Below, piece after piece: positions 1-64,000 of a stretch of DNA of 64,000 bases (positions are counted from its first letter, which is position 1; every line of letters begins with the position of its first letter). The stretch covers positions 1 to 64,000 of the forward strand of contig QEVP01000021.1 of the NCBI GenBank assembly GCA_003576765.1, written 5' to 3'. The notes below the pieces were generated by a model. The model was not told where the DNA came from, made no database searches, and saw nothing but the letters and a program-made list of their open reading frames with translations. The position numbers and the translations under genes are program-made. The stretch is from Pseudomonadota bacterium. Lineage in GTDB: Bacteria > Pseudomonadota > Alphaproteobacteria > Rhizobiales > Xanthobacteraceae.

Positions 1-1
1 T

Positions 2-1702
2 GCGGCCATTGTCGTCGTCGTCACGGTGATCCCGCTTGCCGGCATCATTCTCGCCTACGATCGTTATGCCTCCAGCCTGCTGGCGACGCTGTCGGGCGCT
101 ACGCTCGAACAGCGGATGGCAACGATGCACGGCCGTATGGCGAGCTTTCTCGAAGCGCGCATGGCACAACTCGACACGCTCGCCAACTATCCGGGACTGG
201 CGCAGGCCGTTAGCCGCCTGCACGGCGCGGAGCGCGCCTCCGGCGTGCGTGCCGTTCTCGAATACGAGGCCGACAACCCGGACCTCTACGGCGTGCTGAT
301 CTTCAGCGACAAGGGCGTGTTGATCGACGCCATCCCGAGCCAGGCGGCGACCGGCATTCCCTATTGGGGCGGCACCTGGGAGCCGTTGCAGCAGGCGGCT
401 CCGCGCCTCAAGCTGGCGCGTGGCGAAGTGGTCGGCCCGTTCCTGCCGACCGAGCGGCAACCCGGCTCGTTCCTGCTGCTCAAGCCGCTGCCGACGCAGG
501 ACGGCGCTGCGTCGTCGGCGCTGATCGCGCTGCACGTCCGGCTCGCCTCGCTCACCGAGTTGATGGGCTACGACACCTTCAATGGTTTGGTGCAGGCCGT
601 GCTGCTGACCCCCGGCGGCACGGCGCTATCGCCGGTGGGGCACGCGGTTGCGCTCGACGGCCAGTTCGTCGATGGGCCGGCCCTGATGGAGGGCTGGCGT
701 GTCGGCCTCGAACTGACGACGCCGGCGCTGGCGCAGCCGCTGACGCGCATCCGCGAGGCGCTGCTGGCTGCCGCGCTGGCCACCGTCCTGCTCGCGGCCG
801 GGCTCGCCGTTGTGTTGGCGATCCGCGCCGACAAGCGGATCGGGCGCCTGGTGGACGGGTCGGTTGCGCTGGCGGAGGGCCGGCTCGATACCCGGATCGA
901 GGCGGGCGGCTCCGACGAACTGGCGGTGCTGGCGCGCGCCTTCAACCGGATGGCCGAGCGCCAGCGCGATACGCTGTCGGCCACGGTCGCGGTCGAAAAG
1001 ATGGCGGTGCTCGGCCGCTTCGCGACCAGTTTCGCCCACGAAATCCGCAACCCGCTCGCCGCCATCAAGACGGCGGTGGAGAGCCTGCGCCTGACCGATC
1101 CGGAGCCGCAGCGGCGCCAGCTCATGAGCGGGGTCGACGAGGAGATCGACCGGCTCGACGATCACCTGAAGGGCTTTCTGGCCTATGCGCGCCCGGCGCC
1201 GCCCGCGCCGCAGCCGGTCCATAGCGGCGAAGTCCTCGACCGGCTTGCCCTGCTCGTTGCCCACCAGCTTCAGGAGTGCAACATCCATCTTGCCGTGGTG
1301 GGCGAAACGGGACTGCGGTTGCGGGTCGATCCCGGTCACTTTCAGCAGACCCTCATCAACCTTGTTGCCAACGCCATCGACGCCATGCCGGACGGCGGCC
1401 GGCTGACTGTTCGGGTGCGGCGCGCCGGTGAGCGTGCCGTCGTCGAGGTGAGCGACACCGGCGTCGGGATCGACCCGGCGCTCGTTCCGCGCATGATGGA
1501 GCCGTTCGTCACCACACGGCCCGGCGGCTCCGGGCTTGGTCTGTCGATCTCGCGGCAGCTTGCCGAAATCAATGACGGCACGCTCGACCTTTCCAGCCTG
1601 CCGGGCGCCGGCACCACCGCGACGCTGGTATTGCCGCGCGCGGCGACACAATATGTCCCGGCAAGCGTGCCGCCGGCCCAGGGGGCGGAGATTGCGGGCT
1701 GA
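2..1702 (+). CDS. Sensor histidine kinase, 5' end outside window
   Basis: The reading frame is already open at base 2 and encodes part of a hydrophobic segment, so the true start lies upstream; the first possible in-window start (GTG at 26) falls inside this membrane segment. The order is TM1, an extracytoplasmic sensor region of roughly 220 residues, TM2 (about nt 757-830), a HAMP linker, a HisKA dimerisation helix with H-box FAHEIRNPLA (phospho-accepting His codon at 1037), and an HATPase domain with N-box NLVANAIDAM, G1 DTGVGID and G2 GGSGLGLS. It should autophosphorylate in response to a periplasmic or membrane signal and pass the phosphate to the response regulator that starts 10 bases downstream. 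NtrB/DctB-type kinases commonly pair with sigma-54 activators as here. The ligand is unknown; the adjacent ABC importer suggests it senses the imported solute (inference). Confidence 0.93.
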   Translation, partial: AAIVVVVTVIPLAGIILAYDRYASSLLATLSGATLEQRMATMHGRMASFLEARMAQLDTLANYPGLAQAVSRLHGAERASGVRAVLEYEADNPDLYGVLIFSDKGVLIDAIPSQAATGIPYWGGTWEPLQQAAPRLKLARGEVVGPFLPTERQPGSFLLLKPLPTQDGAASSALIALHVRLASLTELMGYDTFNGLVQAVLLTPGGTALSPVGHAVALDGQFVDGPALMEGWRVGLELTTPALAQPLTRIREALLAAALATVLLAAGLAVVLAIRADKRIGRLVDGSVALAEGRLDTRIEAGGSDELAVLARAFNRMAERQRDTLSATVAVEKMAVLGRFATSFAHEIRNPLAAIKTAVESLRLTDPEPQRRQLMSGVDEEIDRLDDHLKGFLAYARPAPPAPQPVHSGEVLDRLALLVAHQLQECNIHLAVVGETGLRLRVDPGHFQQTLINLVANAIDAMPDGGRLTVRVRRAGERAVVEVSDTGVGIDPALVPRMMEPFVTTRPGGSGLGLSISRQLAEINDGTLDLSSLPGAGTTATLVLPRAATQYVPASVPPAQGAEIAG

Positions 1703-1712
1703 AGGGGAGCCG

Positions 1713-3020
1713 ATGAAGCAACCACAGGTTCTCATCATTGACGACGAGCCGAATTTCGTCAGCTCCATCATCTTCGGGCTGTCGGCGCACGGCATTCCGG
1801 CGCGCGGCGTCGGAAGTGCGGCCGAAGGACTCCGGGAGGCGCGCGCCCGGGCCACCGACCTTGTCATTCTCGATCACAAGCTGCCCGACGACATGGGCAT
1901 CAACCTGATCCCGCAACTGCGGGCAGGTGGCGCCGATATCGTCATGGTCTCGGCCCATGGCGACATCCCGACCGCCGTCGAGGCGGTGAGGCGCGGTGCG
2001 CTGGATTTTCTCATCAAGCCGTTCGATCTCGACGATCTGGTCGGAGTGGTGCAGCGTGCGGTCGCCGGCGCACCGGCTTCATCTGCGCAGATCCAGCCGG
2101 TGGCATCGACTCCGGTCGGCGCGGTGTGCGAGCCCGATGCGACGACTGTTGTGGTGGCGCGCAGCTCGGCGCGCGTGGTGTTGCTGCTCGGGCCGTCCGG
2201 CTCGGGCAAGGGCTATACCGCCCGCCGCATCCACGAATTGAGCATGCGCGCGGCACGCCCCTTCGTGATCGTGAACTGCGCGGCGCTGCCGAGCGATCTT
2301 CTTGAGTCGGAGTTGTTCGGTGTCGAGCGCGGCGCATTCACCGGAGCGCACGCGAGCCGGATGGGCCTGATCGAGGCGGCCGAGGGCGGCACGTTGTTTC
2401 TCGACGAAATCGCCGAGACGGCGCTGCCGTTTCAGGCCAAGCTGCTGGGCTTTCTGGAAAGCCGGCGCTATCGCCGGCTCGGATCGAGCGAGGAACGCGA
2501 GGCCGACGTGCGCGTGATCGCCGCGACCAACCGCGACCTTGAAAAGGACGTTGCCGAAGGCCGTTTCCGCCTTGACCTGTTCTACCGTCTCAACGTGGTG
2601 CCGATCGCCCTGCCACGGCTCGCCGATCATGCCGCCGACATCATGCCTCTGGCGCGACACTTCGCCAGCCTTGCGGCGGCAGCCAACCACACGCCGCCGA
2701 TCGCTTTTACGCCGGCGGCTGAGGCTGCGCTCTCTGCGCATGACTGGCCGGGCAACATCCGTGAATTGTCCAATCTCGTCGAGCGGCTGACCATTCTCTA
2801 TCCCGGCGCGACGATCGAGCCGCACCATCTGCCGAAAACGCTGTGCGCCGATGCCCGTGGTGCGGCAGGCCCGATGGAGGCGCGCCTCGAGAAAACCGAG
2901 CGCGATATTCTGGAGCAGGCGCTGCGCGCCGCCGGCGGCCACAAGGCGCGCGCAGCGGAAGGGCTCGGCATCTCGCGCCACGCGTTGAAACGGCGGCTCA
3001 AGCGGCTCGGTATGCTGTAG
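1713..3020 (+). CDS. Sigma-54-dependent response regulator (NtrC/DctD type)
   Basis: A 435-residue three-domain activator. The receiver domain has the acidic pair in IIDDEPN, the phospho-acceptor Asp54 in LVILDHKLP, and Lys in FLIKPFD. The AAA+ sigma-54 interaction domain has Walker A GPSGSGKGYTA (about residue 159), the sigma-54-contacting GAFTGA loop, and Walker B GGTLFLDEI. A Fis-type helix-turn-helix is at the C-terminus (about 395-432). The start at 1713 follows a strong GAAGGGGAG ribosome site; an in-frame ATG further upstream would overlap the kinase and has no such site. When phosphorylated it should open sigma-54 promoters, and a consensus -24/-12 element lies about 110 bases past its stop, before the ABC importer operon. 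The Walker A has GSGKG where GTGKE is usual, a mild variation. Confidence 0.94.
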   Translation: MKQPQVLIIDDEPNFVSSIIFGLSAHGIPARGVGSAAEGLREARARATDLVILDHKLPDDMGINLIPQLRAGGADIVMVSAHGDIPTAVEAVRRGALDFLIKPFDLDDLVGVVQRAVAGAPASSAQIQPVASTPVGAVCEPDATTVVVARSSARVVLLLGPSGSGKGYTARRIHELSMRAARPFVIVNCAALPSDLLESELFGVERGAFTGAHASRMGLIEAAEGGTLFLDEIAETALPFQAKLLGFLESRRYRRLGSSEEREADVRVIAATNRDLEKDVAEGRFRLDLFYRLNVVPIALPRLADHAADIMPLARHFASLAAAANHTPPIAFTPAAEAALSAHDWPGNIRELSNLVERLTILYPGATIEPHHLPKTLCADARGAAGPMEARLEKTERDILEQALRAAGGHKARAAEGLGISRHALKRRLKRLGML

Positions 3021-3028
3021 CGCAATAT

Positions 3029-3077
3029 GAGCGGAAACCGCTCGCCCGTGCGCTAAAGGCGAGCGCCATCCGCTCGC
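3029..3077. promoter_or_regulatory. Two inverted repeats, candidate upstream activator sites
   Basis: GAGCGG-AAA-CCGCTC (3029-3043) and GCGAGCG-CCATC-CGCTCGC (3059-3077) are perfect inverted repeats sharing the GAGCG/CGCTC core. They lie about 50-100 bases upstream of the sigma-54 element, where enhancer-binding activators normally bind. Assigning them to the adjacent regulator is inference. The first could instead be a weak hairpin after the regulator gene, but it has no T tract. Confidence 0.45.
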
Positions 3078-3128
3078 GCGATCCGTGGCCCGGTGCGAAA
3101 AGCCGTTGTCCAACAGGCGGAACCGGAC

Positions 3129-3144
3129 TGGCACGGAGGTTGCT
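3129..3144 (+). promoter_or_regulatory. Sigma-54 (-24/-12) promoter
   Basis: TGGCACG-GAGG-TTGCT matches the sigma-54 consensus (TGGCACG-N4-TTGCW) at every defined position, with correct GG/GC spacing and a preceding C. It lies 70-85 bases before the start of the first binding-protein gene and directly after a sigma-54 activator gene, which makes chance unlikely. Confidence 0.85.
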
Positions 3145-3213
3145 AACCCTGATGATGCAGGTCGGTCTCCTCGTCTCCGGGGAAGGTCGATCAATGACAC
3201 GGGGCGGGGAGGA

Positions 3214-4533
3214 ATGCCGGTGGCATCGCGGCGGACATGGCGCGCGCAGCTTGCGGGGTTGACGGTATTTTTGCTGTCGGCCGCAACCGCCCTGGCGCAG
3301 CCTGCCGTCGAGATCGGCTGCATGTATCCGATGACGGGGCGCGGCGCGCTCTACGGGCGCGACAGCGTGGCGGCCATCGAGATGGCGGTGGAGGCCATCA
3401 ACGCGCGCGGCGGTGCTGCCGGCCATCAGCTGCGGGTGCATCTGGCTGATTCGCAGTCACGCCCTGCCTTCGCGGTGTCGATCGCGCGGCGCTTCATCGA
3501 CGAGACCAAGGTACATTTCCTCTGCGGCGTCGTCAGTTCGTCGGTCGGACTCGCGGTCAGCAAGGTCGCGCTGGAGCGGCGTAAAATTTTCATCGGCACC
3601 GATCACGGCTCCTCGCGTCTCACCATCGAAAGCGCGCATCCCTATTATTTTCGGGTCTCCAACAACTCCTACCAGTCGATGGCTGCCGGCGCGCTGTGGC
3701 TCAACGATCTGCGACGCGAGCGACCCTGGCGCACCATCGCGTTCATCGGCCCCGACTATGAATATGGTCGCGGCATGTGGGCCGACCTGCGCGCCAAGCT
3801 CGACGAGATCGGCGTGGCTTACGAGGTCGCCGGCACGCTGTGGCCAAAACTCTACGAGCCGGACTTCACCGCCTATATCGAGGAGTTGAAGCGGCTCAAG
3901 CCCGACATCATCGTCAACGGCCACTGGGGCGGTGACTTCGTTGCCTTCGTCAAGCAGGCGCGTGCGCTCGGATTGTTCGAGAACAGGGTTTTCGCCAACT
4001 TCGATGCGGGCGCGAACTATGAGATTCTCGCCGCACTCGGCGAGGACATGCCGCTGGGGCTGGTGCTCTCCGCCCGGCATCACGTCAATTGGCCGGCGAC
4101 CGCGCGCAACCGCGCCTTTGTCGAAAATTTCCGCACCCGTACCGGACGCTATCCGAGCTACGCGGCTGAGGGCGCCTATGCCGGGATTCTGGCGATCGCC
4201 AAGGCGGTGGAGAGCGTCGGCAGCCCGTCCGATACCGGGAAGCTGATTGCCGCTCTCGAGGGCATGGAGCTGGAACTGCCTGAAGATCCGGATGGCTTCC
4301 GTTCGCGGATCGATCCCGACACCCACCAGATCATTCAGATGCAGGCGATCGGTATCGTTCGCCGCGACCCCTCGTTCCCGCCGGCGGCGGCGCTGCTCGG
4401 CGACTTCAAGGTCTATCGCGCGGAAGACCTGATGCCGTCGCAGCAGGAATTGCGCCGCCGCCGCGAGAATTTCGGCAATCGCATCGCCGAAACCCCGTCG
4501 TTCCCGGAATCTGTCAAGGAGGACATGAAATGA
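3214..4533 (+). CDS. ABC transporter periplasmic binding protein, Leu/Ile/Val-AmiC-urea type (1 of 2)
   Basis: About 439 residues with a signal peptide (hydrophobic LAGLTVFLLSAATALAQ, cleavage near ALAQ-PAVE), followed by a type I periplasmic-binding fold beginning with VEIGCMYPMTGRGALYGRDS and EAINARGG, typical of branched-chain amino acid, amide and urea binders. The ATG at 3214 is given, but the GTG at 3220 is better spaced (7 bases) from the GGGGAGG ribosome site; the ATG sits too close. It is the first gene after the sigma-54 promoter. Its last codons overlap the next gene (ATGA), so the two binding proteins are translationally coupled. The ligand cannot be read from the sequence. Confidence 0.88.
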   Translation: MPVASRRTWRAQLAGLTVFLLSAATALAQPAVEIGCMYPMTGRGALYGRDSVAAIEMAVEAINARGGAAGHQLRVHLADSQSRPAFAVSIARRFIDETKVHFLCGVVSSSVGLAVSKVALERRKIFIGTDHGSSRLTIESAHPYYFRVSNNSYQSMAAGALWLNDLRRERPWRTIAFIGPDYEYGRGMWADLRAKLDEIGVAYEVAGTLWPKLYEPDFTAYIEELKRLKPDIIVNGHWGGDFVAFVKQARALGLFENRVFANFDAGANYEILAALGEDMPLGLVLSARHHVNWPATARNRAFVENFRTRTGRYPSYAAEGAYAGILAIAKAVESVGSPSDTGKLIAALEGMELELPEDPDGFRSRIDPDTHQIIQMQAIGIVRRDPSFPPAAALLGDFKVYRAEDLMPSQQELRRRRENFGNRIAETPSFPESVKEDMK

Positions 4534-5822
4534 ACTGGCAACGCACCACCGCCGCCCTCATCGCCGCGGGCGCCTTGATGCTTCCCGCGCTCGCGCAGGC
4601 GCAGGACGCAAAGCCCTTCAAGCTCGGCATCGTCACGTTCCTGTCGGGCGCCGCCGCCGGTCCGTTCGGCGTGCCGGCGCGCAATGCGGCCGAACTGATC
4701 GTCGAGGCGCTCAACAGCGGCAGCGTGCCCGCGCCCTATGCCGGCAAAAAGGGTATCAACGGCATGCCGCTCGAGACCACCATCGTCGATGAAGCCGGCG
4801 GCACCACCAAGCAGGTGACGGAGTATCGCAACCTCGCCGAGCGCGCCGGCGTCGATGCGGTGATCGGCTACATCTCCTCAGGCGATTGTCTGGCCATTGC
4901 TCCGCTTGCGGACGAACTGAAGAAGCTGACCATCTTCTTCGACTGCGGCACGCCGCGTATCTTCGAGGATGCCAGCTACAAGTATCTGTTCCGCACCGGC
5001 GGCACCGCCACCATGGATAATCTCGCGGCCGCGCGCTATCTCCTGAAGAAGAAGGCCGACGTCAAATCGGTTGCCGGCATCAACCAGAACTACGCCTGGG
5101 GTCACGATTCGTGGAACGACTTCAAGGCGTCGATGCAGACGCTGAAGAAGGACGTCAAGTTTGCGACCGAGCAGTTTCCCAAGCTCGGCGCCGGTCAGTA
5201 CGGCACCGAGATTTCGGCGCTGCTCGTTGCCTCGCCCGACGTGATCCATTCCAGCCTGTGGGGCGGCGACATGGAAGCCTTCGTCTTGCAGGGCACCGCG
5301 CGGGGTGCTTTCGACAAGCGCACGTTGATTCTCACCGCAGGCGAGAGCGCCATGCATCGGCTTGCCGGACAGATTCCGGACGGCACCATCATCGGCGCGC
5401 GCGGTCCGCATGGCGACTTTGCTCCGAAGAGCGAATTGAACGACTGGTTCCGCAAGGCTTACGAAGCCCGCTTCAACACGCCGCCGACCTATCCGTCCTA
5501 CAAGATGGCGCAGGCTCTGCTCGGCCTGAAGGCGGCGACCGAGAAGGCGGCCGGCGATCAGGCATCCCGTCCGACCGATGAGGCGATCGTCAAGGCGTTC
5601 GAGGGACTGACCTTCACTGCGCCGAGCGGCGAGGTGCACATGAAGCTCGGCAAGGGCCATCAGGCAATTCAGGAAATCGCCTACGGCACCTTCAAGCGTG
5701 AGAACGGCAAGGCGACGCTGGTCGATGTCGTTCGCTATCCGGCCGAGTGCGTCAATCCGCCGGAGGGCGTGAAGAGCATGGATTGGCTGACCGGCGGCCT
5801 CAAGGGCGCCAAGTGTGATTAG
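4530..5822 (+). CDS. ABC transporter periplasmic binding protein (2 of 2)
   Basis: A 430-residue secreted protein (signal MNWQRTTAALIAAGALMLPALAQA, cut before QDAKPFK) with the same type I binding fold: LGIVTFLSGAAAGPFGVPARNAAELIVEALN, then VIGYISSGDCLAIAPLADEL. It starts inside the stop of the previous gene (ATGA) with AAGGAGG upstream. It is clearly diverged from its neighbour, so this is not a recent duplication. Two different binding proteins feeding one permease set usually means two ligands or a broadened range (inference). A 132-base gap with a stable hairpin follows before the permease genes. Confidence 0.9.
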   Translation: MNWQRTTAALIAAGALMLPALAQAQDAKPFKLGIVTFLSGAAAGPFGVPARNAAELIVEALNSGSVPAPYAGKKGINGMPLETTIVDEAGGTTKQVTEYRNLAERAGVDAVIGYISSGDCLAIAPLADELKKLTIFFDCGTPRIFEDASYKYLFRTGGTATMDNLAAARYLLKKKADVKSVAGINQNYAWGHDSWNDFKASMQTLKKDVKFATEQFPKLGAGQYGTEISALLVASPDVIHSSLWGGDMEAFVLQGTARGAFDKRTLILTAGESAMHRLAGQIPDGTIIGARGPHGDFAPKSELNDWFRKAYEARFNTPPTYPSYKMAQALLGLKAATEKAAGDQASRPTDEAIVKAFEGLTFTAPSGEVHMKLGKGHQAIQEIAYGTFKRENGKATLVDVVRYPAECVNPPEGVKSMDWLTGGLKGAKCD

Positions 5823-5887
5823 TACACGCCTAACTAGTGCAAGTATGACTAGCGTAAGTGTGACGAACGCAGGCGACCGATGTCGCC

Positions 5888-5915
5888 GCGGCGGCCCGAT
5901 GTGCCGGGCCGCCGC
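5888..5915 (+). promoter_or_regulatory. Stable intercistronic hairpin after the binding-protein genes
   Basis: Perfect 11-bp GC stem GCGGCGGCCCG / CGGGCCGCCGC with a 6-base loop and no T tract. A hairpin between binding-protein and permease genes is a known way to stabilise the upstream mRNA so that binding protein exceeds permease; that role here is inference. The preceding bases (5820-5872) hold short imperfect repeats around CTAGTGCAAGT / CTAGCGTAAGT. Confidence 0.5.
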
Positions 5916-5954
5916 ATGCGTCCATCCTGACAGCAGTGAACCGGGCCAGCCCTC

Positions 5955-6851
5955 ATGCAGCAACTCGTTGCCATTCTGATCGACGGCACGATCTACTTTT
6001 CGTGGCTGTTTATCGTCTCGCTCGGGCTGACCCTGATCTACGGCGTGATGAAAATCCTCAACATAGCTCACGGCAGCTTCTATGCGCTCGGCGCCTATGC
6101 GGCCGCGTCGGCCGTTGGCGCGTGGTTTGCCGCGGGATTGCCGGCGGCAGGAAGCTATCTGCTGCTTGCCGTCTGCGGCCTCGCCATTGGCGCGGCGATC
6201 GGCTTCGCCGTCGAGCGGGGGCTGCTGCGCCGGATGTACGGCCGTGACGAGGTCGTGATGATCCTCGTCACCTATGCGGTGTTCCTCATCCTCGAGGACG
6301 TCATCAAGCTGGTGTGGGGGGTCAATCCCTACCTCGCCTATCAGCCCTACACGGCGCTCGGCCGCATCGCGATCGGTGGCATCGGCTTTGCCGTCTACGA
6401 CCTGATTCTGCTGGCGCTGGCGCTCGCCATGGGCTTTGCCGCCTGGTTTACGCTGAACCGTACGCGCTATGGGCGGTTGCTGCTCGTCGTCATCCATGAC
6501 CGCGAAATCTCGTCGGCGATGGGTATCAATGTGGCGCGGATGTTCACCGTGACCTTTACTATCGGCGCGATGCTGGGCGCGCTCGGCGGCGCCGTGGCGG
6601 CGCCCGGCATCTCTGTCGTGCCGGGGATCGGCGTTGACATCATCGTGCTGGCCTTCGCGGTCAGCGTGATCGGCGGCCTCGGCAGCGTTGCTGGCGCCGC
6701 GATCGGCGCGCTGATTGTCGGTCTCACCCGTGCCGCCGCCATCCACCTTGTCCCTGAAGTCGAACTGTTCGTCATCTACGCCGTGATGGCCATCGTGCTG
6801 GCGTTCCGGCCGGAGGGGCTGTTCGGCAGGCCCGCAGCGAGGAAGATCTAG
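5955..6851 (+). CDS. Branched-chain amino acid-type ABC permease, LivH family
   Basis: A 298-residue integral membrane protein with about eight hydrophobic helices and the LivH signature GLTLIYGVMKILNIAHGSFYALGAY near the N-terminus. The C-terminal half carries the repeat conserved in the family (AFAVSVIGGLGSVAGAAIGALIVGL), including the cytoplasmic helix that contacts the ATPase. It forms one half of the inner-membrane channel with the next gene. It is first of a tight block in which each gene overlaps or abuts the next: permease, permease, ATPase, ATPase. The substrate is unknown. Confidence 0.92.
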   Translation: MQQLVAILIDGTIYFSWLFIVSLGLTLIYGVMKILNIAHGSFYALGAYAAASAVGAWFAAGLPAAGSYLLLAVCGLAIGAAIGFAVERGLLRRMYGRDEVVMILVTYAVFLILEDVIKLVWGVNPYLAYQPYTALGRIAIGGIGFAVYDLILLALALAMGFAAWFTLNRTRYGRLLLVVIHDREISSAMGINVARMFTVTFTIGAMLGALGGAVAAPGISVVPGIGVDIIVLAFAVSVIGGLGSVAGAAIGALIVGLTRAAAIHLVPEVELFVIYAVMAIVLAFRPEGLFGRPAARKI

Positions 6852-7799
6852 ATGGCGAAGCTCGGCACCCACGCCCTGTTGCTGGCCGCGGCGGTCGTTC
6901 TCGTGCCGCTTGGCCTCGTGCTGCCGACCTGGCTGGTGTTCCTCGTCACCATTGGCCTTGCGAAGGGCCTCGTCGTGATCGGCCTGGTGGTGATGATGCG
7001 CGCCGGCCTGGTGTCGTTCGGTCAGGGCCTTTATTACGGGCTCGGCGCCTATAGCGCCGGGCTTGCCGCCAATTTCCTTGGATTGAACGACGCCGTACTG
7101 CTGCTGGTGATCGGTGCTGCGGTCGGCATCGTCGTCGCGCTTGGCCTCGGCGTGCTGCTGGTGCGTTATCGGCAGATCTTCTTCGCGATGCTCAGCCTTG
7201 CGGTGTCGATGATCCTTTATGGCGCGCTGGTGCGCTCGACGGCGCTCGGCTCGACCGACGGGTTCAATCTGCCGCCGCCGACCTTCCTCGGCCTGGCGCC
7301 TGACGTCGAGACCGGCCGCCGCATCCTGTTCGTGCTGGCGCTGTTGCTGGCGCTCGGCACCGCCTCGCTGCTCCATCGCTTCACCCGCTCGCCGACCGGT
7401 GTTCTCGGTGAGGCGATCGTCATGAACGAAATCCGCGTCGAGTATCTTGGTGCGTCGGTCAGCCGCGTGCTGTTGATCACTTACGTCATCGGCGCGATCA
7501 CTGCGGCGCTCGGCGGCGTGCTGGTGGCGCTGGCCACCAGCCACATCGATCCCGACCTTGCGTTCTGGACCACGTCCGGCGAGTTCGTGTTCGTCGCCAT
7601 CCTGTCGGGCACCGGGCATGTCGCGGCCTCCCTGGTCGGCATGGTGTTGTTCGAGACGGTGCGCTCCTTTGCCTTCCAATACTCGCCCTACACTTGGCAA
7701 ATGGTGGTCGGCACCGCCATGCTTCTGGTGATCGTGTTCCTGCCTTACGGGCTGTGGTCGCTGGTCAGTCGCGGCGAGGGACGGAGCGCGCGCCCATGA
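6852..7799 (+). CDS. Branched-chain amino acid-type ABC permease, LivM family
   Basis: A 315-residue multi-helix membrane protein whose ATG directly follows the stop of the LivH-type gene. The LivM hallmarks are LVSFGQGLYYGLGAYSAGLAAN in the first third and FVAILSGTGHVAASLVGMVLFE near the C-terminus (family usual: GGxGTxxGPxxGA). It is expected to pair with the LivH-type subunit as a heterodimeric channel. Its stop overlaps the ATPase start (ATGA at 7796-7799). Length is normal for the family. Confidence 0.91.
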   Translation: MAKLGTHALLLAAAVVLVPLGLVLPTWLVFLVTIGLAKGLVVIGLVVMMRAGLVSFGQGLYYGLGAYSAGLAANFLGLNDAVLLLVIGAAVGIVVALGLGVLLVRYRQIFFAMLSLAVSMILYGALVRSTALGSTDGFNLPPPTFLGLAPDVETGRRILFVLALLLALGTASLLHRFTRSPTGVLGEAIVMNEIRVEYLGASVSRVLLITYVIGAITAALGGVLVALATSHIDPDLAFWTTSGEFVFVAILSGTGHVAASLVGMVLFETVRSFAFQYSPYTWQMVVGTAMLLVIVFLPYGLWSLVSRGEGRSARP

Positions 7800-8575
7800 C
7801 CCGCACCGTGCTTGAAGCCCGCAATCTCAAAAAACGCTTCGGTGCGGTGGTCGCCGCCGACGACATCTCCATCACCATGGCGGCTGGCGAGGTGATCGGC
7901 CTGATCGGCGCCAACGGCGCGGGCAAGACGACGTTCGTCAACATGGTGACCGGGCACCTGAAGCCGGACGCCGGGCAGGTGGTGTTTGAAGGCAGCGACG
8001 TGACGGCGCTTGCGCCGCGCGCCATGACCCGGCGCGGCATTACCCGATCCTTTCAGGTCGCCCAACTGTTTCCGCAACTGTCGTCGCGTGACAATGCGCT
8101 GATCGCGCTGGCGAGCGCCGAAACCGAACAGCCTGCCTTACTCGGCGACCTGCGAATACCGGATCGGATCGCCCGCGCCGATGCGCTGCTCGCCCGCTTC
8201 GGCCTCGCCGACGTCGCCGACCGTCTCACCGTCGAACTGCCGCAGGGCAAGCGCAAGCTGCTCGATATCGCGCTGGCGATGGTCGGCGAGGGGCGGGTGC
8301 TGCTGCTTGACGAGCCGACCAGCGGCATCAGCGCCGATGAGAAGTTTCCGTTGATGGACCTGGTGATGGAAGCGATCGGCGGCGCCGATGCGACGATCCT
8401 GTTCGTCGAGCACGACATGGAGATCGTCGAGCGCTACGCGAGCCGGGTCATTGCCTTCTACGAAGGCCGCATCATTGCCGATGGCGCCCCTGCGGCGGTG
8501 CTGGCCGACGCCGCCGTGCGGCGCCACGTTGTCGGCGCCGAAATTCACCGCAGGCACGAGGGGCCGCGACGATGA
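7796..8575 (+). CDS. ABC transporter ATP-binding protein, LivG family
   Basis: A 259-residue cytoplasmic ATPase. Walker A is GANGAGKTTFVN, followed by the LivG-type insertion TRRGITRSFQVAQLFPQLSSRDNALIA. The signature segment is degenerate (VELPQGKRKLLDIALAM instead of LSGGQ), a known variation in LivG-type subunits; Walker B is VLLLDEPTSGIS and the switch His is in FVEHDME. The ATG at 7796 overlaps the permease stop. It energises import together with the LivF-type protein encoded next. Confidence 0.92.
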   Translation: MTRTVLEARNLKKRFGAVVAADDISITMAAGEVIGLIGANGAGKTTFVNMVTGHLKPDAGQVVFEGSDVTALAPRAMTRRGITRSFQVAQLFPQLSSRDNALIALASAETEQPALLGDLRIPDRIARADALLARFGLADVADRLTVELPQGKRKLLDIALAMVGEGRVLLLDEPTSGISADEKFPLMDLVMEAIGGADATILFVEHDMEIVERYASRVIAFYEGRIIADGAPAAVLADAAVRRHVVGAEIHRRHEGPRR

Positions 8576-9246
8576 CCGCCATGCTGGAGATGTCACGGCT
8601 TTCCGCCACCATCGGCGGTGTCAAGGTGCTTCAGGACGTCGATCTCGCGCTTGATGCCGGCAGCTTTGTCGGGCTCGTCGGCCGCAACGGCGCCGGCAAG
8701 ACCACCCTGATGCGCGCGGTGATGGGACTGATCGCCACCGATGGCGGCCGGCTTGCATTTCTCGATCGCGACCTCGGGGTGGAGGCTGCGATGCGGCGCG
8801 CCGCGCTCGGCATCGGCTACATGCCGGAAGATCGCCGCCTCGTGCCTGATCTCAATGTCGAGGAGAACGTTCTGGTGCCGGCCTGGGCGACCGGCGAGGC
8901 CGACAGCGCCCGGCGGCTCGGGTTCATCTACGAGGTGCTGCCGGAGGTCGCGGATTTTCGAGGGCGCCGGCCGTCGCAGTTGTCCGGCGGGCAGCAGAAG
9001 CTGGTGGCGCTGGCCCGTGCGCTGATGGCGGGCACGCGGCTGTTGCTGCTCGACGAGCCGTTCGAGGGCGTTGCACCCGTCCTGGCGCAGCGTCTTGCCG
9101 CCGCCATCGGCAAGCTGCGCGCGACCGGCGTTGCCGTGTTGCTGTCCGAATCCGATTACGTCCACTCCGAGACGCTGGTGGACGATTTCTATGTGATCGA
9201 GCGCGGCGTGGTCACGCGCGGCAGGCCGGGCCAAGGAGAAGCGTAA
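8572..9246 (+). CDS. ABC transporter ATP-binding protein, LivF family
   Basis: A 224-residue ATPase with Walker A GRNGAGKTTLM, the LivF-like segment LGIGYMPEDRRLVPDLNVEENV, signature LSGGQQKLVALARAL and Walker B LLLLDEPFEGVAP. The usual switch-region His (LVEQN/VEHD) is replaced by LLSESDYVHSE, so the H-loop is not canonical. The start overlaps the LivG-type stop (ATGA) and its own TAA shares an A with the ATG of the dehydrogenase gene, tying transport to metabolism in one transcript. Confidence 0.91.
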   Translation: MTAMLEMSRLSATIGGVKVLQDVDLALDAGSFVGLVGRNGAGKTTLMRAVMGLIATDGGRLAFLDRDLGVEAAMRRAALGIGYMPEDRRLVPDLNVEENVLVPAWATGEADSARRLGFIYEVLPEVADFRGRRPSQLSGGQQKLVALARALMAGTRLLLLDEPFEGVAPVLAQRLAAAIGKLRATGVAVLLSESDYVHSETLVDDFYVIERGVVTRGRPGQGEA

Positions 9247-10367
9247 TGAAAACACGAGCAACCGTGCTTGAACGGATGGGCTGCGCCACGCCCTATGCGG
9301 AGAGCCGCCCGTTGCAGGTGGTCGAACTCGACCTCGATCCTCCCGGTCCCGGCGAGGTGCTGGTGAAGATCGCCGCAGCCGGACTGTGCCACTCCGACCT
9401 GTCGGTGATCGACGGCAATCGCCCGCGCGTGATGCCGATGGCGCTCGGCCATGAGGCCGCCGGTGTCGTGGTCGAGACCGGTCCGGATGTCGGCGACCTG
9501 GTGCCGGGCGATCACGTCGTGATGGTGTTCGTGCCGAGTTGCGGTCATTGCCTGCCCTGCGCCACCGGCCGGCCGGCGCTGTGCGAACCGGCGGCGGCCG
9601 CCAACGGCGCCGGCACGCTGTTGTCGGGGGCTCGACGGCTGCATTGGAAGGGCGCGCCGATCAACCATCATCTCGGTGTTTCGGCCTTTGCCGAGCATGT
9701 CGTCGCCTCGCGCCGCTCGCTGGTCAAGATCGATCGCGACATTCCGCTTGAGCATGCCGCGCTGTTCGGTTGCGCGGTGCTGACCGGCGTCGGTGCCGTG
9801 GTCAACACCGCACAGGTGAAGGCCGGCATGTCGGTCGCGGTGATCGGCCTCGGCGGCGTCGGCATGGCGGCGCTCATCGGGGCGCTGGCCGTCGGTGCCG
9901 GACGCGTGATTGCCGTCGATCTGTCGCCGGAGCGCATCGCGTTCGCCCGCCAGCTTGGCGCGACCGACGCCTTCGAGGCCGGCCCCGCGGCGGCGGAAGC
10001 AATCCGTGAAGCGACCGGCGGTGGGGTCGAAATCGTGGTCGAGACCGCTGGCGCGATCAAGGCGCTCGAACTTGCCTACAAGATCACGCGGCGCGGCGGT
10101 ACCACCGTCACCGCCGGTTTGCCGCCGCCCGATGCGAAACTGGAAATTCCCGCGGTCAGCCTCGTCGCCGAGGAACGGACGGTGAAGGGCAGCTACATCG
10201 GGACGTCCGTGCCTTTGCGCGACCTGCCACGCTATCTCGCCTTGTACCGTCAGGGCCGCCTGCCGGTGGATCGGCTGCTGACGCACCGTCTGCCGCTTGA
10301 GGATATCAACGAGGGATTCGACCGGCTGCGAACCGGTCAGGCGATCAGGCAGATCGTCATGTTCTAA
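9246..10367 (+). CDS. Zinc-dependent alcohol dehydrogenase, MDR superfamily
   Basis: A 373-residue medium-chain dehydrogenase. Catalytic zinc ligands lie in LCHSDLSV and the GHEAAG segment; the structural zinc site is complete as CGHCLPCATGRPALC (C-x2-C-x2-C-x7-C). The Rossmann motif is GLGGVGMAAL, followed by an acidic residue in VIAVDLS, which favours NAD over NADP. It resembles class III/benzyl alcohol-type enzymes. Its ATG shares a base with the stop of the LivF-type gene. In context it should oxidise an alcohol group of the imported compound or an intermediate before decarboxylation by the UbiD-type enzyme; the substrate is inference. Confidence 0.9.
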   Translation: MKTRATVLERMGCATPYAESRPLQVVELDLDPPGPGEVLVKIAAAGLCHSDLSVIDGNRPRVMPMALGHEAAGVVVETGPDVGDLVPGDHVVMVFVPSCGHCLPCATGRPALCEPAAAANGAGTLLSGARRLHWKGAPINHHLGVSAFAEHVVASRRSLVKIDRDIPLEHAALFGCAVLTGVGAVVNTAQVKAGMSVAVIGLGGVGMAALIGALAVGAGRVIAVDLSPERIAFARQLGATDAFEAGPAAAEAIREATGGGVEIVVETAGAIKALELAYKITRRGGTTVTAGLPPPDAKLEIPAVSLVAEERTVKGSYIGTSVPLRDLPRYLALYRQGRLPVDRLLTHRLPLEDINEGFDRLRTGQAIRQIVMF

Positions 10368-10414
10368 CGCCCCCGGGACGCAGGCTGTGCAGTGCAGCGT
10401 GCCGCTTGCGGTGT

Positions 10415-10428
10415 TTGCGCAGCCTCAA
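10415..10428. promoter_or_regulatory. TTG-N8-CAA element upstream of ubiD-like gene (weak)
   Basis: TTGCGCAGCCTCAA carries the outer TTG...CAA of FNR/NNR-type sites, 65 bases before the ubiD-like start. The inner positions do not match FNR, and such six-base matches occur by chance in a window this size. Confidence 0.18.
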
Positions 10429-10492
10429 CGTTGCCGGCGATCGATCGTGCCACTGTGTCCGCGCCCGACGACCTGTCGCTGCCGGACCCTTC

Positions 10493-11998
10493 ATGCACCA
10501 GCGCTGTCTCCCGCCGTTTCCCGATCTCGGTTCTTTCCTGTCGTTTCTCGAGGACAGGGGAGGGCTGCGCACGGTCGCCGCGCCCGTTTCCATGCGTCTC
10601 GAACTGACGGAGCTTCACCGTAAGGTCATTGTTGCCGGCGGTCCCGCGCTGCGGCTGAGCCAGGCGCGCGGCGCGACCGATGCCGCATCGAACCTGCCGG
10701 TCATTGCCAATCTGTTCGGTACGCCTGAGCGGGTGGCATGGGGGCTCGGTACGGATCTCGACGGGCTTCAATCGCTCGGGACATTGCTCGCCTGGATGCG
10801 CGCGCCACAGCCGCCGCGCAGCCTTGGCGAGGTGCGGCAATTGTGGCCCGCCGCCCGGACCGCGTTGCAGGCGCGCCCGCGGATCGTCGGCGCCCCGCGC
10901 GAATGGCGCGATGGCGCGGCAGATTTCTCGCAGCTTCCGGTGCAGACCTGCTGGCCCGGCGACGCCGGCCCTCTGATCACATGGCCGCTGGTCATCACCC
11001 GCCCGCCCGGCACGGACGATCCGGCCGCCTACAATGTCGGCGTCTACCGCATGCAGGTGATCGGGCGCGACCGCGCCATCATGCGCTGGCTGCCGATGCG
11101 CGGCGGCGCCGCCCATCATCGCTTGTGGCAGGCGGAGAAGGCGGACATGCCGGTGGCGGTGGTGATAGGAGCCGATCCGGCGCTGCTCTTGGCCGCCGTG
11201 ATGCCGGCACCCGAGGGGGTGTCGGAACTGGCGCTGGCCGGCATCGTCAGTAGTCGCCGGGTCGGGCTTGCGCCATGCCGGGACATCGCGCTGCATGCGC
11301 CGGCGAGCGCGGAGATTGTGCTTGAAGGCACCGTCTCGGTGACGGAAACGGCACTCGAGGGGCCGTTCGGCGATCATACCGGCTATTACAACGCGCCGGC
11401 GCACTATCCGGTATTCACGCTGAAGGCGATGCGCCTGCGCGAGGGCGCGCATTACCTCACGACCTTCACCGGGCGCGCGCCCGACGAGCCGTCGGTGATC
11501 GGAGCGGCGCTGCTCGACGTGTTCAAGCCGCTGTTGCGCCAGCAGCTTCCGGAGATCATTGACGTCTGGCTGCCGCCCGAGGCGTGCTCCTACCGCATCG
11601 CGGTGATCGCCATCGCCAAATCCTATGCCGGGCAGGCGCGCCGGGTGATGATGGGATTCTGGTCGTTGTTGCCGCAGTTCTCCATGACCAAAATGCTGAT
11701 CGTCGTCGATGACGACATCGACATCCGCTCCTGGCCGGACGTGATGTGGGCGCTTGCCACCCGCATGGACCCCTCGCGCGATCTGCTTGTGGCCGAGCGG
11801 ACGCCGATCGATCAGCTTGACTTTGCTTCGCCGCTGGAAGGGCTGGGCGGCAAGCTCGGCATCGATGCCACCTGCAAGATCGGCGCCGAAACGAGCCGGG
11901 ACTGGGGCGAGACGATCGTCATGGACGCGGCCATCGAGAAGCAGGTTGTTAGCCGCTGGCAGGAGTTTTTTCCGGAGGCGGCATGCACAAGCGTCTGA
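10493..11998 (+). CDS. UbiD-family prenylated-FMN-dependent decarboxylase
   Basis: A 501-residue protein of the UbiD (3-octaprenyl-4-hydroxybenzoate carboxy-lyase) family. Visible hallmarks are AYNVGVYRMQVIGRD (prFMN/metal-binding strand), the R-rich MRWLPMRGG segment and the acidic active-site loop EGPFGDHTGYYN. The start at 10493 places the usual FLSFLEDRGGLRTV opening helix at the N-terminus; the ribosome site is weak, so an earlier in-frame start cannot be excluded. UbiD proteins decarboxylate aromatic or alpha,beta-unsaturated acids. Placement in an importer/dehydrogenase operon with its own UbiX suggests catabolism rather than ubiquinone synthesis, although the ubiTUV operon directly downstream makes a quinone role possible. 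Confidence 0.9.
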   Translation: MHQRCLPPFPDLGSFLSFLEDRGGLRTVAAPVSMRLELTELHRKVIVAGGPALRLSQARGATDAASNLPVIANLFGTPERVAWGLGTDLDGLQSLGTLLAWMRAPQPPRSLGEVRQLWPAARTALQARPRIVGAPREWRDGAADFSQLPVQTCWPGDAGPLITWPLVITRPPGTDDPAAYNVGVYRMQVIGRDRAIMRWLPMRGGAAHHRLWQAEKADMPVAVVIGADPALLLAAVMPAPEGVSELALAGIVSSRRVGLAPCRDIALHAPASAEIVLEGTVSVTETALEGPFGDHTGYYNAPAHYPVFTLKAMRLREGAHYLTTFTGRAPDEPSVIGAALLDVFKPLLRQQLPEIIDVWLPPEACSYRIAVIAIAKSYAGQARRVMMGFWSLLPQFSMTKMLIVVDDDIDIRSWPDVMWALATRMDPSRDLLVAERTPIDQLDFASPLEGLGGKLGIDATCKIGAETSRDWGETIVMDAAIEKQVVSRWQEFFPEAACTSV

Positions 11999-12612
11999 TC
12001 GTCGGCGTTACCGGTGCGTCCGGCGCGGTGCTCGCCCGCGAGACCCTGCGCCAATTGGCCGGCCGCGGTGTCGAGATCCATCTCGTGGTGTCGCGCGGCG
12101 CGCGCATCACCATCGCCCACGAACTCGGCCCCGGCGGCCTCGCCTCCTTGAGCGGCATTGCCAGTCATAGCTATTCCGAACAGGAGTTGGCCGCGCCGAT
12201 CGCCAGCGGCTCGTTCCGCACCGACGGGATGATCGTGGTGCCGTGCTCGATGCGCAGCCTCGCCGCCATGGCGCATGGCCTCGGCGACAACCTGCTGACG
12301 CGCGCAGCCGATGTGGTGCTGAAGGAAAAGCGGCGGCTGGTGGTCGCCCCGCGCGAAGCGCCGCTGCACGAAGGCCATCTCGATGCCATGCTGCGGCTCG
12401 CCCGGCTCGGCGCGGTGATCGCGCCACCGGTGCCGCCGTTCTATGCCGCGCCCACGTCAGTCGAGGACATCGTGCGCGAGATTGTGGCGCGGCTGATCGG
12501 CTGGGCCGGCATCGATCCGGGCGAAGCGATGACCCGCTGGGGCGAGCGCCATTCCTCCTCTCCCTCCTCCACAAGCGGGGGAGGGATTAAGGGTGGAGGC
12601 GATGCCGGATGA
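11983..12612 (+). CDS. UbiX-family flavin prenyltransferase
   Basis: A 209-residue protein that makes prenylated FMN, the cofactor of UbiD enzymes, from FMN and dimethylallyl phosphate. The flavin-binding N-terminus is VGVTGASGAVLARETL; PCSMRSLAAMAHGLGDNLLTR and LVVAPREAPLHEGHLDAMLRLARLG are the family signatures. The start overlaps the ubiD-like stop by 16 bases, so the two are coupled. The last 20 or so residues (Ser-, Pro- and Gly-rich) come from translation through a palindromic intergenic repeat (12561-12624) and are not expected in homologues. Confidence 0.92.
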   Translation: MHKRLIVGVTGASGAVLARETLRQLAGRGVEIHLVVSRGARITIAHELGPGGLASLSGIASHSYSEQELAAPIASGSFRTDGMIVVPCSMRSLAAMAHGLGDNLLTRAADVVLKEKRRLVVAPREAPLHEGHLDAMLRLARLGAVIAPPVPPFYAAPTSVEDIVREIVARLIGWAGIDPGEAMTRWGERHSSSPSSTSGGGIKGGGDAG

Positions 12613-12624
12613 AGTCCGGGCATG
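12561..12624. repeat. GC-rich palindromic repeat at the 3' end of ubiX-like gene
   Basis: An imperfect hairpin (TCCCTCCTCC at 12561-12570 against GGGGGAGGGA at 12577-12586) is followed by a second short palindrome CCGGA-TGAAG-TCCGG (12605-12619). Similar CTCCC/GGGAG palindromes recur at 34959-35068, so this looks like a dispersed extragenic repeat family that has moved into, or eroded, the end of the gene. Confidence 0.6.
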
Positions 12625-12669
12625 ACGAATGGCGATCCCTCGCGCAGCGCACGGCTTTGGCGTTCCTCT

Positions 12670-12683
12670 TTGCGCCAGAGCAA
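12670..12683. promoter_or_regulatory. TTG-N8-CAA palindrome upstream of ubiT (weak)
   Basis: TTGCGCCAGAGCAA, extended to TTTGC-N6-GCAAA, sits 76 bases before the chosen ubiT start. FNR-family control is known for ubiTUV in other proteobacteria, so an oxygen-responsive site is plausible, but the inner bases deviate from TTGAT-N4-ATCAA. Confidence 0.3.
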
Positions 12684-12759
12684 ACTCCGCCGGTTATCGC
12701 GCGGTAGGATGCCGCCGGTTTGGGCAAGCGGGGACGCGGCCGTGCGCGATGGCGAGGAG

Positions 12760-13287
12760 ATGAGCTTGCCGGCATTTGCCCGGCGGATGCTGCCGCCGTT
12801 TGCCGGGCTGCCTCTGGGGCCGTTTTTGACCCTGTCGCTGCGCTCGCTGGCGCGGCGCCGGCCGCAAGTTTTCGAGCGGCTCGGCGAACATCGCCGCGCG
12901 CGCTACCTGATCGATCCGACCGACCTGCCGTTTGCGTTCTGCGTGGTGCCGGACGGCACCGCCGCGACGGTGCGCGTCGTCTTTCGCAACGCGGAGACGC
13001 CATCCGATGTGGCGATCCGCGGCCCCATCCTGGTGCTGCTCGGCGTTCTCGAAGGCGCACTCGATGGCGATGCGCTGTTCTTCCATCGCGCGATCTCGGT
13101 CACGGGCAAAACCGAGGCGGTCGTTGCGCTTCGCAATGCGATCGAGGATGCGGAACTTCGCCCCTCCGATCTGCTCGGTCTGACCGGCGTTCTCGGCAAG
13201 TTTGCCGATGCCGGCATCCTGGGCGGGCTCGACATGGCGCAGCGGGTCGCCACCTCAGCGCCGGCGCGCCGGGAGTTTGAGACATGA
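12760..13287 (+). CDS. ubiT: UbiT-like SCP2-domain accessory factor of anaerobic ubiquinone synthesis
   Basis: A 175-residue protein with an SCP2 lipid-binding fold (AFCVVPDGTAATVRVVF, then AIRGPILVLLGVLEGALDGDALFFHRAISVTGKTEAVVALRNAID-type segment). UbiT (YhbT) binds polyprenyl lipids and organises oxygen-independent ubiquinone synthesis. Identification rests on this fold and on the two downstream genes, clear UbiU and UbiV homologues; its stop overlaps the ubiU start (ATGA). The start is uncertain: ATG 12760 is used, but GTG 12742 has a better-spaced GGGGA, and ATG 12709 is also in frame. Confidence 0.85.
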   Translation: MSLPAFARRMLPPFAGLPLGPFLTLSLRSLARRRPQVFERLGEHRRARYLIDPTDLPFAFCVVPDGTAATVRVVFRNAETPSDVAIRGPILVLLGVLEGALDGDALFFHRAISVTGKTEAVVALRNAIEDAELRPSDLLGLTGVLGKFADAGILGGLDMAQRVATSAPARREFET

Positions 13288-14285
13288 CGGCGGGCCGACG
13301 CATGGAACTGGTCTGTCCGGCCGGCACGCCGGCCACCCTGCGGGCGGCGGTCGCAGCCGGTGCCGATGCCGTCTACTGCGGATTTAGCGACGATACCAAT
13401 GCGCGGAATTTCCCCGGGCTCAATTTTTCTCCGCAAGAGATGGCGGAGGGCGTTCGCTTTGCCCATGACCACGGCAGCAAGGTGCTGGTCGCGATCAATA
13501 CATTCGCACGGGCCGGCGATACCGACCCGTGGCGGAAGGCGGCGGATACGGCGGTCGCCTGCGGCGCCGACGCGGTGATCGCCGCCGATATCGCCGTGCT
13601 CGATCACATGGCACAGAACCACCCGAAAACGCGGCTGCATCTGTCGGTGCAGGCGGCGGCTGCGACGCCCGAGGCGATCGGCTTCTACACCGAGGCGTTC
13701 GCCGTGCGCCGCGTCGTGCTGCCGCGCGTGCTGTCCGTGCAGGAGATCGCGGCGCTCAACCGCGCCATCGCGGTCGAGACCGAAGCGTTCGTGTTCGGCG
13801 GACTGTGCGTGATGATGGAGGGCCGCTGCCACCTGTCGTCCTATGCCACCGGACGCTCGCCGAATCTCAATGGCGTCTGCTCGCCGCCCGAGGCGGTAAG
13901 CTACGAAGAGGGTGGCGACGCGACCACGGCGCGCCTCTCCGGTTTCACCATCGACCGCTATGAGCCCGGCATGCCGGCCGGCTATCCGACGCTCTGCAAA
14001 GGTCAGTTCAAGGCCGGCGGCAAGACCGGATACCTGTTCGAGGATCCGGTCAGCCTCAATGCTGGCACCATGATCGTCGCGCTGAAGGAGGCAGGCATTA
14101 CCGCGCTGAAGATCGAGGGGCGCCAGCGCGGCAAGGGTTATGTCTCCGAGGTGGTGCGCGCTTTCCGCCGCGCGGTCGATGCGGCCGAGCAAGGCCGCGA
14201 CCCGGTCGAGATCGAAGGCATTCTCGCCAGCCTGTCGGAGGGTGGCCGGCAGACCACCGGCGCCTACCGCAAGACTTGGCGATGA
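13284..14285 (+). CDS. ubiU: UbiU, U32-peptidase-family Fe-S hydroxylase subunit
   Basis: A 333-residue protein that, with UbiV, hydroxylates ubiquinone precursors without oxygen (prephenate is the oxygen donor in the studied systems). It opens with MELVCPAGTPATLRAAVAAG and keeps CGFSDDTNARNFPGLNF. Counted from the internal ATG at 13302, the four [4Fe-4S] cysteines fall at 169, 176, 193 and 232, the same positions as in E. coli UbiU as I recall them, so 13302 may be the real start; the ATG at 13284 overlaps the ubiT stop and has the coupling geometry. The C-terminus KIEGRQRGKGYVSEVVR is also typical. Confidence 0.93.
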   Translation: MTAGRRMELVCPAGTPATLRAAVAAGADAVYCGFSDDTNARNFPGLNFSPQEMAEGVRFAHDHGSKVLVAINTFARAGDTDPWRKAADTAVACGADAVIAADIAVLDHMAQNHPKTRLHLSVQAAAATPEAIGFYTEAFAVRRVVLPRVLSVQEIAALNRAIAVETEAFVFGGLCVMMEGRCHLSSYATGRSPNLNGVCSPPEAVSYEEGGDATTARLSGFTIDRYEPGMPAGYPTLCKGQFKAGGKTGYLFEDPVSLNAGTMIVALKEAGITALKIEGRQRGKGYVSEVVRAFRRAVDAAEQGRDPVEIEGILASLSEGGRQTTGAYRKTWR

Positions 14286-14332
14286 GAAGGACTTGGTGAT
14301 GAGAGAAGACCCGGCGATGAGAAAAACCTGGA
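14281..14332 (+). repeat. Three imperfect 17-18 bp tandem repeats at the ubiU stop
   Basis: Units GATGAGAAGGACTTGGT, GATGAGAGAAGACCCGGC and GATGAGAAAAACCTGGA follow each other from the ubiU stop codon. They resemble the end of ubiU itself (AAGACTTGGCGATGA), suggesting slippage duplication of the gene end. They fill the spacer before ubiV. Confidence 0.6.
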
Positions 14333-14342
14333 GATAACCGGC

Positions 14343-15239
14343 GTGTCGATTGCGCTGACGCTCGGACCGACGTTCTTCCACTGGCCGCCCGACCGGCTGC
14401 GGGATTTTTACTATCGCATCGCCGACGAGGCGCCGGTCGAGCGCGTTCATGTCGGCGAAGTTGTCTGCGGCAAGCGCATGCCGTTTTCCGATCCGGTGTG
14501 GCCCGAGGTGATCGAACGTCTGGAGCGTGGCGGCAAGGAGGTGGTGCTGTCGACGCTGGCGATGCCGGCGCTGTCGCGCGAGCGCCGCGCCGTCGAGGAA
14601 TTTTGCGCCGACGGCCATCTGGTGGAGATCAACGACGTCACCGCGTTGCCGGCCCGTGCCGGCGGGCCGTTCGTAGCGGGACCGTTCCTCAACGTTTACA
14701 ACGAGGCGACGGCGCAGTTTCTCATCCGTCGCGGCGCCTCTACCATCTGTCCGCCGGTCGAACTGCCGCTGGCGACCATCGGTGCCATTGCCGCGGCATG
14801 CCCGGACACAGAGTTCGAGGTGTTCGCCTTCGGCCGGTTGCCGCTGGCGCTGTCCGGGCGCTGCTACCATGCCCGGCTGCACGGCTTGCACAAGGACTCC
14901 TGCCAGTTCACCTGCGAGCAGGACCCCGACGGGCTGGTGGTCGAGACGCTCAACGATCAGGCGTTCCTCGCCATGAATGGAGTGCAGACGTTGTCGGCGC
15001 AGGTGCAGGCGGTGCTGTTTTCTCCCGCGGACCTGGACGCGCAGCGCATCCGTCGCCTGCGGCTGTCGCCGCACACCTGCGACATGGTTGCGGTGGCGCG
15101 CATTTATCGTGCGTTGCTCGCGGGAGACCTGGCGCCGGTCGAGGCGCTCGCCCGGCTCGGCGACCTCGATCTCCCCGGCACGCTTGTCGATGGCTATACC
15201 CGCGGTGCCGCCGGATCGCAGCCGGTGGCGTGCCTGTAG
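14343..15239 (+). CDS. ubiV: UbiV, U32-peptidase-family Fe-S hydroxylase subunit
   Basis: A 298-residue partner of UbiU. It shows LTLGPTFFHWPPDRLRDFYY at the start and four candidate cluster cysteines: Cys42 (EVVCGKRMPF), Cys174 (SGRCYHA), Cys187 and Cys191 (DSCQFTCEQDPDG). The 13- and 4-residue spacing of the last three matches E. coli UbiV (180, 193, 197 as I recall). The start is GTG at 14343 with GGAG about 10 bases upstream. It is the last gene of the ubiT-ubiU-ubiV operon. Presence of the trio predicts ubiquinone synthesis under anaerobic growth. Confidence 0.93.
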   Translation: MSIALTLGPTFFHWPPDRLRDFYYRIADEAPVERVHVGEVVCGKRMPFSDPVWPEVIERLERGGKEVVLSTLAMPALSRERRAVEEFCADGHLVEINDVTALPARAGGPFVAGPFLNVYNEATAQFLIRRGASTICPPVELPLATIGAIAAACPDTEFEVFAFGRLPLALSGRCYHARLHGLHKDSCQFTCEQDPDGLVVETLNDQAFLAMNGVQTLSAQVQAVLFSPADLDAQRIRRLRLSPHTCDMVAVARIYRALLAGDLAPVEALARLGDLDLPGTLVDGYTRGAAGSQPVACL

Positions 15240-15250
15240 GCTCTCGTCCA

Positions 15251-15992
15251 GTGTCGGGCATGTGGCTTAGCGCCAGCCGCAACCACAACAGCTATCTCAG
15301 CCGCAGGGTCGAAGTTGGCGAGCATATCCGTGTCCCGCGCTGTTATCGCGGCAAGGATATCGAATGGTGGATGGACGTCATCGGCTTTCAGGACGAGCGC
15401 TACGACGAGGTCGACGACATTGCGCGCGCGGCGGGTGCCGTCGTTACAACTGGTCGGCACACCTGACCGCTCGACGCTTGATCTCAACGCGCTCTCGGAC
15501 ATCGGTGTGCGGCTGGCCGGCCGTGTTGCCGGCGTTACCGACGGCGGCAAGGTGCAGTTTTCGGGATCGCTGCGGAACATGTGTGCGCTGTCCGACCTCA
15601 AGATGGGCCGCTTGCTCGGCCGCATCGATGAATGGGCGCATACGAACGGCCTCGACGATACGGTCGTACCGCCCGATCGTCCGCCGCCGACCCGCATCGA
15701 GGAGGCGCCGACGCTTGGTATCGATCTTGCGGCCGAGGGGATCAGGAGGGTGATCTGGGCCACGGGATATCGACCTGATTATTCCTGGCTCAAGCTGCCT
15801 GTTTTCGACCGCAAAGGGCTACCGCGCCACGATGGCGGCGTCGTCGCTACCCCCGGCGTCTATCTGATGGGACTTCAGTTCCTGCGCCGGCGGAAATCCA
15901 CGCTGATCGACGGCGCCGGCGACGATGCGCGCGAGTTGAGCGCTCATCTGGCCGGTTATCTCAGCAAGCAAGCCGGTCTGACGGATGCGTGA
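15251..15992 (+). pseudogene. Frameshifted, N-terminally deleted FAD-dependent monooxygenase/oxidoreductase (CzcO-like)
   Basis: Two frames join into one recognisable flavoprotein C-terminus. The first (from 15251) reads MWLSASRNHNSYLSRR, RCYRGKDIEWWMDVIG and stops at 15464-15466 in a nonsense tail. The second, shifted by one base near 15440, continues VPSLQLVGTPDRSTLDLNAL and runs to GIRRVIWATGYRPDYSW (the conserved ATG motif of NAD(P)H-flavin monooxygenases) and GVYLMGLQFLRRRKSTLIDGAGDDA. The N-terminal FAD GxGxxG half is absent because ubiV occupies the upstream DNA. The gene is therefore both truncated and frameshifted and should be non-functional. A sequencing error could explain the frameshift but not the missing N-terminus. 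Confidence 0.8.
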
Positions 15993-16016
15993 GGCGCGCC
16001 TTTCGACGTCACCCAT

Positions 16017-17186
16017 TCACCCTGCCAGCGCCTGTGCCAGGTCGGCAATGAGGTCGTCACCGTCCTCGATGCCGGCCGAAAGCCGCACGAACGAGTCGGA
16101 GATGCCGATCGCGGCCCGCTGCTCGGGCGGGATCGAGCCGTGCGTCATCAAGGCTGGATGCTCGATCAGGCTTTCAACGCCGCCGAGGCTTTCGGCGAGC
16201 GTGAACAGGCGGGTGCGCTCGAGAAAGCGTTTCGTACCTGCAAGATCGCGGTCGAGTTCGAACGAGAGCATGCCGCCGAAGGCGTGCATCTGACGCTTGG
16301 CGATCTCGTGCTGGGGGTGGCTTTCGAGGCCCGGATAGATCACGCGCCGCACATCCGGTCGCGCTTCCAGCCAGCGCGCGATCTTCAGCCCGTTCTGCGA
16401 GTGCCTATCCATCCTGAGCGCCAGCGTTTTGATGCCACGCAGCGCCAGAAAGCTCTCGAACGGCCCCGATATCGCGCCTGCGGCGTTCTGAAGGAATTTC
16501 AGCCGGTCGCGCAATTCGCCATCCTCGCGTACCACGGCGACTCCGCCGACCATGTCGGAGTGGCCGTTCAGGTATTTTGTGGTCGAGTGAACGACGATGT
16601 CGATGCCGAATTCCAGCGGCCGCAGGAGGGAGGGGCTGCAGAAGGTGTTGTCGGCGACCGTGACGAGACCCTTTTTCTTCGCGAGCGCCGCAATCCCGTT
16701 AAGGTCTGTTACCTTGAGAAGCGGGTTGGTCAGCGTCTCGATCCACAGGAGCTTCGTCTCGGGCCGGATGGCTGCCTCGACAGCCGTGAGGTCGGTGAAA
16801 TCGACGAAGTTCACTTTCAGTCCGGCCGAGCGCCGGCGCACCTTATCGATCAGCCGGAACGTCCCGCCATAGATGTCGTCCGTTGCGACGATGTGGGAGC
16901 CTGCGTCGAGGAGATCGAACACGGTCGAAATCGCCGCCAGCCCGGAGGCGAAAGCGAAGGCCGCGGTGCCGCTTTCGAGGTCGGCCACCGCGCGCTCGAA
17001 CGCAAAGCGGGTCGGGTTCTGGCTGCGGGCGTATTCAAAGCCCTTGTGTACGCCGGGACTCTGCTGCGCATAGGTCGAGGTGGCATAGATCGGCACCATC
17101 ACCGCGCCGGTGGTGGGGTCGTGGCTCTGCCCGCCGTGAATGGCGCGGGTCGAGAACGCCAGCCGATTGTGTCCGCTCGTCGTCAT
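16017..17186 (-). CDS. Cystathionine gamma-lyase/gamma-synthase family PLP enzyme
   Basis: A 389-residue Cys/Met-metabolism PLP enzyme. The N-terminus FSTRAIHGGQSHDPTTGAVM is typical; the PLP lysine lies in HSTTKYLNGHSDMVGG; other landmarks are FASGLAAIS, DDIYGGTFRL and ADNTFCSP. Its ATG overlaps the stop of the upstream cystathionine beta-synthase gene (ATGA on the minus strand). That pairing points to reverse transsulfuration (homocysteine to cysteine via cystathionine), with this enzyme as the gamma-lyase; gamma-synthase activity cannot be excluded by sequence alone. Confidence 0.9.
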   Translation of the reverse strand: MTTSGHNRLAFSTRAIHGGQSHDPTTGAVMVPIYATSTYAQQSPGVHKGFEYARSQNPTRFAFERAVADLESGTAAFAFASGLAAISTVFDLLDAGSHIVATDDIYGGTFRLIDKVRRRSAGLKVNFVDFTDLTAVEAAIRPETKLLWIETLTNPLLKVTDLNGIAALAKKKGLVTVADNTFCSPSLLRPLEFGIDIVVHSTTKYLNGHSDMVGGVAVVREDGELRDRLKFLQNAAGAISGPFESFLALRGIKTLALRMDRHSQNGLKIARWLEARPDVRRVIYPGLESHPQHEIAKRQMHAFGGMLSFELDRDLAGTKRFLERTRLFTLAESLGGVESLIEHPALMTHGSIPPEQRAAIGISDSFVRLSAGIEDGDDLIADLAQALAG

Positions 17187-18664
17187 TTGCTGGATCGCCT
17201 TAGGTGATTGATCAGGTCTACGCGGGTGATGAGCCCGATGAATTCGTCGCCGTCGAAGACGATGGCGACTTCGTTGCGGTCGAACACCGGCAGCAGGGCA
17301 TCGAGTGTCTGGCTGGCCTGCAATGTGTGCAGGTCGGTGGTCATGGCGGTGCGAACGGTCGCGTTGAAGCGGTCGCGGCGGCTCTCGTAGGGGCCATCGA
17401 CCTTGGCCAGGATGTCACCCTCGTCGATGATGCCGACAAGACAGCCGTTTTCGAGCACGGGAAGCTGGGAGACGTCAGCGCGGCGCATGCTGCCGTAGGC
17501 ATTGAGCAGGCTATCCTCCGGCCGGACCCAGACGGTGCCACCCTCGCGATGGGAACGCGCAACGAGATCGCGCAGGTCGCCCTGCTGCCGGCGCTCCGCA
17601 AGCCCCTGCTCGGCGAGCCAGAAATCGTCGAACACTTTTGAGAGATACTTGTTTCCCGAATCGCAGACGAGGGTCAGCACGCGCTTCGGCGTTGTCTGCT
17701 CGCGGCAGTAGCGCAACGCCGCCGCAAGCAGCGTGCCCGAGGACGAGCCGGCGAGAATGCCCTCGTTGGCAAGCAGGTCGCGCGCGGTCGCCATGCTCTG
17801 CCGGTCGGAGATGGAGTAGGCTTTCTTCACCAGCGACAGATCGGCATTGGGCGGGATGAAGTCCTCGCCGATGCCTTCGACCGTCCAGGCTCCGGCCTCG
17901 ATCAGCCGGCCGGTCTCGATGAAGGGTGCAAGCACGGAGCCGACCGGATCGGCCAGTACCATTTCGGTCTTCGGCGACACACCGGCGAAAAAGCGGCCGA
18001 GGCCGGTCAGCGTACCGCCGGAGCCGACGCCGACCACGACGGCATCGACATCACCGTTGAGCTGCTGCCAGATTTCCGGCCCTGTCGTGGTCTCGTGCGC
18101 GGCGGGATTGGCCGGGTTGGCGAATTGGTTGACATAGAAGGCGCCGGTTTGCTCGGCGGCGATCCGCTCGGCCATATCCTGATAGTAATCCGGGTGGCCC
18201 TTGCCGACATCGGAGCGCGTGAGACGCACCTCGGCGCCGAGCGCACGCAGATGCTGCACCTTCTCGCGCGACATCTTGTCGGGCACCACCAGCACGATGC
18301 GATAACCCTTGGATATGCCGACCTGCGCCAGCCCGAGCCCGGTGTTGCCGGCGGTCGCTTCGACGATGGTGCCGCCCGGCGGAAGCACGCCGCGGCGCTC
18401 GGCATCGGCAATCATCGACAGCGCGACGCGATCCTTGATCGAGCCGCCCGGGTTCTGGCTTTCGAGCTTGACGAAAAGCTTGCACGGCCCGGTGTCGAAC
18501 TTCGACAGTTCGACGATCGGGGTCTGGCCGATGAGCTTGAGCACCGAAGAAACCGGCGGCTGAAGACGAGGACTGGCTGCCATAGGTTCGATTTCGACGC
18601 TCGTTACTGTGCGCATGCGCGTTGCGGGGGCTGTTGTTGTCGCGGCGATGGTGTGCGTGTGCAT
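17183..18664 (-). CDS. Cystathionine beta-synthase with C-terminal CBS-domain pair
   Basis: A PLP fold-type II enzyme joining serine and homocysteine. The conserved core starts at LIGQTPIVEL, the PLP lysine is in NPGGSIKDRVAL, and the phosphate-binding glycine loop is VGVGSGGTLTG. Two CBS motifs occupy the last ~120 residues (ADVSQLPVLENGCLVGIIDEGDIL and TLDALLPVFDRNEVAIVFDGDEFIGLITRVDL). The ATG at 18664 has AAGG eight bases upstream and gives 493 residues with a 27-residue Thr/Ala-rich extension; an internal ATG at 18583 would give the usual family N-terminus. Reading starts on the far side of a long promoter region, so this is the first gene of the two-gene transsulfuration operon. Confidence 0.91.
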   Translation of the reverse strand: MHTHTIAATTTAPATRMRTVTSVEIEPMAASPRLQPPVSSVLKLIGQTPIVELSKFDTGPCKLFVKLESQNPGGSIKDRVALSMIADAERRGVLPPGGTIVEATAGNTGLGLAQVGISKGYRIVLVVPDKMSREKVQHLRALGAEVRLTRSDVGKGHPDYYQDMAERIAAEQTGAFYVNQFANPANPAAHETTTGPEIWQQLNGDVDAVVVGVGSGGTLTGLGRFFAGVSPKTEMVLADPVGSVLAPFIETGRLIEAGAWTVEGIGEDFIPPNADLSLVKKAYSISDRQSMATARDLLANEGILAGSSSGTLLAAALRYCREQTTPKRVLTLVCDSGNKYLSKVFDDFWLAEQGLAERRQQGDLRDLVARSHREGGTVWVRPEDSLLNAYGSMRRADVSQLPVLENGCLVGIIDEGDILAKVDGPYESRRDRFNATVRTAMTTDLHTLQASQTLDALLPVFDRNEVAIVFDGDEFIGLITRVDLINHLRRSSK

Positions 18665-19071
18665 CGACGTCACCTTAACGATTTTTTATCGTCGTACCTG
18701 CCGTGCGACGGAGTCGCGCTTGTCGATGACGATGCAGATGCGGGCGACTCGAATCGAAGTGGTGCGGAGCGTCGAACGCCTGCCGCGACGCGGCTCATTG
18801 GTATCGTTGTTGTGCATGACGTGGGTTTGCGCAAGCCTGCGCTGCCGGTTTCACGACATTAAGAAGAGATGCGCTGTCATCGCCGCAATGAGGATGTATT
18901 TCTTTTCCATGATGCGTGGCGCGGGATAGATTTATTGCCTGCCGTCACCGCGCGATAATCGCTTCCGACACCGGTCGCTCTGTTTGATCGGGATGACGGC
19001 CTTGCGCGCCTCAAAGCGAAGCCCGAATCCCGCGCGATGGGGCTGCGACGCAGTCCCCGGCCGGGGCCTCC

Positions 19072-19089
19072 CATCTGATGTATCAGATA
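19072..19089. promoter_or_regulatory. GntR-type operator, copy 1
   Basis: CATCTGATGTATCAGATA: 7-bp arms with one mismatch around four bases. It matches 16 of 18 bases of the reverse complement of the site at 29066. It lies about 380 bases before the importer gene, so it may serve a promoter nearer by or a looping arrangement. Confidence 0.65.
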
Positions 19090-19390
19090 GAAGGAATGTT
19101 TCCAGGCAGTGGCCGGGCAGGGCCAGCCTTCCTGCAAGATGCGCCTCGTCCCGCCTTTCGGCACCGGGCAGGACAGCAGCGGGAACTAGCGCGATTCTTC
19201 GCGCCAGAAGCCCCGTGGTCGATCAGGCGGATCGTCAGGATAGCCTTTATCCGCCGGCATTTCCAAGGTGATCAGGTGAGCATCGATCGTTTGCCGTCCG
19301 TTCCGCTCAAGGAAGCCGCAGCGTGTGACGTGGTGATGGCACCCGTCGCTCCATCGACACGTTCAATACGACTTTTCTACGATGGCTGCC

Positions 19391-19419
19391 TTGACTCGCG
19401 AATCCCTTTAGTGAAATAT
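19391..19419 (+). promoter_or_regulatory. Candidate sigma-70 promoter for the second ABC operon
   Basis: TTGACT, a 17-base spacer, then AAATAT, about 48 bases before the first gene. The -10 box lies inside the operator at 19408-19425, so a bound repressor would block RNA polymerase. Confidence 0.5.
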
Positions 19420-19425
19420 CAGATA
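19408..19425. promoter_or_regulatory. GntR-type operator, copy 2
   Basis: TTAGTGAAATATCAGATA matches the 29066 site at 14 of 18 positions; the right arm TCAGATA is perfect and the left arm is degenerate. It overlaps the predicted -10 element. Confidence 0.55.
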
Positions 19426-19466
19426 TTGCCAATGGAACTCTCGGCTAATCTTGGAGGATGAGGGCA

Positions 19467-20663
19467 GTGGTTACACGCAGAGAGATTCTCAAAGTCGCCG
19501 GCGGTGCGATGGTGCTGGTGGCCACTAAATCCGCTTACGCAGCCGACGCGACCGGCGTGACCGACGACAAGATCAAGATCGGCATTCTGGGCGATCTGAC
19601 AGGGCACGCAGCCCATTGGGGGTCGGGCAACCTTGCCGGCGGAACTCTGGCGTTCGAAGAGATCAACGCCGCCGGCGGGATCAACGGACGTAAGCTCGAG
19701 TGGATCTCGGTCGATAGCGAAAGCTCGGCGCCCAAGGGCATTGCCGGCTTCAAGCGCCTGGTGGATCAGGAGAAGGTGTTCGCCATCTTCGGTCCGACCT
19801 CGAGCGCGGTCGGTGTGCCGCTGCTCAAGACCATGGCGTCCAGCGGCGTCCCGATCTTCGTTCCGACGTTCTCGTCGCCGCTCATCACCAATCCTCCCGT
19901 AAAGAACATCTTCCGGTCCGGTACCCTGAACGATGCGGACCAGGGCAGGATTATCGCCGACTATGTCGCAAGCATTTCCAAAAAGCGCAGCATTGCGCTC
20001 ATGCGTCAGTCCGACGAGTACGGCAAGAACGGCGCGACCAATGTCGGCAACCGGCTGAAGGAGATCGGCAACGTCAAGATTTCGGAAGAGCAGTTCAATG
20101 CCTCCGACACCGATTTTACCTCGCAGCTTTTGCGCATTCGCGAGTCCGATGCCGATGTCATGGTGGTCTACGGCTACCCGGCGCCGTCCGCGATCGTGAT
20201 GCGGCAGGCCAAGCAGCTCGGCCTGCCTGTCCAGATCGTCGGTTCGACGGCGACTGCGAGCCGCACCTATGCCGCGACCGTCGGCAAGGAGGCCGCGGGC
20301 ACCCGCTCCATGACGACGACGAAATATCTGCCGGAGGGCGACGACGCCGAGATCGTCAAGTTCAGAAAGGCGTTCGAGGCGCGGTTCCCCGAGCTTGCGC
20401 GTCAGACCCGGCCCGAGGCGACCGATCAATTGGCCTATCATGGCGCGAAGACCCTGATCGAGGGTTTGAAGCGGGCAGGGCGCGATCTTACCCGCGAGAA
20501 GCTGATCAGTTCGCTTGAGGGGCTTAAGGACTTCGAGACCGGCATTGCGAGCGCAACCACGTTTGGCCCCGATCGCCGCGAGGGCAACCGCTCCGGGTAC
20601 GTTCTTGAAATCAAGGACGATCTGAGCCGGATAGTGCTTCCGAAGGCCTACTCGGCGATTTGA
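19467..20663 (+). CDS. ABC transporter periplasmic binding protein, Leu/Ile/Val type
   Basis: A 398-residue protein with a twin-arginine-like leader (TRREILKVAGGAMVLVATKSAYA) and a type I binding fold: [63 protein letters not shown]. The GTG at 19467 is preferred because GGAGG lies nine bases upstream; the ATG at 19458 abuts that site. It is the first gene of an operon with permeases, ATPases and oxygenases, and so probably captures the substrate of the Baeyer-Villiger pathway encoded downstream. Confidence 0.9.
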   Translation: MVTRREILKVAGGAMVLVATKSAYAADATGVTDDKIKIGILGDLTGHAAHWGSGNLAGGTLAFEEINAAGGINGRKLEWISVDSESSAPKGIAGFKRLVDQEKVFAIFGPTSSAVGVPLLKTMASSGVPIFVPTFSSPLITNPPVKNIFRSGTLNDADQGRIIADYVASISKKRSIALMRQSDEYGKNGATNVGNRLKEIGNVKISEEQFNASDTDFTSQLLRIRESDADVMVVYGYPAPSAIVMRQAKQLGLPVQIVGSTATASRTYAATVGKEAAGTRSMTTTKYLPEGDDAEIVKFRKAFEARFPELARQTRPEATDQLAYHGAKTLIEGLKRAGRDLTREKLISSLEGLKDFETGIASATTFGPDRREGNRSGYVLEIKDDLSRIVLPKAYSAI

Positions 20664-20691
20664 TCGGGCGGACCTCAAGTATCCCAATCAG

Positions 20692-21567
20692 ATGGTATCT
20701 ACATTTATTCAGTTGATGCTGAGTGGCGCGATAGCGGGCAGCGTGTATGCGCTGATCGCTGTCGGGCTTGTCCTCATTCACAACGGGACCGGCGTCGTCA
20801 ATTTTGGCTTCGGCGATCAATTGATGGCCGGAGTCTACATTCTTGTTTTTGCCCAGCAGTTTCTCGGGCTTTCGTTGCCGCCGGCGATTCTCGTCGCGGT
20901 CATCGTCAGTGGTCTGATCGGGCTTGCGATCCAGTATCTGGTGATGACGCCGCTGCGCAATCGCCCGGTGTTGATTCCAATTGTTGCAACGATTGCCATT
21001 GGTGCGGCGTTGCGCGAAGGAATCCGTGCCTTTATGGGGCCGAATCCGTGGCCCGTTCCGTTTCTTCTTTCGACGTCTCCCTATCGCATTGCAGGTATTT
21101 CGATCGTCCCGTCGGATCTCGCGATCCTCGGAACGGCGATCGTCGTGATGCTCTGCCTGTATGCCTTCTTTGAATTCACCAAATACGGGCAGGCCATCCT
21201 GGCCGCGTGCGCCAATCCGACCGGCGCCCTCATCGTTGGCATTCCTGCCGGCGCAACGACGACCAGCATCTGGGTGTTGTCATCGATGCTCGCGGCCATT
21301 GCCGGCATCGTCATCGCGCCATTGACGTCGTTGACGCCGGATATCGGGCTGATCGCCATCAAGGGATTTGCCGCCGCCGTCCTCGGAGGGTTCGCCAGCC
21401 TGCCCGGCGCCGTTGTCGGAGGCATTTTGCTTGGCATCATCGAGGCGTTGTCCGGCTACTATGTATCGAGCGCCATGAAGGACATTGTCAGCTACGCCGT
21501 GCTCGTTGCGGTCATCATTCTTCTGCCATCGGGCCTTTTCAACCGCGCTACGGCCAGGAAGGTCTGA
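20692..21567 (+). CDS. Branched-chain amino acid-type ABC permease, LivH family
   Basis: A 291-residue membrane protein with MLSGAIAGSVYALIAVGLVLIHNGTGVVNFGFGDQLM-type N-terminus, characteristic of LivH (the region around NFGFG replaces the more common NFAHG), and the C-terminal GFAAAVLGGFASLPGAVVGGILLG signature. It partners the LivM-type gene that begins two bases after its stop. Length and helix number are normal. Confidence 0.91.
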   Translation: MVSTFIQLMLSGAIAGSVYALIAVGLVLIHNGTGVVNFGFGDQLMAGVYILVFAQQFLGLSLPPAILVAVIVSGLIGLAIQYLVMTPLRNRPVLIPIVATIAIGAALREGIRAFMGPNPWPVPFLLSTSPYRIAGISIVPSDLAILGTAIVVMLCLYAFFEFTKYGQAILAACANPTGALIVGIPAGATTTSIWVLSSMLAAIAGIVIAPLTSLTPDIGLIAIKGFAAAVLGGFASLPGAVVGGILLGIIEALSGYYVSSAMKDIVSYAVLVAVIILLPSGLFNRATARKV

Positions 21568-21569
21568 CG

Positions 21570-22523
21570 ATGTGGGGGAATCTGGCCTGGGTGTTGTGGC
21601 TGGCCATCGCGGCTCTCGCGCCGTTCCTGGCCGGCCAGTACCTGCTCTATAATATCGGCATCGTCGCGACGACCGCCGCCATCGTGTCGGGGCTGACCTT
21701 CCTCAGCGGCGTCGCCGGCCTGATTTCGATTGCCCAGTCGGCCTTCGTTGCGATCGGCAGCTATGGCGCCGTGCTTCTCCAGATGCACCTTGGCATTCCG
21801 TTGCTGATCGGCATTCCGGTCGCGGCGGCAATTGCCGGCGTGGTCGGCTGGCTGCTCGGGTTCCTCTGCCTCCGTCTCGACGGGCACTATCTGGCACTGG
21901 TGACGCTGGCCTTCATGGGCATCGTGCACTACACGATCATCAATCTCGACATCACCGGCGGCGCCGTCGGGCTTGCGGTTCCGTCGGTCACGCTGTTCGG
22001 GGTCACCCTGGATTCGCCGATGGCGATCTACGTGATGGCCGTGACGGCCTCCGCCATCACGCTGTGGTCGATCGACCGCCTCATTCATTCGCGCTACGGG
22101 CGCATGCTGAGGGCGCTGCGGCAGAGCGATATCGCCGCCGTTTCGCTCGGCGCCGACCGCCGCTCGCTGCGCACCATGGCGCTGGCGACCAGCGCTGTCG
22201 CCGGCGGTTTCGCGGGCGGCTTCCAGGCGCTCCAGTTGACCTATCTCGATCCGCAGCAGTTCACCATCGTCACCGCGGTCTTCTACATCGCCATCATGGT
22301 GGTCGGCGGCATGCGCAGCGTGCACGGCGCCATCATCGGCGCGGCGATCTTCGTATTCGTCCCCGGGTTCCTGTCCGGGCTCGAGCATTACATGGCGTTC
22401 ATCCTGTTCTTCTTCGTCACGGTGATGATCGTGGTGATGCCGGACGGACTTGTGTCCATCTTCTCCGCTGGCGGCCGGCTGTCCGGCTGGATGGCGTCGC
22501 GTCATGGACGAAAGAATGCTTGA
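21570..22523 (+). CDS. Branched-chain amino acid-type ABC permease, LivM family
   Basis: A 317-residue permease, ATG two bases after the LivH-type stop. It shows LISIAQSAFVAIGSYGAVLLQ, LDGHYLALVTLAFMGIVHY and the LivM signature AIMVVGGMRSVHGAIIGAAIF. The C-terminus overlaps the ATPase start by 20 bases. It forms the importer channel with its LivH-type partner. Confidence 0.91.
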   Translation: MWGNLAWVLWLAIAALAPFLAGQYLLYNIGIVATTAAIVSGLTFLSGVAGLISIAQSAFVAIGSYGAVLLQMHLGIPLLIGIPVAAAIAGVVGWLLGFLCLRLDGHYLALVTLAFMGIVHYTIINLDITGGAVGLAVPSVTLFGVTLDSPMAIYVMAVTASAITLWSIDRLIHSRYGRMLRALRQSDIAAVSLGADRRSLRTMALATSAVAGGFAGGFQALQLTYLDPQQFTIVTAVFYIAIMVVGGMRSVHGAIIGAAIFVFVPGFLSGLEHYMAFILFFFVTVMIVVMPDGLVSIFSAGGRLSGWMASRHGRKNA

Positions 22524-23283
22524 GCTGAGAAATGTGGTCGTGCGCTTCGGCGGCCTGGTCGCGGTCAACGACGTCTCGCTCGACGTGCAGGCCGGCGAGA
22601 TCCATGCCCTGATCGGTCCGAACGGCGCCGGCAAGTCGACGATCATCAACGTCGTGATGGGGCTTTACCGGCCCACGGAAGGTGACTGCATCTTCCAGAG
22701 CGAGCCGGTGTCCGGTCAGCCGACCCACCTGATCGCCCGCCGTGGGCTGGCGCGGACGTTCCAGAACACCGAGCTGTTCACGGACTTCACCGCGGTCGAG
22801 AACGTGATGGTCGGGCTCGATCACGAATATGGCTACGGTATCGCCAGCCGGTTGCTGGGTCTGCCGAGCTGGCGCCGCAAGGAGGACGCGGCGCGGCACG
22901 AGGCGCTGGAACTGCTGAAGAAGCTCAGAATCGAAAAATTCGCCGAACAGAAGGCCGGCACGCTGCCATTCGGGTTGCGGCGCCGTCTCGAAATCGCCCG
23001 CGCGCTGGCGACGCGCCCGAAACTGCTCCTGCTCGACGAGCCGGCGGCGGGGCTGCGGCACCATGAGATCATAGAGTTGAACGGAATTCTCGAAGATCTG
23101 CGCGACCAGCACGGCCTCGCGATCCTGCTGGTCGATCACGTCATGAAGGTGGTGATGGCGATTTCCAACCGCGTCACGGTGCTCAACTTCGGCCGGCATG
23201 TCGCGACGGGAACGGTGAACGAGATCAAGAGCAATCCCGACGTGATCGCGGCCTATCTCGGTGGAGCGAGCGGCCATGCTTGA
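22504..23283 (+). CDS. ABC transporter ATP-binding protein, LivG family
   Basis: A 259-residue ATPase with Walker A GPNGAGKSTIIN, the LivG segment LARTFQNTELFTDFTAVENVM, a degenerate signature (TLPFGLRRRLEIARALA) and Walker B LLLLDEPAAGL followed by the switch His in LVDHVM. The ATG at 22504 lies within the permease gene; an internal ATG at 22516 (MLELRNVVV) is an equally natural start with GACGAAAGA upstream. Its stop overlaps the LivF-type start. Confidence 0.91.
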   Translation: MDERMLELRNVVVRFGGLVAVNDVSLDVQAGEIHALIGPNGAGKSTIINVVMGLYRPTEGDCIFQSEPVSGQPTHLIARRGLARTFQNTELFTDFTAVENVMVGLDHEYGYGIASRLLGLPSWRRKEDAARHEALELLKKLRIEKFAEQKAGTLPFGLRRRLEIARALATRPKLLLLDEPAAGLRHHEIIELNGILEDLRDQHGLAILLVDHVMKVVMAISNRVTVLNFGRHVATGTVNEIKSNPDVIAAYLGGASGHA

Positions 23284-23974
23284 GGTCGAGGGCATCTCGT
23301 GCGGCTATGGCGATGTGGCGGTGACCAACAACGTCAGCATCGTCGTTCCCGACCGCTCCGTGATCGCGCTGTTGGGCGCGAACGGTGCCGGAAAGACCAC
23401 GACGCTGCTGGCAATCGCCGGGCTGATCAAGAAGCAGCGCGGCACCATCCGGTTTCGCGGCACTGCGATTGAGAACCTGTCGACGCCGGCGATCCTGCGG
23501 CTCGGCCTGGCGCTGGTCCCCGAACGCCGCGAGCTGTTTCCAGACATGACGGTCGCCGAGAATCTGCGGCTTGGCGGATTCATTCATGATCGCGCGACGA
23601 ACGACGAAAGCCTGGAGCGGGTGCTGGAGATGTTTCCGCGCCTGCGCGAACGCTTCGGCCAGCGTGTCGGCACGCTGTCCGGCGGCGAGCAGCAGATGCT
23701 GGCGATCGCGCGCGGGCTGATGTCGAAGCCGTCGATGATCATGTTGGACGAGCCGTCGCTCGGGATCGCTCCGATGATCGTCGAGGAGATATTCCGCGCG
23801 ATCGAAAGAATGGTCAATGAGGGCATGTCGATCCTGCTGGTGGAGCAGAATGCCTTGCGCGCGCTCGAGATCTCAAGCCACGCCTATCTGATGGAGGGCG
23901 GCGAGATCACCCAGCACGGCGACAGCAAGGCGTTCCTGAACGATGAGAGCATCAAGGACAAATACCTTGGCTAA
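23276..23974 (+). CDS. ABC transporter ATP-binding protein, LivF family
   Basis: A 232-residue ATPase: Walker A GANGAGKTTTLL, LivF hallmark LGLALVPERRELFPDMTVAENL, signature LSGGEQQMLAIARGL, Walker B MIMLDEPSLGIAP and LVEQNALRALE. The ATG at 23276 is preferred over an in-frame GTG at 23261 because GGAG lies nine bases upstream. It completes a five-gene importer (binding protein, two permeases, two ATPases). Confidence 0.92.
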   Translation: MLEVEGISCGYGDVAVTNNVSIVVPDRSVIALLGANGAGKTTTLLAIAGLIKKQRGTIRFRGTAIENLSTPAILRLGLALVPERRELFPDMTVAENLRLGGFIHDRATNDESLERVLEMFPRLRERFGQRVGTLSGGEQQMLAIARGLMSKPSMIMLDEPSLGIAPMIVEEIFRAIERMVNEGMSILLVEQNALRALEISSHAYLMEGGEITQHGDSKAFLNDESIKDKYLG

Positions 23975-24040
23975 CCCGCGGATTGCCGTTCGCGGCTCCG
24001 TGCAGGGAGTCGGTCCTGATCCGATGAAAGGTCCAGTACG

Positions 24041-26062
24041 ATGAGCAAGGACGCATCCGTCTTACGGCTTCAACCGGCGCCGCATGATGACGCGGACTCG
24101 CAGCTTGAGCGTTTCGCAAAAGCGGTATCGGACGAGCAGGCCCTGACCAGGGCGCTTGAAAGCGCCGACATCGTGCCTCAGCTTCTGGTGCATGCGCAAC
24201 TTTCCGGTGAAACGGATTTATTGAGCGAGGCGGCGCCCTATGTGACCGGCGGCTGGAGCTTCATGGAAAGCATTCCGGAGCCGCTGCGCGTCGAGATCCG
24301 TGCAAGACTGATCCAGACCCTGAAAGACTGCGCCGCGGGGCGGCTGCCTCCGCCGCAGGTGCCGTCGCGCACCGAGTTCGGCAAGATCATGAGCGCCGGT
24401 ATCGGCGAGATGCTGTCCGACGACTATGCGGCGATGTTTCTGGAGGAGATGACCTCCGAATCCTCGGCCTCCGATCCGCGCAACGTCACCTGGAGGCGTC
24501 CCGTTCGTCCCGACGTGAAGGATTTTCATGTCGTCATCATCGGCGCCGGCGTGTCCGGCCTGTGCATGGCAATCAAGCTCAGCGAGCTTGAGATTCCTTT
24601 CACGATCTACGAGAAGAACGACACCGTCGGCGGCACCTGGTACGAAAATTCCTATCCCGGCGCTGCGGTGGACATTCCCAACCACTTCTATTCGTTCTCG
24701 TTCGAGCCCAAGCACGACTGGTCGCGGCACTTCGCCAGGCGCGACGAATTGTGGACCTATCTTGAGCACTGCGCCGACAAGTACGATGTCCGCCGCAACA
24801 TCGAGTTCGGCGTCGAGATGACCGAGGCCGAGTTCGACGAGGACCGACAGCGCTGGACCGTCAAGCTGAAGGATCGGGATGGCAACGTGCGGTCCGTCGA
24901 CGCGCCCATCCTGGTCACGGCGACCGGCGTGCTCAACCGGCCTGCCATCCCCGATATTCCGGGGATCGCGTCGTTTGCCGGTCCGATGTTCCATTCGGCG
25001 CAGTGGGATCACAGCGTCAAGCTGGAGGGCCGCCGCGTCGCGCTGGTCGGTACCGGCGCTTCGAGCATGCAGATCGGGCCGACGATTGCCGGTTCGGTCG
25101 AGCGGCTGCTGGTGTTCCAGCGCTCGCCACACTGGGCCGTATCGCATCCCAACTATCACCTCGAAGTCACCGAGGGGATGAAGTGGGCGCTGCAGAACAT
25201 TCCGTTCTTCGCGAAGTGGTACCGCTTCCTGTTGTTCTGGGCATCCGGCGACGTGCTCCATCGCATGCTGCAGGTGGATCCCGAGTGGCCGACGCCGGAA
25301 ATTTCCCTCAATGCCGAGAGTCATGCCTTCCGCCAGCGGTTGCTCGATTACATCAACTCGGAACTGAGCGATCGGCCGGACCTGATCGAGCGGGTGACGC
25401 CGAATTTCCCGCCCTACGGCAAGCGCATGCTGCGCGACAACAACTGGTACAAGATGCTCAAGCGCAGCAACGTCGATCTGATCTCCGAAAGCGTCAAGGA
25501 GATCACGCCGGATGCCGTGATCGACGGCGCGGGCCAGCGCCATCCGGTCGATGTCATCGTGCTTGCGACGGGTTTTCTGGCGACGAGGCCGTTGTGGCCG
25601 ATGACGATCCGCGGTCGCGGCGGCGCCGACATCCGCAAAGTGTGGAACGACGACGATCCGCGCGCCTATCTCGGCATCACGGCGCCAAAATTTCCGAACA
25701 TGTTCATGCTGGCCGGTCCCAACACCGGGTTGTCGCACGGCGGCAGCTTCTTCTTCATCGTCGAGTGCCAGGTCCGCTACGTCATGCAGTGCCTGCGCGA
25801 AATGATCGAAAAGAACCATGCGACCATGGAGTGCCGCGACGCACCGCACGACGAGTACAACCGCCAGGTTGACGAGGCGCACAGCCGCATGGTGTGGGCG
25901 CATAAGAACGTGAAGAGCTGGTACAAGAACGACAAGGGACGTGTCGCGGCGCTGTCGCCGTGGCGGCTGGTCGATTACTGGAAGCTGACCTGGGCCCTCA
26001 ATCCCAACGACTATATCTTCCGGCCCCGGGGCGCGGTCGCGCCCGCCAAACGCGAGGCGTGA
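24041..26062 (+). CDS. Baeyer-Villiger monooxygenase, 4-hydroxyacetophenone monooxygenase-like
   Basis: A 673-residue flavoprotein. An N-terminal extension of about 150 residues, as in 4-hydroxyacetophenone monooxygenase, precedes the FAD site VVIIGAGVSGLCMAIKL (about residue 165) and GGTWYENSYPGAAVDIP. The Baeyer-Villiger fingerprint F-x-G-x3-H-x3-W is present as FAGPMFHSAQW (about residue 311), and the NADPH Rossmann motif is ALVGTGASSMQIG. It would insert one oxygen next to a ketone, giving an ester, using NADPH and O2. The gene next to it encodes an esterase-type hydrolase, the expected second step. The exact ketone is unknown; aryl alkyl ketones are the family precedent. Confidence 0.9.
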   Translation: MSKDASVLRLQPAPHDDADSQLERFAKAVSDEQALTRALESADIVPQLLVHAQLSGETDLLSEAAPYVTGGWSFMESIPEPLRVEIRARLIQTLKDCAAGRLPPPQVPSRTEFGKIMSAGIGEMLSDDYAAMFLEEMTSESSASDPRNVTWRRPVRPDVKDFHVVIIGAGVSGLCMAIKLSELEIPFTIYEKNDTVGGTWYENSYPGAAVDIPNHFYSFSFEPKHDWSRHFARRDELWTYLEHCADKYDVRRNIEFGVEMTEAEFDEDRQRWTVKLKDRDGNVRSVDAPILVTATGVLNRPAIPDIPGIASFAGPMFHSAQWDHSVKLEGRRVALVGTGASSMQIGPTIAGSVERLLVFQRSPHWAVSHPNYHLEVTEGMKWALQNIPFFAKWYRFLLFWASGDVLHRMLQVDPEWPTPEISLNAESHAFRQRLLDYINSELSDRPDLIERVTPNFPPYGKRMLRDNNWYKMLKRSNVDLISESVKEITPDAVIDGAGQRHPVDVIVLATGFLATRPLWPMTIRGRGGADIRKVWNDDDPRAYLGITAPKFPNMFMLAGPNTGLSHGGSFFFIVECQVRYVMQCLREMIEKNHATMECRDAPHDEYNRQVDEAHSRMVWAHKNVKSWYKNDKGRVAALSPWRLVDYWKLTWALNPNDYIFRPRGAVAPAKREA

Positions 26063-26064
26063 CA

Positions 26065-26928
26065 ATGACGGCGCACCCGCTCCGCGAGGAGGTTTTTGCG
26101 AAAATCGCCGCGCTCGGCGCGAGATTCGACGGCGACGTGATGGCCGCGACGCGGGCGGTGATCGAGACGCTGCCGGACGACGCCGGCGATGCGCGACGGT
26201 TTGTCGAAAGCGTGTCGTACGGGCCGGACCCCCGCCACGAGATCGACGTCTACTCTCCGGGTGGCACGGGACGGCCGGTGCTCGTTTACGTGCCAGGCGG
26301 CGGGTTCGTCGGCGGCGACAAGGCGACCTATCGCAGGCTCGGCGAATATTTTGCGCGTCAGGGATATCTGACCCTGATTGGAAACTATCGCCTTGCGCCC
26401 GCCGTGCAGTGGCCGTCCGGTGCGCAGGACGTCTCGGCGATGGTCGATTGGGCGGTGGCGAACGCGGCGCGATATGGCGGCGACCCTGCGCGGACGTTCG
26501 TGTTCGGCCAGTCCGCCGGCGCCACGCATGTGGCCGGTGCATTGTTCGATCCGGACCTGCGCCCCCGCAACGTCTCCGCGGTGAAAGCGGCAGTGCTGGC
26601 GAGCGGCATCTACAGGATCGAGCCGACCGATCCCGAGTCGGGGATCACCAAGTATTTTTCCGATGACGCCAGCACCTACGCGAAGCGATCGCCGTTGACG
26701 CACGTCGGCGCGAGCAGGCTTCCCCTGCTTCTGCTCGTTGCCGAATACGATCCGTCGTTCCTCGGCATGCCGACGCTTGAGCTTGCCGGCGCCGTCTATG
26801 CGCGGGACGGAAAATGTCCGCCGCTGCTGTGGCTGAACAGGCACAACCACGTGTCCTATGTGCTCGGCATGGGAAGCGCGATCGACGCGGTTGGACCGGA
26901 GATCGTTCGGTTCTTTGAGGCCGCCTGA
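26065..26928 (+). CDS. Alpha/beta hydrolase (esterase, hormone-sensitive-lipase-like)
   Basis: A 287-residue hydrolase. The oxyanion-hole motif is VYVPGGGFVGGD (a HGGG-like loop in which the His is Pro), the nucleophile elbow is FGQSAGATH, an acid candidate is in VAEYDPSF and the His in NRHNHVSYVLG. The start follows the monooxygenase stop by two bases. Ester cleavage of the Baeyer-Villiger product is the simplest role (inference). Sequence resembles small-molecule esterases rather than lipases. Confidence 0.86.
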   Translation: MTAHPLREEVFAKIAALGARFDGDVMAATRAVIETLPDDAGDARRFVESVSYGPDPRHEIDVYSPGGTGRPVLVYVPGGGFVGGDKATYRRLGEYFARQGYLTLIGNYRLAPAVQWPSGAQDVSAMVDWAVANAARYGGDPARTFVFGQSAGATHVAGALFDPDLRPRNVSAVKAAVLASGIYRIEPTDPESGITKYFSDDASTYAKRSPLTHVGASRLPLLLLVAEYDPSFLGMPTLELAGAVYARDGKCPPLLWLNRHNHVSYVLGMGSAIDAVGPEIVRFFEAA

Positions 26929-26995
26929 CGGGGCCTGCTCCGAAAGGCAATGCGGCGCTATCGGGCCGCGCGATGAATTGAGGACAGGTCTGGCG

Positions 26996-28453
26996 ATGGA
27001 CGACGATCTAGCCTTTGCCACAGCCTCGCGGCTTGCCGAACTGGTCAAAGCGAAAAAGATCGGCAGCGTCGAACTGCTGGATTTTTTTGCATCGCGCGTC
27101 GCGCGGTTCAATCCGCGGCTCAACGCGATTATCGCCGACAGAATGGATGCGGCGCGCGCGCTGTGCCGGCAGCGTGATGCTCAAGCCGCCAGGGCTGCGG
27201 CCGACGAACTGGGGCCGCTGCACGGCATCCCGATGACGATCAAGGAATCGTTCGATGTGCCGGGCCTGCCGACCACCTGGGGGTTGTCCGAGTTTCGCGG
27301 CAACGTGGCGGCCTCTCCGGCCACGGTGGTCGAAAGGCTCGAGGCGGCGGGCGCGGTGGTCTTCGCCAAGACCAACGTGCCGGTCAACCTTGCGGACTGG
27401 CAAACGTTCAACCCGGTTTACGGCGTCACCAACAATCCGTGGAATGTGGAGCGCAGCCCCGGCGGTTCGTCGGGCGGCGCGGCCGCAGCCCTGGCGGCGG
27501 GGCTGACACCGCTCGAGGTCGGCAGCGACATCGGCGGCTCGATCCGCGGGCCGGCGCATTACTGCGGCGTGTACGGCCACAAGCCGACGTTCGGCCTGGT
27601 GCCGCGCGACGGCCATGCGTTGCCGGGCACTTATTCCCATGGCGACATGGCGGTCGCCGGCCCGCTGGCACGCTCCGCCGAGGACCTTCGCCTGATCCTA
27701 GAGATCATCGCCGGTCCCGATGCGATCGATGGCCGGGCCACGAGCCTGCGGCTCCCGGCACCGGCGCAGCGGCGCCTGTCCGACTTCCGCGTCGGCGTCA
27801 TGCTGACCTCGCCCGCCGCCGATGTCGATGCCTCGGTTCAGAACGAGATCGACAAGCTGGCAGGCTGGCTTGAGGCGCAGGGTGCGCGCGTGGACCGCGG
27901 TGATCTCGGCATCGATCACGCGCTGCTGCACGAAACCTACGTCATGCTGCTGCGCTCGGCGACGAGCCGGCGCATCGCGCCCGAGGCGTTCGAGCGATTG
28001 TCAGCGGCGCGGCAGGCGAGCGAAGGGCGCTCCGATTACTTTGCATGGCAGGCGCGGGGCAACACCCTGAGCCACGTTGAATGGCTGAAGTGGGACAATC
28101 TCCGGCACCAGATGCGGTGCGAATGGGACCGGCTGTTCCAGCGGTTCGATCTGCTGCTGTGCCCGGCGGCGGCGACGCCGGCAATGCGTCACAATCATCA
28201 GGGCGAGCGCTGGGAGCGGATGGTCGAGGTCAACGGCAAGGACCAGCCCTCGACCACCCAGATGTTCTGGGCGGCCATGGCGGCGATGCTGTTTCTGCCG
28301 GCGACGGTTGCGCCGATTGCGCGCACCGGCGAGAACCTGCCGGTCGGCGTCCAGATCATAGGGCCGCAATACGCCGATCTGACCTGCATCGCCTTCGCGC
28401 GCTTGCTTGAGCGCGACTATCGCGGCTTCGAGCCGCCGCCGGCGTTCCTATGA
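26996..28453 (+). CDS. Amidase, amidase-signature family
   Basis: A 485-residue Ser-Ser-Lys hydrolase. The catalytic Lys is in PMTIKESFDVPG; the Gly/Ser-rich signature is SPGGSSGGAAAALAAG with the cis-Ser, and the nucleophile Ser lies in GSDIGGSIRGPAHYCG. Length fits family norms. The chosen ATG begins MDDDLAFATASRLAELVK; a much earlier in-frame start would overlap the hydrolase gene. It sits in the same direction as the monooxygenase/esterase genes, so the imported compound may carry an amide, or the operon handles related amides and esters (inference). Confidence 0.9.
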   Translation: MDDDLAFATASRLAELVKAKKIGSVELLDFFASRVARFNPRLNAIIADRMDAARALCRQRDAQAARAAADELGPLHGIPMTIKESFDVPGLPTTWGLSEFRGNVAASPATVVERLEAAGAVVFAKTNVPVNLADWQTFNPVYGVTNNPWNVERSPGGSSGGAAAALAAGLTPLEVGSDIGGSIRGPAHYCGVYGHKPTFGLVPRDGHALPGTYSHGDMAVAGPLARSAEDLRLILEIIAGPDAIDGRATSLRLPAPAQRRLSDFRVGVMLTSPAADVDASVQNEIDKLAGWLEAQGARVDRGDLGIDHALLHETYVMLLRSATSRRIAPEAFERLSAARQASEGRSDYFAWQARGNTLSHVEWLKWDNLRHQMRCEWDRLFQRFDLLLCPAAATPAMRHNHQGERWERMVEVNGKDQPSTTQMFWAAMAAMLFLPATVAPIARTGENLPVGVQIIGPQYADLTCIAFARLLERDYRGFEPPPAFL

Positions 28454-28492
28454 TCGAGGGAACGCGGGCTTGCAGGATCGTGTGCGACGGGC

Positions 28493-28513
28493 GGTGGAGA
28501 CATCGGCTCCACC
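28493..28513. terminator. Possible bidirectional hairpin between convergent genes
   Basis: GGTGGAG / CTCCACC with a 7-base loop lies in the 77-base gap between the amidase and the converging cupin gene. No T tract follows on either side, so factor-independent termination is uncertain. Confidence 0.3.
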
Positions 28514-28530
28514 GTCGGTCTGCCGCGCGG

Positions 28531-28911
28531 CTACACCGGATCGAAGTAGTGGATTTCCATCAGCATGCAGCCCTTTTCCGATTTGAAGGGCCCATGCACC
28601 GCGCCCGGCGGCCGGCAGGCGTAGGTGAATGGCGCGTAGGACGTGCCGCCGTTGCCGGCCTCGTCGTTGCCGACGGTGAGATCGCCGGAGACGAGAAAAA
28701 CCTCTTCCCAGTAGTCGTGGACGAATGGTTTCGTCGTGTAGGTGCCCGCGTCGAACTTGAGAAGGCGGGTGCGGCTTCCCCGCTTGTTCGCTTCGTCGAG
28801 ACCGCCGGACAGAATCTTCTGCTTGATCCCCGTCGGGTATCCCGTCGGAACCTCCCATCCTTCCGTAAGGTCGAGCGTATAAAATTCGTCATGCAGCTTG
28901 TTGACAGGCAT
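28531..28911 (-). CDS. Cupin-domain protein
   Basis: A 126-residue single cupin. The start MPVNKLHDEFYTLDL is preceded by GAGGAA at good spacing; an upstream ATG is less likely. The cupin core has EEVFLVSGDLTVG and CRPPGAVHGPF, resembling ChrR-type or small catabolic cupins. Of the usual metal ligands, the region YWEEVF keeps the Glu and PPGAVHGP the late His. It is transcribed away from the FAD monooxygenase gene, and an operator-like site lies 54-71 bases upstream of its start. The function is unknown; metal-dependent isomerase or dioxygenase roles occur in such cupins. Confidence 0.8.
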   Translation of the reverse strand: MPVNKLHDEFYTLDLTEGWEVPTGYPTGIKQKILSGGLDEANKRGSRTRLLKFDAGTYTTKPFVHDYWEEVFLVSGDLTVGNDEAGNGGTSYAPFTYACRPPGAVHGPFKSEKGCMLMEIHYFDPV

Positions 28912-28964
28912 CGGTCGTTCCTCTTCGTCGCCGGTGCGCGGGCTCAAACCCGGCATGGAGTTGT

Positions 28965-28982
28965 AATCTGAAATATCAATAT
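28965..28982. promoter_or_regulatory. GntR-type operator, copy 3 (degenerate)
   Basis: AATCTGAAATATCAATAT shares the ATCTGAAA...ATCA core and 12 of 18 positions with the 29066 site. It is placed upstream of the divergent cupin gene. Confidence 0.4.
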
Positions 28983-29065
28983 CCGTCAACTGAGTTCAGG
29001 AATTTCAACCTGTCCAATGCGGCATTGCATAGCTGTATGAATTGACGTGGCGGACTGTATCTTGT

Positions 29066-29083
29066 TATCTGAAACATCAGATA
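29066..29083. promoter_or_regulatory. GntR-type operator, copy 4 (best site)
   Basis: TATCTGA-AACA-TCAGATA is a perfect 7-bp inverted repeat. Upstream, TTGACG (29042) with an 18-base spacer would place TATCTG as the -10, so the operator covers the promoter of the FAD monooxygenase operon that includes the GntR/FCD regulator gene. Confidence 0.7.
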
Positions 29084-29201
29084 GTGAGCACGCTGGGAGG
29101 CACCTTGAGAGGTCGATGGCCAGTTGTGCGGAGAGGAGCGGGAAGGGTCGTCGCATGGCTGGACCGGGCACCCTTGCGCGCTGCCACGATGGATCGTGTG
29201 C

Positions 29202-30395
29202 ATGACTGAGGACCGGGTGATCATCGCCGGCGCGGGGCCGGTGGGCTTGGTGGCGGCGGCCGGGCTGGTGCGCCGGAATATCCCTGTGACGGTTCTCGAA
29301 GCCGGCCATGAACTGAGTTCTGAATCGCGCGCTTCGACGTTCCATCCGCCGACCCTCGACATGCTGGCCGAACTGGGCGTGGCCGCGCCTCTCATCGATC
29401 AGGGATTGAAGGCGCCGAGGCTGCAATACCGCTCGAAGGCCGGGGTGATCGCAGAGTTCGACTTCGGCGAGATCTCGGACCAGACGGCGCATCCCTATCG
29501 GGTGCAGTGCGAGCAGTTCAAGCTGACCCGCATCCTGCTCGACCGATTGAGCCGCAGCAGCAACTTCGACATCGAGTTCGGCGTTCAGGTCCGGGGCGTC
29601 GAGCAGGACGACACCGGCGTCAGCATCCAGGTCGAGGCCAACGGGACGAGCGATGCGCGGCGGGGGGCATGGCTGATCGGGGCCGACGGCGCGCGGAGCG
29701 AGGTGCGCCACGCGCTTGACGTCACGTTCGAGGGATTCACCTGGCCCGAGCGCTTCCTGGTGCTGAGCACGCCGTTCGATTTCGACGCGGTGATGGAAGG
29801 ACTCGTTTCGGTCAACTACGTCGCCGACCCCGCATGCTGGCACTTTCTGCTGCGCATACCAGGGATGTGGCGGGTGATGTTTCCCGTGGCGCAGGATGTC
29901 AGCGACGAGGTCGCCACGAGCCGCGCGTTCGGGCAGGCCCAGTTGGCGCGTGTCGTGCCCGGCGTTTCCGAGTTCGAAGTCGTACACGCGACACTCTATC
30001 GCGTGCATCAGCGCGTCGCCCAGCGCTTTCGTGTCGGCCGTGCGTTTCTTGCGGGCGATGCCGCGCATATCAACAATCCGCTCGGCGGCATGGGGATGAA
30101 CGGCGGCATCCACGACGCCATCAACCTGTCGGCAAAGCTGGCGGCGGTCATCCACGGCGAATGTGCCGAAGCGGAACTGGATCGCTACGATCTGCAGCGG
30201 CGGCAGGTCACGGTCGAAAGCGTGCAGACGCAGACCATCCAGAACAAGCGCGATCTCGAAGCCGCGACGGACGAGGCGCAGGCGGAGTTTCGCGATCGTC
30301 TGCGGCGGATCGCAGGCGATCATGAGGAACGACGGCGCTACCTGGAGCGGGTTTCGATGATCTCAAGCCTGCGGCGCGCCGCGGAGCTGGGCTAG
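29202..30395 (+). CDS. FAD-dependent monooxygenase, aromatic-ring hydroxylase (PHBH/UbiH-like) family
   Basis: A 397-residue flavoprotein with FAD dinucleotide motif VIIAGAGPVGLVAAAGL at the N-terminus, a DG-type motif WLIGADGARSEVRHAL and the second FAD motif FLAGDAAHINNPLGGMGMNGGIHDA. These are the three landmarks of class A flavin hydroxylases, which add one oxygen to a phenolic ring. It could act on the phenol released after Baeyer-Villiger oxidation and ester cleavage (inference). The long upstream region carries the operator at 29066. DUF2848 and the regulator follow in the same direction. Confidence 0.88.
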   Translation: MTEDRVIIAGAGPVGLVAAAGLVRRNIPVTVLEAGHELSSESRASTFHPPTLDMLAELGVAAPLIDQGLKAPRLQYRSKAGVIAEFDFGEISDQTAHPYRVQCEQFKLTRILLDRLSRSSNFDIEFGVQVRGVEQDDTGVSIQVEANGTSDARRGAWLIGADGARSEVRHALDVTFEGFTWPERFLVLSTPFDFDAVMEGLVSVNYVADPACWHFLLRIPGMWRVMFPVAQDVSDEVATSRAFGQAQLARVVPGVSEFEVVHATLYRVHQRVAQRFRVGRAFLAGDAAHINNPLGGMGMNGGIHDAINLSAKLAAVIHGECAEAELDRYDLQRRQVTVESVQTQTIQNKRDLEAATDEAQAEFRDRLRRIAGDHEERRRYLERVSMISSLRRAAELG

Positions 30396-30419
30396 GTTCG
30401 GTTGCCAGTGGGAAAAGGA

Positions 30420-31112
30420 ATGTCAGGTCAGGTGCTCAATATTTCGTTCGTCGATCGTCACGGCACGCGGGCCGTCACGGTCAACCTCGGTGCCTGCATC
30501 GTTGCGGGCTGGACGGGCCGCGACCCGGTTGCGCTGGAAAAGCACATCGTCGAACTGGAGGCGTTGGGCGTCAAGCGCCCGGCGGCGACGCCGATATTCT
30601 ACCGCGTGAGCTATAGCCGGCTGACGACCGCCGGGCAGATCGAGGCGGTCGGCACTGCGTCGAGCGGCGAGGTGGAGTACGTGCTGCTGCAGCACAACGG
30701 CAGGCTCTGGGTCGGTGCCGGGTCCGACCACACCGACCGCGAGGTCGAGACCTACGGCGTGACGGTGTCCAAGCAGCTTTGCGACAAGCCTATCGCCTCG
30801 ACGTTCTGGCCGGTCGAGGAGGTGGAGGCGCACTGGGACAGCCTGACGCTGCGCTCGTTCATCACGGTCGGCGGGAAGAAAATCCTCTATCAGGAAGGCC
30901 GCCTCGTCGAAATGCTCGGGCCGCGCGACCTGATCGGCCGCTTTACCGGCGGCAAGGAATTGCCGGAAGGCACGATCATGTTCTGCGGCACGTTCGATGC
31001 GATCGGCGGGATCCGGCCCGCGCCGCGCTTTGATTTTGAGATCGAGGATTCTATTCTCGGGCGAAAGATCGCGCACGGTTATGATATCGTGTCGCTTCCA
31101 ATTGCAGGGTAG
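30420..31112 (+). CDS. DUF2848 family protein (fumarylacetoacetase-like)
   Basis: A ~230-residue protein matching what I know of DUF2848: VEYVLLQHNGRLWVGAGSDHTDREVETYG, KPIASTFWPVEEVEAHWDSL and the C-terminal PEGTIMFCGTFDAIGGIRP, which resembles the fumarylacetoacetate hydrolase fold. Acidic residues in GSDHTDRE are probable metal ligands. No reaction is established. The start is unclear: ATG 30420 abuts AAGGA, while GTG 30408 or TTG 30402 are in frame. The gene is 24 bases after the monooxygenase and 11 bases before the regulator, so likely in one transcript. Confidence 0.8.
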   Translation: MSGQVLNISFVDRHGTRAVTVNLGACIVAGWTGRDPVALEKHIVELEALGVKRPAATPIFYRVSYSRLTTAGQIEAVGTASSGEVEYVLLQHNGRLWVGAGSDHTDREVETYGVTVSKQLCDKPIASTFWPVEEVEAHWDSLTLRSFITVGGKKILYQEGRLVEMLGPRDLIGRFTGGKELPEGTIMFCGTFDAIGGIRPAPRFDFEIEDSILGRKIAHGYDIVSLPIAG

Positions 31113-31123
31113 CACGGGCGGAA

Positions 31124-31807
31124 ATGACGGGGCACAGCGGTTCGGATGGTGCGGTGTGGCCGGGTGAGGTCGAGCCAGCCGATTCCCTGAAGGAGAAGGC
31201 CTATCGGGCGATCAAGCACCGCATTATCACCTGCGCGTTCAAGCCCGGCCAGGAACTGAGCGAGAGCACGGTCGCCAGCGCCCTGAAGATCGGCCGCACC
31301 CCCGTCCATCAGGCGTTCGACCGGCTGCACGTCGAGGAGCTTGTCGATGTCCAGCCCCGCAAGGGCATCGTCGTGCGCTCGATCAATCTCGATGAAGTGA
31401 TCGACATCATCGAGACCAGGCTGCTCAACGAGACTTTTGCGGTCCGCCTTGCCGCCGAGCGGGCCAGCGCCTCCGAGATCGTGGCGATCCGTGACACCTT
31501 CCTGCACGCCGACGAGATCGCCGATCAAGGCAACATCGAGCAGATGATGCTGCTGGATCGCGAGTTTCATCGTCTGATTGCGCGGGCGGCGCACAACCTC
31601 GTGCTGGCCGATGTCTTGCTCAAGCTCCATGAGCGTTCGCTGCGGTTGTGGTTCATTTCGCTTGGAGCGTCGGACCATCAGGCGCGCGTTCACGGCGAGC
31701 ATCAGCGGATATTCCAGGCGATCAGCCATCGCGACGCCGGCGCGGCCGAAGCGGCGATGCGCGACCACATCGAATCGTTTCGCGAGAACGTGCTGCGGCA
31801 TCTGTAG
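31124..31807 (+). CDS. GntR-family transcriptional regulator, FCD subfamily
   Basis: A 227-residue regulator. The winged helix is at about residues 22-88 (LKEKAYRAIKHRIITCAFKPGQELSE and IGRTPVHQAFDRLHVEELVDVQPRKG). The FCD effector domain follows, with the metal-binding residues visible in DREFHRLIARAAHN and GEHQRIFQAISHRDAGAAEAAMRDHI. FCD proteins bind carboxylates and leave DNA on ligand binding. It ends the catabolic cluster and is the obvious candidate to bind the four TATCTGA-N4-TCAGATA-like sites at 19072, 19408, 28965 and 29066 (inference). Confidence 0.9.
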   Translation: MTGHSGSDGAVWPGEVEPADSLKEKAYRAIKHRIITCAFKPGQELSESTVASALKIGRTPVHQAFDRLHVEELVDVQPRKGIVVRSINLDEVIDIIETRLLNETFAVRLAAERASASEIVAIRDTFLHADEIADQGNIEQMMLLDREFHRLIARAAHNLVLADVLLKLHERSLRLWFISLGASDHQARVHGEHQRIFQAISHRDAGAAEAAMRDHIESFRENVLRHL

Positions 31808-31858
31808 CCCCGTCGGGCTGTGGCATTTGCTTTCCTGAAGACGGCAGCGGCGGTCGTG

Positions 31859-32344
31859 TCAGCGGGCCGCGGTCGCCGGCCGGTCCGGAAAATGCCGTGT
31901 CCCGGCATGGGCGCGGATCGCCGGCCAGATCGCGCGGCGCCAGGCCGACGCGCCAGCCTCCCACGCTACCACCTCGCCCTCGTGCAGCACGAACCACTGT
32001 GGCGCCCCCGGCTGCTCCCGGACCCGCTCGCGAAGGTCGGCGAGGTCGGTCGGCCATTGCGGTTCGGCCAGCAGGTCGCGCAGTTGCGTCGCAATCACTT
32101 CGCGATAGCGCAGGCCGGAAAACTCTCGGCTCTTCATGAATGAAGGCCGCTCGTCGCGCCGCCAGGCGCGGCATGGCCCGCAGTCCTCGGCGCCGACATA
32201 GACGACGGTGATCGGGTCGTTTCCCGCAGCGCGCCGATACGGCACGTCGGCGACCAGAAAGCCGGCGCCGAGCAGCACCGCGAGCCCGGCCAGCAGGCGG
32301 TGCAAGGGGACAGGCAAGGAAAAAGGAAAGGCTGCCGTCAGCAT
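31859..32344 (-). CDS. Membrane-anchored thioredoxin-like protein
   Basis: About 161 residues: a single N-terminal membrane helix (LHRLLAGLAVLLGAGFLVAD), then a thioredoxin-like domain with active site EDCGPCRAW and the expected WFVLHEGEVVAWEAG strand. The usual cis-Pro region is GAPQWFVL. It should act in the periplasm as a dithiol reductant or oxidant, for instance keeping CuA or SCO cysteines reduced. It is divergent from the heme-copper operon and shares the 105-base gap that holds the NNR-like box, so joint regulation is plausible. The assignment of partner is inference. Confidence 0.78.
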   Translation of the reverse strand: MLTAAFPFSLPVPLHRLLAGLAVLLGAGFLVADVPYRRAAGNDPITVVYVGAEDCGPCRAWRRDERPSFMKSREFSGLRYREVIATQLRDLLAEPQWPTDLADLRERVREQPGAPQWFVLHEGEVVAWEAGASAWRRAIWPAIRAHAGTRHFPDRPATAAR

Positions 32345-32378
32345 GGGCCCACCATAGGGCGGGAGGACGGCGCGGCAC

Positions 32379-32392
32379 TTATCCAAAGTCAA
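32379..32392. promoter_or_regulatory. NNR/FNR-family box upstream of the heme-copper operon
   Basis: TTATC-CAAA-GTCAA differs at one defined position from the Paracoccus NNR-type pattern TTAAC-N4-GTCAA. It lies 57 bases before the first gene of the cluster and between divergent genes. The cluster's own Crp/FNR regulator has the E-x2-SR recognition motif that reads TTGAC/GTCAA half sites. Confidence 0.5.
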
Positions 32393-32448
32393 GGCCGGCA
32401 TCTGCGAACGGTGGCAGCTTCCTGTCGTAGGACGCGAGGGGAGCCACC

Positions 32449-32622
32449 ATGTCCGAGATCGTTAAACCACCCTGCGAGCCGGCCGACGACGAACCCGTGC
32501 CGTTCATGCAGCGGGTGCTCGACGACCCGTTCCTGCTTTTGTTCATCGGCATGACCATTCCGACCATCCTCTATCTCGTCTGGGGCGTGATGGAGATCGC
32601 CAACGTTCCGGTCGGCAAATAG
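32449..32622 (+). CDS. Small membrane peptide, possible subunit IIa of the heme-copper complex
   Basis: A 57-residue peptide, start MSEIVKPPCEPADDEPV, with one hydrophobic helix (DPFLLLFIGMTIPTILYLVWGVMEIA) and a short tail. It begins after GAGGGGAG and ends 12 bases before subunit II. In the Thermus ba3 oxidase a single-helix subunit IIa accompanies subunits I and II, so position and topology suggest a similar role. There is no sequence motif to prove it. Confidence 0.72.
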   Translation: MSEIVKPPCEPADDEPVPFMQRVLDDPFLLLFIGMTIPTILYLVWGVMEIANVPVGK

Positions 32623-32634
32623 GAGCGCGACGCG

Positions 32635-33186
32635 ATGGCCATTACCTCTCCCGAACGCCGCGCCTGGTGGAACGAGCCGGTCGAGCGCGTCGAACTGATC
32701 TGGATCGCCGTGGCGCTGCTGTGGGGTCTGTTCATGTTCTTCTTCATGATCGCCTGGCACTTCATCGGCGGTCAGAACCTTGCGACCGAAGCCTACAAGG
32801 TGACGCCGAGCGCCTATCAGGACAAGGTCGATGCGTTCGCCGAGAAGTATCAGGTGCGCGACGAAGCCGGCACGCCGGTGGTGCGGCCACCGGCCGGCGT
32901 CGATGTCTACCTGCTCGGACGGCTGTGGCAGTGGTGGCCGGTGCTGGAATTGGAGAAGGGCCAGAGCTACCGCCTGCATCTGTCGTCGGTCGATTGGCAG
33001 CACGGCTTCTCGCTGCAGCCGACCAACATCAACATCCAGGTTCATCCCGGCTACGAGCACGTCATTACCCTGACGCCGACCGAGAGCGGCGAGTTTGGCA
33101 TCATCTGCAACGAGTTCTGCGGCATCGGTCATCACACCATGACCGGCAAGATCATCGTCGTCGATAGCAAGGCGGAGACGAAATAG
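32635..33186 (+). CDS. Heme-copper oxidase/NO reductase subunit II with CuA site
   Basis: A 183-residue protein: one N-terminal membrane helix (LIWIAVALLWGLFMFFFMIAWHF) and a periplasmic cupredoxin domain. The full CuA set is visible: His123 in DWQHGFSL and C158-x3-C162-x3-H166-x2-M169 in CNEFCGIGHHTM. The single-helix, short form is typical of B-type (ba3-like) enzymes and of the NorS subunit of norSY-type NO reductases. It receives electrons from a cytochrome c or cupredoxin and passes them to subunit I, whose start is one base after its stop. Confidence 0.91.
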   Translation: MAITSPERRAWWNEPVERVELIWIAVALLWGLFMFFFMIAWHFIGGQNLATEAYKVTPSAYQDKVDAFAEKYQVRDEAGTPVVRPPAGVDVYLLGRLWQWWPVLELEKGQSYRLHLSSVDWQHGFSLQPTNINIQVHPGYEHVITLTPTESGEFGIICNEFCGIGHHTMTGKIIVVDSKAETK

Positions 33187-33187
33187 C

Positions 33188-34912
33188 ATGTCTACGTTCG
33201 AGGGGGCTTTAGCGGCGACGCGCGAACGGGTCGCGAATTTCCGCACCTGCCAGTTCACCGGCCTTAAGGTCGATATCGCGGCACAGCGGCTGATTATCGC
33301 CAACGCGGTCGCCGCGGTGGTGTTTCTCGCAGTCGGTGGCTTGATGGGCCTGTTGGTGGCGCTGACGCGCTGGCCGGCCGTGCATCTTCTGCCGGCGGAA
33401 TGGTTCTACCTGATCCTCACCGCGCACGGCGCCAACGTGCTGCTGTTCTGGATCATCTTCTTCGAGATCGCGGTGCTTTATTTCGCCTCCGCGGTGTTGC
33501 TCAATTCGCGCATCGCGGCGCCGAAACTCGGCTGGCTCGGCTTCGTGCTGATGGTGGTCGGCGCCATCATCACCAACATCGCCGTGCTGCAGGGCGAATC
33601 GACGGTGATGTTCACCTCCTATCCGCCGATGATGGCGCGGCCGCATTTCTATCTCGGCATCATCCTGTTCGCCGTCGGCGCGCTGATCGGTGTCGGGCTG
33701 TTCTTCGCGACACTGGTGATCGCCAGGGCCGAGCGTACCTATGAAGGCTCGATCCCGCTCGTCACCTTCGGCGCGCTGACCGCGGCGATCATCGCCGTGT
33801 TCACGCTGGTGTCGGGCGCCATCATCCTCATTCCGACCATGCTGTGGTCGATGGGCCTGATCCGCGACATCGATCCGTTGATGTACAAGCTGGTGTGGTG
33901 GGCGATGGGCCACTCCTCGCAGCAGATCAACGTCTCGGCGCACGTCTCGGTCTGGTACATGATCGGCGCGCTGGTCTTGGGGGCCAAGCCGCTGTCGGAG
34001 AAGGTTAGCCGCGGCGCGTTCTTCCTCTACATCCTGTTCCTGCAACTCGCCTCCGCGCACCATCTGCTGGCCGAGCCCGGCATCAGCGCCGAGTGGAAGA
34101 TCGTCAACACCAGCTACATGATGTATCTCGCCGTGCTCGGCTCGATGATCCACGGCCTGACCGTGCCCGGTTCGATCGAGGCCGCGCAGCGCCGCAACGG
34201 CTTCAACAGAGGCGTGTTCGAGTGGCTGCGCAAGGCGCCATGGGGCAATCCGGCATTCTCCGGCATGTTCCTGTCGCTGGTGATGTTCGGCTTCATCGGC
34301 GGCATCTCTGGCGTGGTGCTCGGCACCGAGCAGCTCAACGTGCTGATGCACAACACCATCTATGTCCCCGGCCACTTCCACGGCACGGTGGTCGCTGGCA
34401 CGACGCTCGCCTTCATGGCCGGCACCTATCTGGTGCTGCCGCTGATTTTCCAGCGCGACATCATCTGGCCGGGGCTGGCGCGGATCCAGCCGTACCTGTT
34501 CGGCATCGGCGCCGCCGGCATCTCGATGTTCATGATGGGGGCGGGCACGCTCGGTGTGGCGCGGCGGCACTGGGACATCAACTTCACCGACGCGGTGATC
34601 GGCTTCCAGCACTCGCCCGGCGCGTTCCTGATGATGGGGCTGAACGGCATCAGCGCCATTCTCGCGGCGCTCGGTGGCATCCTCTATGTGCTGATCGTGG
34701 TCGGCACCGCTCTGTTTGGCAAGAAGATCGTCCCCGGACACAAGATGACGTTCCCGCTGCATTCAGCGGCGCGCGTGGTGTCGAAATACGGCAGCGAAGG
34801 CACGATCAAGCTGCCCGGCACCATCGTGCTGGTGACGATCTTCTTCCTGTCCTTCGTGCTCTATTACTTCGTCAACTGGAAGTATCTGTCCGACCTGTGG
34901 CAGTTCCGCTGA
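33188..34912 (+). CDS. B-type heme-copper oxidase superfamily subunit I with Gln at the active-site Tyr position (candidate sNOR/NorY-like NO reductase)
   Basis: A 574-residue polytopic protein aligning by eye with Thermus ba3 subunit I. Low-spin heme ligands are His80 (TAHGANVLLFW) and His398; the CuB/FeB ligands are His242 (WAMGHSSQQ), His291 and His292 (ASAHHLLAEPG); the high-spin heme ligand is His396 (VPGHFHGTV). In oxygen reductases the helix VI motif is HPxVY with Tyr covalently bound to the His; here it is H-S-S-Q-Q, so Gln246 replaces the Tyr. Loss of that Tyr is a mark of the NO-reducing branches of the superfamily. The CuA subunit, SCO partner and NNR-like control agree. However, the neighbouring heme farnesyltransferase hints at heme O or A, so a divergent oxygen reductase cannot be excluded. 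Confidence 0.9.
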   Translation: MSTFEGALAATRERVANFRTCQFTGLKVDIAAQRLIIANAVAAVVFLAVGGLMGLLVALTRWPAVHLLPAEWFYLILTAHGANVLLFWIIFFEIAVLYFASAVLLNSRIAAPKLGWLGFVLMVVGAIITNIAVLQGESTVMFTSYPPMMARPHFYLGIILFAVGALIGVGLFFATLVIARAERTYEGSIPLVTFGALTAAIIAVFTLVSGAIILIPTMLWSMGLIRDIDPLMYKLVWWAMGHSSQQINVSAHVSVWYMIGALVLGAKPLSEKVSRGAFFLYILFLQLASAHHLLAEPGISAEWKIVNTSYMMYLAVLGSMIHGLTVPGSIEAAQRRNGFNRGVFEWLRKAPWGNPAFSGMFLSLVMFGFIGGISGVVLGTEQLNVLMHNTIYVPGHFHGTVVAGTTLAFMAGTYLVLPLIFQRDIIWPGLARIQPYLFGIGAAGISMFMMGAGTLGVARRHWDINFTDAVIGFQHSPGAFLMMGLNGISAILAALGGILYVLIVVGTALFGKKIVPGHKMTFPLHSAARVVSKYGSEGTIKLPGTIVLVTIFFLSFVLYYFVNWKYLSDLWQFR

Positions 34913-34958
34913 GGCATTTGCGATCATGTCGGGACTGCCGCCACATGCTCAGAGTGCT

Positions 34959-35068
34959 CCCTCTCCCCGCCGGGGAGAGGGTTGGGGAGAGGGGGCGCGA
35001 AAGCGTCATAACGGTGAAACCCCTCACCCGGCTGCTGCGCAGCCGACCTCTCCCCGGCGGGGAGAGGT
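34959..35068. repeat. Pair of GC-rich palindromes between subunit I and the CtaB-SCO gene
   Basis: Two palindromes with 10-bp arms, CCCTCTCCCC-GCC-GGGGAGAGGG (34959-34981) and ACCTCTCCCC-GGC-GGGGAGAGGT (35046-35068), flank a 64-base spacer. They belong to the same kind of extragenic repeat as 12561-12624. The second palindrome contains the GTG start (35067) and supplies a GGAGAG ribosome site for the next gene. Confidence 0.72.
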
Positions 35069-36749
35069 GAAGAGTACGACCGTACGCGCCGCACTGAGCA
35101 CGACCGTGTCGCTGCTCAAGCTGCGGATCGGCATCGCGATCGCCGCCAGCGCCGTTGCCGGTGCCGCCGCGGCGCAAGGTGCGGCCCGGGAAGCGTGGGA
35201 GGTGCTGGCGCTGGCGCTCGCAGTGCTCGGGGCTTCCGGCGCGGCCGGTGCGTTCAACCATTATTACGAGCGCGACCTCGACCGCCGCATGCGGCGCACC
35301 GAGAAGCGGCCGTTCGCGAGCGGGCACCTGACGCCTGGCAAGGGATGGCTCACGGTCTTCGCCGCGCTCGGCGTGGCGTCGCTGGCGCTGGCTTATGTCG
35401 CGGGCGGGGCGGTCAGCGCCGTCTACGTGCTGCTCGGCGGCCTGACCTACGGCGTCGTCTACACGGTGTGGCTGAAGCGCCGCACGCCGATGAACATCGT
35501 CGTCGGCGGGTTGTCCGGCAGCTTCGCCGTGCTGGCCGGTGCCGCGGCGGTTGCCGCGGCGGTCGATCCGATGCCGCAGGCCGTGCCGGTGTTGCTGGCG
35601 CTGGTGATGTTCCTGTGGACGCCGCCGCATTTCTGGAGCCTCGCCGCGGCGCGTCGCGACGATTACGCCAATGCCGGCTTTCCGATGTTGCCGGTGGTTG
35701 CCTCCGAGCGGGTGTGGACCACGGCGATCCTTGCGCACACGGTGGCGCTGACGGTGCTGTCGCTGGTGCCGCTGTGGTTCGGCATGGGGCTGATCTACGG
35801 CGTCGGCGCCGCGACGGGCGGCGCGATCTTCGTGTGGCGAAGCTGGCAGCTTTACCGCGCGCCGAGCCGCACCACGGCGATGGCCACCTTCGGCGCCTCG
35901 CTGATCCACCTGACGCTGCTGACGCTGGCGGTGGTGCTGGATGCCACCATGATGACGCCCGCGGCCGCCACCCAGGCCGGCAACCCGTTCGATCCGAAAA
36001 GCGTGCTGGCGAGAAGCGAAGCGGCGATCGGCACTGAGCTTGGCGATCATACCCTGATCGATCCGAAGGGGCGCCTCATCGCGCTTGCCGACTATCGCGG
36101 CCGGCCGCTGGTCGTCAGCCTCGTTTACACGAGTTGCAGCACCGTGTGCCCGACCACGACGCAGCATCTTCTCGATGCGGTCAAGGAGGCGCGGCGCAAC
36201 CTCGGCACCGACCGCTTCGCGGTGCTGACCGTGGGCTTCGACGCGCGCCGCGATACGCCGCAGCACATGGCGACGTTCGCCCGCCGGCAGGGCATTCCCG
36301 CCACCGGCTGGGACGTTGCCAGCGGCGACGAGGCGACGCTGTCGGCGCTGATGCAGGAGGTGGGCTTCAGCTATCAGGCCGTTGCCGGCGGCTTCGATCA
36401 CATCGCCCAGACCACCATCATCGACGCCGAAGGCCGGGTCTATCGCCAGGTCTATGGCGACGATTTCCCGCTACCGGTGTTCATCGAGCCCTTGAAGGAG
36501 GCGGTGTTCGGCACCTTCACCCGTGCGCTGACGGTTTCGGCGCTGATCGATCGCCTGAGTTTTCTCTGCACCGTCTATGATCCCGGCCAGGGCCGCTATC
36601 GCACGAGCTATGCGATTGCGCTCGGCATCGGCATCGGCGGGCTGTCGCTGGTGATCGCCGGCGTCCTGTTCGTCCGCGGCTGGGTGCGCAACCGCCGGCT
36701 GGAAGCATTGCGGAGCGCTTCCCCGCGGTTGCTCGGACGACAGACGTGA
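35067..36749 (+). CDS. Fusion of protoheme IX farnesyltransferase (CtaB/CyoE) and SCO1/SenC copper chaperone
   Basis: A 560-residue fusion. Residues 1-300 are a UbiA-family membrane enzyme: the first prenyl-diphosphate motif is NHYYERDLDRRMRRTEKRP (Asn64), the second is the ARRDDYANAGFPMLP region, and WTPPHFW is present; CtaB makes heme O from heme B. From about 310 on is a SCO domain with copper ligands Cys357 and Cys361 (CSTVCP) and His445 (FDHIAQTT), then a C-terminal membrane helix. An in-frame ATG at 34926 would add 47 residues encoded wholly by the palindromic repeats; I prefer GTG 35067, where family-like sequence begins. It would farnesylate heme and deliver copper for subunits I and II. 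Its stop overlaps the next start (GTGA). Confidence 0.88.
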   Translation: MKSTTVRAALSTTVSLLKLRIGIAIAASAVAGAAAAQGAAREAWEVLALALAVLGASGAAGAFNHYYERDLDRRMRRTEKRPFASGHLTPGKGWLTVFAALGVASLALAYVAGGAVSAVYVLLGGLTYGVVYTVWLKRRTPMNIVVGGLSGSFAVLAGAAAVAAAVDPMPQAVPVLLALVMFLWTPPHFWSLAAARRDDYANAGFPMLPVVASERVWTTAILAHTVALTVLSLVPLWFGMGLIYGVGAATGGAIFVWRSWQLYRAPSRTTAMATFGASLIHLTLLTLAVVLDATMMTPAAATQAGNPFDPKSVLARSEAAIGTELGDHTLIDPKGRLIALADYRGRPLVVSLVYTSCSTVCPTTTQHLLDAVKEARRNLGTDRFAVLTVGFDARRDTPQHMATFARRQGIPATGWDVASGDEATLSALMQEVGFSYQAVAGGFDHIAQTTIIDAEGRVYRQVYGDDFPLPVFIEPLKEAVFGTFTRALTVSALIDRLSFLCTVYDPGQGRYRTSYAIALGIGIGGLSLVIAGVLFVRGWVRNRRLEALRSASPRLLGRQT

Positions 36750-38314
36750 TCGCGGCGTTGCGCTATGGCGTGAGGCGCGTCTTCGACGTTGCCGAGCGCG
36801 GTCTCGACCGTCTCGCCGGGCCGGCGCTCAATCCGCTCGCCCAGCTTGGCGCACTCGGCTTCTTCCTATTCTGGATCGTCGCGGTCAGCGGCATCTACCT
36901 GTTCATGCTGTTCGATACCGGCGTCGAGAATGCCTATGCGTCGGTCGAATGGTACTCCACGCGCCATGCCTGGCACGCCGGCGTGATGCGCAGTTTCCAT
37001 CGCTATGCCTCCGACATGATGGTCGTGGTGATGGCGCTGCATCTGTTGCGGGAGTTTTCGCGCGACCGCTATCGCGGCGCCCGCTGGTTCTCGTGGCTGA
37101 CCGGCGTGCCGGTGATCTGGTTTCTCTACATGTCCGGCATTACCGGCTACTGGCTGGTGTGGGACCAGTTGGCGCAATACGTCGCCACTACCTCGACCGA
37201 ACTGCTCGACTGGCTGCCGATCTTCGGCGAGCCGATCGCCCGGAATTTTCTCGCGCCGTCGAGCCTGTCGAACCGCTTCTTCACGCTGCTGGTATTCTTG
37301 CACATCGCGGTGCCGCTGGTGCTGCTGTTCATGCTGTGGATTCACATCCAGCGCATCACCCGGCCGAAAGTGAACCCGCCGCGCACGCTGGCGGCGCTGA
37401 TGATGCTGGCGCTGTTCGCGGTGTCGGTGGCGAAGCCGGCCCTGAGCCAGGGGCCGGCCGATCTCGCCAGGGTGCCGAGCCCGGTCGGGCTCGACTGGTT
37501 TTACCTGCCGCTCTATCCGCTGGCCGATGCCGCGCCCGGCGCGCTGTGGGGGCTGCTCGCGGCGGCGACCGTCATGCTGGCGGCGATGCCGTGGCTGCCG
37601 CCGCTGCGGCGGATGCGGCCCGCCACCGTCGATCTTCCCCATTGCAACGGCTGCGGCCGCTGCGTCGAGGACTGTCCCTACGACGCGCTGCAACTGGTGC
37701 CGCGCAGCGACGATCTGCCTTACGCGCTTGAGGTTGCGGTCGATACCGACAAATGCGTGAGCTGCGGCATCTGTACCGGTTCGTGTCCGTCATCGACGCC
37801 GTTCCGCAGCGTCGGCCCGCTCGTCACCGGCATCGATCTGCCGGACCTGACCTTTGCCTCGCAGCGCGAGCGCGTTCATGAACTGGCCAAGGTATCGGAT
37901 CACAAGGTATCGGATCAGTCGCCGCGCCTTCTGGTGATCGGCTGCCAGCATGGCGCGGCCGGCACGCGGACCGACGATACGCTGTCGCTGCCCTGTGTCG
38001 CCATGGCACCGCCCTCGCTGATCGACTATGCGCTGAGCCGCGGCTTTGCCGACGGTGTCGTCGTCGCCGGCTGCGCCGAGAGCGCCTGCTACAACCGGCT
38101 CGGCGTCGAATGGATGCAACAGCGTATCGCCGGCGAGCGCGATCCCTACCTGCGCTCGCGGGTGCCGCGCGAACGCATCCTGTCGGTCTGGGCTTCGCCG
38201 ACCGAGGGCGCGCGGCTCGACCGGGAGCTTGCGGCCTTCAAGGAACGGCTTGCGACCATGACGGAGTCGCAATCGCCGGCCGAGGCGCCGGCGATCAGGG
38301 AGGCGGCGTCATGA
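36746..38314 (+). CDS. Three-part fusion: cytochrome b (bc1/b6-type) - two [4Fe-4S] ferredoxin - FlpD/MvhD-like Fe-S domain
   Basis: A 522-residue protein. Residues ~1-290 are a cytochrome b N-terminal domain with two heme-b His pairs spaced by 14 residues (His85/His99 and His186/His200) and the quinone-site-like segment SGITGYWLVWD. Residues 300-347 hold two [4Fe-4S] motifs (CNGCGRCVEDCP and CVSCGICTGSCP). Residues ~390-475 resemble the FlpD/MvhD hydrogenase iron-sulfur subunit (VIGCQHGA, LPCVAMAPP, DGVVVAGCAESACYNR). It should carry electrons between the quinone pool and soluble or cytoplasmic Fe-S partners, and could feed the heme-copper enzyme. I know of no characterised protein with this order. 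GTG start overlaps the CtaB-SCO stop; its own stop overlaps the next ATG. Confidence 0.85.
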   Translation: MIAALRYGVRRVFDVAERGLDRLAGPALNPLAQLGALGFFLFWIVAVSGIYLFMLFDTGVENAYASVEWYSTRHAWHAGVMRSFHRYASDMMVVVMALHLLREFSRDRYRGARWFSWLTGVPVIWFLYMSGITGYWLVWDQLAQYVATTSTELLDWLPIFGEPIARNFLAPSSLSNRFFTLLVFLHIAVPLVLLFMLWIHIQRITRPKVNPPRTLAALMMLALFAVSVAKPALSQGPADLARVPSPVGLDWFYLPLYPLADAAPGALWGLLAAATVMLAAMPWLPPLRRMRPATVDLPHCNGCGRCVEDCPYDALQLVPRSDDLPYALEVAVDTDKCVSCGICTGSCPSSTPFRSVGPLVTGIDLPDLTFASQRERVHELAKVSDHKVSDQSPRLLVIGCQHGAAGTRTDDTLSLPCVAMAPPSLIDYALSRGFADGVVVAGCAESACYNRLGVEWMQQRIAGERDPYLRSRVPRERILSVWASPTEGARLDRELAAFKERLATMTESQSPAEAPAIREAAS

Positions 38315-38823
38315 GCATGCCAGTTTCCGTGCCACGGCTTGCCGGGCTGTTCGTCGTGCTGGCGGCGGTGATGGCGTTTGCCGCTATCTTCTCCGATGCC
38401 CCGGCCTACCGGCAGATTCCACCCGGCACCGGCGTCATCAAGTTCAGCTTCAACCACAGCGCCGACCGCGCCAAGGAGTGCCGCCGCCGCACCCCGGAGG
38501 AACTGGCGAAGCTGCCGCCGAACATGCGCCGCCCGGTCGAGTGTCCGCGCGGACGGCGCGGCATCGTGGCTGAGCTTACGATCGACGAGAAAACGGTGTT
38601 CAGCGGGGAGATTCCACCCTCCGGCTTCGCCAAGGACGGACCCTCGCAAATCTACCGGCGCTTCGTGGTGAAGGTCGGCAGCCACACCGTTACGGCGCGG
38701 CTGCGCGACACGCCACGCACCGAAGGTTTCGACCACGAGCGGACGGAGGCGGTCACGGTTGTGCCGGGGCAGAGCCTCGCGCTCGACTTCCGCCCCGAGC
38801 ATGGCGGGTTCGTCTGGCGCTGA
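38311..38823 (+). CDS. Small membrane-anchored periplasmic protein, unknown function
   Basis: A 170-residue protein starting in the stop of the cytochrome b fusion (ATGA). One N-terminal helix (LAGLFVVLAAVMAFAAIF) anchors a beta-rich domain with two cysteines (Cys in AKECRRR and VECPRG) and KVGSHTVTARLRDTPRTEGFDHERTEAV. It has no motif I recognise. Translational coupling suggests it is an accessory or assembly part of the heme-copper complex; the cysteine pair and Arg-rich stretch could bind a cofactor or partner (inference). Confidence 0.75.
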   Translation: MSMPVSVPRLAGLFVVLAAVMAFAAIFSDAPAYRQIPPGTGVIKFSFNHSADRAKECRRRTPEELAKLPPNMRRPVECPRGRRGIVAELTIDEKTVFSGEIPPSGFAKDGPSQIYRRFVVKVGSHTVTARLRDTPRTEGFDHERTEAVTVVPGQSLALDFRPEHGGFVWR

Positions 38824-38850
38824 TCCGGTCCCGGCCGGGATTCGGATTCT

Positions 38851-38864
38851 TTGACGTGGCGCAA
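38851..38864. promoter_or_regulatory. TTGAC-type FNR/NNR-like box upstream of the Crp/FNR regulator
   Basis: TTGAC-GTGG-CGCAA has one good half site (TTGAC) and the outer TTG-N8-CAA, 61 bases before the preferred start of the regulator, suggesting autoregulation or control by a relative. Confidence 0.35.
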
Positions 38865-38924
38865 TATCGGCCTGGCCGGGCCGTGCTTGGCTGTTGCCAG
38901 TGCACTGCCTGCCGGGAGCCGAAC

Positions 38925-39725
38925 ATGACGCCCGCCGACTGGTCGATCGTCAACCGTGTGCCCATCTTCCGCTCGATGGGCGAGGCGCTCTCGCGCTCGA
39001 TGCTCGGCCATCGCATCGTCCGCGTCTACGACCGCGGCGAGCTCTTGTTTCAGCAGGGCGACCCGGCGACCTGCTGCTTCCTGATGCTCGAAGGCTGGGT
39101 CAAGCTCTACCGCGAGACGGCCGACGGCCATGAGGTGGTGGTGTCGCTGTTCACCACCGGGGAGAGTTTTGCCGAGGCGATGATGTTCCGCGGCGGCCGC
39201 TATCCGGCGACCGCGGAAACGGTGACGGCGGCCCGGCTCCTGCAGATCGACGGTCAGTTGCTGCACGATGCGGTGATGCGCGATCCGCAGATTTCGTTCG
39301 AGATGCTGGCGGCGTCGTCGCTGCACCTGCGGCGGCTGGTCGAGCAGGTCGAACAGCTCAAGGCGCAGTCGGCGCCGAAGCGCATCGCGAGCTTTCTTCT
39401 CACGCTCACTCCAGTGCGCTCGGGCGAGGCGCGCATCGAACTGCCTTACGAAAAACTTCTGATCGCCAACCGCCTCGGCATGAAGCCGGAAAGCTTTTCG
39501 CGGGCATTGCGGCGCCTGCGCAGCGTCGGCGTTTCCGTGGAGCGTGAGTTCGTTCGCATCAAGGACGTGATCCGGCTTGCCGCCTTCATCGAGGGGGAGG
39601 CACCTGCCGATCTGGTATGCCGGATGATGCAGAACCCGGCGCAGTGCGAGGGGTTCGGTCCCGGCTGTATCGAGGTGCCTTACGCCGGCAGGATGCGCAC
39701 TTTGACGTCGCGCGGCGGCGCCTGA
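38925..39725 (+). CDS. Crp/FNR-family transcriptional regulator (DNR/NNR-like)
   Basis: About 266 residues: cyclic-nucleotide-like beta-roll (ELLFQQGDPATCCFLMLEGWVKLYRETADGHEVVV and GESFAEAMMFRGGRYPATAET), dimer helix, and HTH with recognition sequence PESFSRALRRL, i.e. the E-x2-SR arrangement of FNR that reads TTGA half sites. The SFAEAMMF and RYPATAE segments are typical of DNR/NNR regulators, which sense NO through heme. ATG 38925 has GGGAG six bases upstream; an earlier GTG (38856) would add a Cys-rich segment (GCCQCTAC) like an FNR iron-sulfur site but lacks a ribosome site. The C-terminal tail has three more Cys. Its end overlaps the convergent modD by 46 bases. Confidence 0.87.
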   Translation: MTPADWSIVNRVPIFRSMGEALSRSMLGHRIVRVYDRGELLFQQGDPATCCFLMLEGWVKLYRETADGHEVVVSLFTTGESFAEAMMFRGGRYPATAETVTAARLLQIDGQLLHDAVMRDPQISFEMLAASSLHLRRLVEQVEQLKAQSAPKRIASFLLTLTPVRSGEARIELPYEKLLIANRLGMKPESFSRALRRLRSVGVSVEREFVRIKDVIRLAAFIEGEAPADLVCRMMQNPAQCEGFGPGCIEVPYAGRMRTLTSRGGA

Positions 39726-40525
39726 TAGGGCGCCGACGTCACCAGGATATCGGCGCCGGCCGCCGCATAGGCCGCCGCATTGGCAGCGTTGATGCCGCCG
39801 GCCGCGGCTAGCACGGGGCGCGGCGACAAGGTGCTCAGCACCGCCGCGGTCGCGGCAACCTGCTCCGGCGTCATCTTGTCCACCTGAATGATTTCGGCGC
39901 CGGCACGGGCGAGCGCAGCGGCCCCGTCGATGTCGGTGGCTTCGGCGGCGAGCCGCCGTTCGGGGGCATGGGCCTTGAGGCGGGCGAAATGCTCGGAAAG
40001 CGGGGCGGCGTCGTTCAGGAGTGTGCGGTGCTCCTCGAACACCAGCACATAATCCGACAGGCCGAGGCGATGCGGCACGGCCCCGCCGGCCTCGATGGCC
40101 CGCAGCGCCCACTGCTTCATGCCCGGCATGTGCTTGCGCGTGCAGGCGACGCGGCAGTGCGGATTGACGCTTTGGGCCGCATCGACAATGGCTCGCGCGC
40201 CGGTGGCGATGCCGGACAGGATCTCGATCAGCGTCTGCGCCATCTTGTAGGTCCGGTGCAGGCTTCCGGCCGGACCCGTGGCTTCCAGCAGCAGCGTCCG
40301 CGCGGCGGCTCGCGTTCCCGAGCCGACAGCGATCGACGTCGAGGCGCCGGACAGTTCGAACATCCGCCCGGCTTCTTCGACGGCACAGACCGTCATGTCG
40401 TGGCGTGCGGTCAGTGTCGCCCGCGCCGGTTGACCGGCGATACCGAGCCCTTCGGTGGTCGGGTCCGAATAGGGGCAGTCGTCGCGCAGGATGCGCGCGA
40501 GATCCTCGTCGTGGATGGTGGCCAT
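39680..40525 (-). CDS. modD: ModD-like protein (nicotinate-nucleotide pyrophosphorylase family)
   Basis: A 281-residue relative of quinolinate phosphoribosyltransferase. It shows EDLARILRDDCPYSDPTTEGLGI, the conserved TRKHMPGMKQWALRAIEAGGAVPHRLGLSDYVLVFEEH (TRKT-PG-R in NadC) and EIIQVDKMTPEQV, AAAGGINAANAAAYAAAGADILVTSAPY. ModD genes usually accompany molybdate transport genes; none is visible here. It converges on the Crp/FNR gene with a 46-base overlap. Its biochemical role is not established. NadC activity is less likely because of the ModD-type sequence and lack of nadAB neighbours. Confidence 0.8.
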   Translation of the reverse strand: MATIHDEDLARILRDDCPYSDPTTEGLGIAGQPARATLTARHDMTVCAVEEAGRMFELSGASTSIAVGSGTRAAARTLLLEATGPAGSLHRTYKMAQTLIEILSGIATGARAIVDAAQSVNPHCRVACTRKHMPGMKQWALRAIEAGGAVPHRLGLSDYVLVFEEHRTLLNDAAPLSEHFARLKAHAPERRLAAEATDIDGAAALARAGAEIIQVDKMTPEQVAATAAVLSTLSPRPVLAAAGGINAANAAAYAAAGADILVTSAPYQAPPRDVKVRILPA

Positions 40526-40970
40526 GTGCTTTGCCGCTCGCGATTCGCCTCAGCCAGCGTTATGTCATTCTGTAACTAGCGGTGCCGGGCGTGAAGTCAA
40601 TGCGCCTGCGTACCGGACCTGCGGCCGGGGATGCGGCGAACGAGCCGGCTCTTGCGCGAACAGTCGCGTGAGGGCGCTTGATCGCAGGCGGGGGCCTGTC
40701 CGCTGCTCATGCGCCGCTGATGCAGGGCGCGCTCCATCTCAAGTTCAGCCGACGCGCGAAGGGCGCAAGGGGTTGAGAAAGCTGCCTTTACGCCTGTGTG
40801 CCGGGTGCGGCGGCCCTTCGGCTCGCACGAATGCGATTAATGTTCATTCAAAGTAAATATTTTCCATTAACCATACCGGTACCGGAATGGGTCGCTGCGG
40901 CGGCCCGGACCGGGCCGGTTACTTATTGCGTACCTCCGCCGCCTCCGGTCACGATTCAAGGATATCCTTC
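40526..40970. other. Promoter region between modD and the next binding-protein gene
   Basis: A 445-base divergent gap. No gene is supported. The only AT-rich stretch (about 40838-40870) is likely the promoter of the binding-protein gene and is followed by the palindrome listed separately. Confidence 0.5.
40871..40890. promoter_or_regulatory. Interrupted palindrome, candidate operator
   Basis: CCAT-A-CCGGTACCGG-A-ATGG: 20 bases, symmetrical except for one central-flank pair, about 80 bases upstream of the binding-protein start and just after an AT-rich stretch. The binding protein is unknown. Confidence 0.4.
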
Positions 40971-42152
40971 ATGCTTAAAATTTCAAAAAGCACCTTCCCG
41001 GTTGCGTTGGCCGCGCTCATTGTTGCACTGCCCGCGACGGTCGCCTCGGCCGAAAACGGCGTTTCCGCCGACAAGATCGTGCTCGGCCAGGCCGCGGCCC
41101 TTTCGGGGCCGGCGGCAGAACTCGGCCAGGGGATGAAGGTCGGCCTCGAAGCCGCCTTCGCCGAAGTCAACAAGGCCGGCGGCATCAACGGACGCAAGCT
41201 CGAGCTCAAGAGCGTGGACGACGGCTACGAGCCGACGCGCTCGATAGGCGTGGTGAAGACGCTGCTGGAAGAGGACAAGGTATTCGCCATCATCGGCACC
41301 GTCGGCACCCCGACGGCGGCGGCCATCCAGCCGATTGCGACCAATGCCGGCGCGCCCATGATCGGAGCATTCTCCGGCGTCGAATTCCTGCGCGAGCCCT
41401 ACAAACCGCTGGTGATGAACGTGCGGGCCAGCTACTACCAGGAGACCGAGGCGATGGTCGAGCACCTGACCAAGGACCTCGGCTATACCCGCATCGGCAT
41501 CATGTATCAGGACGATGCCTACGGGCAGGCGGGGCTCACCGGGCTCAAGCGCGCGCTCGACAAGCGCAACATGAAGCTGTTCGGCGAGGGGACTTACGAG
41601 CGCAACACCTCGGCGATCAAGGGCGCGCTGCTCGCGGTGCGCAAGGCGAAACCCGAGGCGGTGGTGATGATCAGCGCCTACCGGCCGGCCTCCGAGTTCA
41701 TCAAGATCGCCCGCCAGATCAACTTCGACCCGACGTTCGTCAACATCTCCTTCGTCGGCTCCGACGCTCTCGCCAGAGAGCTGGGCAACGCCGGCGGCGG
41801 CGTGGTGGTGACGCAGGTGGTGCCGTTCCCGCTGGATACGACAATTCCGGTGGTCGCCAGCTATCAGTCGTCGCTGAAGGCGGTGGCGCCGAGCGAGCCG
41901 CCGGGCTTCGTTTCGCTCGAGGGTTATCTGGTCGGCCGCACCCTGATCGCGGCGCTGGACAAGATCGACGGCGAGCCCACCCGCAAGGCGCTGATCGAGT
42001 CGGTGCAGAAGGCAAGCCCGCTCGACCTCGGCGGCATCAAGCTGTCCTACAGCACCACGAGCAATCGCGGATCGAGCGAGGTGTTCCTGACCGTGATCCA
42101 GCCCGACGGCAGCTTCAAGGCGGTCGATCGGCTGTCGAAGGCCGGGATGTGA
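40971..42152 (+). CDS. ABC transporter periplasmic binding protein without adjacent permease
   Basis: A 393-residue secreted protein (signal [27 protein letters not shown], cut before ENGVS) of the Leu/Ile/Val type: [58 protein letters not shown] lies seven bases before the ATG. No permease or ATPase gene is near; instead a chemoreceptor gene follows 92 bases later. This suggests the protein binds a ligand for chemotaxis, or feeds a transporter encoded elsewhere (inference). Confidence 0.9.
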
Positions 42153-42244
42153 TGAGGCGCGGCTTGCGCTTCTGGCCGGGTTCCGGCCGCAGCTCTACCG
42201 ACATGATCGCACGCAATGCGACAGAAAACGATTGGGGGAAACCG

Positions 42245-44362
42245 ATGAAAGCCGCAACGGCTAAGTTTCAGTTCGGCTTGCGAGGCCGTCTTTTCATGGC
42301 GTTCGGACTGGTCGCGGCCATGACCGTGGTTGCCAGCGTCAACGCCATCATGTCCTATAACAGCCTCGGCACGTCGCTCGGCGTGATCGCCGAGCGCAGC
42401 CTGCCCGAAATCGAGCGCTCGTCGCATGTCGTCAGGGCGGCCGGCGATCTCAGCGCCGCGGCGCCGGGCCTGCTTGCCGCTGCCAGCGACGAGGAGCGCG
42501 AGCAAGCGTCGCGAGCCTTATCCGGTGCCCGTGACGGTCTGCTGCGCACCATCGGCGAACTTGGCGCCGAGGATGCCGCCGCGCTGAACAAGATCGCCCA
42601 GCCGATCGTCGAGAACCTGGCCCGGCTTCAGCAATCCGTTGCCGAGCGGCAGTCGATCGCCGCCGCCCGCCGCGCCCTGATCGCCAGCTTGCGCACGGCC
42701 CATCAGAAGCTCGCCGAACGGCTCATTCCGGTCGCGGACGACGTCGCCTTCACGCTGACGATGGCGCTGGAAACGGCCGCGGACAAGCAGGACCTCGAGG
42801 TCGTTCGCAAGACGCTGCTCGGGCTCGCCGACAACGAGCTCGGCGCGCTGCAGGCGGTGCTGGCGCTGCGCGCCGAATCCAACCTGATCCTCGGCGTTCT
42901 GGTCGAGGCGGCCGATCTCGTCTCCGCCGATCTCCTGCCGCCGGTGAAGGATCGCTTCAACGCCGCGGCCAATCGCCTCGGCCGGGCGGCCGTCACTCTG
43001 CAGGACGCGGAAGCGACCCGACTCGCCGGCCAGCTCGTGGCCATCGGGCGCGACAAGGACAACATCTTCGACTTGAAGCAGAAGGAAATCGCCGCGACCA
43101 GTGCGGGCGCCGCCGTGGTGGCGCAGAACCGTGAGCTAGTGCTGGGACTGCAGAAGGAAGTGGCGCAGCTTGGCCAGCGCAGCGAGGCGGCTGCGGCGGC
43201 CACGGTGCGCGACTCCGAAGCCGACATCAGCAAGGGGCGCATCGTGCTGATCGCTCTCGCGCTGGTGAGCGTCTTGGCCGCGCTGCTGATCGGTTGGCTC
43301 TATGTCGGTCGCGCCGTCGTGCGCCGTCTGGTCGGCCTGCAATCCAGCATGAAGGCGATCGCTGCCGGCGATCTCTCCACCGAGGTCGCCACCGGCGGCT
43401 CGGACGAGATCGGCGCGATGGCTGCGGCCCTTCAGGTATTCAAGGACAACATGGCCGAATCCAACCGTCTGCGTGCCGAGCGCGCTGAGGCCGAGCAGCG
43501 TGCCGCCGCTCAGCGCAAGGCCGACATGCGCCGGCTTGCCGACGAGTTCCATGCCGCGATCGGCGAGATTGTCGGCACCGTGTCGTCGGCCTCGACCGAG
43601 CTTGAAGCCTCGGCCAAGATGCTGACCGATACGGCGGCTGCGACCCAGAAGCTGTCGGATACGGTGGAGGCGGCATCGGGCAGCGCCTCGCAGAACGTCG
43701 ATTCGGTCGCCGCGGCGACCGAGGAGATGTCCGCCTCGATTGCCGAGATCAACCGTCAGGTGCACGAATCCGCCAGCATCGCCAGCGAAGCGGTGCAGCA
43801 GGCGGAGATGACCGACGCGCGCATCGGCGAACTGTCGAAGGCGGCGGCGCGCATCGGCAACGTCATCAATCTCATCACGTCGATCGCCGAGCAGACCAAC
43901 CTGCTGGCGCTCAACGCCACGATCGAGGCGGCCCGCGCCGGCGAATCCGGCAAGGGCTTTGCGGTGGTGGCGCAGGAGGTCAAGACGCTCGCCACCCAGA
44001 CCGGCAAGGCGACCAGCGAGATCAGTGCGCAGATCGCCAGCATGCAGGTGGCGACCCAGGAGTCGGTGGCCGCGATCAAGCAGATCGGCATCACGATCGG
44101 CCGGATCTCGGAAATCGCCTCGATCATCGCTGCCTCGGTCCAGCAGCAGGGCAGCGCGACGGAGGAAATCGCCCGCAACGTTCAGGGCGCCGCCAAATCG
44201 ACCAGCGAGGTCGCCGCCAACATCAGCGAGGTCAACAGAGGTGCCTCCGAGACGAGTTCGGCATCGTCGCAGGTATTGTCCTCGGCGCAGTCGCTGTCCG
44301 GCGAGAGCAATCGTCTCAAGCTCGAAGTGGACCGCTTCCTGGAGACCGTGCGCGCCGCTTGA
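42245..44362 (+). CDS. Methyl-accepting chemotaxis protein
   Basis: A 705-residue chemoreceptor: TM1 near the start ([20 protein letters not shown]), a helical periplasmic domain of about 320 residues, TM2 ([22 protein letters not shown]), HAMP ([29 protein letters not shown]), and the cytoplasmic signalling domain with the conserved hairpin tip [36 protein letters not shown] 42245 follows GGGGGAAACC; an earlier in-frame GTG overlaps the binding-protein stop and lacks a ribosome site. No CheR-binding pentapeptide is seen at the C-terminus. It may read the binding protein encoded just upstream. Confidence 0.92.
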
Positions 44363-44383
44363 GGCTGCTACCTTCAGGCAATG

Positions 44384-44413
44384 AAAAAGCCGGGCATCTG
44401 CCCGGCTTTTTTT
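44384..44413. terminator. Rho-independent, bidirectional terminator
   Basis: AAAAA-GCCGGGC-ATCT-GCCCGGC-TTTTTTT: perfect 7-bp GC stem (12 with the A/T pairs), 4-base loop and T tract. It separates the chemoreceptor from the convergent small gene and works for both strands. Confidence 0.93.
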
Positions 44414-44436
44414 GTCTCGGTCGCAAGCCCCGTGGA

Positions 44437-44868
44437 TCAGTCGCGCCGGGCCGGCTCGGCGAGGCGCTTCCACTGCGCGACGTTGTCGGCGATCATCCGC
44501 GTCGATTTCATCGCCGCCTGACTCAATTGAGCATAGCCTGCGATCTCGCGCTGCACGCGCTGACCTTCCTCATGCAGCAGCGTGCGGATGGTCTCAAGCT
44601 CGGTGATCAGATTCTCGATCTCGGACAGCGAGGTTCCTGCCACGCGCTGGATCAGCGAGTTGAGGTTGCTGACCTCGGCGTTGGCGTCGCCTCCGGCTGT
44701 CTCCGTGGCGGCAGCAGCGGGGGCGGCCGCCGGGCGGCGCAGATAGGCGATATCGTTACGGACGAAATCGCGGATACCGGCCTCGACCTCGGAGACGGCG
44801 CTCAGGTTCGGGTCGTCTTCCTGCTTTTCAGGCTGCTCTGATCGAATGGTGCTCATCGGCTTTTCCAT
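44437..44868 (-). CDS. Small coiled-coil protein, unknown function
   Basis: A 143-residue acidic protein without membrane segments. After a flexible N-terminus with an Ala/Pro linker (RRPAAAPAAAATETAGG), the second half is strongly helical: NLNSLIQRVAGTSLSEIENLITELETIRTLLHEEGQRVQREIAGYAQLSQAAMKSTRMIADNV, consistent with a coiled coil. ATG 44868 has AAGG six bases upstream; ATG 44856 is also possible. It follows the chemoreceptor on the opposite strand, but no link can be shown. I do not recognise the family. Confidence 0.7.
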   Translation of the reverse strand: MEKPMSTIRSEQPEKQEDDPNLSAVSEVEAGIRDFVRNDIAYLRRPAAAPAAAATETAGGDANAEVSNLNSLIQRVAGTSLSEIENLITELETIRTLLHEEGQRVQREIAGYAQLSQAAMKSTRMIADNVAQWKRLAEPARRD

Positions 44869-45209
44869 GGCTATACCTTGGGCTGTACCTTGTGTCGCGA
44901 TGCGCCAAGCGCGGCTGTCCCCTCGCGCAGCTTGTTCGGCACCCCATCAGTCCAGCGGAATCTGTCCACATCGCGGCCAATCCTTGGCGCGGGCCGGACC
45001 ATTCGCAGGAATCGGCGGAGCGGTTGGAGCGAGGATGGCCGGAGAAAGACTAAGAATTTGTTTACCCTGGGAACCGGCCTGCCGCCGCAGGTGCGGGTAT
45101 GGCGCCGGCTGGAGGCTGATCGATCCGTCCCTAGTTCCATACCCCTGGCTGCGGAGGCCCGCCTGCGGTTTTGAACGAGTAGGGGCCGATCTCGCGATCA
45201 TTTGTCTTG
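44869..45209. other. Intergenic stretch with no supported gene
   Basis: About 340 bases between divergent small genes. Short open frames on both strands lack ribosome sites and protein-like composition. No clear promoter or repeat was seen. Confidence 0.5.
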
Positions 45210-45506
45210 ATGCCCCCGTCCATCCGGGCAATGTATTCAGGCATGGGGACCATACTGCCGGCCTGCCTTGCTTCTTTGCTTGCCGTGGCACTTTTTGCGG
45301 CAAGTGTTCCGCCTGCCGTCGCGCAGCAGGGGGGCCGCGGCGTGCCGCGTCACATCGTGGTACCGTACGACAGCAACATGAGCATGATCGATCGCATGGC
45401 GCGCCGCAATATGGAGCGGCGGCATATCGAGCGGCGCATGCGGCTTGCTCCGCCGCCGGCCGGTCCCGCCGGACCGCGACGTTTCGGCCCGCCGCCGCGT
45501 CGCTAA
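45210..45506 (+). CDS. Small secreted basic protein, unknown function
   Basis: Up to 98 residues: a signal peptide (GTILPACLASLLAVALFAASVPPAVAQ) followed by a short Arg/Pro-rich mature part (DRMARRNMERRHIERRMRLAPPPAGPAGPRR). Starts at 45210, 45231 or 45243 are possible. The codon pattern and clear signal peptide support a real gene, but the mature region is low-complexity and no family is recognised. Confidence 0.5.
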   Translation: MPPSIRAMYSGMGTILPACLASLLAVALFAASVPPAVAQQGGRGVPRHIVVPYDSNMSMIDRMARRNMERRHIERRMRLAPPPAGPAGPRRFGPPPRR

Positions 45507-45545
45507 ATCGTCGTCCCGAAAAAGCCTGCTGTCGGAGATCCGGAG

Positions 45546-48515
<2,970 letters not shown>

Positions 48516-48557
48516 CGCCGCAATATGGGGAGAAGTGCCGGTGGTTGAAAGGGTCCG

Positions 48558-49622
48558 TCAGTCGGCCTCGCGCGGTCGCAGCCGTTTCAGCGCCGGCGGC
48601 AATACGCCATCGAACCAGGCGTTGAGGGCATGCTGGCGGCGATAATACCATAGCCCGAGCGCGATGATGGCGATGCCGATCAGCGACAGCGCGAACGGAA
48701 ACATCATCGAATCCTTGAACACCTTGCTCGCGAGATCGCCGAGATAGATGGCGATGCCGATCGCGCCGAACACCGCGAACACCTGCCGGCCGAGGAACAC
48801 CGCGATGAACAGGAACACCACGTTCATGGCGCAGTATAGCGCCTTTTCGAGCGCGCTGCCTTCGGCGGCGGCCGTGATGCCGCCCCAGAACGTCATGACG
48901 CCGAACAGGTAGAGCCAGTAGGCGAAATCGCCGGTGCGCTGGCGCGCGTTGACGATCATGGCCACGACGATGACGCCAAGGCCGAACCAGATCGAAACCT
49001 GGCGCGCAATCTCCCAGTCGCGCGGCTTGCCGGCGATCCACGGCGCCAGATCCATCGACAGGAACCACAGCGCGAAGGCCAGTACGAAGGTGATGAACGG
49101 GAAGCGGTAGAAGCGCAGCGCCAGTGCCGAGGCCGCAATCGCCGCCAGTTCCATGAACACCCAGCTTCCCTTGATCCAGACATAGAAGTCGCGGACCGTG
49201 CCGGGCTTGCCGAACCGGGTCCACAGCCCGAAGGCGTCCTGCAACCCATAGACGGCGAGCGGCGCCATCGAGACGGCGACCGCGATCAACAGCCCGCCCG
49301 GCGTGCGCAGCTTCTGCACCGTCCACAGGTAATGGCCGGCGGCGGTGAACAGCGCGGCGTAGACCAGCGCGGTCGCCGTCAACGCAAGGCCGCCCATCCG
49401 TGAAAACGCCAGCGTCGAGAACAGCCCCATCGCGGCCATGACGATCAGCGCGCCGGCGTACCACAACACATGCACGACATCGAAGCGCGAGCGGTCCGCC
49501 AGCGGCTGCTGCTGTGGCGGGGCACGGTCGGTGCCGAGAAACGCAAGCAGGCTGTCGAGTTGGGCTTGGGTGATGATCCCGGCATGGGCGGCGGCGCGCA
49601 GGTCGCTGCTCGAATAGGGCAT
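48558..49622 (-). CDS. Multi-pass membrane protein (DUF2157-like)
   Basis: A 354-residue protein. The soluble N-terminus (DLRAAAHAGIITQAQLDSLLAFL) resembles the opening of DUF2157-type proteins. About ten hydrophobic helices follow from residue ~60 (VLWYAGALIVMAAMGLFSTLAF onward), ending in a basic tail. The start is the ATG at 49622; a longer frame upstream is less plausible. No catalytic motif is visible and the function is unknown. It is 42 bases after uvrB's start region on the same strand but probably separate in function. Confidence 0.8.
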   Translation of the reverse strand: MPYSSSDLRAAAHAGIITQAQLDSLLAFLGTDRAPPQQQPLADRSRFDVVHVLWYAGALIVMAAMGLFSTLAFSRMGGLALTATALVYAALFTAAGHYLWTVQKLRTPGGLLIAVAVSMAPLAVYGLQDAFGLWTRFGKPGTVRDFYVWIKGSWVFMELAAIAASALALRFYRFPFITFVLAFALWFLSMDLAPWIAGKPRDWEIARQVSIWFGLGVIVVAMIVNARQRTGDFAYWLYLFGVMTFWGGITAAAEGSALEKALYCAMNVVFLFIAVFLGRQVFAVFGAIGIAIYLGDLASKVFKDSMMFPFALSLIGIAIIALGLWYYRRQHALNAWFDGVLPPALKRLRPREAD

Positions 49623-49808
49623 GGCTCGTCTCCGTCGATGTGCCGGGGCCAGATCTGTTTCATCAAGTCGTGAAGGGTTCAAGATGCGTGCCGTCATCGC
49701 CGGTGGACGGCCGCCGCATCAAAATTGCTCTTAGCCCCTCGCGGCCATTGACTGCGGCGGCCGGGTGCGCGACATTCATGCATTCGCATGAACCGGGATG
49801 CTGCCGCC

Positions 49809-50519
49809 ATGATCGACCTGCACTACTGGACCACGCCGAACGGCCACAAGATCACGATCTTTCTCGAAGAGGCGGGGCTCGATTACAAGATCGTCCCGGT
49901 CAACATCGGCAAGGGCGACCAGTTCAAGCCGGAGTTTCTGGCGATTGCGCCGAACAACCGCATTCCCGCCATCGTCGATCAGGCACCCAAGGACGGCGGC
50001 GCGCCGGTGTCGATCTTCGAATCCGGTGCCATCCTGCTTTATCTCGCTGAGAAGACCGGGCAATTCCTCTCTGCCGACCTGCGGCAGCGTTACGACGCGA
50101 TCCAGTGGCTGTTCTGGCAGATGGGCGGGCTCGGTCCGATGGCCGGGCAGAACCACCATTTCAATGTCTATGCGGTCGAAAAAATTCCCTATGCCATGGA
50201 CCGCTACATCAAGGAGACCAACCGGCTCTACGGCGTGCTGAACAAGCGCCTCGCTGACCGCGAATTCATCGCCGGCGACTATTCCATCGCCGACATGGCG
50301 AGCTATCCGTGGATCGTTCCTTACGAGAAGCAGAGCCAGAACATCGATGACTTCCCGCATCTCAAGCGCTGGTTCGAGGCGATTGCGGCGCGTCCGGCGG
50401 TGGAGCGCGCTTACGCCAAGGCCAGGGAGGTCAATCCCAATTTCGACCAGCCCTCGATCCGCACCGAGGCGGAGCGCAAGCTCCTGTTCGGCCAGTCCGC
50501 CGCATCGGTCAAAAACTAA
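49809..50519 (+). CDS. Glutathione S-transferase, YfcG/YghU (nu-class) type
   Basis: A 236-residue GST. The thioredoxin-like domain opens MIDLHYWTTPNGHKITIFLEEAG, matching YfcG where the TPNGHK loop binds glutathione; the glutathione gamma-Glu site is in NNRIPAIVD and FESGAILLYLAEKTG. The all-alpha domain shows YSIADMASYPWIVPYE. YfcG-type enzymes act as disulfide-bond reductases more than as conjugating enzymes. ATG 49809 fits the family start; an upstream ATG at 49788 would add seven residues. Confidence 0.88.
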   Translation: MIDLHYWTTPNGHKITIFLEEAGLDYKIVPVNIGKGDQFKPEFLAIAPNNRIPAIVDQAPKDGGAPVSIFESGAILLYLAEKTGQFLSADLRQRYDAIQWLFWQMGGLGPMAGQNHHFNVYAVEKIPYAMDRYIKETNRLYGVLNKRLADREFIAGDYSIADMASYPWIVPYEKQSQNIDDFPHLKRWFEAIAARPAVERAYAKAREVNPNFDQPSIRTEAERKLLFGQSAASVKN

Positions 50520-50582
50520 AATTATCCGCGACCGCCGCGCCGCCGGTGCGGTTCGTCGTCCATCAATGCAAGGGAGGATGGC

Positions 50583-51281
50583 GTGACGCGCCGCCTGTTC
50601 GAACTCGTCGGCAGCGATGCCGCAAAGCCTTTCAGCCCGTATTGCTGGCGCACCCGCATGGCGCTGGCGCACAAGGGCCTCACGGCGGAAACCGTGCCGT
50701 GGCACTTCACCGACAAGGCGGCGATCGCGCCATACATGTCGGAAAAGGTTCCGGTGCTGATCGATGGCGAGAAGTCGGTCGCCGATTCATGGGCCATCGC
50801 GCTTCATCTCGAGGATGCCTACCCGGACCGGCCGTCGCTGTTCGGCGGCGAGGGCGGCCGCGCCATGGCGCGGATGCTCAACTGGTGGGGCGATATCGCC
50901 ATCGTCGGCGGCATGTTTCCACTGATCGCCGCCGATATTCTGACGCGGCTCGATCCGGAGGACGCGGCCTATTTCCGCGCCTCGCGTGAGGCGCGGCTCG
51001 GCGGCGTGCGGCTCGAAGATGCCGCCGCCAATCGCGACAAGGACGTCGTCCGCTTCCGCAAGAGCCTCGATCCGATGCGGCTGACGCTGCGCTCGCAGCC
51101 GTTCCTCGGCGGCGCCGCGCCGAACTATGCCGACTACATTGTATTCGGCGGCTTCCAGTGGGCGCGAATCGTCAGCCCGTTCAGGTTTTTGGCCGAGGAC
51201 GATCTGATTTTCGCCTGGCGCGAAAAGCTGCTCGATGCCTTCGATGGCATGGCGCGCGCCACGCCCGGCTATCCGGTCTGA
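50583..51281 (+). CDS. Glutathione S-transferase, beta-etherase (LigE/LigF)-like
   Basis: A 232-residue GST-fold protein. The N-terminus KPFSPYCWRTRMALAHKGL closely follows the LigE pattern (SPYVWRTK-ALKHKG), and KVPVLIDGEKSVADSWAIALHLEDAYPDRPSLFGG matches the second half of that domain. LigE/F enzymes cleave aryl ether bonds of lignin fragments with glutathione. Whether this protein does so is not known; many Hyphomicrobiales relatives are uncharacterised. It is 63 bases after another GST gene on the same strand. Confidence 0.8.
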   Translation: MTRRLFELVGSDAAKPFSPYCWRTRMALAHKGLTAETVPWHFTDKAAIAPYMSEKVPVLIDGEKSVADSWAIALHLEDAYPDRPSLFGGEGGRAMARMLNWWGDIAIVGGMFPLIAADILTRLDPEDAAYFRASREARLGGVRLEDAAANRDKDVVRFRKSLDPMRLTLRSQPFLGGAAPNYADYIVFGGFQWARIVSPFRFLAEDDLIFAWREKLLDAFDGMARATPGYPV

Positions 51282-51448
51282 TCCTGCGCCGCAGCGGCGG
51301 CGCGCAGGCAGGCGGGGCACAGGCAATCCTCGCCGGGTTTCGGCAGCGGCAGCCGCGCCGTTTCTCCGGCGCACCAGCACTGTCCCGACAGGTCGCAGGT
51401 GAACCGTGCCCCGCAGCGGGGACAGGTCAGTTCGCGGGGCTGGTCCAT
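51269..51448 (-). CDS. Cysteine-rich CWC family protein
   Basis: A 59-residue protein with eight cysteines arranged as CPRCGARFTCDLSGQCWCAG ... CLCPACL, the pattern of the CWC family. It probably binds zinc through the paired Cys motifs. The function is unknown. It overlaps the end of the convergent GST gene by 13 bases. Start at 51448 (MDQPRELTC) or 51463; neither has a clear ribosome site. Confidence 0.72.
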   Translation of the reverse strand: MDQPRELTCPRCGARFTCDLSGQCWCAGETARLPLPKPGEDCLCPACLRAAAAAQDQTG

Positions 51449-51476
51449 GCAGGCGGCGGGCATGGCGGAGCGACGG

Positions 51477-52415
51477 TCACGCCGTGATCGCGTCGATCTC
51501 GGCATAGTCCTCGGCGCTGAGTTGCCACTCCGCCGCCTTGACGTTCTGCGCGACCTGCTCGGGCGACGACGCGCCGGCGATGATGCTGGCGACCTGCGGC
51601 CGGCCGGCGAGCCAGGAGAACGCCAGTTCTGTCAGCGTGCGACCGCGCGCCTCGGCGAAGCTCCCGAGCCGCTCGACGATGTCCTCGTTGCGCGGCGTCG
51701 CATATTGCTCCTTCAGCGACGGCACCTTGCCGAAGCGGCTGTCGGCCGGCGCGGGCGCACCGCGCTGGTATTTTCCGGTGAGAAGGCCGCCGGCCAGCGG
51801 ATAGTAGGGCAACAGCCCGAGGCCGTAGGCGGACGCGGCCGGCAACAACTCCTTTTCGATGCCGCGGGCGAGGATGTTGTACTCGTCCTGACAGGAGACG
51901 AAACGCGACAGGGAGCCGGCGCGCGCGGTGAACTCCGCCTCGGCAAGGCGCCAGGCGGGAAAGTTCGAGTTGCCGATGTAGCGCACCTTGCCGGCCCGCA
52001 CGAGGTCGTCGAGCGCGCGCAGGGTCTCCTCGATCGGCGTCAGCGGATCGAACCGGTGCTGCTGGTAGAGGTCGATGTAGTCGGTTTTGAGCCGGCGCAG
52101 GCTGTCCTCGACCGCGCGCATGATATAGCGGCGCGAGGCGCCCTGTTTGGTGCCGTCGTCGCTCATCGCCATGCCGAACTTGGTGGCGAGCACGACGTCC
52201 TTGCGGTGATCTCCCAGTGCCTCGCCGAGCACGACCTCGGACGGGCCGCGGCCGGCATAGACGTCGGCGGTATCGAACAGCGTCACGCCGAGGTCGAGCG
52301 CCTTGTGGATGATCTTGCGCGACGTCTTGGCGTCGCTGCGCTGGCCGAAATTGTTGCAGCCGAGGCCGACCATGGAAACGCGCAGGCCGGAGCCGCCAAG
52401 ATTGCGGATGTGCAT
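51477..52415 (-). CDS. Aldo/keto reductase
   Basis: A 312-residue (beta/alpha)8 NADPH-dependent oxidoreductase. The catalytic tetrad is complete: Asp and Tyr in FDTADVYAGRG, Lys in VLATKFG and His in LYQQHRFDP. NADP-binding residues lie in IIAGASSPEQVAQNV. The sequence resembles YajO/YghZ-like and auxin-induced-protein-like AKRs that reduce aldehydes or ketones; the substrate is unknown. It stands alone on the minus strand. Confidence 0.9.
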   Translation of the reverse strand: MHIRNLGGSGLRVSMVGLGCNNFGQRSDAKTSRKIIHKALDLGVTLFDTADVYAGRGPSEVVLGEALGDHRKDVVLATKFGMAMSDDGTKQGASRRYIMRAVEDSLRRLKTDYIDLYQQHRFDPLTPIEETLRALDDLVRAGKVRYIGNSNFPAWRLAEAEFTARAGSLSRFVSCQDEYNILARGIEKELLPAASAYGLGLLPYYPLAGGLLTGKYQRGAPAPADSRFGKVPSLKEQYATPRNEDIVERLGSFAEARGRTLTELAFSWLAGRPQVASIIAGASSPEQVAQNVKAAEWQLSAEDYAEIDAITA

Positions 52416-52512
52416 GGCTGGAAATCCTGTGACGAGAGTGCGGCGGGTCTTTTCATTGTGCGCCGCATGTCGTCGTATCGCAAGCAGCCGCTTTCATCAC
52501 GGAATCCCGTCA

Positions 52513-52872
52513 ATGCCTCATCCGCTGTCGCCGCAGGTGCTGCCGATCCTGCTGCTGTTTGCCTCCAACGTGTTCATGACCTTCGCCTGGTACGGCCACC
52601 TCAAGTTCAAGGGCGTGGCGCTGCCGCTGGTGATCCTCGCAAGCTGGGGCATCGCGCTGTTCGAATACTGCCTCGCGGTGCCGGCCAACCGTATCGGCAA
52701 TGCCGTCTATTCCGCGGCCGAACTCAAAACCATGCAGGAGGTCATCACGCTGGTGGTATTCGCCGGCTTCTCGGTGGTCTATCTGAAGGAGCCGCTCGGC
52801 TGGAACCATGCGGTCGGCTTCGCGCTGATCGCGGGCGGGGCATTTTTCATTTTCCACGAGTGGTCGGGCTGA
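52513..52872 (+). CDS. DUF486 (DMT superfamily) small membrane protein
   Basis: A 119-residue protein with four membrane helices matching DUF486: LLLFASNVFMTFAWYGHLKF, ASWGIALFEYCLAVPANRIG, LKTMQEVITLVVFAGFSVVYLKEPLGWNH and GFALIAGGAFFIFH. Members resemble half of a drug/metabolite transporter; no substrate is known. Its 3' end overlaps the convergent dehydrogenase-like gene by 26 bases. Confidence 0.86.
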   Translation: MPHPLSPQVLPILLLFASNVFMTFAWYGHLKFKGVALPLVILASWGIALFEYCLAVPANRIGNAVYSAAELKTMQEVITLVVFAGFSVVYLKEPLGWNHAVGFALIAGGAFFIFHEWSG

Positions 52873-53989
52873 GCCGCAGGATGCGGCCGGAACGCTCGTC
52901 GGTGAGAAGCCACAGCGCGCCGTCGGGCCCCTGACGCACGTCGCGGATGCGGGCGCCGACGTCCTGCAGCAGCCGCTCCTCGCCGGTCACGCGATGGCCG
53001 TCGAGCGAAAGCCGCACCAGAAGCCGTGCCGCCAGCGCGCCGGTGAACAGGCTGCCTTTCCATTGCGGGATCAGGTCGCCGGTGTAGAACGCCATGCCCG
53101 AGGGCGCGATCGAGGGCACCCAGTATTTGATCGGCTGCTCCATGCCCGCCTTGGCGGTGCCCTCGTGGATTTTGGCGCCGCTGTAGTCGACGCCGTAGCC
53201 GATCACCGGCCAGCCGTAATTCCGGCCCTTGCCGATGATGTTGACCTCGTCGCCACCGCGCGGGCCATGCTCGATTTCCCAGAGTTCGCCAGAGGTCGGG
53301 TGGAAGGCGAGGCTTTGCGGATTGCGGTGGCCGTAGCTCCAGATTTCAGGTTTGGCACCGGTGCGGCCGACGAACGGGTTGTCCTGCGGCACCGTGCCGT
53401 CGGGCGCGATGCGGATCAGCTTGCCGAGATGGTTGCCGAGATTCTGCGCCTCGTCACGGCTGTGGAAGTGGTCGCCGGTGGTGAGAAACAGCGTGCCATC
53501 GGTCGCTTGCGCGATGCGGCAGCCATAGTGGTTGCCGCTGGACAGCCGACCATCCTGCCGGAAGATCACCTTGACGTCGTCCAGCCGCGGCGCGGTGCCG
53601 TCGATCAGCCTGGCGCGCGCGAGCGCCGTGCGGCCGCCGCCGTCGGCTTGCTCGGCGAAGCAGAAGTAGATCGTGGCGTTTTGCGCATAATCCCGGTCGA
53701 GGATGACGTCGAGCAGTCCGCCCTGACCGGAGGCCGACACCGGCGGCACCCCCGGCAGGGACGGTGAAACCTGGCCCTCGCGCGTCACGATGCGCAGCCG
53801 GCCGGGGCGCTCGGTGATCAGCATGCGGCCGTCGGGCAGGAACGCCAGCGACCACGGGTGGCTGAGGTTGCCCGCGATGGTCTCGACCTTGAGAGGACCG
53901 GCCGAGGAGGGGACCGGGCTGGTCTGGCCGTGCGCGGGCGTGAGTGCGGGCAGGGACAGGGCGGCTGCAACGAGAAAGGCGGCTTTCAT
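52847..53989 (-). CDS. PQQ-dependent sugar dehydrogenase family (Asd/YliI-like) secreted beta-propeller
   Basis: About 380 residues with a signal peptide (MKAAFLVAAALSLPALTPAHG) and a six-bladed propeller of the soluble glucose dehydrogenase family: LSHPWSLAFLPDGRMLITERPGRL, GLLDVILDRDY, a His candidate in SSGNHYGCRI, SYGHRNPQSLAFHPTSGELWEIEHGPRGGDEVN, and GRNYGWPVIGYG. These proteins use PQQ and calcium to oxidise aldose sugars in the periplasm. Whether this strain makes PQQ is not shown in the window. The ATG at 53989 gives a normal signal peptide; another ATG lies two codons upstream. Confidence 0.87.
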   Translation of the reverse strand: MKAAFLVAAALSLPALTPAHGQTSPVPSSAGPLKVETIAGNLSHPWSLAFLPDGRMLITERPGRLRIVTREGQVSPSLPGVPPVSASGQGGLLDVILDRDYAQNATIYFCFAEQADGGGRTALARARLIDGTAPRLDDVKVIFRQDGRLSSGNHYGCRIAQATDGTLFLTTGDHFHSRDEAQNLGNHLGKLIRIAPDGTVPQDNPFVGRTGAKPEIWSYGHRNPQSLAFHPTSGELWEIEHGPRGGDEVNIIGKGRNYGWPVIGYGVDYSGAKIHEGTAKAGMEQPIKYWVPSIAPSGMAFYTGDLIPQWKGSLFTGALAARLLVRLSLDGHRVTGEERLLQDVGARIRDVRQGPDGALWLLTDERSGRILRLSPTTRGK

Positions 53990-54016
53990 GGGCACCCCGT
54001 CGCCGGTTGGCCGGGT

Positions 54017-54208
54017 TCAGCCGGGTAGCGCCAGCGCCAGCCGGGCCGAGGCCAGCGTCAGGGCGACGACGAGGCACAGCGACAGCGCGCTGAGCGCCAG
54101 CGAGGCGGCGACCGCGCGGGTCAGCCGATGCGAGCCGATCGGCACGGCGGGGCCGTGAAATCCCGCCTCGGCGTTCGGCGGCCATATCGTGCGGCGTCTT
54201 GGTTCCAT
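54017..54208 (-). CDS. Small single-helix membrane protein
   Basis: A 63-residue protein with a soluble N-terminus (MEPRRRTIWPPNAEAGFHGP) and one C-terminal hydrophobic helix (ASLALSALSLCLVVALTLASA). AAGG lies seven bases before the ATG. It is 27 bases upstream of the sugar-dehydrogenase-like gene on the same strand, so the two may be co-transcribed. No function is known. Confidence 0.6.
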   Translation of the reverse strand: MEPRRRTIWPPNAEAGFHGPAVPIGSHRLTRAVAASLALSALSLCLVVALTLASARLALALPG

Positions 54209-54336
54209 GATCGACCTTCGGGCGAATCAGTAGTGCGAAGATCTCAGCCCTGGCCGGCAGGATTGCGGCTTAAACGGCGCGGAAAGCGGCGGAATTGCGG
54301 AAAAAGGCGCGCGGGCGGCCACAACCGCGTGAAGGG

Positions 54337-54987
54337 TTAGCCGGCGGCGAGCGGTGTCGCCTGGCTCCGCGCTTCGCCGGGCCGCCAGTGCATCGGCACG
54401 AAACCCGGCACCGCCTCGACCCGGGTGAGCCAGGCGCGGATCGCCGGAAAGCCGGTCAGGTCGAAGTCGCAGGTCTCGGCGAGGTGGGTGTAGCCATAAA
54501 GCGCGATGTCGGCGACCGTGAACGTGCCGGCTGCGAAATAGGGGTGGTCCTTGAGGTGATTGTCCATCACCTGCAGCGCCTTGTAGCCGCGCTCCATCCA
54601 GTCCTCGAGCGAGTGGGTCTGCAGGTCGCGGCCGCCGCGCACCAGCGCCAGCCAGAAATAGGCGGCGCCGATATTGGGTTCGAGCGCGTGTTGCTCGAAG
54701 AACATCCAGCGCAGCGCGTCGGCGCGGTCCATGCGGTCGTCGGGCGCCAGCGAGGTGCCGGCGGCGAGATACCACAGGATGGCGTTGGATTCGGCGAGGA
54801 AGCGTCCCTCGTTCACTTCCAGGAGTGGCACCTGTCCGCTCGGATTGCGGGCGAGGAAATCCGGCGTGCGACTTTCGCCGCGCAGGATGTCGATCTCGAT
54901 CGTTTCGTAGGGGATGCCGAGCAGCGCCAGCGCAAGGCGGACCTTGTAGCTGTTGCCGGAGCGCTGCATCGAATAGAGCTTGTACAT
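54337..54987 (-). CDS. Glutathione S-transferase
   Basis: A 216-residue GST: MYKLYSMQRSGNSYKVRLALALLGIPYE carries the Ser-rich active loop, NPSGQVPLLEVNEGRFLAESNAILWYLA gives the glutathione-binding cis-Pro and SNAI, and the C-terminal helical domain includes GTFTVADIALYGYTHLAE. GAGGG precedes the ATG by five bases. This is the third GST within 6 kb, and a different subclass from the other two. The substrate is unknown. Confidence 0.88.
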   Translation of the reverse strand: MYKLYSMQRSGNSYKVRLALALLGIPYETIEIDILRGESRTPDFLARNPSGQVPLLEVNEGRFLAESNAILWYLAAGTSLAPDDRMDRADALRWMFFEQHALEPNIGAAYFWLALVRGGRDLQTHSLEDWMERGYKALQVMDNHLKDHPYFAAGTFTVADIALYGYTHLAETCDFDLTGFPAIRAWLTRVEAVPGFVPMHWRPGEARSQATPLAAG

Positions 54988-55181
54988 CGACCCTCGAATC
55001 CCGCCGATGGTCGCCGGGTGCCGGCTCAGACAATGAGGCCGCTCGCCCCCTGCCGCAAGGCCCGCCCGTCGGAAAAAGTCGAAGGCGGGCATCATCGCCT
55101 CGCCGCCATGGCGGCGAAGCGGCGCGTTGATGGCGGCCGGTGGGCTGCGTGGAGATTTCAGCAAAACTTGTTGCGGGGTAA

Positions 55182-56650
<1,469 letters not shown>

Positions 56651-56781
56651 GGGGCCTCCGTGCCGTTGGGGCGTTGCGATGCGGTACTGTGCGCCGCTGC
56701 GGCGATGCCGACTTTGAGACGGCCTTGATTTCTCCTTGAGAAACGCTTCATTTTGATGCCGATGCCGTTCGGGGGAAGGCG

Positions 56782-57966
56782 GTGCGCTACCGGTTCGACG
56801 ATTGCACGCTCGATACGGCACGGCGCGATCTGCGCCGCGGCGGCGACCCGGTTGCGGTCGAGCCGCAGGTGTTCGACCTGATCGAATTTTTGATGCGTCA
56901 CCGCGACCGAGTGGTCAGCCGTGACGATCTGATTGCCGGGGTTTGGGGCGGTCGCATCGTCTCGGAATCGACGCTTGCCAGCCGCATCAATGCGGCCCGC
57001 ACCGCGCTCGGCGACGACGGTACCACGCAACGGCTGATCAGGACGGTGGCGCGCAAGGGCGTGCGTTTCGTCGGCGCGGTCGAGGAGGACGATGCGGTGC
57101 CGGCGGCGCAGGCGAGGGCGGAGCCGGCGCAGACGATCACCTTTTGCCGAACCTCCGATGGCGTCAATCTCGCGATGGCCGCGGTGGGCGACGGGCCGCC
57201 GCTGGTGGAGACCGCGAACTGGCTCAACCATCTCGACTACGACTGGCAGAGCCCGATCTGGTCGCCGATGCTGCGGCGGCTCGCCGGCCGCTTTCGGCTG
57301 ATCCGTTATGACGGTCGCGGCAACGGCCTCGCCGACTGGAATGCGGCCGACATCTCGCTGGCCGCGTTCTCGCGCGATCTGGAGACCGTGATCGCGACGC
57401 TCGACCTGCCGCGCTTCGCGCTGCTCGGTCTGTCGCAGGGCGCGGCTTCCGCGATCGCCTTCTCCGTCGCACATCCGGAGCGGGTATCCCGGCTGATCCT
57501 GTATGGCGGCTATGCGCAAGGGCGCAACAAGCGCGGCTCGCCGGACGATGAGGCTATCGCGCAGGCCGTGCTGGCGATGATGCGGCAGGGCTGGGGCCGC
57601 GCCGAATCCGCCTTCATGCGCGCCTTCGCGTCGCTGTATCTGCCGAGTGGCTCGCCCGAGCAGATCCGCTGGTTTGCCGAAATGCAAAAGCGCGCCACGT
57701 CGGGAGAGATGGCGGCCCGGCTGCGTACCGCGTGTGACGACATCGACGTGACCGCGCTGTTGCCGCGCATTCGCGTACCGACGCTGGTGCTGCATGGGCG
57801 CGACGATCACGTCGTGCCGATCGAGCAGGGCCGTATGATGGCGGCGCGGATTCCGGGCTCGCGTTTCGTGACGCTGGATACTGAAAACCATGTGCCGCTG
57901 CCGGACGAGCCGGCGTGGGGGACGCTGCTGAAGGAAATCGAGGCGTTCGCCGCGCCGGCCGATTGA
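56782..57966 (+). CDS. OmpR-type winged-helix regulator fused to an alpha/beta hydrolase
   Basis: A 394-residue fusion. Residues 1-100 are a Trans_reg_C DNA-binding domain (YRFDDCTLDTARRDLRRGG, VEPQVFDLIEFLMRHRDRVVSRDDLI, SESTLASRINAARTALGDDG, RTVARKGVRFVG). Residues ~120-394 form an alpha/beta hydrolase with catalytic Ser in GLSQGAASA, Asp in HGRDDHVVP and His in TENHVPLP. No receiver domain is present, so activity is not phosphorylation-dependent; a substrate or product bound by the hydrolase part may control DNA binding (inference). It stands alone; its target promoters are unknown. Confidence 0.87.
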   Translation: MRYRFDDCTLDTARRDLRRGGDPVAVEPQVFDLIEFLMRHRDRVVSRDDLIAGVWGGRIVSESTLASRINAARTALGDDGTTQRLIRTVARKGVRFVGAVEEDDAVPAAQARAEPAQTITFCRTSDGVNLAMAAVGDGPPLVETANWLNHLDYDWQSPIWSPMLRRLAGRFRLIRYDGRGNGLADWNAADISLAAFSRDLETVIATLDLPRFALLGLSQGAASAIAFSVAHPERVSRLILYGGYAQGRNKRGSPDDEAIAQAVLAMMRQGWGRAESAFMRAFASLYLPSGSPEQIRWFAEMQKRATSGEMAARLRTACDDIDVTALLPRIRVPTLVLHGRDDHVVPIEQGRMMAARIPGSRFVTLDTENHVPLPDEPAWGTLLKEIEAFAAPAD

Positions 57967-58204
57967 GTCCCATCTGGCCCTGCGTCGGCGCACAACTGGA
58001 CGCAGCGGCTTTGGGGCGGCGACGGTGCGGCGGCTGTTTGGAGCGGTTGTGAGCGGGGCGTTTGCACGCTTACACAATTTCGCCCTGATTGTTGGCGTTA
58101 AGTCACGCCCGCCTCAGCCCCGGGTCGCGGTCGGCGAAAGGTTTCGCCTGGCGACCGGAGCTGTCTCTTTAGTGTCCGATCAATCTGCAAATGGAGCGAA
58201 TACC

Positions 58205-58699
58205 ATGCGTCGTCTTTCGATCGTGTGCGCCGTTGCCGGAGCCGCCCTCATGGCCTCCGCGGTTGGCGCCTCGGCTCAGGCCCTGCGCCCGGCCGGCACT
58301 CTGCAATGCGTCGGCGGCCCGAGCGTCGGGTTTGTCATCGGCTCGGAATCGACGCTTCACTGCACGCTGACGCAGCCGCGCCGTCGCGCCCAGCATTACG
58401 ATGCGCGGGTCAATCGCGTCGGCGTCGATCTTGGCGTCACCGAGCGCTGGGCACTGGCCTTCAACGTGCTCACGCCGACCGGCCGCGTCGGCCGCAACGG
58501 TCTCGCCGGCAGCTACGGCGGCACCGGCAGCAGCATCGCCCTTGGCGCCGGCGGCGGTTCGGCGCTGGTCGCCGGCGGACCGGGCGGCACCGTGTCGCTG
58601 CAGCCGGTTCCGGCGCAGGGGCAGACCGGCCTCAATCTCGCCTTCGGCTTCCAGGGCATGGACCTCGTGCCGGTCCGCAATCACCGCCATCGCCGCTGA
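58205..58699 (+). CDS. DUF992 family secreted protein
   Basis: A 164-residue exported protein (signal MRRLSIVCAVAGAALMASAVGASA, cut before QALRP). The mature part has LQCVGGPSVGFVIGSESTLHCTL with two conserved cysteines, and ALAFNVLTPTGRVGRNGLAGSYGG and GGSALVAGGPGGTVSLQPV, matching DUF992, a common and uncharacterised alphaproteobacterial family. GGAG lies nine bases before the ATG, and a strong terminator follows. It is a single-gene unit. Confidence 0.87.
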   Translation: MRRLSIVCAVAGAALMASAVGASAQALRPAGTLQCVGGPSVGFVIGSESTLHCTLTQPRRRAQHYDARVNRVGVDLGVTERWALAFNVLTPTGRVGRNGLAGSYGGTGSSIALGAGGGSALVAGGPGGTVSLQPVPAQGQTGLNLAFGFQGMDLVPVRNHRHRR

Positions 58700-58730
58700 T
58701 TGCGGCGCTGCCGCTCTCATCAAGTTCCTC

Positions 58731-58763
58731 AAGGCCCGGCCTCCCCGCGAGGCCGGGCCTTTT
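58731..58763 (+). terminator. Rho-independent terminator after DUF992 gene
   Basis: AAGGCCCGGCCTC / GAGGCCGGGCCTT form a perfect 13-bp stem with a 5-base loop, followed by a short T run (TTTT in total). It lies 32 bases after the stop. Confidence 0.85.
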
Positions 58764-58874
58764 CGTTAGGCGTCCGCGTTCGGCCTTGCCAAACGCGGAC
58801 CGGGCTGAAACGATGCTGGGGCCGACCCGCAAGGGTACATGAGGCGGGCCGGGCTTCTCCCCAAGGAGGCGGCG

Positions 58875-60923
58875 ATGGGACGCAACGGCGGAAGTCCCCG
58901 AGCCCCCCGGTGCATCGCGCTGGTGGGGCCTTCTCAAAGCGGCAAGACCACGCTTCTCGAAGCCATCCTCGCGCGCACGGGCGCGATTCCCAAGGCCGGC
59001 AGCGTCGATGCCGGCACCAGCGTCGGCGATGCCACGCCGGAGGCGCGCGAGCACAAAATGGGGCTGTCGCTCAGTGCAGCCTCTACCACCTTCATGGACG
59101 AGACCTACACCTTCATCGATTGCCCCGGCGCGACGGATTTCATCCACGACATGCGCGCGGCGATCCCCGCGGTCGATGCCGCCGTGGTGGTATGCGAGGC
59201 CGACGAGCGCAAGCTGCCGCAGCTTCAGCTCATCATGCGCGAACTCGAGGATCGCGGCATTCCGCGCTTCCTCTATCTCAACAAGATCGACAAGGCGAAC
59301 CGGCGCGTGCGCGAAACGCTGCAGATGCTGCAGCCGGCCTCGCGCCTGCCGCTGCTGCTGCGCCAGATTCCGATCTGGCAGGGCGAAATGATCGCCGGTT
59401 TTGTCGATCTCGCGCTGGAACGTGCCTTCGTCTACCGCGAGCATCTGCCGTCCGAGGTGATCGACCTCGCAGGCGGCGACCTGTCGCGCAAGGACGAGGC
59501 GCGCTTCTCGATGCTGGAGCGGCTTGCCGATCATGACGACAAGCTGATGGAGCAGTTGCTCGAAGATATTCCGCCGCCGCGCGACGCGGTGTTCGACGAC
59601 CTTTCCAAAGAATTGCGCGATGGCCAGATCTGCCCGGTGCTGCTCGGCTCGGCGCTCCGCAGCAATGGCGTGCTGCGGCTGATGAAGGCGTTGCGTCACG
59701 AGGCACCCGGCGTCGCCGACACCGCGCGGCGGCTCGGTCTCGACGGTGTCGCCGAGGCGGTCGCCTATGTGATGAAGACCATTCATCTTCAGCACGGCGG
59801 AAAACTGTCGCTCGTCCGCGTTCTGACCGGGCAGTTCAACGACGGCGCGCCGGTCGTGGCGACGGGCGGCGGCGTCGGCAAGGTGTCGGGCATCGCCGGC
59901 GTCGCGCTCGGCGTCGGCGAGCGCCGCCCCTCGGCCGCCGCCGGCGACGTTGTCGCGCTCGGCAAGCTCGACCAGATCGCCACCGGCGATGTGCTGAGCG
60001 CCGGCAAGACGGCGCCCGCGGTCGCGCTCGACGTCGCGCCGCCGCCCGGCGTGCTGGCGATGGCGATCGCCGCGACCGAGCGCAAGGACGACGTCAAGCT
60101 CGGCCAGGCATTGACGCGGCTCACCGAGGAAGATCCCTCGCTGACCGTCGCCAACGATCCCGTCAGCCACGAAACGGTACTGTGGGGGCAGGGCGAGATG
60201 CACCTGCGCGTGGCGCTGGAGCGGCTGCGCGACCGGTTTGGCGTCAGCGTTGCCTCGCACGCGCCGAGCGTCGGCTACCGCGAAACCATCCGCAAGGCGG
60301 CAACAAGCCGTGGCCGGCACAAGAAGCAGTCGGGCGGCCATGGTCAGTTCGGCGACGTGTTGCTCGACGTCAAGCCATTACCGCGCGGCGCGGGCTTTGC
60401 GTTCAGCGAGACCATCGTCGGCGGCGCGGTGCCGAAGAACTATATCCCGGCAGTCGAGGAGGGCGTGCGCGACGCGCTGAAGCGCGGGCCGCTCGGTTTT
60501 CCGGTAACCGATATCGCCGTGACGCTGACCGACGGCTCCTACCACACGGTGGATTCCTCCGACCTCGCCTTCCGCACCGCGGCGCGGATCGGCGTCGGCG
60601 AGGCGCTGCCGCAGTGCCAGCCGGTGCTGCTGGAGCCGATCTTCACCGTCGAGATCGTCTGCCCATCGGAGGCGACCGCCAGGGTCAACGCCATTCTGTC
60701 CGGGCGGCGCGGCCAGATTCTCGGCTTCGACACCCGCGAGGGCTGGCCGGGCTGGGACGCGGTGAGCTGCGCCATGCCGGAGGCGGAAATCAGCGACCTG
60801 ATCGTCGAGCTGCGCTCGGCCACCGCGGGCGTCGGCAGTTTTGTGCGCCGCTTCGACCGCATGGCCGAAGTGACCGGCCGCACCGCCGACCAGATCGTCG
60901 CCGCGCATCGGGCCGCCGCCTGA
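58875..60923 (+). CDS. Elongation factor G-like GTPase lacking the catalytic histidine
   Basis: A 682-residue protein with EF-G domain order. G1 is ALVGPSQSGKTTLLEAIL, G3 FIDCPGATDF, G4 YLNKIDKAN; later domains show RVLTGQFNDGAPV, WGQGEMHLRVALERL and the domain IV segment RGRHKKQSGGHGQFGDV with GGAVPKNYIPAVEEGVRDAL. Canonical EF-G has DTPGHVDF, whose His activates GTP hydrolysis; here it is DCPGATDF (Ala). The switch I RERGITI motif is replaced by EHKMGLSLS. The start MGRNGGSPRAPR has AAGGAGG upstream. Relatives occur across Hyphomicrobiales; the function is not established, and standard translocation is doubtful. Confidence 0.88.
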   Translation: MGRNGGSPRAPRCIALVGPSQSGKTTLLEAILARTGAIPKAGSVDAGTSVGDATPEAREHKMGLSLSAASTTFMDETYTFIDCPGATDFIHDMRAAIPAVDAAVVVCEADERKLPQLQLIMRELEDRGIPRFLYLNKIDKANRRVRETLQMLQPASRLPLLLRQIPIWQGEMIAGFVDLALERAFVYREHLPSEVIDLAGGDLSRKDEARFSMLERLADHDDKLMEQLLEDIPPPRDAVFDDLSKELRDGQICPVLLGSALRSNGVLRLMKALRHEAPGVADTARRLGLDGVAEAVAYVMKTIHLQHGGKLSLVRVLTGQFNDGAPVVATGGGVGKVSGIAGVALGVGERRPSAAAGDVVALGKLDQIATGDVLSAGKTAPAVALDVAPPPGVLAMAIAATERKDDVKLGQALTRLTEEDPSLTVANDPVSHETVLWGQGEMHLRVALERLRDRFGVSVASHAPSVGYRETIRKAATSRGRHKKQSGGHGQFGDVLLDVKPLPRGAGFAFSETIVGGAVPKNYIPAVEEGVRDALKRGPLGFPVTDIAVTLTDGSYHTVDSSDLAFRTAARIGVGEALPQCQPVLLEPIFTVEIVCPSEATARVNAILSGRRGQILGFDTREGWPGWDAVSCAMPEAEISDLIVELRSATAGVGSFVRRFDRMAEVTGRTADQIVAAHRAAA

Positions 60924-60961
60924 CGATCAATCTTGCCGGCTGCCGCCCGAATCCGGGTTGA

Positions 60962-61006
60962 AATAGCCCTTATATTGATGTATGAAACATCAATATAAGG
61001 GCTATT
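60962..61006. promoter_or_regulatory. Perfect 45-bp palindrome upstream of the XRE regulator
   Basis: Arms of 19 bases (AATAGCCCTTATATTGATG and its exact complement) surround the loop TATGAAA. It lies 38 bases after the EF-G-like stop and 37 bases before the regulator start. It is AT-rich in the centre, and no T tract follows, so an operator is more likely than a terminator. Confidence 0.75.
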
Positions 61007-61043
61007 AGCTTGAATAGTGCTTGAATAAGTGGGATAGTTGGCC

Positions 61044-61313
61044 TTGATCACATCATTCCAGATGCGTGCCGCGCGAGCGCTGCTCGGGATCGATCAGAAG
61101 ACGCTGGCCGCGATGGCCGGCGTTTCGCTGCCGACCATCCAGCGCATGGAGGCGAGCGGCGGCCGCGTCCGTGGCGTGGTCGAGTCGCTGACCAAGGTGG
61201 TCGAGGCGCTCGACCGGGCCGGAGTGGCGCTGATCGGCGAGCACGCGCGCAGCGACGATGGCGGGCGCGGCGTGCGCTTGAAGGAGCCGGGTCCTCCGCG
61301 CCGCCCCGGCTGA
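61044..61313 (+). CDS. XRE-family helix-turn-helix regulator
   Basis: An 89-residue DNA-binding protein: MITSFQMRAARALLGIDQKTLAAMAGVSLPTIQRMEAS is a lambda-repressor-like HTH, and VESLTKVVEALDRAGVALIGEHA forms the following helix and strand. The TTG start at 61044 reproduces the MITSFQ opening common in this family; TTG 61038 and ATG 61062 are alternatives. It is 59 bases upstream of the SulP gene in the same direction, a pairing seen in related genomes, so it probably controls the transporter and itself through the palindrome at 60962 (inference). Confidence 0.87.
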   Translation: MITSFQMRAARALLGIDQKTLAAMAGVSLPTIQRMEASGGRVRGVVESLTKVVEALDRAGVALIGEHARSDDGGRGVRLKEPGPPRRPG

Positions 61314-61372
61314 CGTCACGGCGCGGGCTGAAGGCGCGCCCCGCGCCGGCGGTGGACGGGATTCACGAGACC

Positions 61373-63115
61373 ATGCACGACACCACGATTGCGGAGCGCG
61401 ACGCCGCTCCTTCCGTTGCGAACCCGACCTTCGCCGAACTGTTCACGCCAAAACTCGTCACCGTGCTGCGCGAGGGCTACCGGCTCGCCCATTTCCGGGC
61501 CGACGTGGTGGCCGGTCTCACCGTGGCGATCGTGGCGCTGCCGTTGTCGATGGCGATCGCCATCGCCTCGGGCGTGTCGCCGGACCGCGGCCTCTACACG
61601 GCGATCGTCGGCGGCTGCCTGGTGTCGATGCTCGGCGGCAGCCGGTTCCAGATCGGCGGCCCGGCCGGCGCCTTCATCGTTCTCGTTGCGCTGACCGCCG
61701 AGCGTCATGGCGTCGACGGCGTCATCCTTGCCACCCTGATGGCCGGCCTGTTCCTGCTCGCGGCCGGCTTTTTGCGCATCGGCACCTACATTAAGTTCAT
61801 TCCCTATCCGGTGACGGTCGGCTTCACCGCCGGCATCGCCGTTATTATTTTCGCCAGCCAGTTGCGCGACCTGTTCGGCATCACGCTCACCGGCCATGAG
61901 CCCGGCGAGCTGCTGCCGAAACTGTGGGCGCTGGGGCAGGCGGCCTCCACCGCCAACGTTGCGGCGGTCGGGCTGTCGGCGGTGTGCATCGCCCTTATTG
62001 TCGGCTTGAAAAAGCTGCGCCCGTCGTGGCCCGGCATCCTGATCGCGGTGATCGTTGCGGCGGTCGCGGCATGGGCGCTGGCGCTGCCGGTCGAGACCAT
62101 CGGCACGCGCTTCGGCGGCATTCCAGACACGCTGCCGAGCCCGGCACTGCCGGACCTGTCGCTGGCCAAGATGCAGGCGGTGCTGCCGGATGCGATCGCC
62201 TTCGCGCTGCTCGGCGCCATCGAATCGTTGTTGTCGGCGGTGGTTGCCGACGGCATGACCGGCCGCCGCCATCGCTCCAACTGCGAACTGGTCGGCCAGG
62301 GCGTCGCCAATATCGGCTCGGCGCTGTTCGGCGGCATCTGCGTCACCGGCACCATCGCCCGCACCGCCACCAACATCCGCGCCGGCGCCCATGGCCCGGT
62401 AGCCGGAATCCTGCACGCCGGCTTTCTGCTGGCGTTCATGGCGGTGGCGGCGCCGCTTGCAAGCTATATCCCGCTCGCCTCGCTCGCCGCCGTGCTCGCC
62501 GTGGTGGCCTGGAACATGGCGGACCGTCAGGCGTTCGCCACGCTGATCCGCTCCTCGCGCGGCGATGCGCTGGTGCTGCTCGCGACCTTCGGGCTGACGA
62601 TCTTCCGCGACCTTACCGAGGGCATTCTGGTCGGCTTCGCGCTTGGCGCAGTGCTGTTCATTCACCGCATGGCCGAGACCACCGGCATCGAGGCGGCGGC
62701 GCCGCTCGTGGCCCAGGATCGGCCGGACGATGCCGGCGCGGCGCGCACCCCCTACGATGCCGCCCTTGCCGCCGATCCCGACATCGTGGTCTACCGCATC
62801 ACCGGCGCGTTCTTCTTCGGCGCGGCCTCGACGGTCGGCGCGGTGCTCGACGGCATCGCCGATCGCCACAAGGCGTTCGTCATCGATTTTTCGGCGGTGC
62901 CGTTCCTCGATTCCACCGCGGCGACCGCGATCGGCCGCATCGCCGAAAAATCGCACCATCACGGCGTCGCGGTGTACCTGACCGGAGCCTCGCGCCCGGT
63001 GCGCCGCGTGCTGCTGGCCCACGGCGTGCGCCGCGGCATCAAATACCGGCCGGACATCGCCACCGCGGTCGCCGACTTCAAGCGCGGTCGCGAGGATGCT
63101 ACATCAGCGGCCTGA
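61373..63115 (+). CDS. SulP-family anion transporter with STAS domain
   Basis: A 580-residue permease. Multiple membrane helices begin at RADVVAGLTVAIVALPLSMAIAIASGVSPDRGLYTAIVGG, with the SulP signature region GGSRFQIGGPAGAFIVLV and FALLGAIESLLSAVVADGMTGRRHRSNCELVGQGVANIGSALFGG. The C-terminal STAS domain spans about 455-565 (VVYRITGAFFFGAAST, AFVIDFSAVPFLDSTAATAIG). Members carry sulfate, bicarbonate or dicarboxylates; the anion here cannot be told. The GTG at 61352 is an alternative start. An XRE regulator precedes it. Confidence 0.91.
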   Translation: MHDTTIAERDAAPSVANPTFAELFTPKLVTVLREGYRLAHFRADVVAGLTVAIVALPLSMAIAIASGVSPDRGLYTAIVGGCLVSMLGGSRFQIGGPAGAFIVLVALTAERHGVDGVILATLMAGLFLLAAGFLRIGTYIKFIPYPVTVGFTAGIAVIIFASQLRDLFGITLTGHEPGELLPKLWALGQAASTANVAAVGLSAVCIALIVGLKKLRPSWPGILIAVIVAAVAAWALALPVETIGTRFGGIPDTLPSPALPDLSLAKMQAVLPDAIAFALLGAIESLLSAVVADGMTGRRHRSNCELVGQGVANIGSALFGGICVTGTIARTATNIRAGAHGPVAGILHAGFLLAFMAVAAPLASYIPLASLAAVLAVVAWNMADRQAFATLIRSSRGDALVLLATFGLTIFRDLTEGILVGFALGAVLFIHRMAETTGIEAAAPLVAQDRPDDAGAARTPYDAALAADPDIVVYRITGAFFFGAASTVGAVLDGIADRHKAFVIDFSAVPFLDSTAATAIGRIAEKSHHHGVAVYLTGASRPVRRVLLAHGVRRGIKYRPDIATAVADFKRGREDATSAA

Positions 63116-63280
63116 TTGCTGTCCGACCCTTTCCGCCTCTCGATGGAATCGGAGGCGGGGCTCTGTTCTTGTATTTTGACGCGTTTTCTTCACGCGAACC
63201 GGCCGACGCCGACCGAAGCCGGCTCTGGCCGGCGAAGGCCGGTTTCCACTTCGCTTGAAAACGCTATGGTTCGAGGTGTC

Positions 63281-64000
63281 ATGCCGACCCCCTCCCGCGC
63301 TCCCGCTGCCTGCCTGATCGGCTGGCCCGCCGCCCATTCGCGCTCGCCGCTGATCCATCATTACTGGCTGCGCACGCTCGGCATCAGCGGCGGCTACAGC
63401 ATCGAGGCGGTGCCGCCGGAGGAGTTCGCGGGCTTCATCGCCGAACTGCCGCGGCGCGGCTTCGTCGGCGCCAACGTCACCATTCCGCACAAGGAGCACG
63501 CGCTGCAGTTGGCCGAGCCGGACGCGCGCGCGAACGCTGTCGGCGCAGCCAACACGCTGTGGTTCGAGGACGGCCGGCTTCTCGCCACCAACACCGACGT
63601 CGAGGGTTTTCTTGCCAATCTCGACGCCTGCGCGCCGGGCTGGGACCGAACGAATGAGGCGCTGGTGCTCGGCGCCGGCGGCGCGGCGCGCGCGGTGGTG
63701 TTCGGCCTGAAGGAGCGCGGCATTGCGCGCGTCCATATCGCCAACCGCACGATTGCGCGCGCGGAAGCGCTGGCGCGGCAGTTCGGCGCAGGCACTGTGC
63801 CGCTCGCCTGGGAGCGGATCGACGCCGTCCTTCCGCAGGCAGGCCTTCTCGTCAACACCACCTCGCTCGGCATGCACGGCCAGCCGCCGCTTGCGCTCGA
63901 CGTCGCCCGGCTGCAGCCGCATGCCGTCGTCAACGATCTCGTTTATGTGCCGCTGGACACGCCGCTTCTGGCCGCGGCGCGGGCGCGGGGGCTGAAGACG
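63281..64000 (+). CDS. aroE: Shikimate dehydrogenase, 3' end outside window
   Basis: 240 codons run open to the window edge. The substrate site is GWPAAHSRSPLIHHYWL and the catalytic Lys is in NVTIPHKEHAL; the catalytic Asp is in TNTDVEGFL. The NADP Rossmann motif is LVLGAGGAARAVVFGLKE followed by ANRTIARAEAL (Arg for NADP), and NTTSLGMHGQPPL is conserved. GAGG lies five bases upstream of the ATG. It reduces 3-dehydroshikimate to shikimate in aromatic amino acid synthesis. Full length would be about 280 residues, so roughly 40 are missing. Confidence 0.93.
   Translation, partial: MPTPSRAPAACLIGWPAAHSRSPLIHHYWLRTLGISGGYSIEAVPPEEFAGFIAELPRRGFVGANVTIPHKEHALQLAEPDARANAVGAANTLWFEDGRLLATNTDVEGFLANLDACAPGWDRTNEALVLGAGGAARAVVFGLKERGIARVHIANRTIARAEALARQFGAGTVPLAWERIDAVLPQAGLLVNTTSLGMHGQPPLALDVARLQPHAVVNDLVYVPLDTPLLAAARARGLKT

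Follow-up and report, generated by a model that had tools for sequence, protein, structure and literature searches.

Nitric oxide reductases of the eNOR type are heme-copper enzymes marked by a Gln in place of the active-site Tyr (PMC8756737), and eNOR has been characterised according to PMC11388526. In the literature covered here, the enzyme is described with subunits I and II only. An open reading frame listed in Table A3 of PMC8756737 (RME88945.1) joins a cytochrome b6, a DMSOR beta-like Fe-S domain and FlpD, and is given there without comment or function. In methanogens, MvhD/FlpD is a separate subunit that links hydrogenase to the flavoprotein HdrA, and in the assembly of cbb3 oxidase CcoG acts as a cupric reductase (PMC7558416).

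Here we describe an eNOR-type operon in a stretch of 64,000 nucleotides from a member of the Xanthobacteraceae, referred to below as the window. Its genes, with the regulator that adjoins them, are as follows.

32449..32622, + strand: small single-TM protein of 57 aa, conserved directly upstream of subunit II; probably the third structural subunit, resembling subunit IIa
32635..33186, + strand: predicted eNOR subunit II, one TM plus cupredoxin domain (TIGR02866 CoxB-like, 1.1e-11), directly upstream of subunit I
33188..34912, + strand: predicted eNOR subunit I, B-family heme-copper (COX1, 1.4e-63), aligning with ba3 oxidase 4gp4_A
34926..36749, + strand: fused heme O synthase (CtaB/CyoE) and SCO1/SenC copper chaperone (TIGR01473, 1.7e-72; PF02630, 1.3e-15)
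36746..38314, + strand: cytochrome b, petD-like, 2x[4Fe-4S] and FlpD fusion, GTG start, 522 aa in a single ORF
38311..38823, + strand: ORFX, 170 aa, one TM plus a predicted periplasmic Ig-like beta domain, beside the fusion in 63 of 63 mapped loci
38856..39725, + strand: Crp/Fnr-family regulator (PF00027, 8.3e-22)

The locus has in common with eNOR operons the marker Gln, the metal-ligand His, a CuA subunit II, the small TM subunit and a denitrification setting, whereas the fusion gene and ORFX are additions to the enzyme as described in that literature. With cytochrome b6/petB and petD of the bc1/b6f complexes the fusion shares the fold, the four heme b His and part of a subunit IV, which bears a DW resembling PEWY. 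However, its subunit IV part ends after two helices and is followed by Fe-S domains, and Rieske protein and cytochrome c1/f are absent from the window operon and from the annotated Defluviimonas operon, and were not seen in the conserved gene order. The nearest curated cytochrome b families are ExtP and ExtQ of selenite/tellurite reduction operons (NF040969 and NF040970), although the fusion scores far under the NCBIfam equivalog cut-offs (107.7 against 290 bits and 27.5 against 150 bits) and those models are without a ferredoxin/FlpD part. The FlpD domain and its conserved Cys are common to the methanogen MvhD chains (5odc_D, 9sw2_D), but here the domain is fused to a membrane cytochrome b; no hydrogenase or HdrA was found among the operon contents beside the fusion, and no flavin domain in the fusion or the operon, the only FAD domain being that of an ordinary Fer2-FAD-NAD reductase in a paralogue from another genome (G1068). 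RME88945.1 differs from the fusion by an additional cytochrome c (C1) domain.

Domain composition of the fusion protein

The sequence-only reading had proposed that a cytochrome b, two [4Fe-4S] clusters and an FlpD domain are joined in one protein, and this was borne out by Pfam matches above the gathering score within the single ORF: Cytochrome_B at 25-203 (5.6e-21), two Fer4 at about 295-350 (1.4e-10) and FlpD (PF02662) at 413-505 (8.4e-10; 39.2 bits against a cut-off of 22.3). All three families were matched in 25 of 25 divergent full-length homologues, 41-86% identical to the window protein, which upholds the assignment of the third domain to FlpD. Against solved structures, the family profile matched cytochrome b6 (6rqf_I, 7.9e-32) and MvhD-type chains (9sw2_D, 4.1e-13; 5odc_D, 2e-12). 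The current annotation of the gene reads only 'cytochrome b N-terminal domain-containing protein'.

The earlier assignment of the membrane part to a bc1/b6-type cytochrome b was right as to the b6 part, but has to be corrected by an added petD-like segment of two helices (about 215-285) lying between the b6 part and the ferredoxin; the membrane part thus corresponds to b6 plus part of subunit IV. Where PEWY would be expected stands D250-W251, a DW[F/Y] variant whose two residues are invariant in the 25 members. The cofactor-binding segments are predicted as follows.

36998..37345, + strand: bis-heme segment, His85/His99 (helix B) and His186/His200 (helix D), from the homologue alignment
37643..37786, + strand: two [4Fe-4S] motifs, C300xxCxxCxxxC310 and C337xxCxxCxxxC347, from Cys conservation
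37922..38260, + strand: FlpD/MvhD domain with Cys400, 417, 443 and 448, from the PF02662 match

Among homologues covering these positions, His85 and His99 are kept in 70 of 70 and His186 and His200 in 67 of 67. The eight ferredoxin Cys are all retained in full-length homologues except for one variant, and C400, C417, C443 and C448, which could be cluster ligands, are conserved across the fusion homologues; at full length these His and Cys positions are nearly invariant. The variant is the G1068 paralogue, located in the same operon as the fusion of that genome, in which ferredoxin-FlpD is swapped for Fer2-FAD-NAD reductase; judged by its domains, the same cytochrome b here bears a tail of the kind that typically oxidises NAD(P)H, and the swap points to electron exchange with the cytoplasm.

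A quinone-reactive role for the fusion is plausible from the retained heme ligands and the Qo-like DW. One possibility is that quinol is oxidised by the cytochrome b at its Qo-like site, with direct delivery of the electrons to eNOR inside a supercomplex; the Fe-S tail would then serve as a side branch or as a redox/NO sensor. While the invariant heme ligands and D250-W251, together with the ExtP and ExtQ scores given above, favour such a quinol dehydrogenase, the operon encodes neither a Rieske protein nor cytochrome c1/f, nor any other evident acceptor on the periplasmic side, the twelve nearly invariant Cys suggest that the main current passes through the Fe-S tail, and the Fer2-FAD-NAD swap indicates exchange with the cytoplasm. 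We consider this explanation improbable.

The heme-copper neighbour

An altered heme-copper subunit I had been noted beside the fusion; it does adjoin, and its identity can now be refined from an altered enzyme to a nitric oxide reductase. The cross-linking catalytic Tyr is replaced by Gln246, with Gln in 67 of 67 relatives and Tyr only in two oxygen-reductase controls (L176 and L177), and the heme/metal-ligand His 242, 291, 292, 388, 396 and 398 are conserved. Because Gln replaces Tyr in all relatives, an oxygen reductase was rejected, and sNOR, gNOR, bNOR, cNOR and qNOR were excluded by the residue table of PMC8756737, in which they carry N, D, N, E and E, respectively, against Q here. These residues mark the neighbour as a nitric oxide reductase of the eNOR type. 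In subunit II the CuA ligands H123, C158, C162, H166 and M169 are kept in 67-68 of 68 relatives, and the 57-aa protein shares with its relatives the core QRxLDNPFLLLFLGVxxPTxxYxxWGxxE; a small ORF occupies the equivalent position in Thermus and Thermomicrobium.

Translational coupling of the fusion to the heme-copper genes, as suggested earlier, is plausible, since its start overlaps the CtaB-SCO stop (GTGA, 36746-36749) and its stop overlaps the ORFX start (ATGA, 38311-38314). In Defluviimonas, CtaB and SCO are two separate genes. A scan of the operon found no sigma-70-like promoter, and no match to an Fnr-type palindrome was found near the operon start; the adjoining Crp/Fnr-family regulator is shared with the two nearest relatives and with some further ones.

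Distribution and linkage to eNOR

Full-length homologues of the fusion occur in roughly 5-9% of the genomes sampled at order, class and phylum level, which rules out an oddity of one lineage, and a chance or frame artefact is likewise ruled out by its full-length presence in 77 further sampled genomes with nearly invariant ligands. Weak plasmid matches in Sinorhizobium and Azospirillum proved to be ordinary bc1 cytochrome b. The fusion is contiguous with eNOR in 52 of 63 mapped loci, in the conserved order small TM subunit, subunit II, subunit I, ctaB, SCO, fusion and ORFX; the 11 others comprise five contig ends, one divergent neighbour and five in which fusion-ORFX is separated from SCO and eNOR, the latter being encoded at another place in that genome. 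No homologue in an unrelated context with a known role was seen among the loci examined.

In the sampled alphaproteobacteria the fusion was found in 24 of 385 genomes and eNOR subunit I in 23 of 372. The co-occurrence with the altered subunit I, proposed earlier as a check, is one-to-one in this sample, apart from one genome in which the contig ends. Pairwise distances of the fusion and of eNOR subunit I are correlated over 50 loci (r = 0.87), the highest value among the pairs compared. The fusion is a near-constant companion of eNOR across many proteobacteria. The eNOR loci inspected in Thermus and Thermomicrobium, however, carry neither the fusion gene nor ORFX, and the module must therefore be dispensable for catalysis as such.

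Denitrification genes lie near the mapped loci (NirJ at 12, NirDLGH-type at 14, cytochrome cd1/NirF-like at 26 and NosR at 10). The host genome, which is 74% complete, holds two nirK (NirK) genes and, besides eNOR, only aa3-like and cbb3-like heme-copper enzymes; in this assembly no cNOR or qNOR was seen and no second FlpD was found, the fusion carrying the sole one.

Possible roles of the fusion and ORFX

The AlphaFold model of the fusion, built with three sequences, was unusable (pLDDT 42), so its topology rests on hydropathy and homology. The hydrophobic helices and an Arg-rich stretch preceding the ferredoxin put the tail in the cytoplasm. We infer six TM helices with the N-terminus and the Fe-S tail on the cytoplasmic side, and occupied heme sites with bL close to the periplasmic face and bH close to the cytoplasmic face. 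The fusion is probably a membrane wire between cytoplasmic electrons and either eNOR or eNOR assembly.

ORFX bears on the second of these possibilities. It is predicted with moderate confidence (pLDDT 72) as a beta-sandwich, and Cys57/Cys78 are present in most members. Neither profile nor member searches gave a convincing match to Pfam, FixG_C included, or to PDB sequences, and a fold search returned nothing at E <= 0.001. The main rival to electron input is that fusion and ORFX form a CcoG- or NosR-like device, in which electrons from the cytoplasm would be passed across the membrane for the reduction of copper or of cysteine thiols, while SCO delivers the metal of the CuA site, and that of the active site, to eNOR. 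As is predicted for fusion-ORFX, CcoG combines two tetranuclear Fe-S clusters with an Ig-like domain in the periplasm, and it too is encoded downstream of structural genes of a heme-copper enzyme (PMC7558416), and the genes of the module follow ctaB and SCO. On the other hand, CcoG lacks FlpD and has not been described as a cytochrome b with two hemes, neither fusion nor ORFX matched FixG or FixG_C, ORFX shows no sequence match to CcoG, and at least one ORFX member (L120) is without the Cys. The Thermus and Thermomicrobium enzymes evidently mature without the module, fusion-ORFX stands apart from SCO and eNOR in five genomes, and a bis-heme cytochrome with a Qo-like motif exceeds the needs of such a reductase. 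A copper-assembly role is possible, though unlikely.

Electron bifurcation at the heme pair, raised in the sequence-only reading, found no support. Quinol oxidised at Qo would pass one electron to CuA and eNOR and the other through bL and bH to the cytoplasmic Fe-S tail, yielding a low-potential reductant, and the order of the Qo-like motif, the two b hemes and the Fe-S clusters on the n side is indeed that of a Q-cycle with Fe-S output. By textbook values, however, ubiquinol lies near +0.1 V and CuA near +0.25 V, and with CuA as the other acceptor quinol cannot reduce a low-potential ferredoxin: the second electron would be left at about 0 V or a little lower, a potential much higher than that of a bacterial ferredoxin, and would have to move against the membrane potential. 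In addition, an HdrA-type flavin domain is absent from fusion and operon, and the FlpD of the fusion is the only one found in the genome. We regard this explanation as very improbable.

Our preferred, still tentative reading, to which we would give a little less than an even chance, is that the fusion is the membrane electron-transfer subunit of an accessory module, formed with ORFX and carried with proteobacterial eNOR, which takes electrons from a cytoplasmic donor via hemes bH and bL towards quinone or eNOR. As to donor and direction, we infer that a cytoplasmic reductant would dock on the FlpD domain and that electrons would run from the FlpD cluster through the two [4Fe-4S] clusters to heme bH and heme bL; they would then enter the quinone pool, move on towards eNOR and its CuA on the periplasmic side together with ORFX, or do both. 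NO reduction could in this way be driven from cytoplasmic electrons, serving respiration or detoxification. Electron entry from the cytoplasmic side is along the membrane potential and downhill. Several observations speak against electron input: eNOR subunit II has an intact CuA that an ordinary cytochrome c could serve, the conserved Qo-like D250-W251 is as compatible with quinol oxidation as with quinone reduction, the module is encoded in that half of the operon which holds the assembly genes ctaB and SCO, in keeping with maturation, and eNOR of Thermus and Thermomicrobium occurs without the module.

Significance

Few studies have dealt with eNOR, an NO reductase that may conserve energy, and the reduction of NO, itself toxic, is what generates the greenhouse gas N2O. 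The association with the fusion makes the electron source of eNOR, or its assembly route, directly testable, and the fusion provides a handy genomic marker of proteobacterial eNOR, an enzyme often annotated wrongly as cytochrome c oxidase. More speculatively, and in our view rather unlikely, proteobacterial eNOR may work within a more extensive, as yet undescribed respiratory complex that acts as a ferredoxin/NAD(P)H:nitric oxide oxidoreductase. Its cytochrome b, operating without a Rieske protein, would pass electrons directly across the membrane to the NO reductase with its CuA centre, taking them from an Fe-S carrier in the cytoplasm or, in the FAD-NAD variant, from NAD(P)H; ORFX would be the periplasmic linker.

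Domain order and conservation of the fusion

The fusion and its neighbours in the window, together with a paralogue from another genome, are as follows:

32449-32622, small transmembrane protein of 57 aa, conserved directly upstream of subunit II
33188-34912, subunit I, which aligns with B-family ba3 oxidase
36746-38314 (+), fusion ORF of 522 aa, with Cytochrome_B, two Fer4 motifs and FlpD
38311-38823 (+), ORFX, 170 aa, predicted to have one TM helix and a periplasmic Ig-like domain
L137:10075-11994 (-) = L188:2637-4619 (-), Fer2-FAD-NAD paralogue of the fusion, genome G1068

The three-module order proposed by the sequence-only reading was confirmed within this single ORF by Pfam matches to Cytochrome_B (5.6e-21), two Fer4 motifs (1.4e-10) and FlpD (8.4e-10), all exceeding the curated cut-offs, and 25 of 25 members of a diverse homologue subset matched all three profiles, the third domain as FlpD included. 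The membrane part also includes a petD-like segment, with D250-W251 at the PEWY position. Against solved structures, the family profile matched cytochrome b6 (7.9e-32) and MvhD chains (4.1e-13 and 2e-12), and the window FlpD domain alone matched 5odc_D at 2.1e-4; structure database searches with the window protein and the family profile found no solved protein holding all three modules. The cytochrome b6-FeS-FlpD combination has been tabulated previously, not explained: Table A3 of PMC8756737 lists RME88945.1, without comment, as cytochrome b6, DMSOR beta-like and FlpD plus a cytochrome c domain, resembling the fusion in cytochrome b6, an Fe-S domain and FlpD and differing in the extra cytochrome c domain.

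The fusion is not a one-off. Full-length homologues occurred in 22/397 genomes of the order sample, 24/385 of the class sample and 34/398 of the phylum sample, counts that each include the window's own genome and represent samples rather than a census; many relatives' genomes are fragmented, and sampling outside Pseudomonadota covered plasmids only. One homologue (58.7% identity) lies on a Defluviimonas plasmid. His 85 and His 99 were present in 70/70 aligned sequences, and His 186 and His 200 in every aligned sequence covering those positions. The eight ferredoxin and four FlpD cysteines were kept in full-length members with two exceptions, L101, with Gly at Cys443, and a variant whose tail differs. 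Median pairwise identity was 64% in the cytochrome core, 58% in the ferredoxin, 44% in FlpD and 35% in the linker. Tandem copies, both keeping all ligands, were seen at L120:2371-5843 and L131:7632-10994, in genomes of 1.2-1.9 Mb. Several homologues from one family of genomes (G864, G852, G840, G802, G810) have one in-frame stop within the aligned range, which may be past the gene end or real.

Linkage to the eNOR operon

Subunit I retains the metal-ligand His and carries Gln246 at the position of the cross-linking Tyr of ba3 oxidase. Among 69 aligned sequences, Gln was found in 67/67 eNOR-like subunits, and Tyr only in two oxygen-reductase plasmid controls (Haloarcula L176, Geobacillus L177). 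Since the same Gln defines the nitric oxide reductase eNOR in PMC8756737, the window subunit I is assigned by this marker to the eNOR type, whose biochemical characterisation is stated in PMC11388526. CuA ligands are retained in subunit II. The operon order is small subunit, II, I, CtaB-SCO, fusion, ORFX and then a Crp/Fnr regulator, and the fusion overlaps both the gene before it (GTGA) and the gene after it (ATGA). At 34926-36749, heme O synthase and SCO copper chaperone share a single ORF. In the Thermomicrobium eNOR locus, a heme o synthase of ~600 aa may be a fusion of this kind. A ModD-like gene (39680-40525, -; TIGR01334, 8.1e-72) adjoins the regulator.

When the operon was mapped in 63 loci, the order subunit II - subunit I - (ctaB) - SCO - fusion - ORFX was contiguous in 52, as counted by us from the resulting table, and ORFX adjoined the fusion in 63/63. 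Five non-contiguous loci (L109, L120, L127, L128, L136) lie at contig ends, one (L129) is divergently arranged, and in five (L121, L122, L124, L133, L134) fusion-ORFX stands apart from the eNOR genes, with eNOR subunit I present elsewhere in each genome. Co-occurrence with the altered subunit I was borne out in the class sample, where the genomes with the fusion (24/385) were also those with eNOR subunit I (23/372), except G670, whose contig stops ~0.9 kb past the fusion. Pairwise protein distances of fusion and subunit I correlated at r = 0.87 (50 loci); other protein pairs gave lower values (0.63-0.83).

In both Thermus thermophilus and Thermomicrobium roseum, the eNOR locus encodes the small subunit, subunit II and subunit I (the last ~45% identical, Gln present) and lacks the fusion as well as ORFX; therefore, the fusion-ORFX module is an addition rather than part of the catalytic core. 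On the Thermus plasmids (L173, L174), Rrf2-family and DUF542 genes follow the eNOR subunits, a setting of the NO-stress type.

Possible direction of electron transfer

Hydropathy and homology indicate six TM helices, helix B (His85, His99) being under the hydropathy threshold and placed by cytochrome b alignment, and an Arg-rich stretch precedes the ferredoxin. Because of this topology, the Fe-S tail should be cytoplasmic, adjoining heme bH. That the cytochrome b may exchange electrons with a soluble cytoplasmic carrier is hinted at most strongly by a tail swap in G1068, whose eNOR operon has two cytochrome b genes, one with the usual Fer4-FlpD tail and the other with Fer2 (2.3e-14), FAD_binding_6 (1.6e-14) and NAD_binding_1 (2.1e-21). 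Tails of the Fer2-FAD-NAD kind act as NAD(P)H oxidoreductases. Immediately upstream of this paralogue are genes for heme d1 biosynthesis.

Most likely, the cytochrome b would receive electrons from the cytoplasmic carrier rather than give them. We favour electron input from the cytoplasm, in which a cytoplasmic donor would pass electrons to FlpD and on through [4Fe-4S]2 and heme bH to heme bL, and then to quinone and/or the periplasmic side, with ORFX as a constant periplasmic partner in the route. Electron bifurcation at the b heme pair, as suggested earlier, is unlikely: a flavin subunit is absent, the second electron would by textbook potentials be left near 0 V rather than at ferredoxin potential (quinol ~ +0.1 V; CuA ~ +0.25 V), and the membrane potential opposes the transfer.

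The strongest rival to electron input is that fusion-ORFX constitutes a copper-assembly reductase like CcoG, which is encoded next to a heme-copper operon and likewise pairs two [4Fe-4S] clusters with a periplasmic domain of Ig-like type (PMC7558416). The ORFX model is an Ig-like sandwich (pLDDT 72), but ORFX gave no match in Pfam or PDB sequences and no significant fold match. His49, Cys57, Cys78 and His125 are conserved in it.

Denitrification context

Genes flanking the eNOR/fusion operon include NirJ in 12 loci (TIGR04051, 575.9 bits), siroheme decarboxylase/NirDLGH in 14, cytochrome cd1/NirF-like propellers in 26 (assigned by sequence character and context, with no curated family match), NosR in 10 (721.7 bits, under that model's strict cut-off), and, by inspection only, ApbE/NosX-like genes in 8 and NnrS-like genes in 7. 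Bacteriohemerythrin is often close to ORFX (20/63 loci, e.g. L107:10096-10506 and L011:17113-17517), possibly for NO or O2 binding.

The window's genome has three heme-copper subunit I genes (eNOR, cbb3-like and one taken to be aa3) and two NirK matches above cut-off; the second (G000:C36:8158-9369, L182) lies inside a long ORF in which a cupredoxin-like region and a c-type heme motif (CxxCH) also occur. Since there are two NirK and neither cNOR nor qNOR was seen in this genome (74% complete), eNOR would likely be the NO reductase of a NirK organism. To the extent that this could be verified, the known eNOR family has a conserved electron-transfer partner, a fusion protein, that had not been described before.
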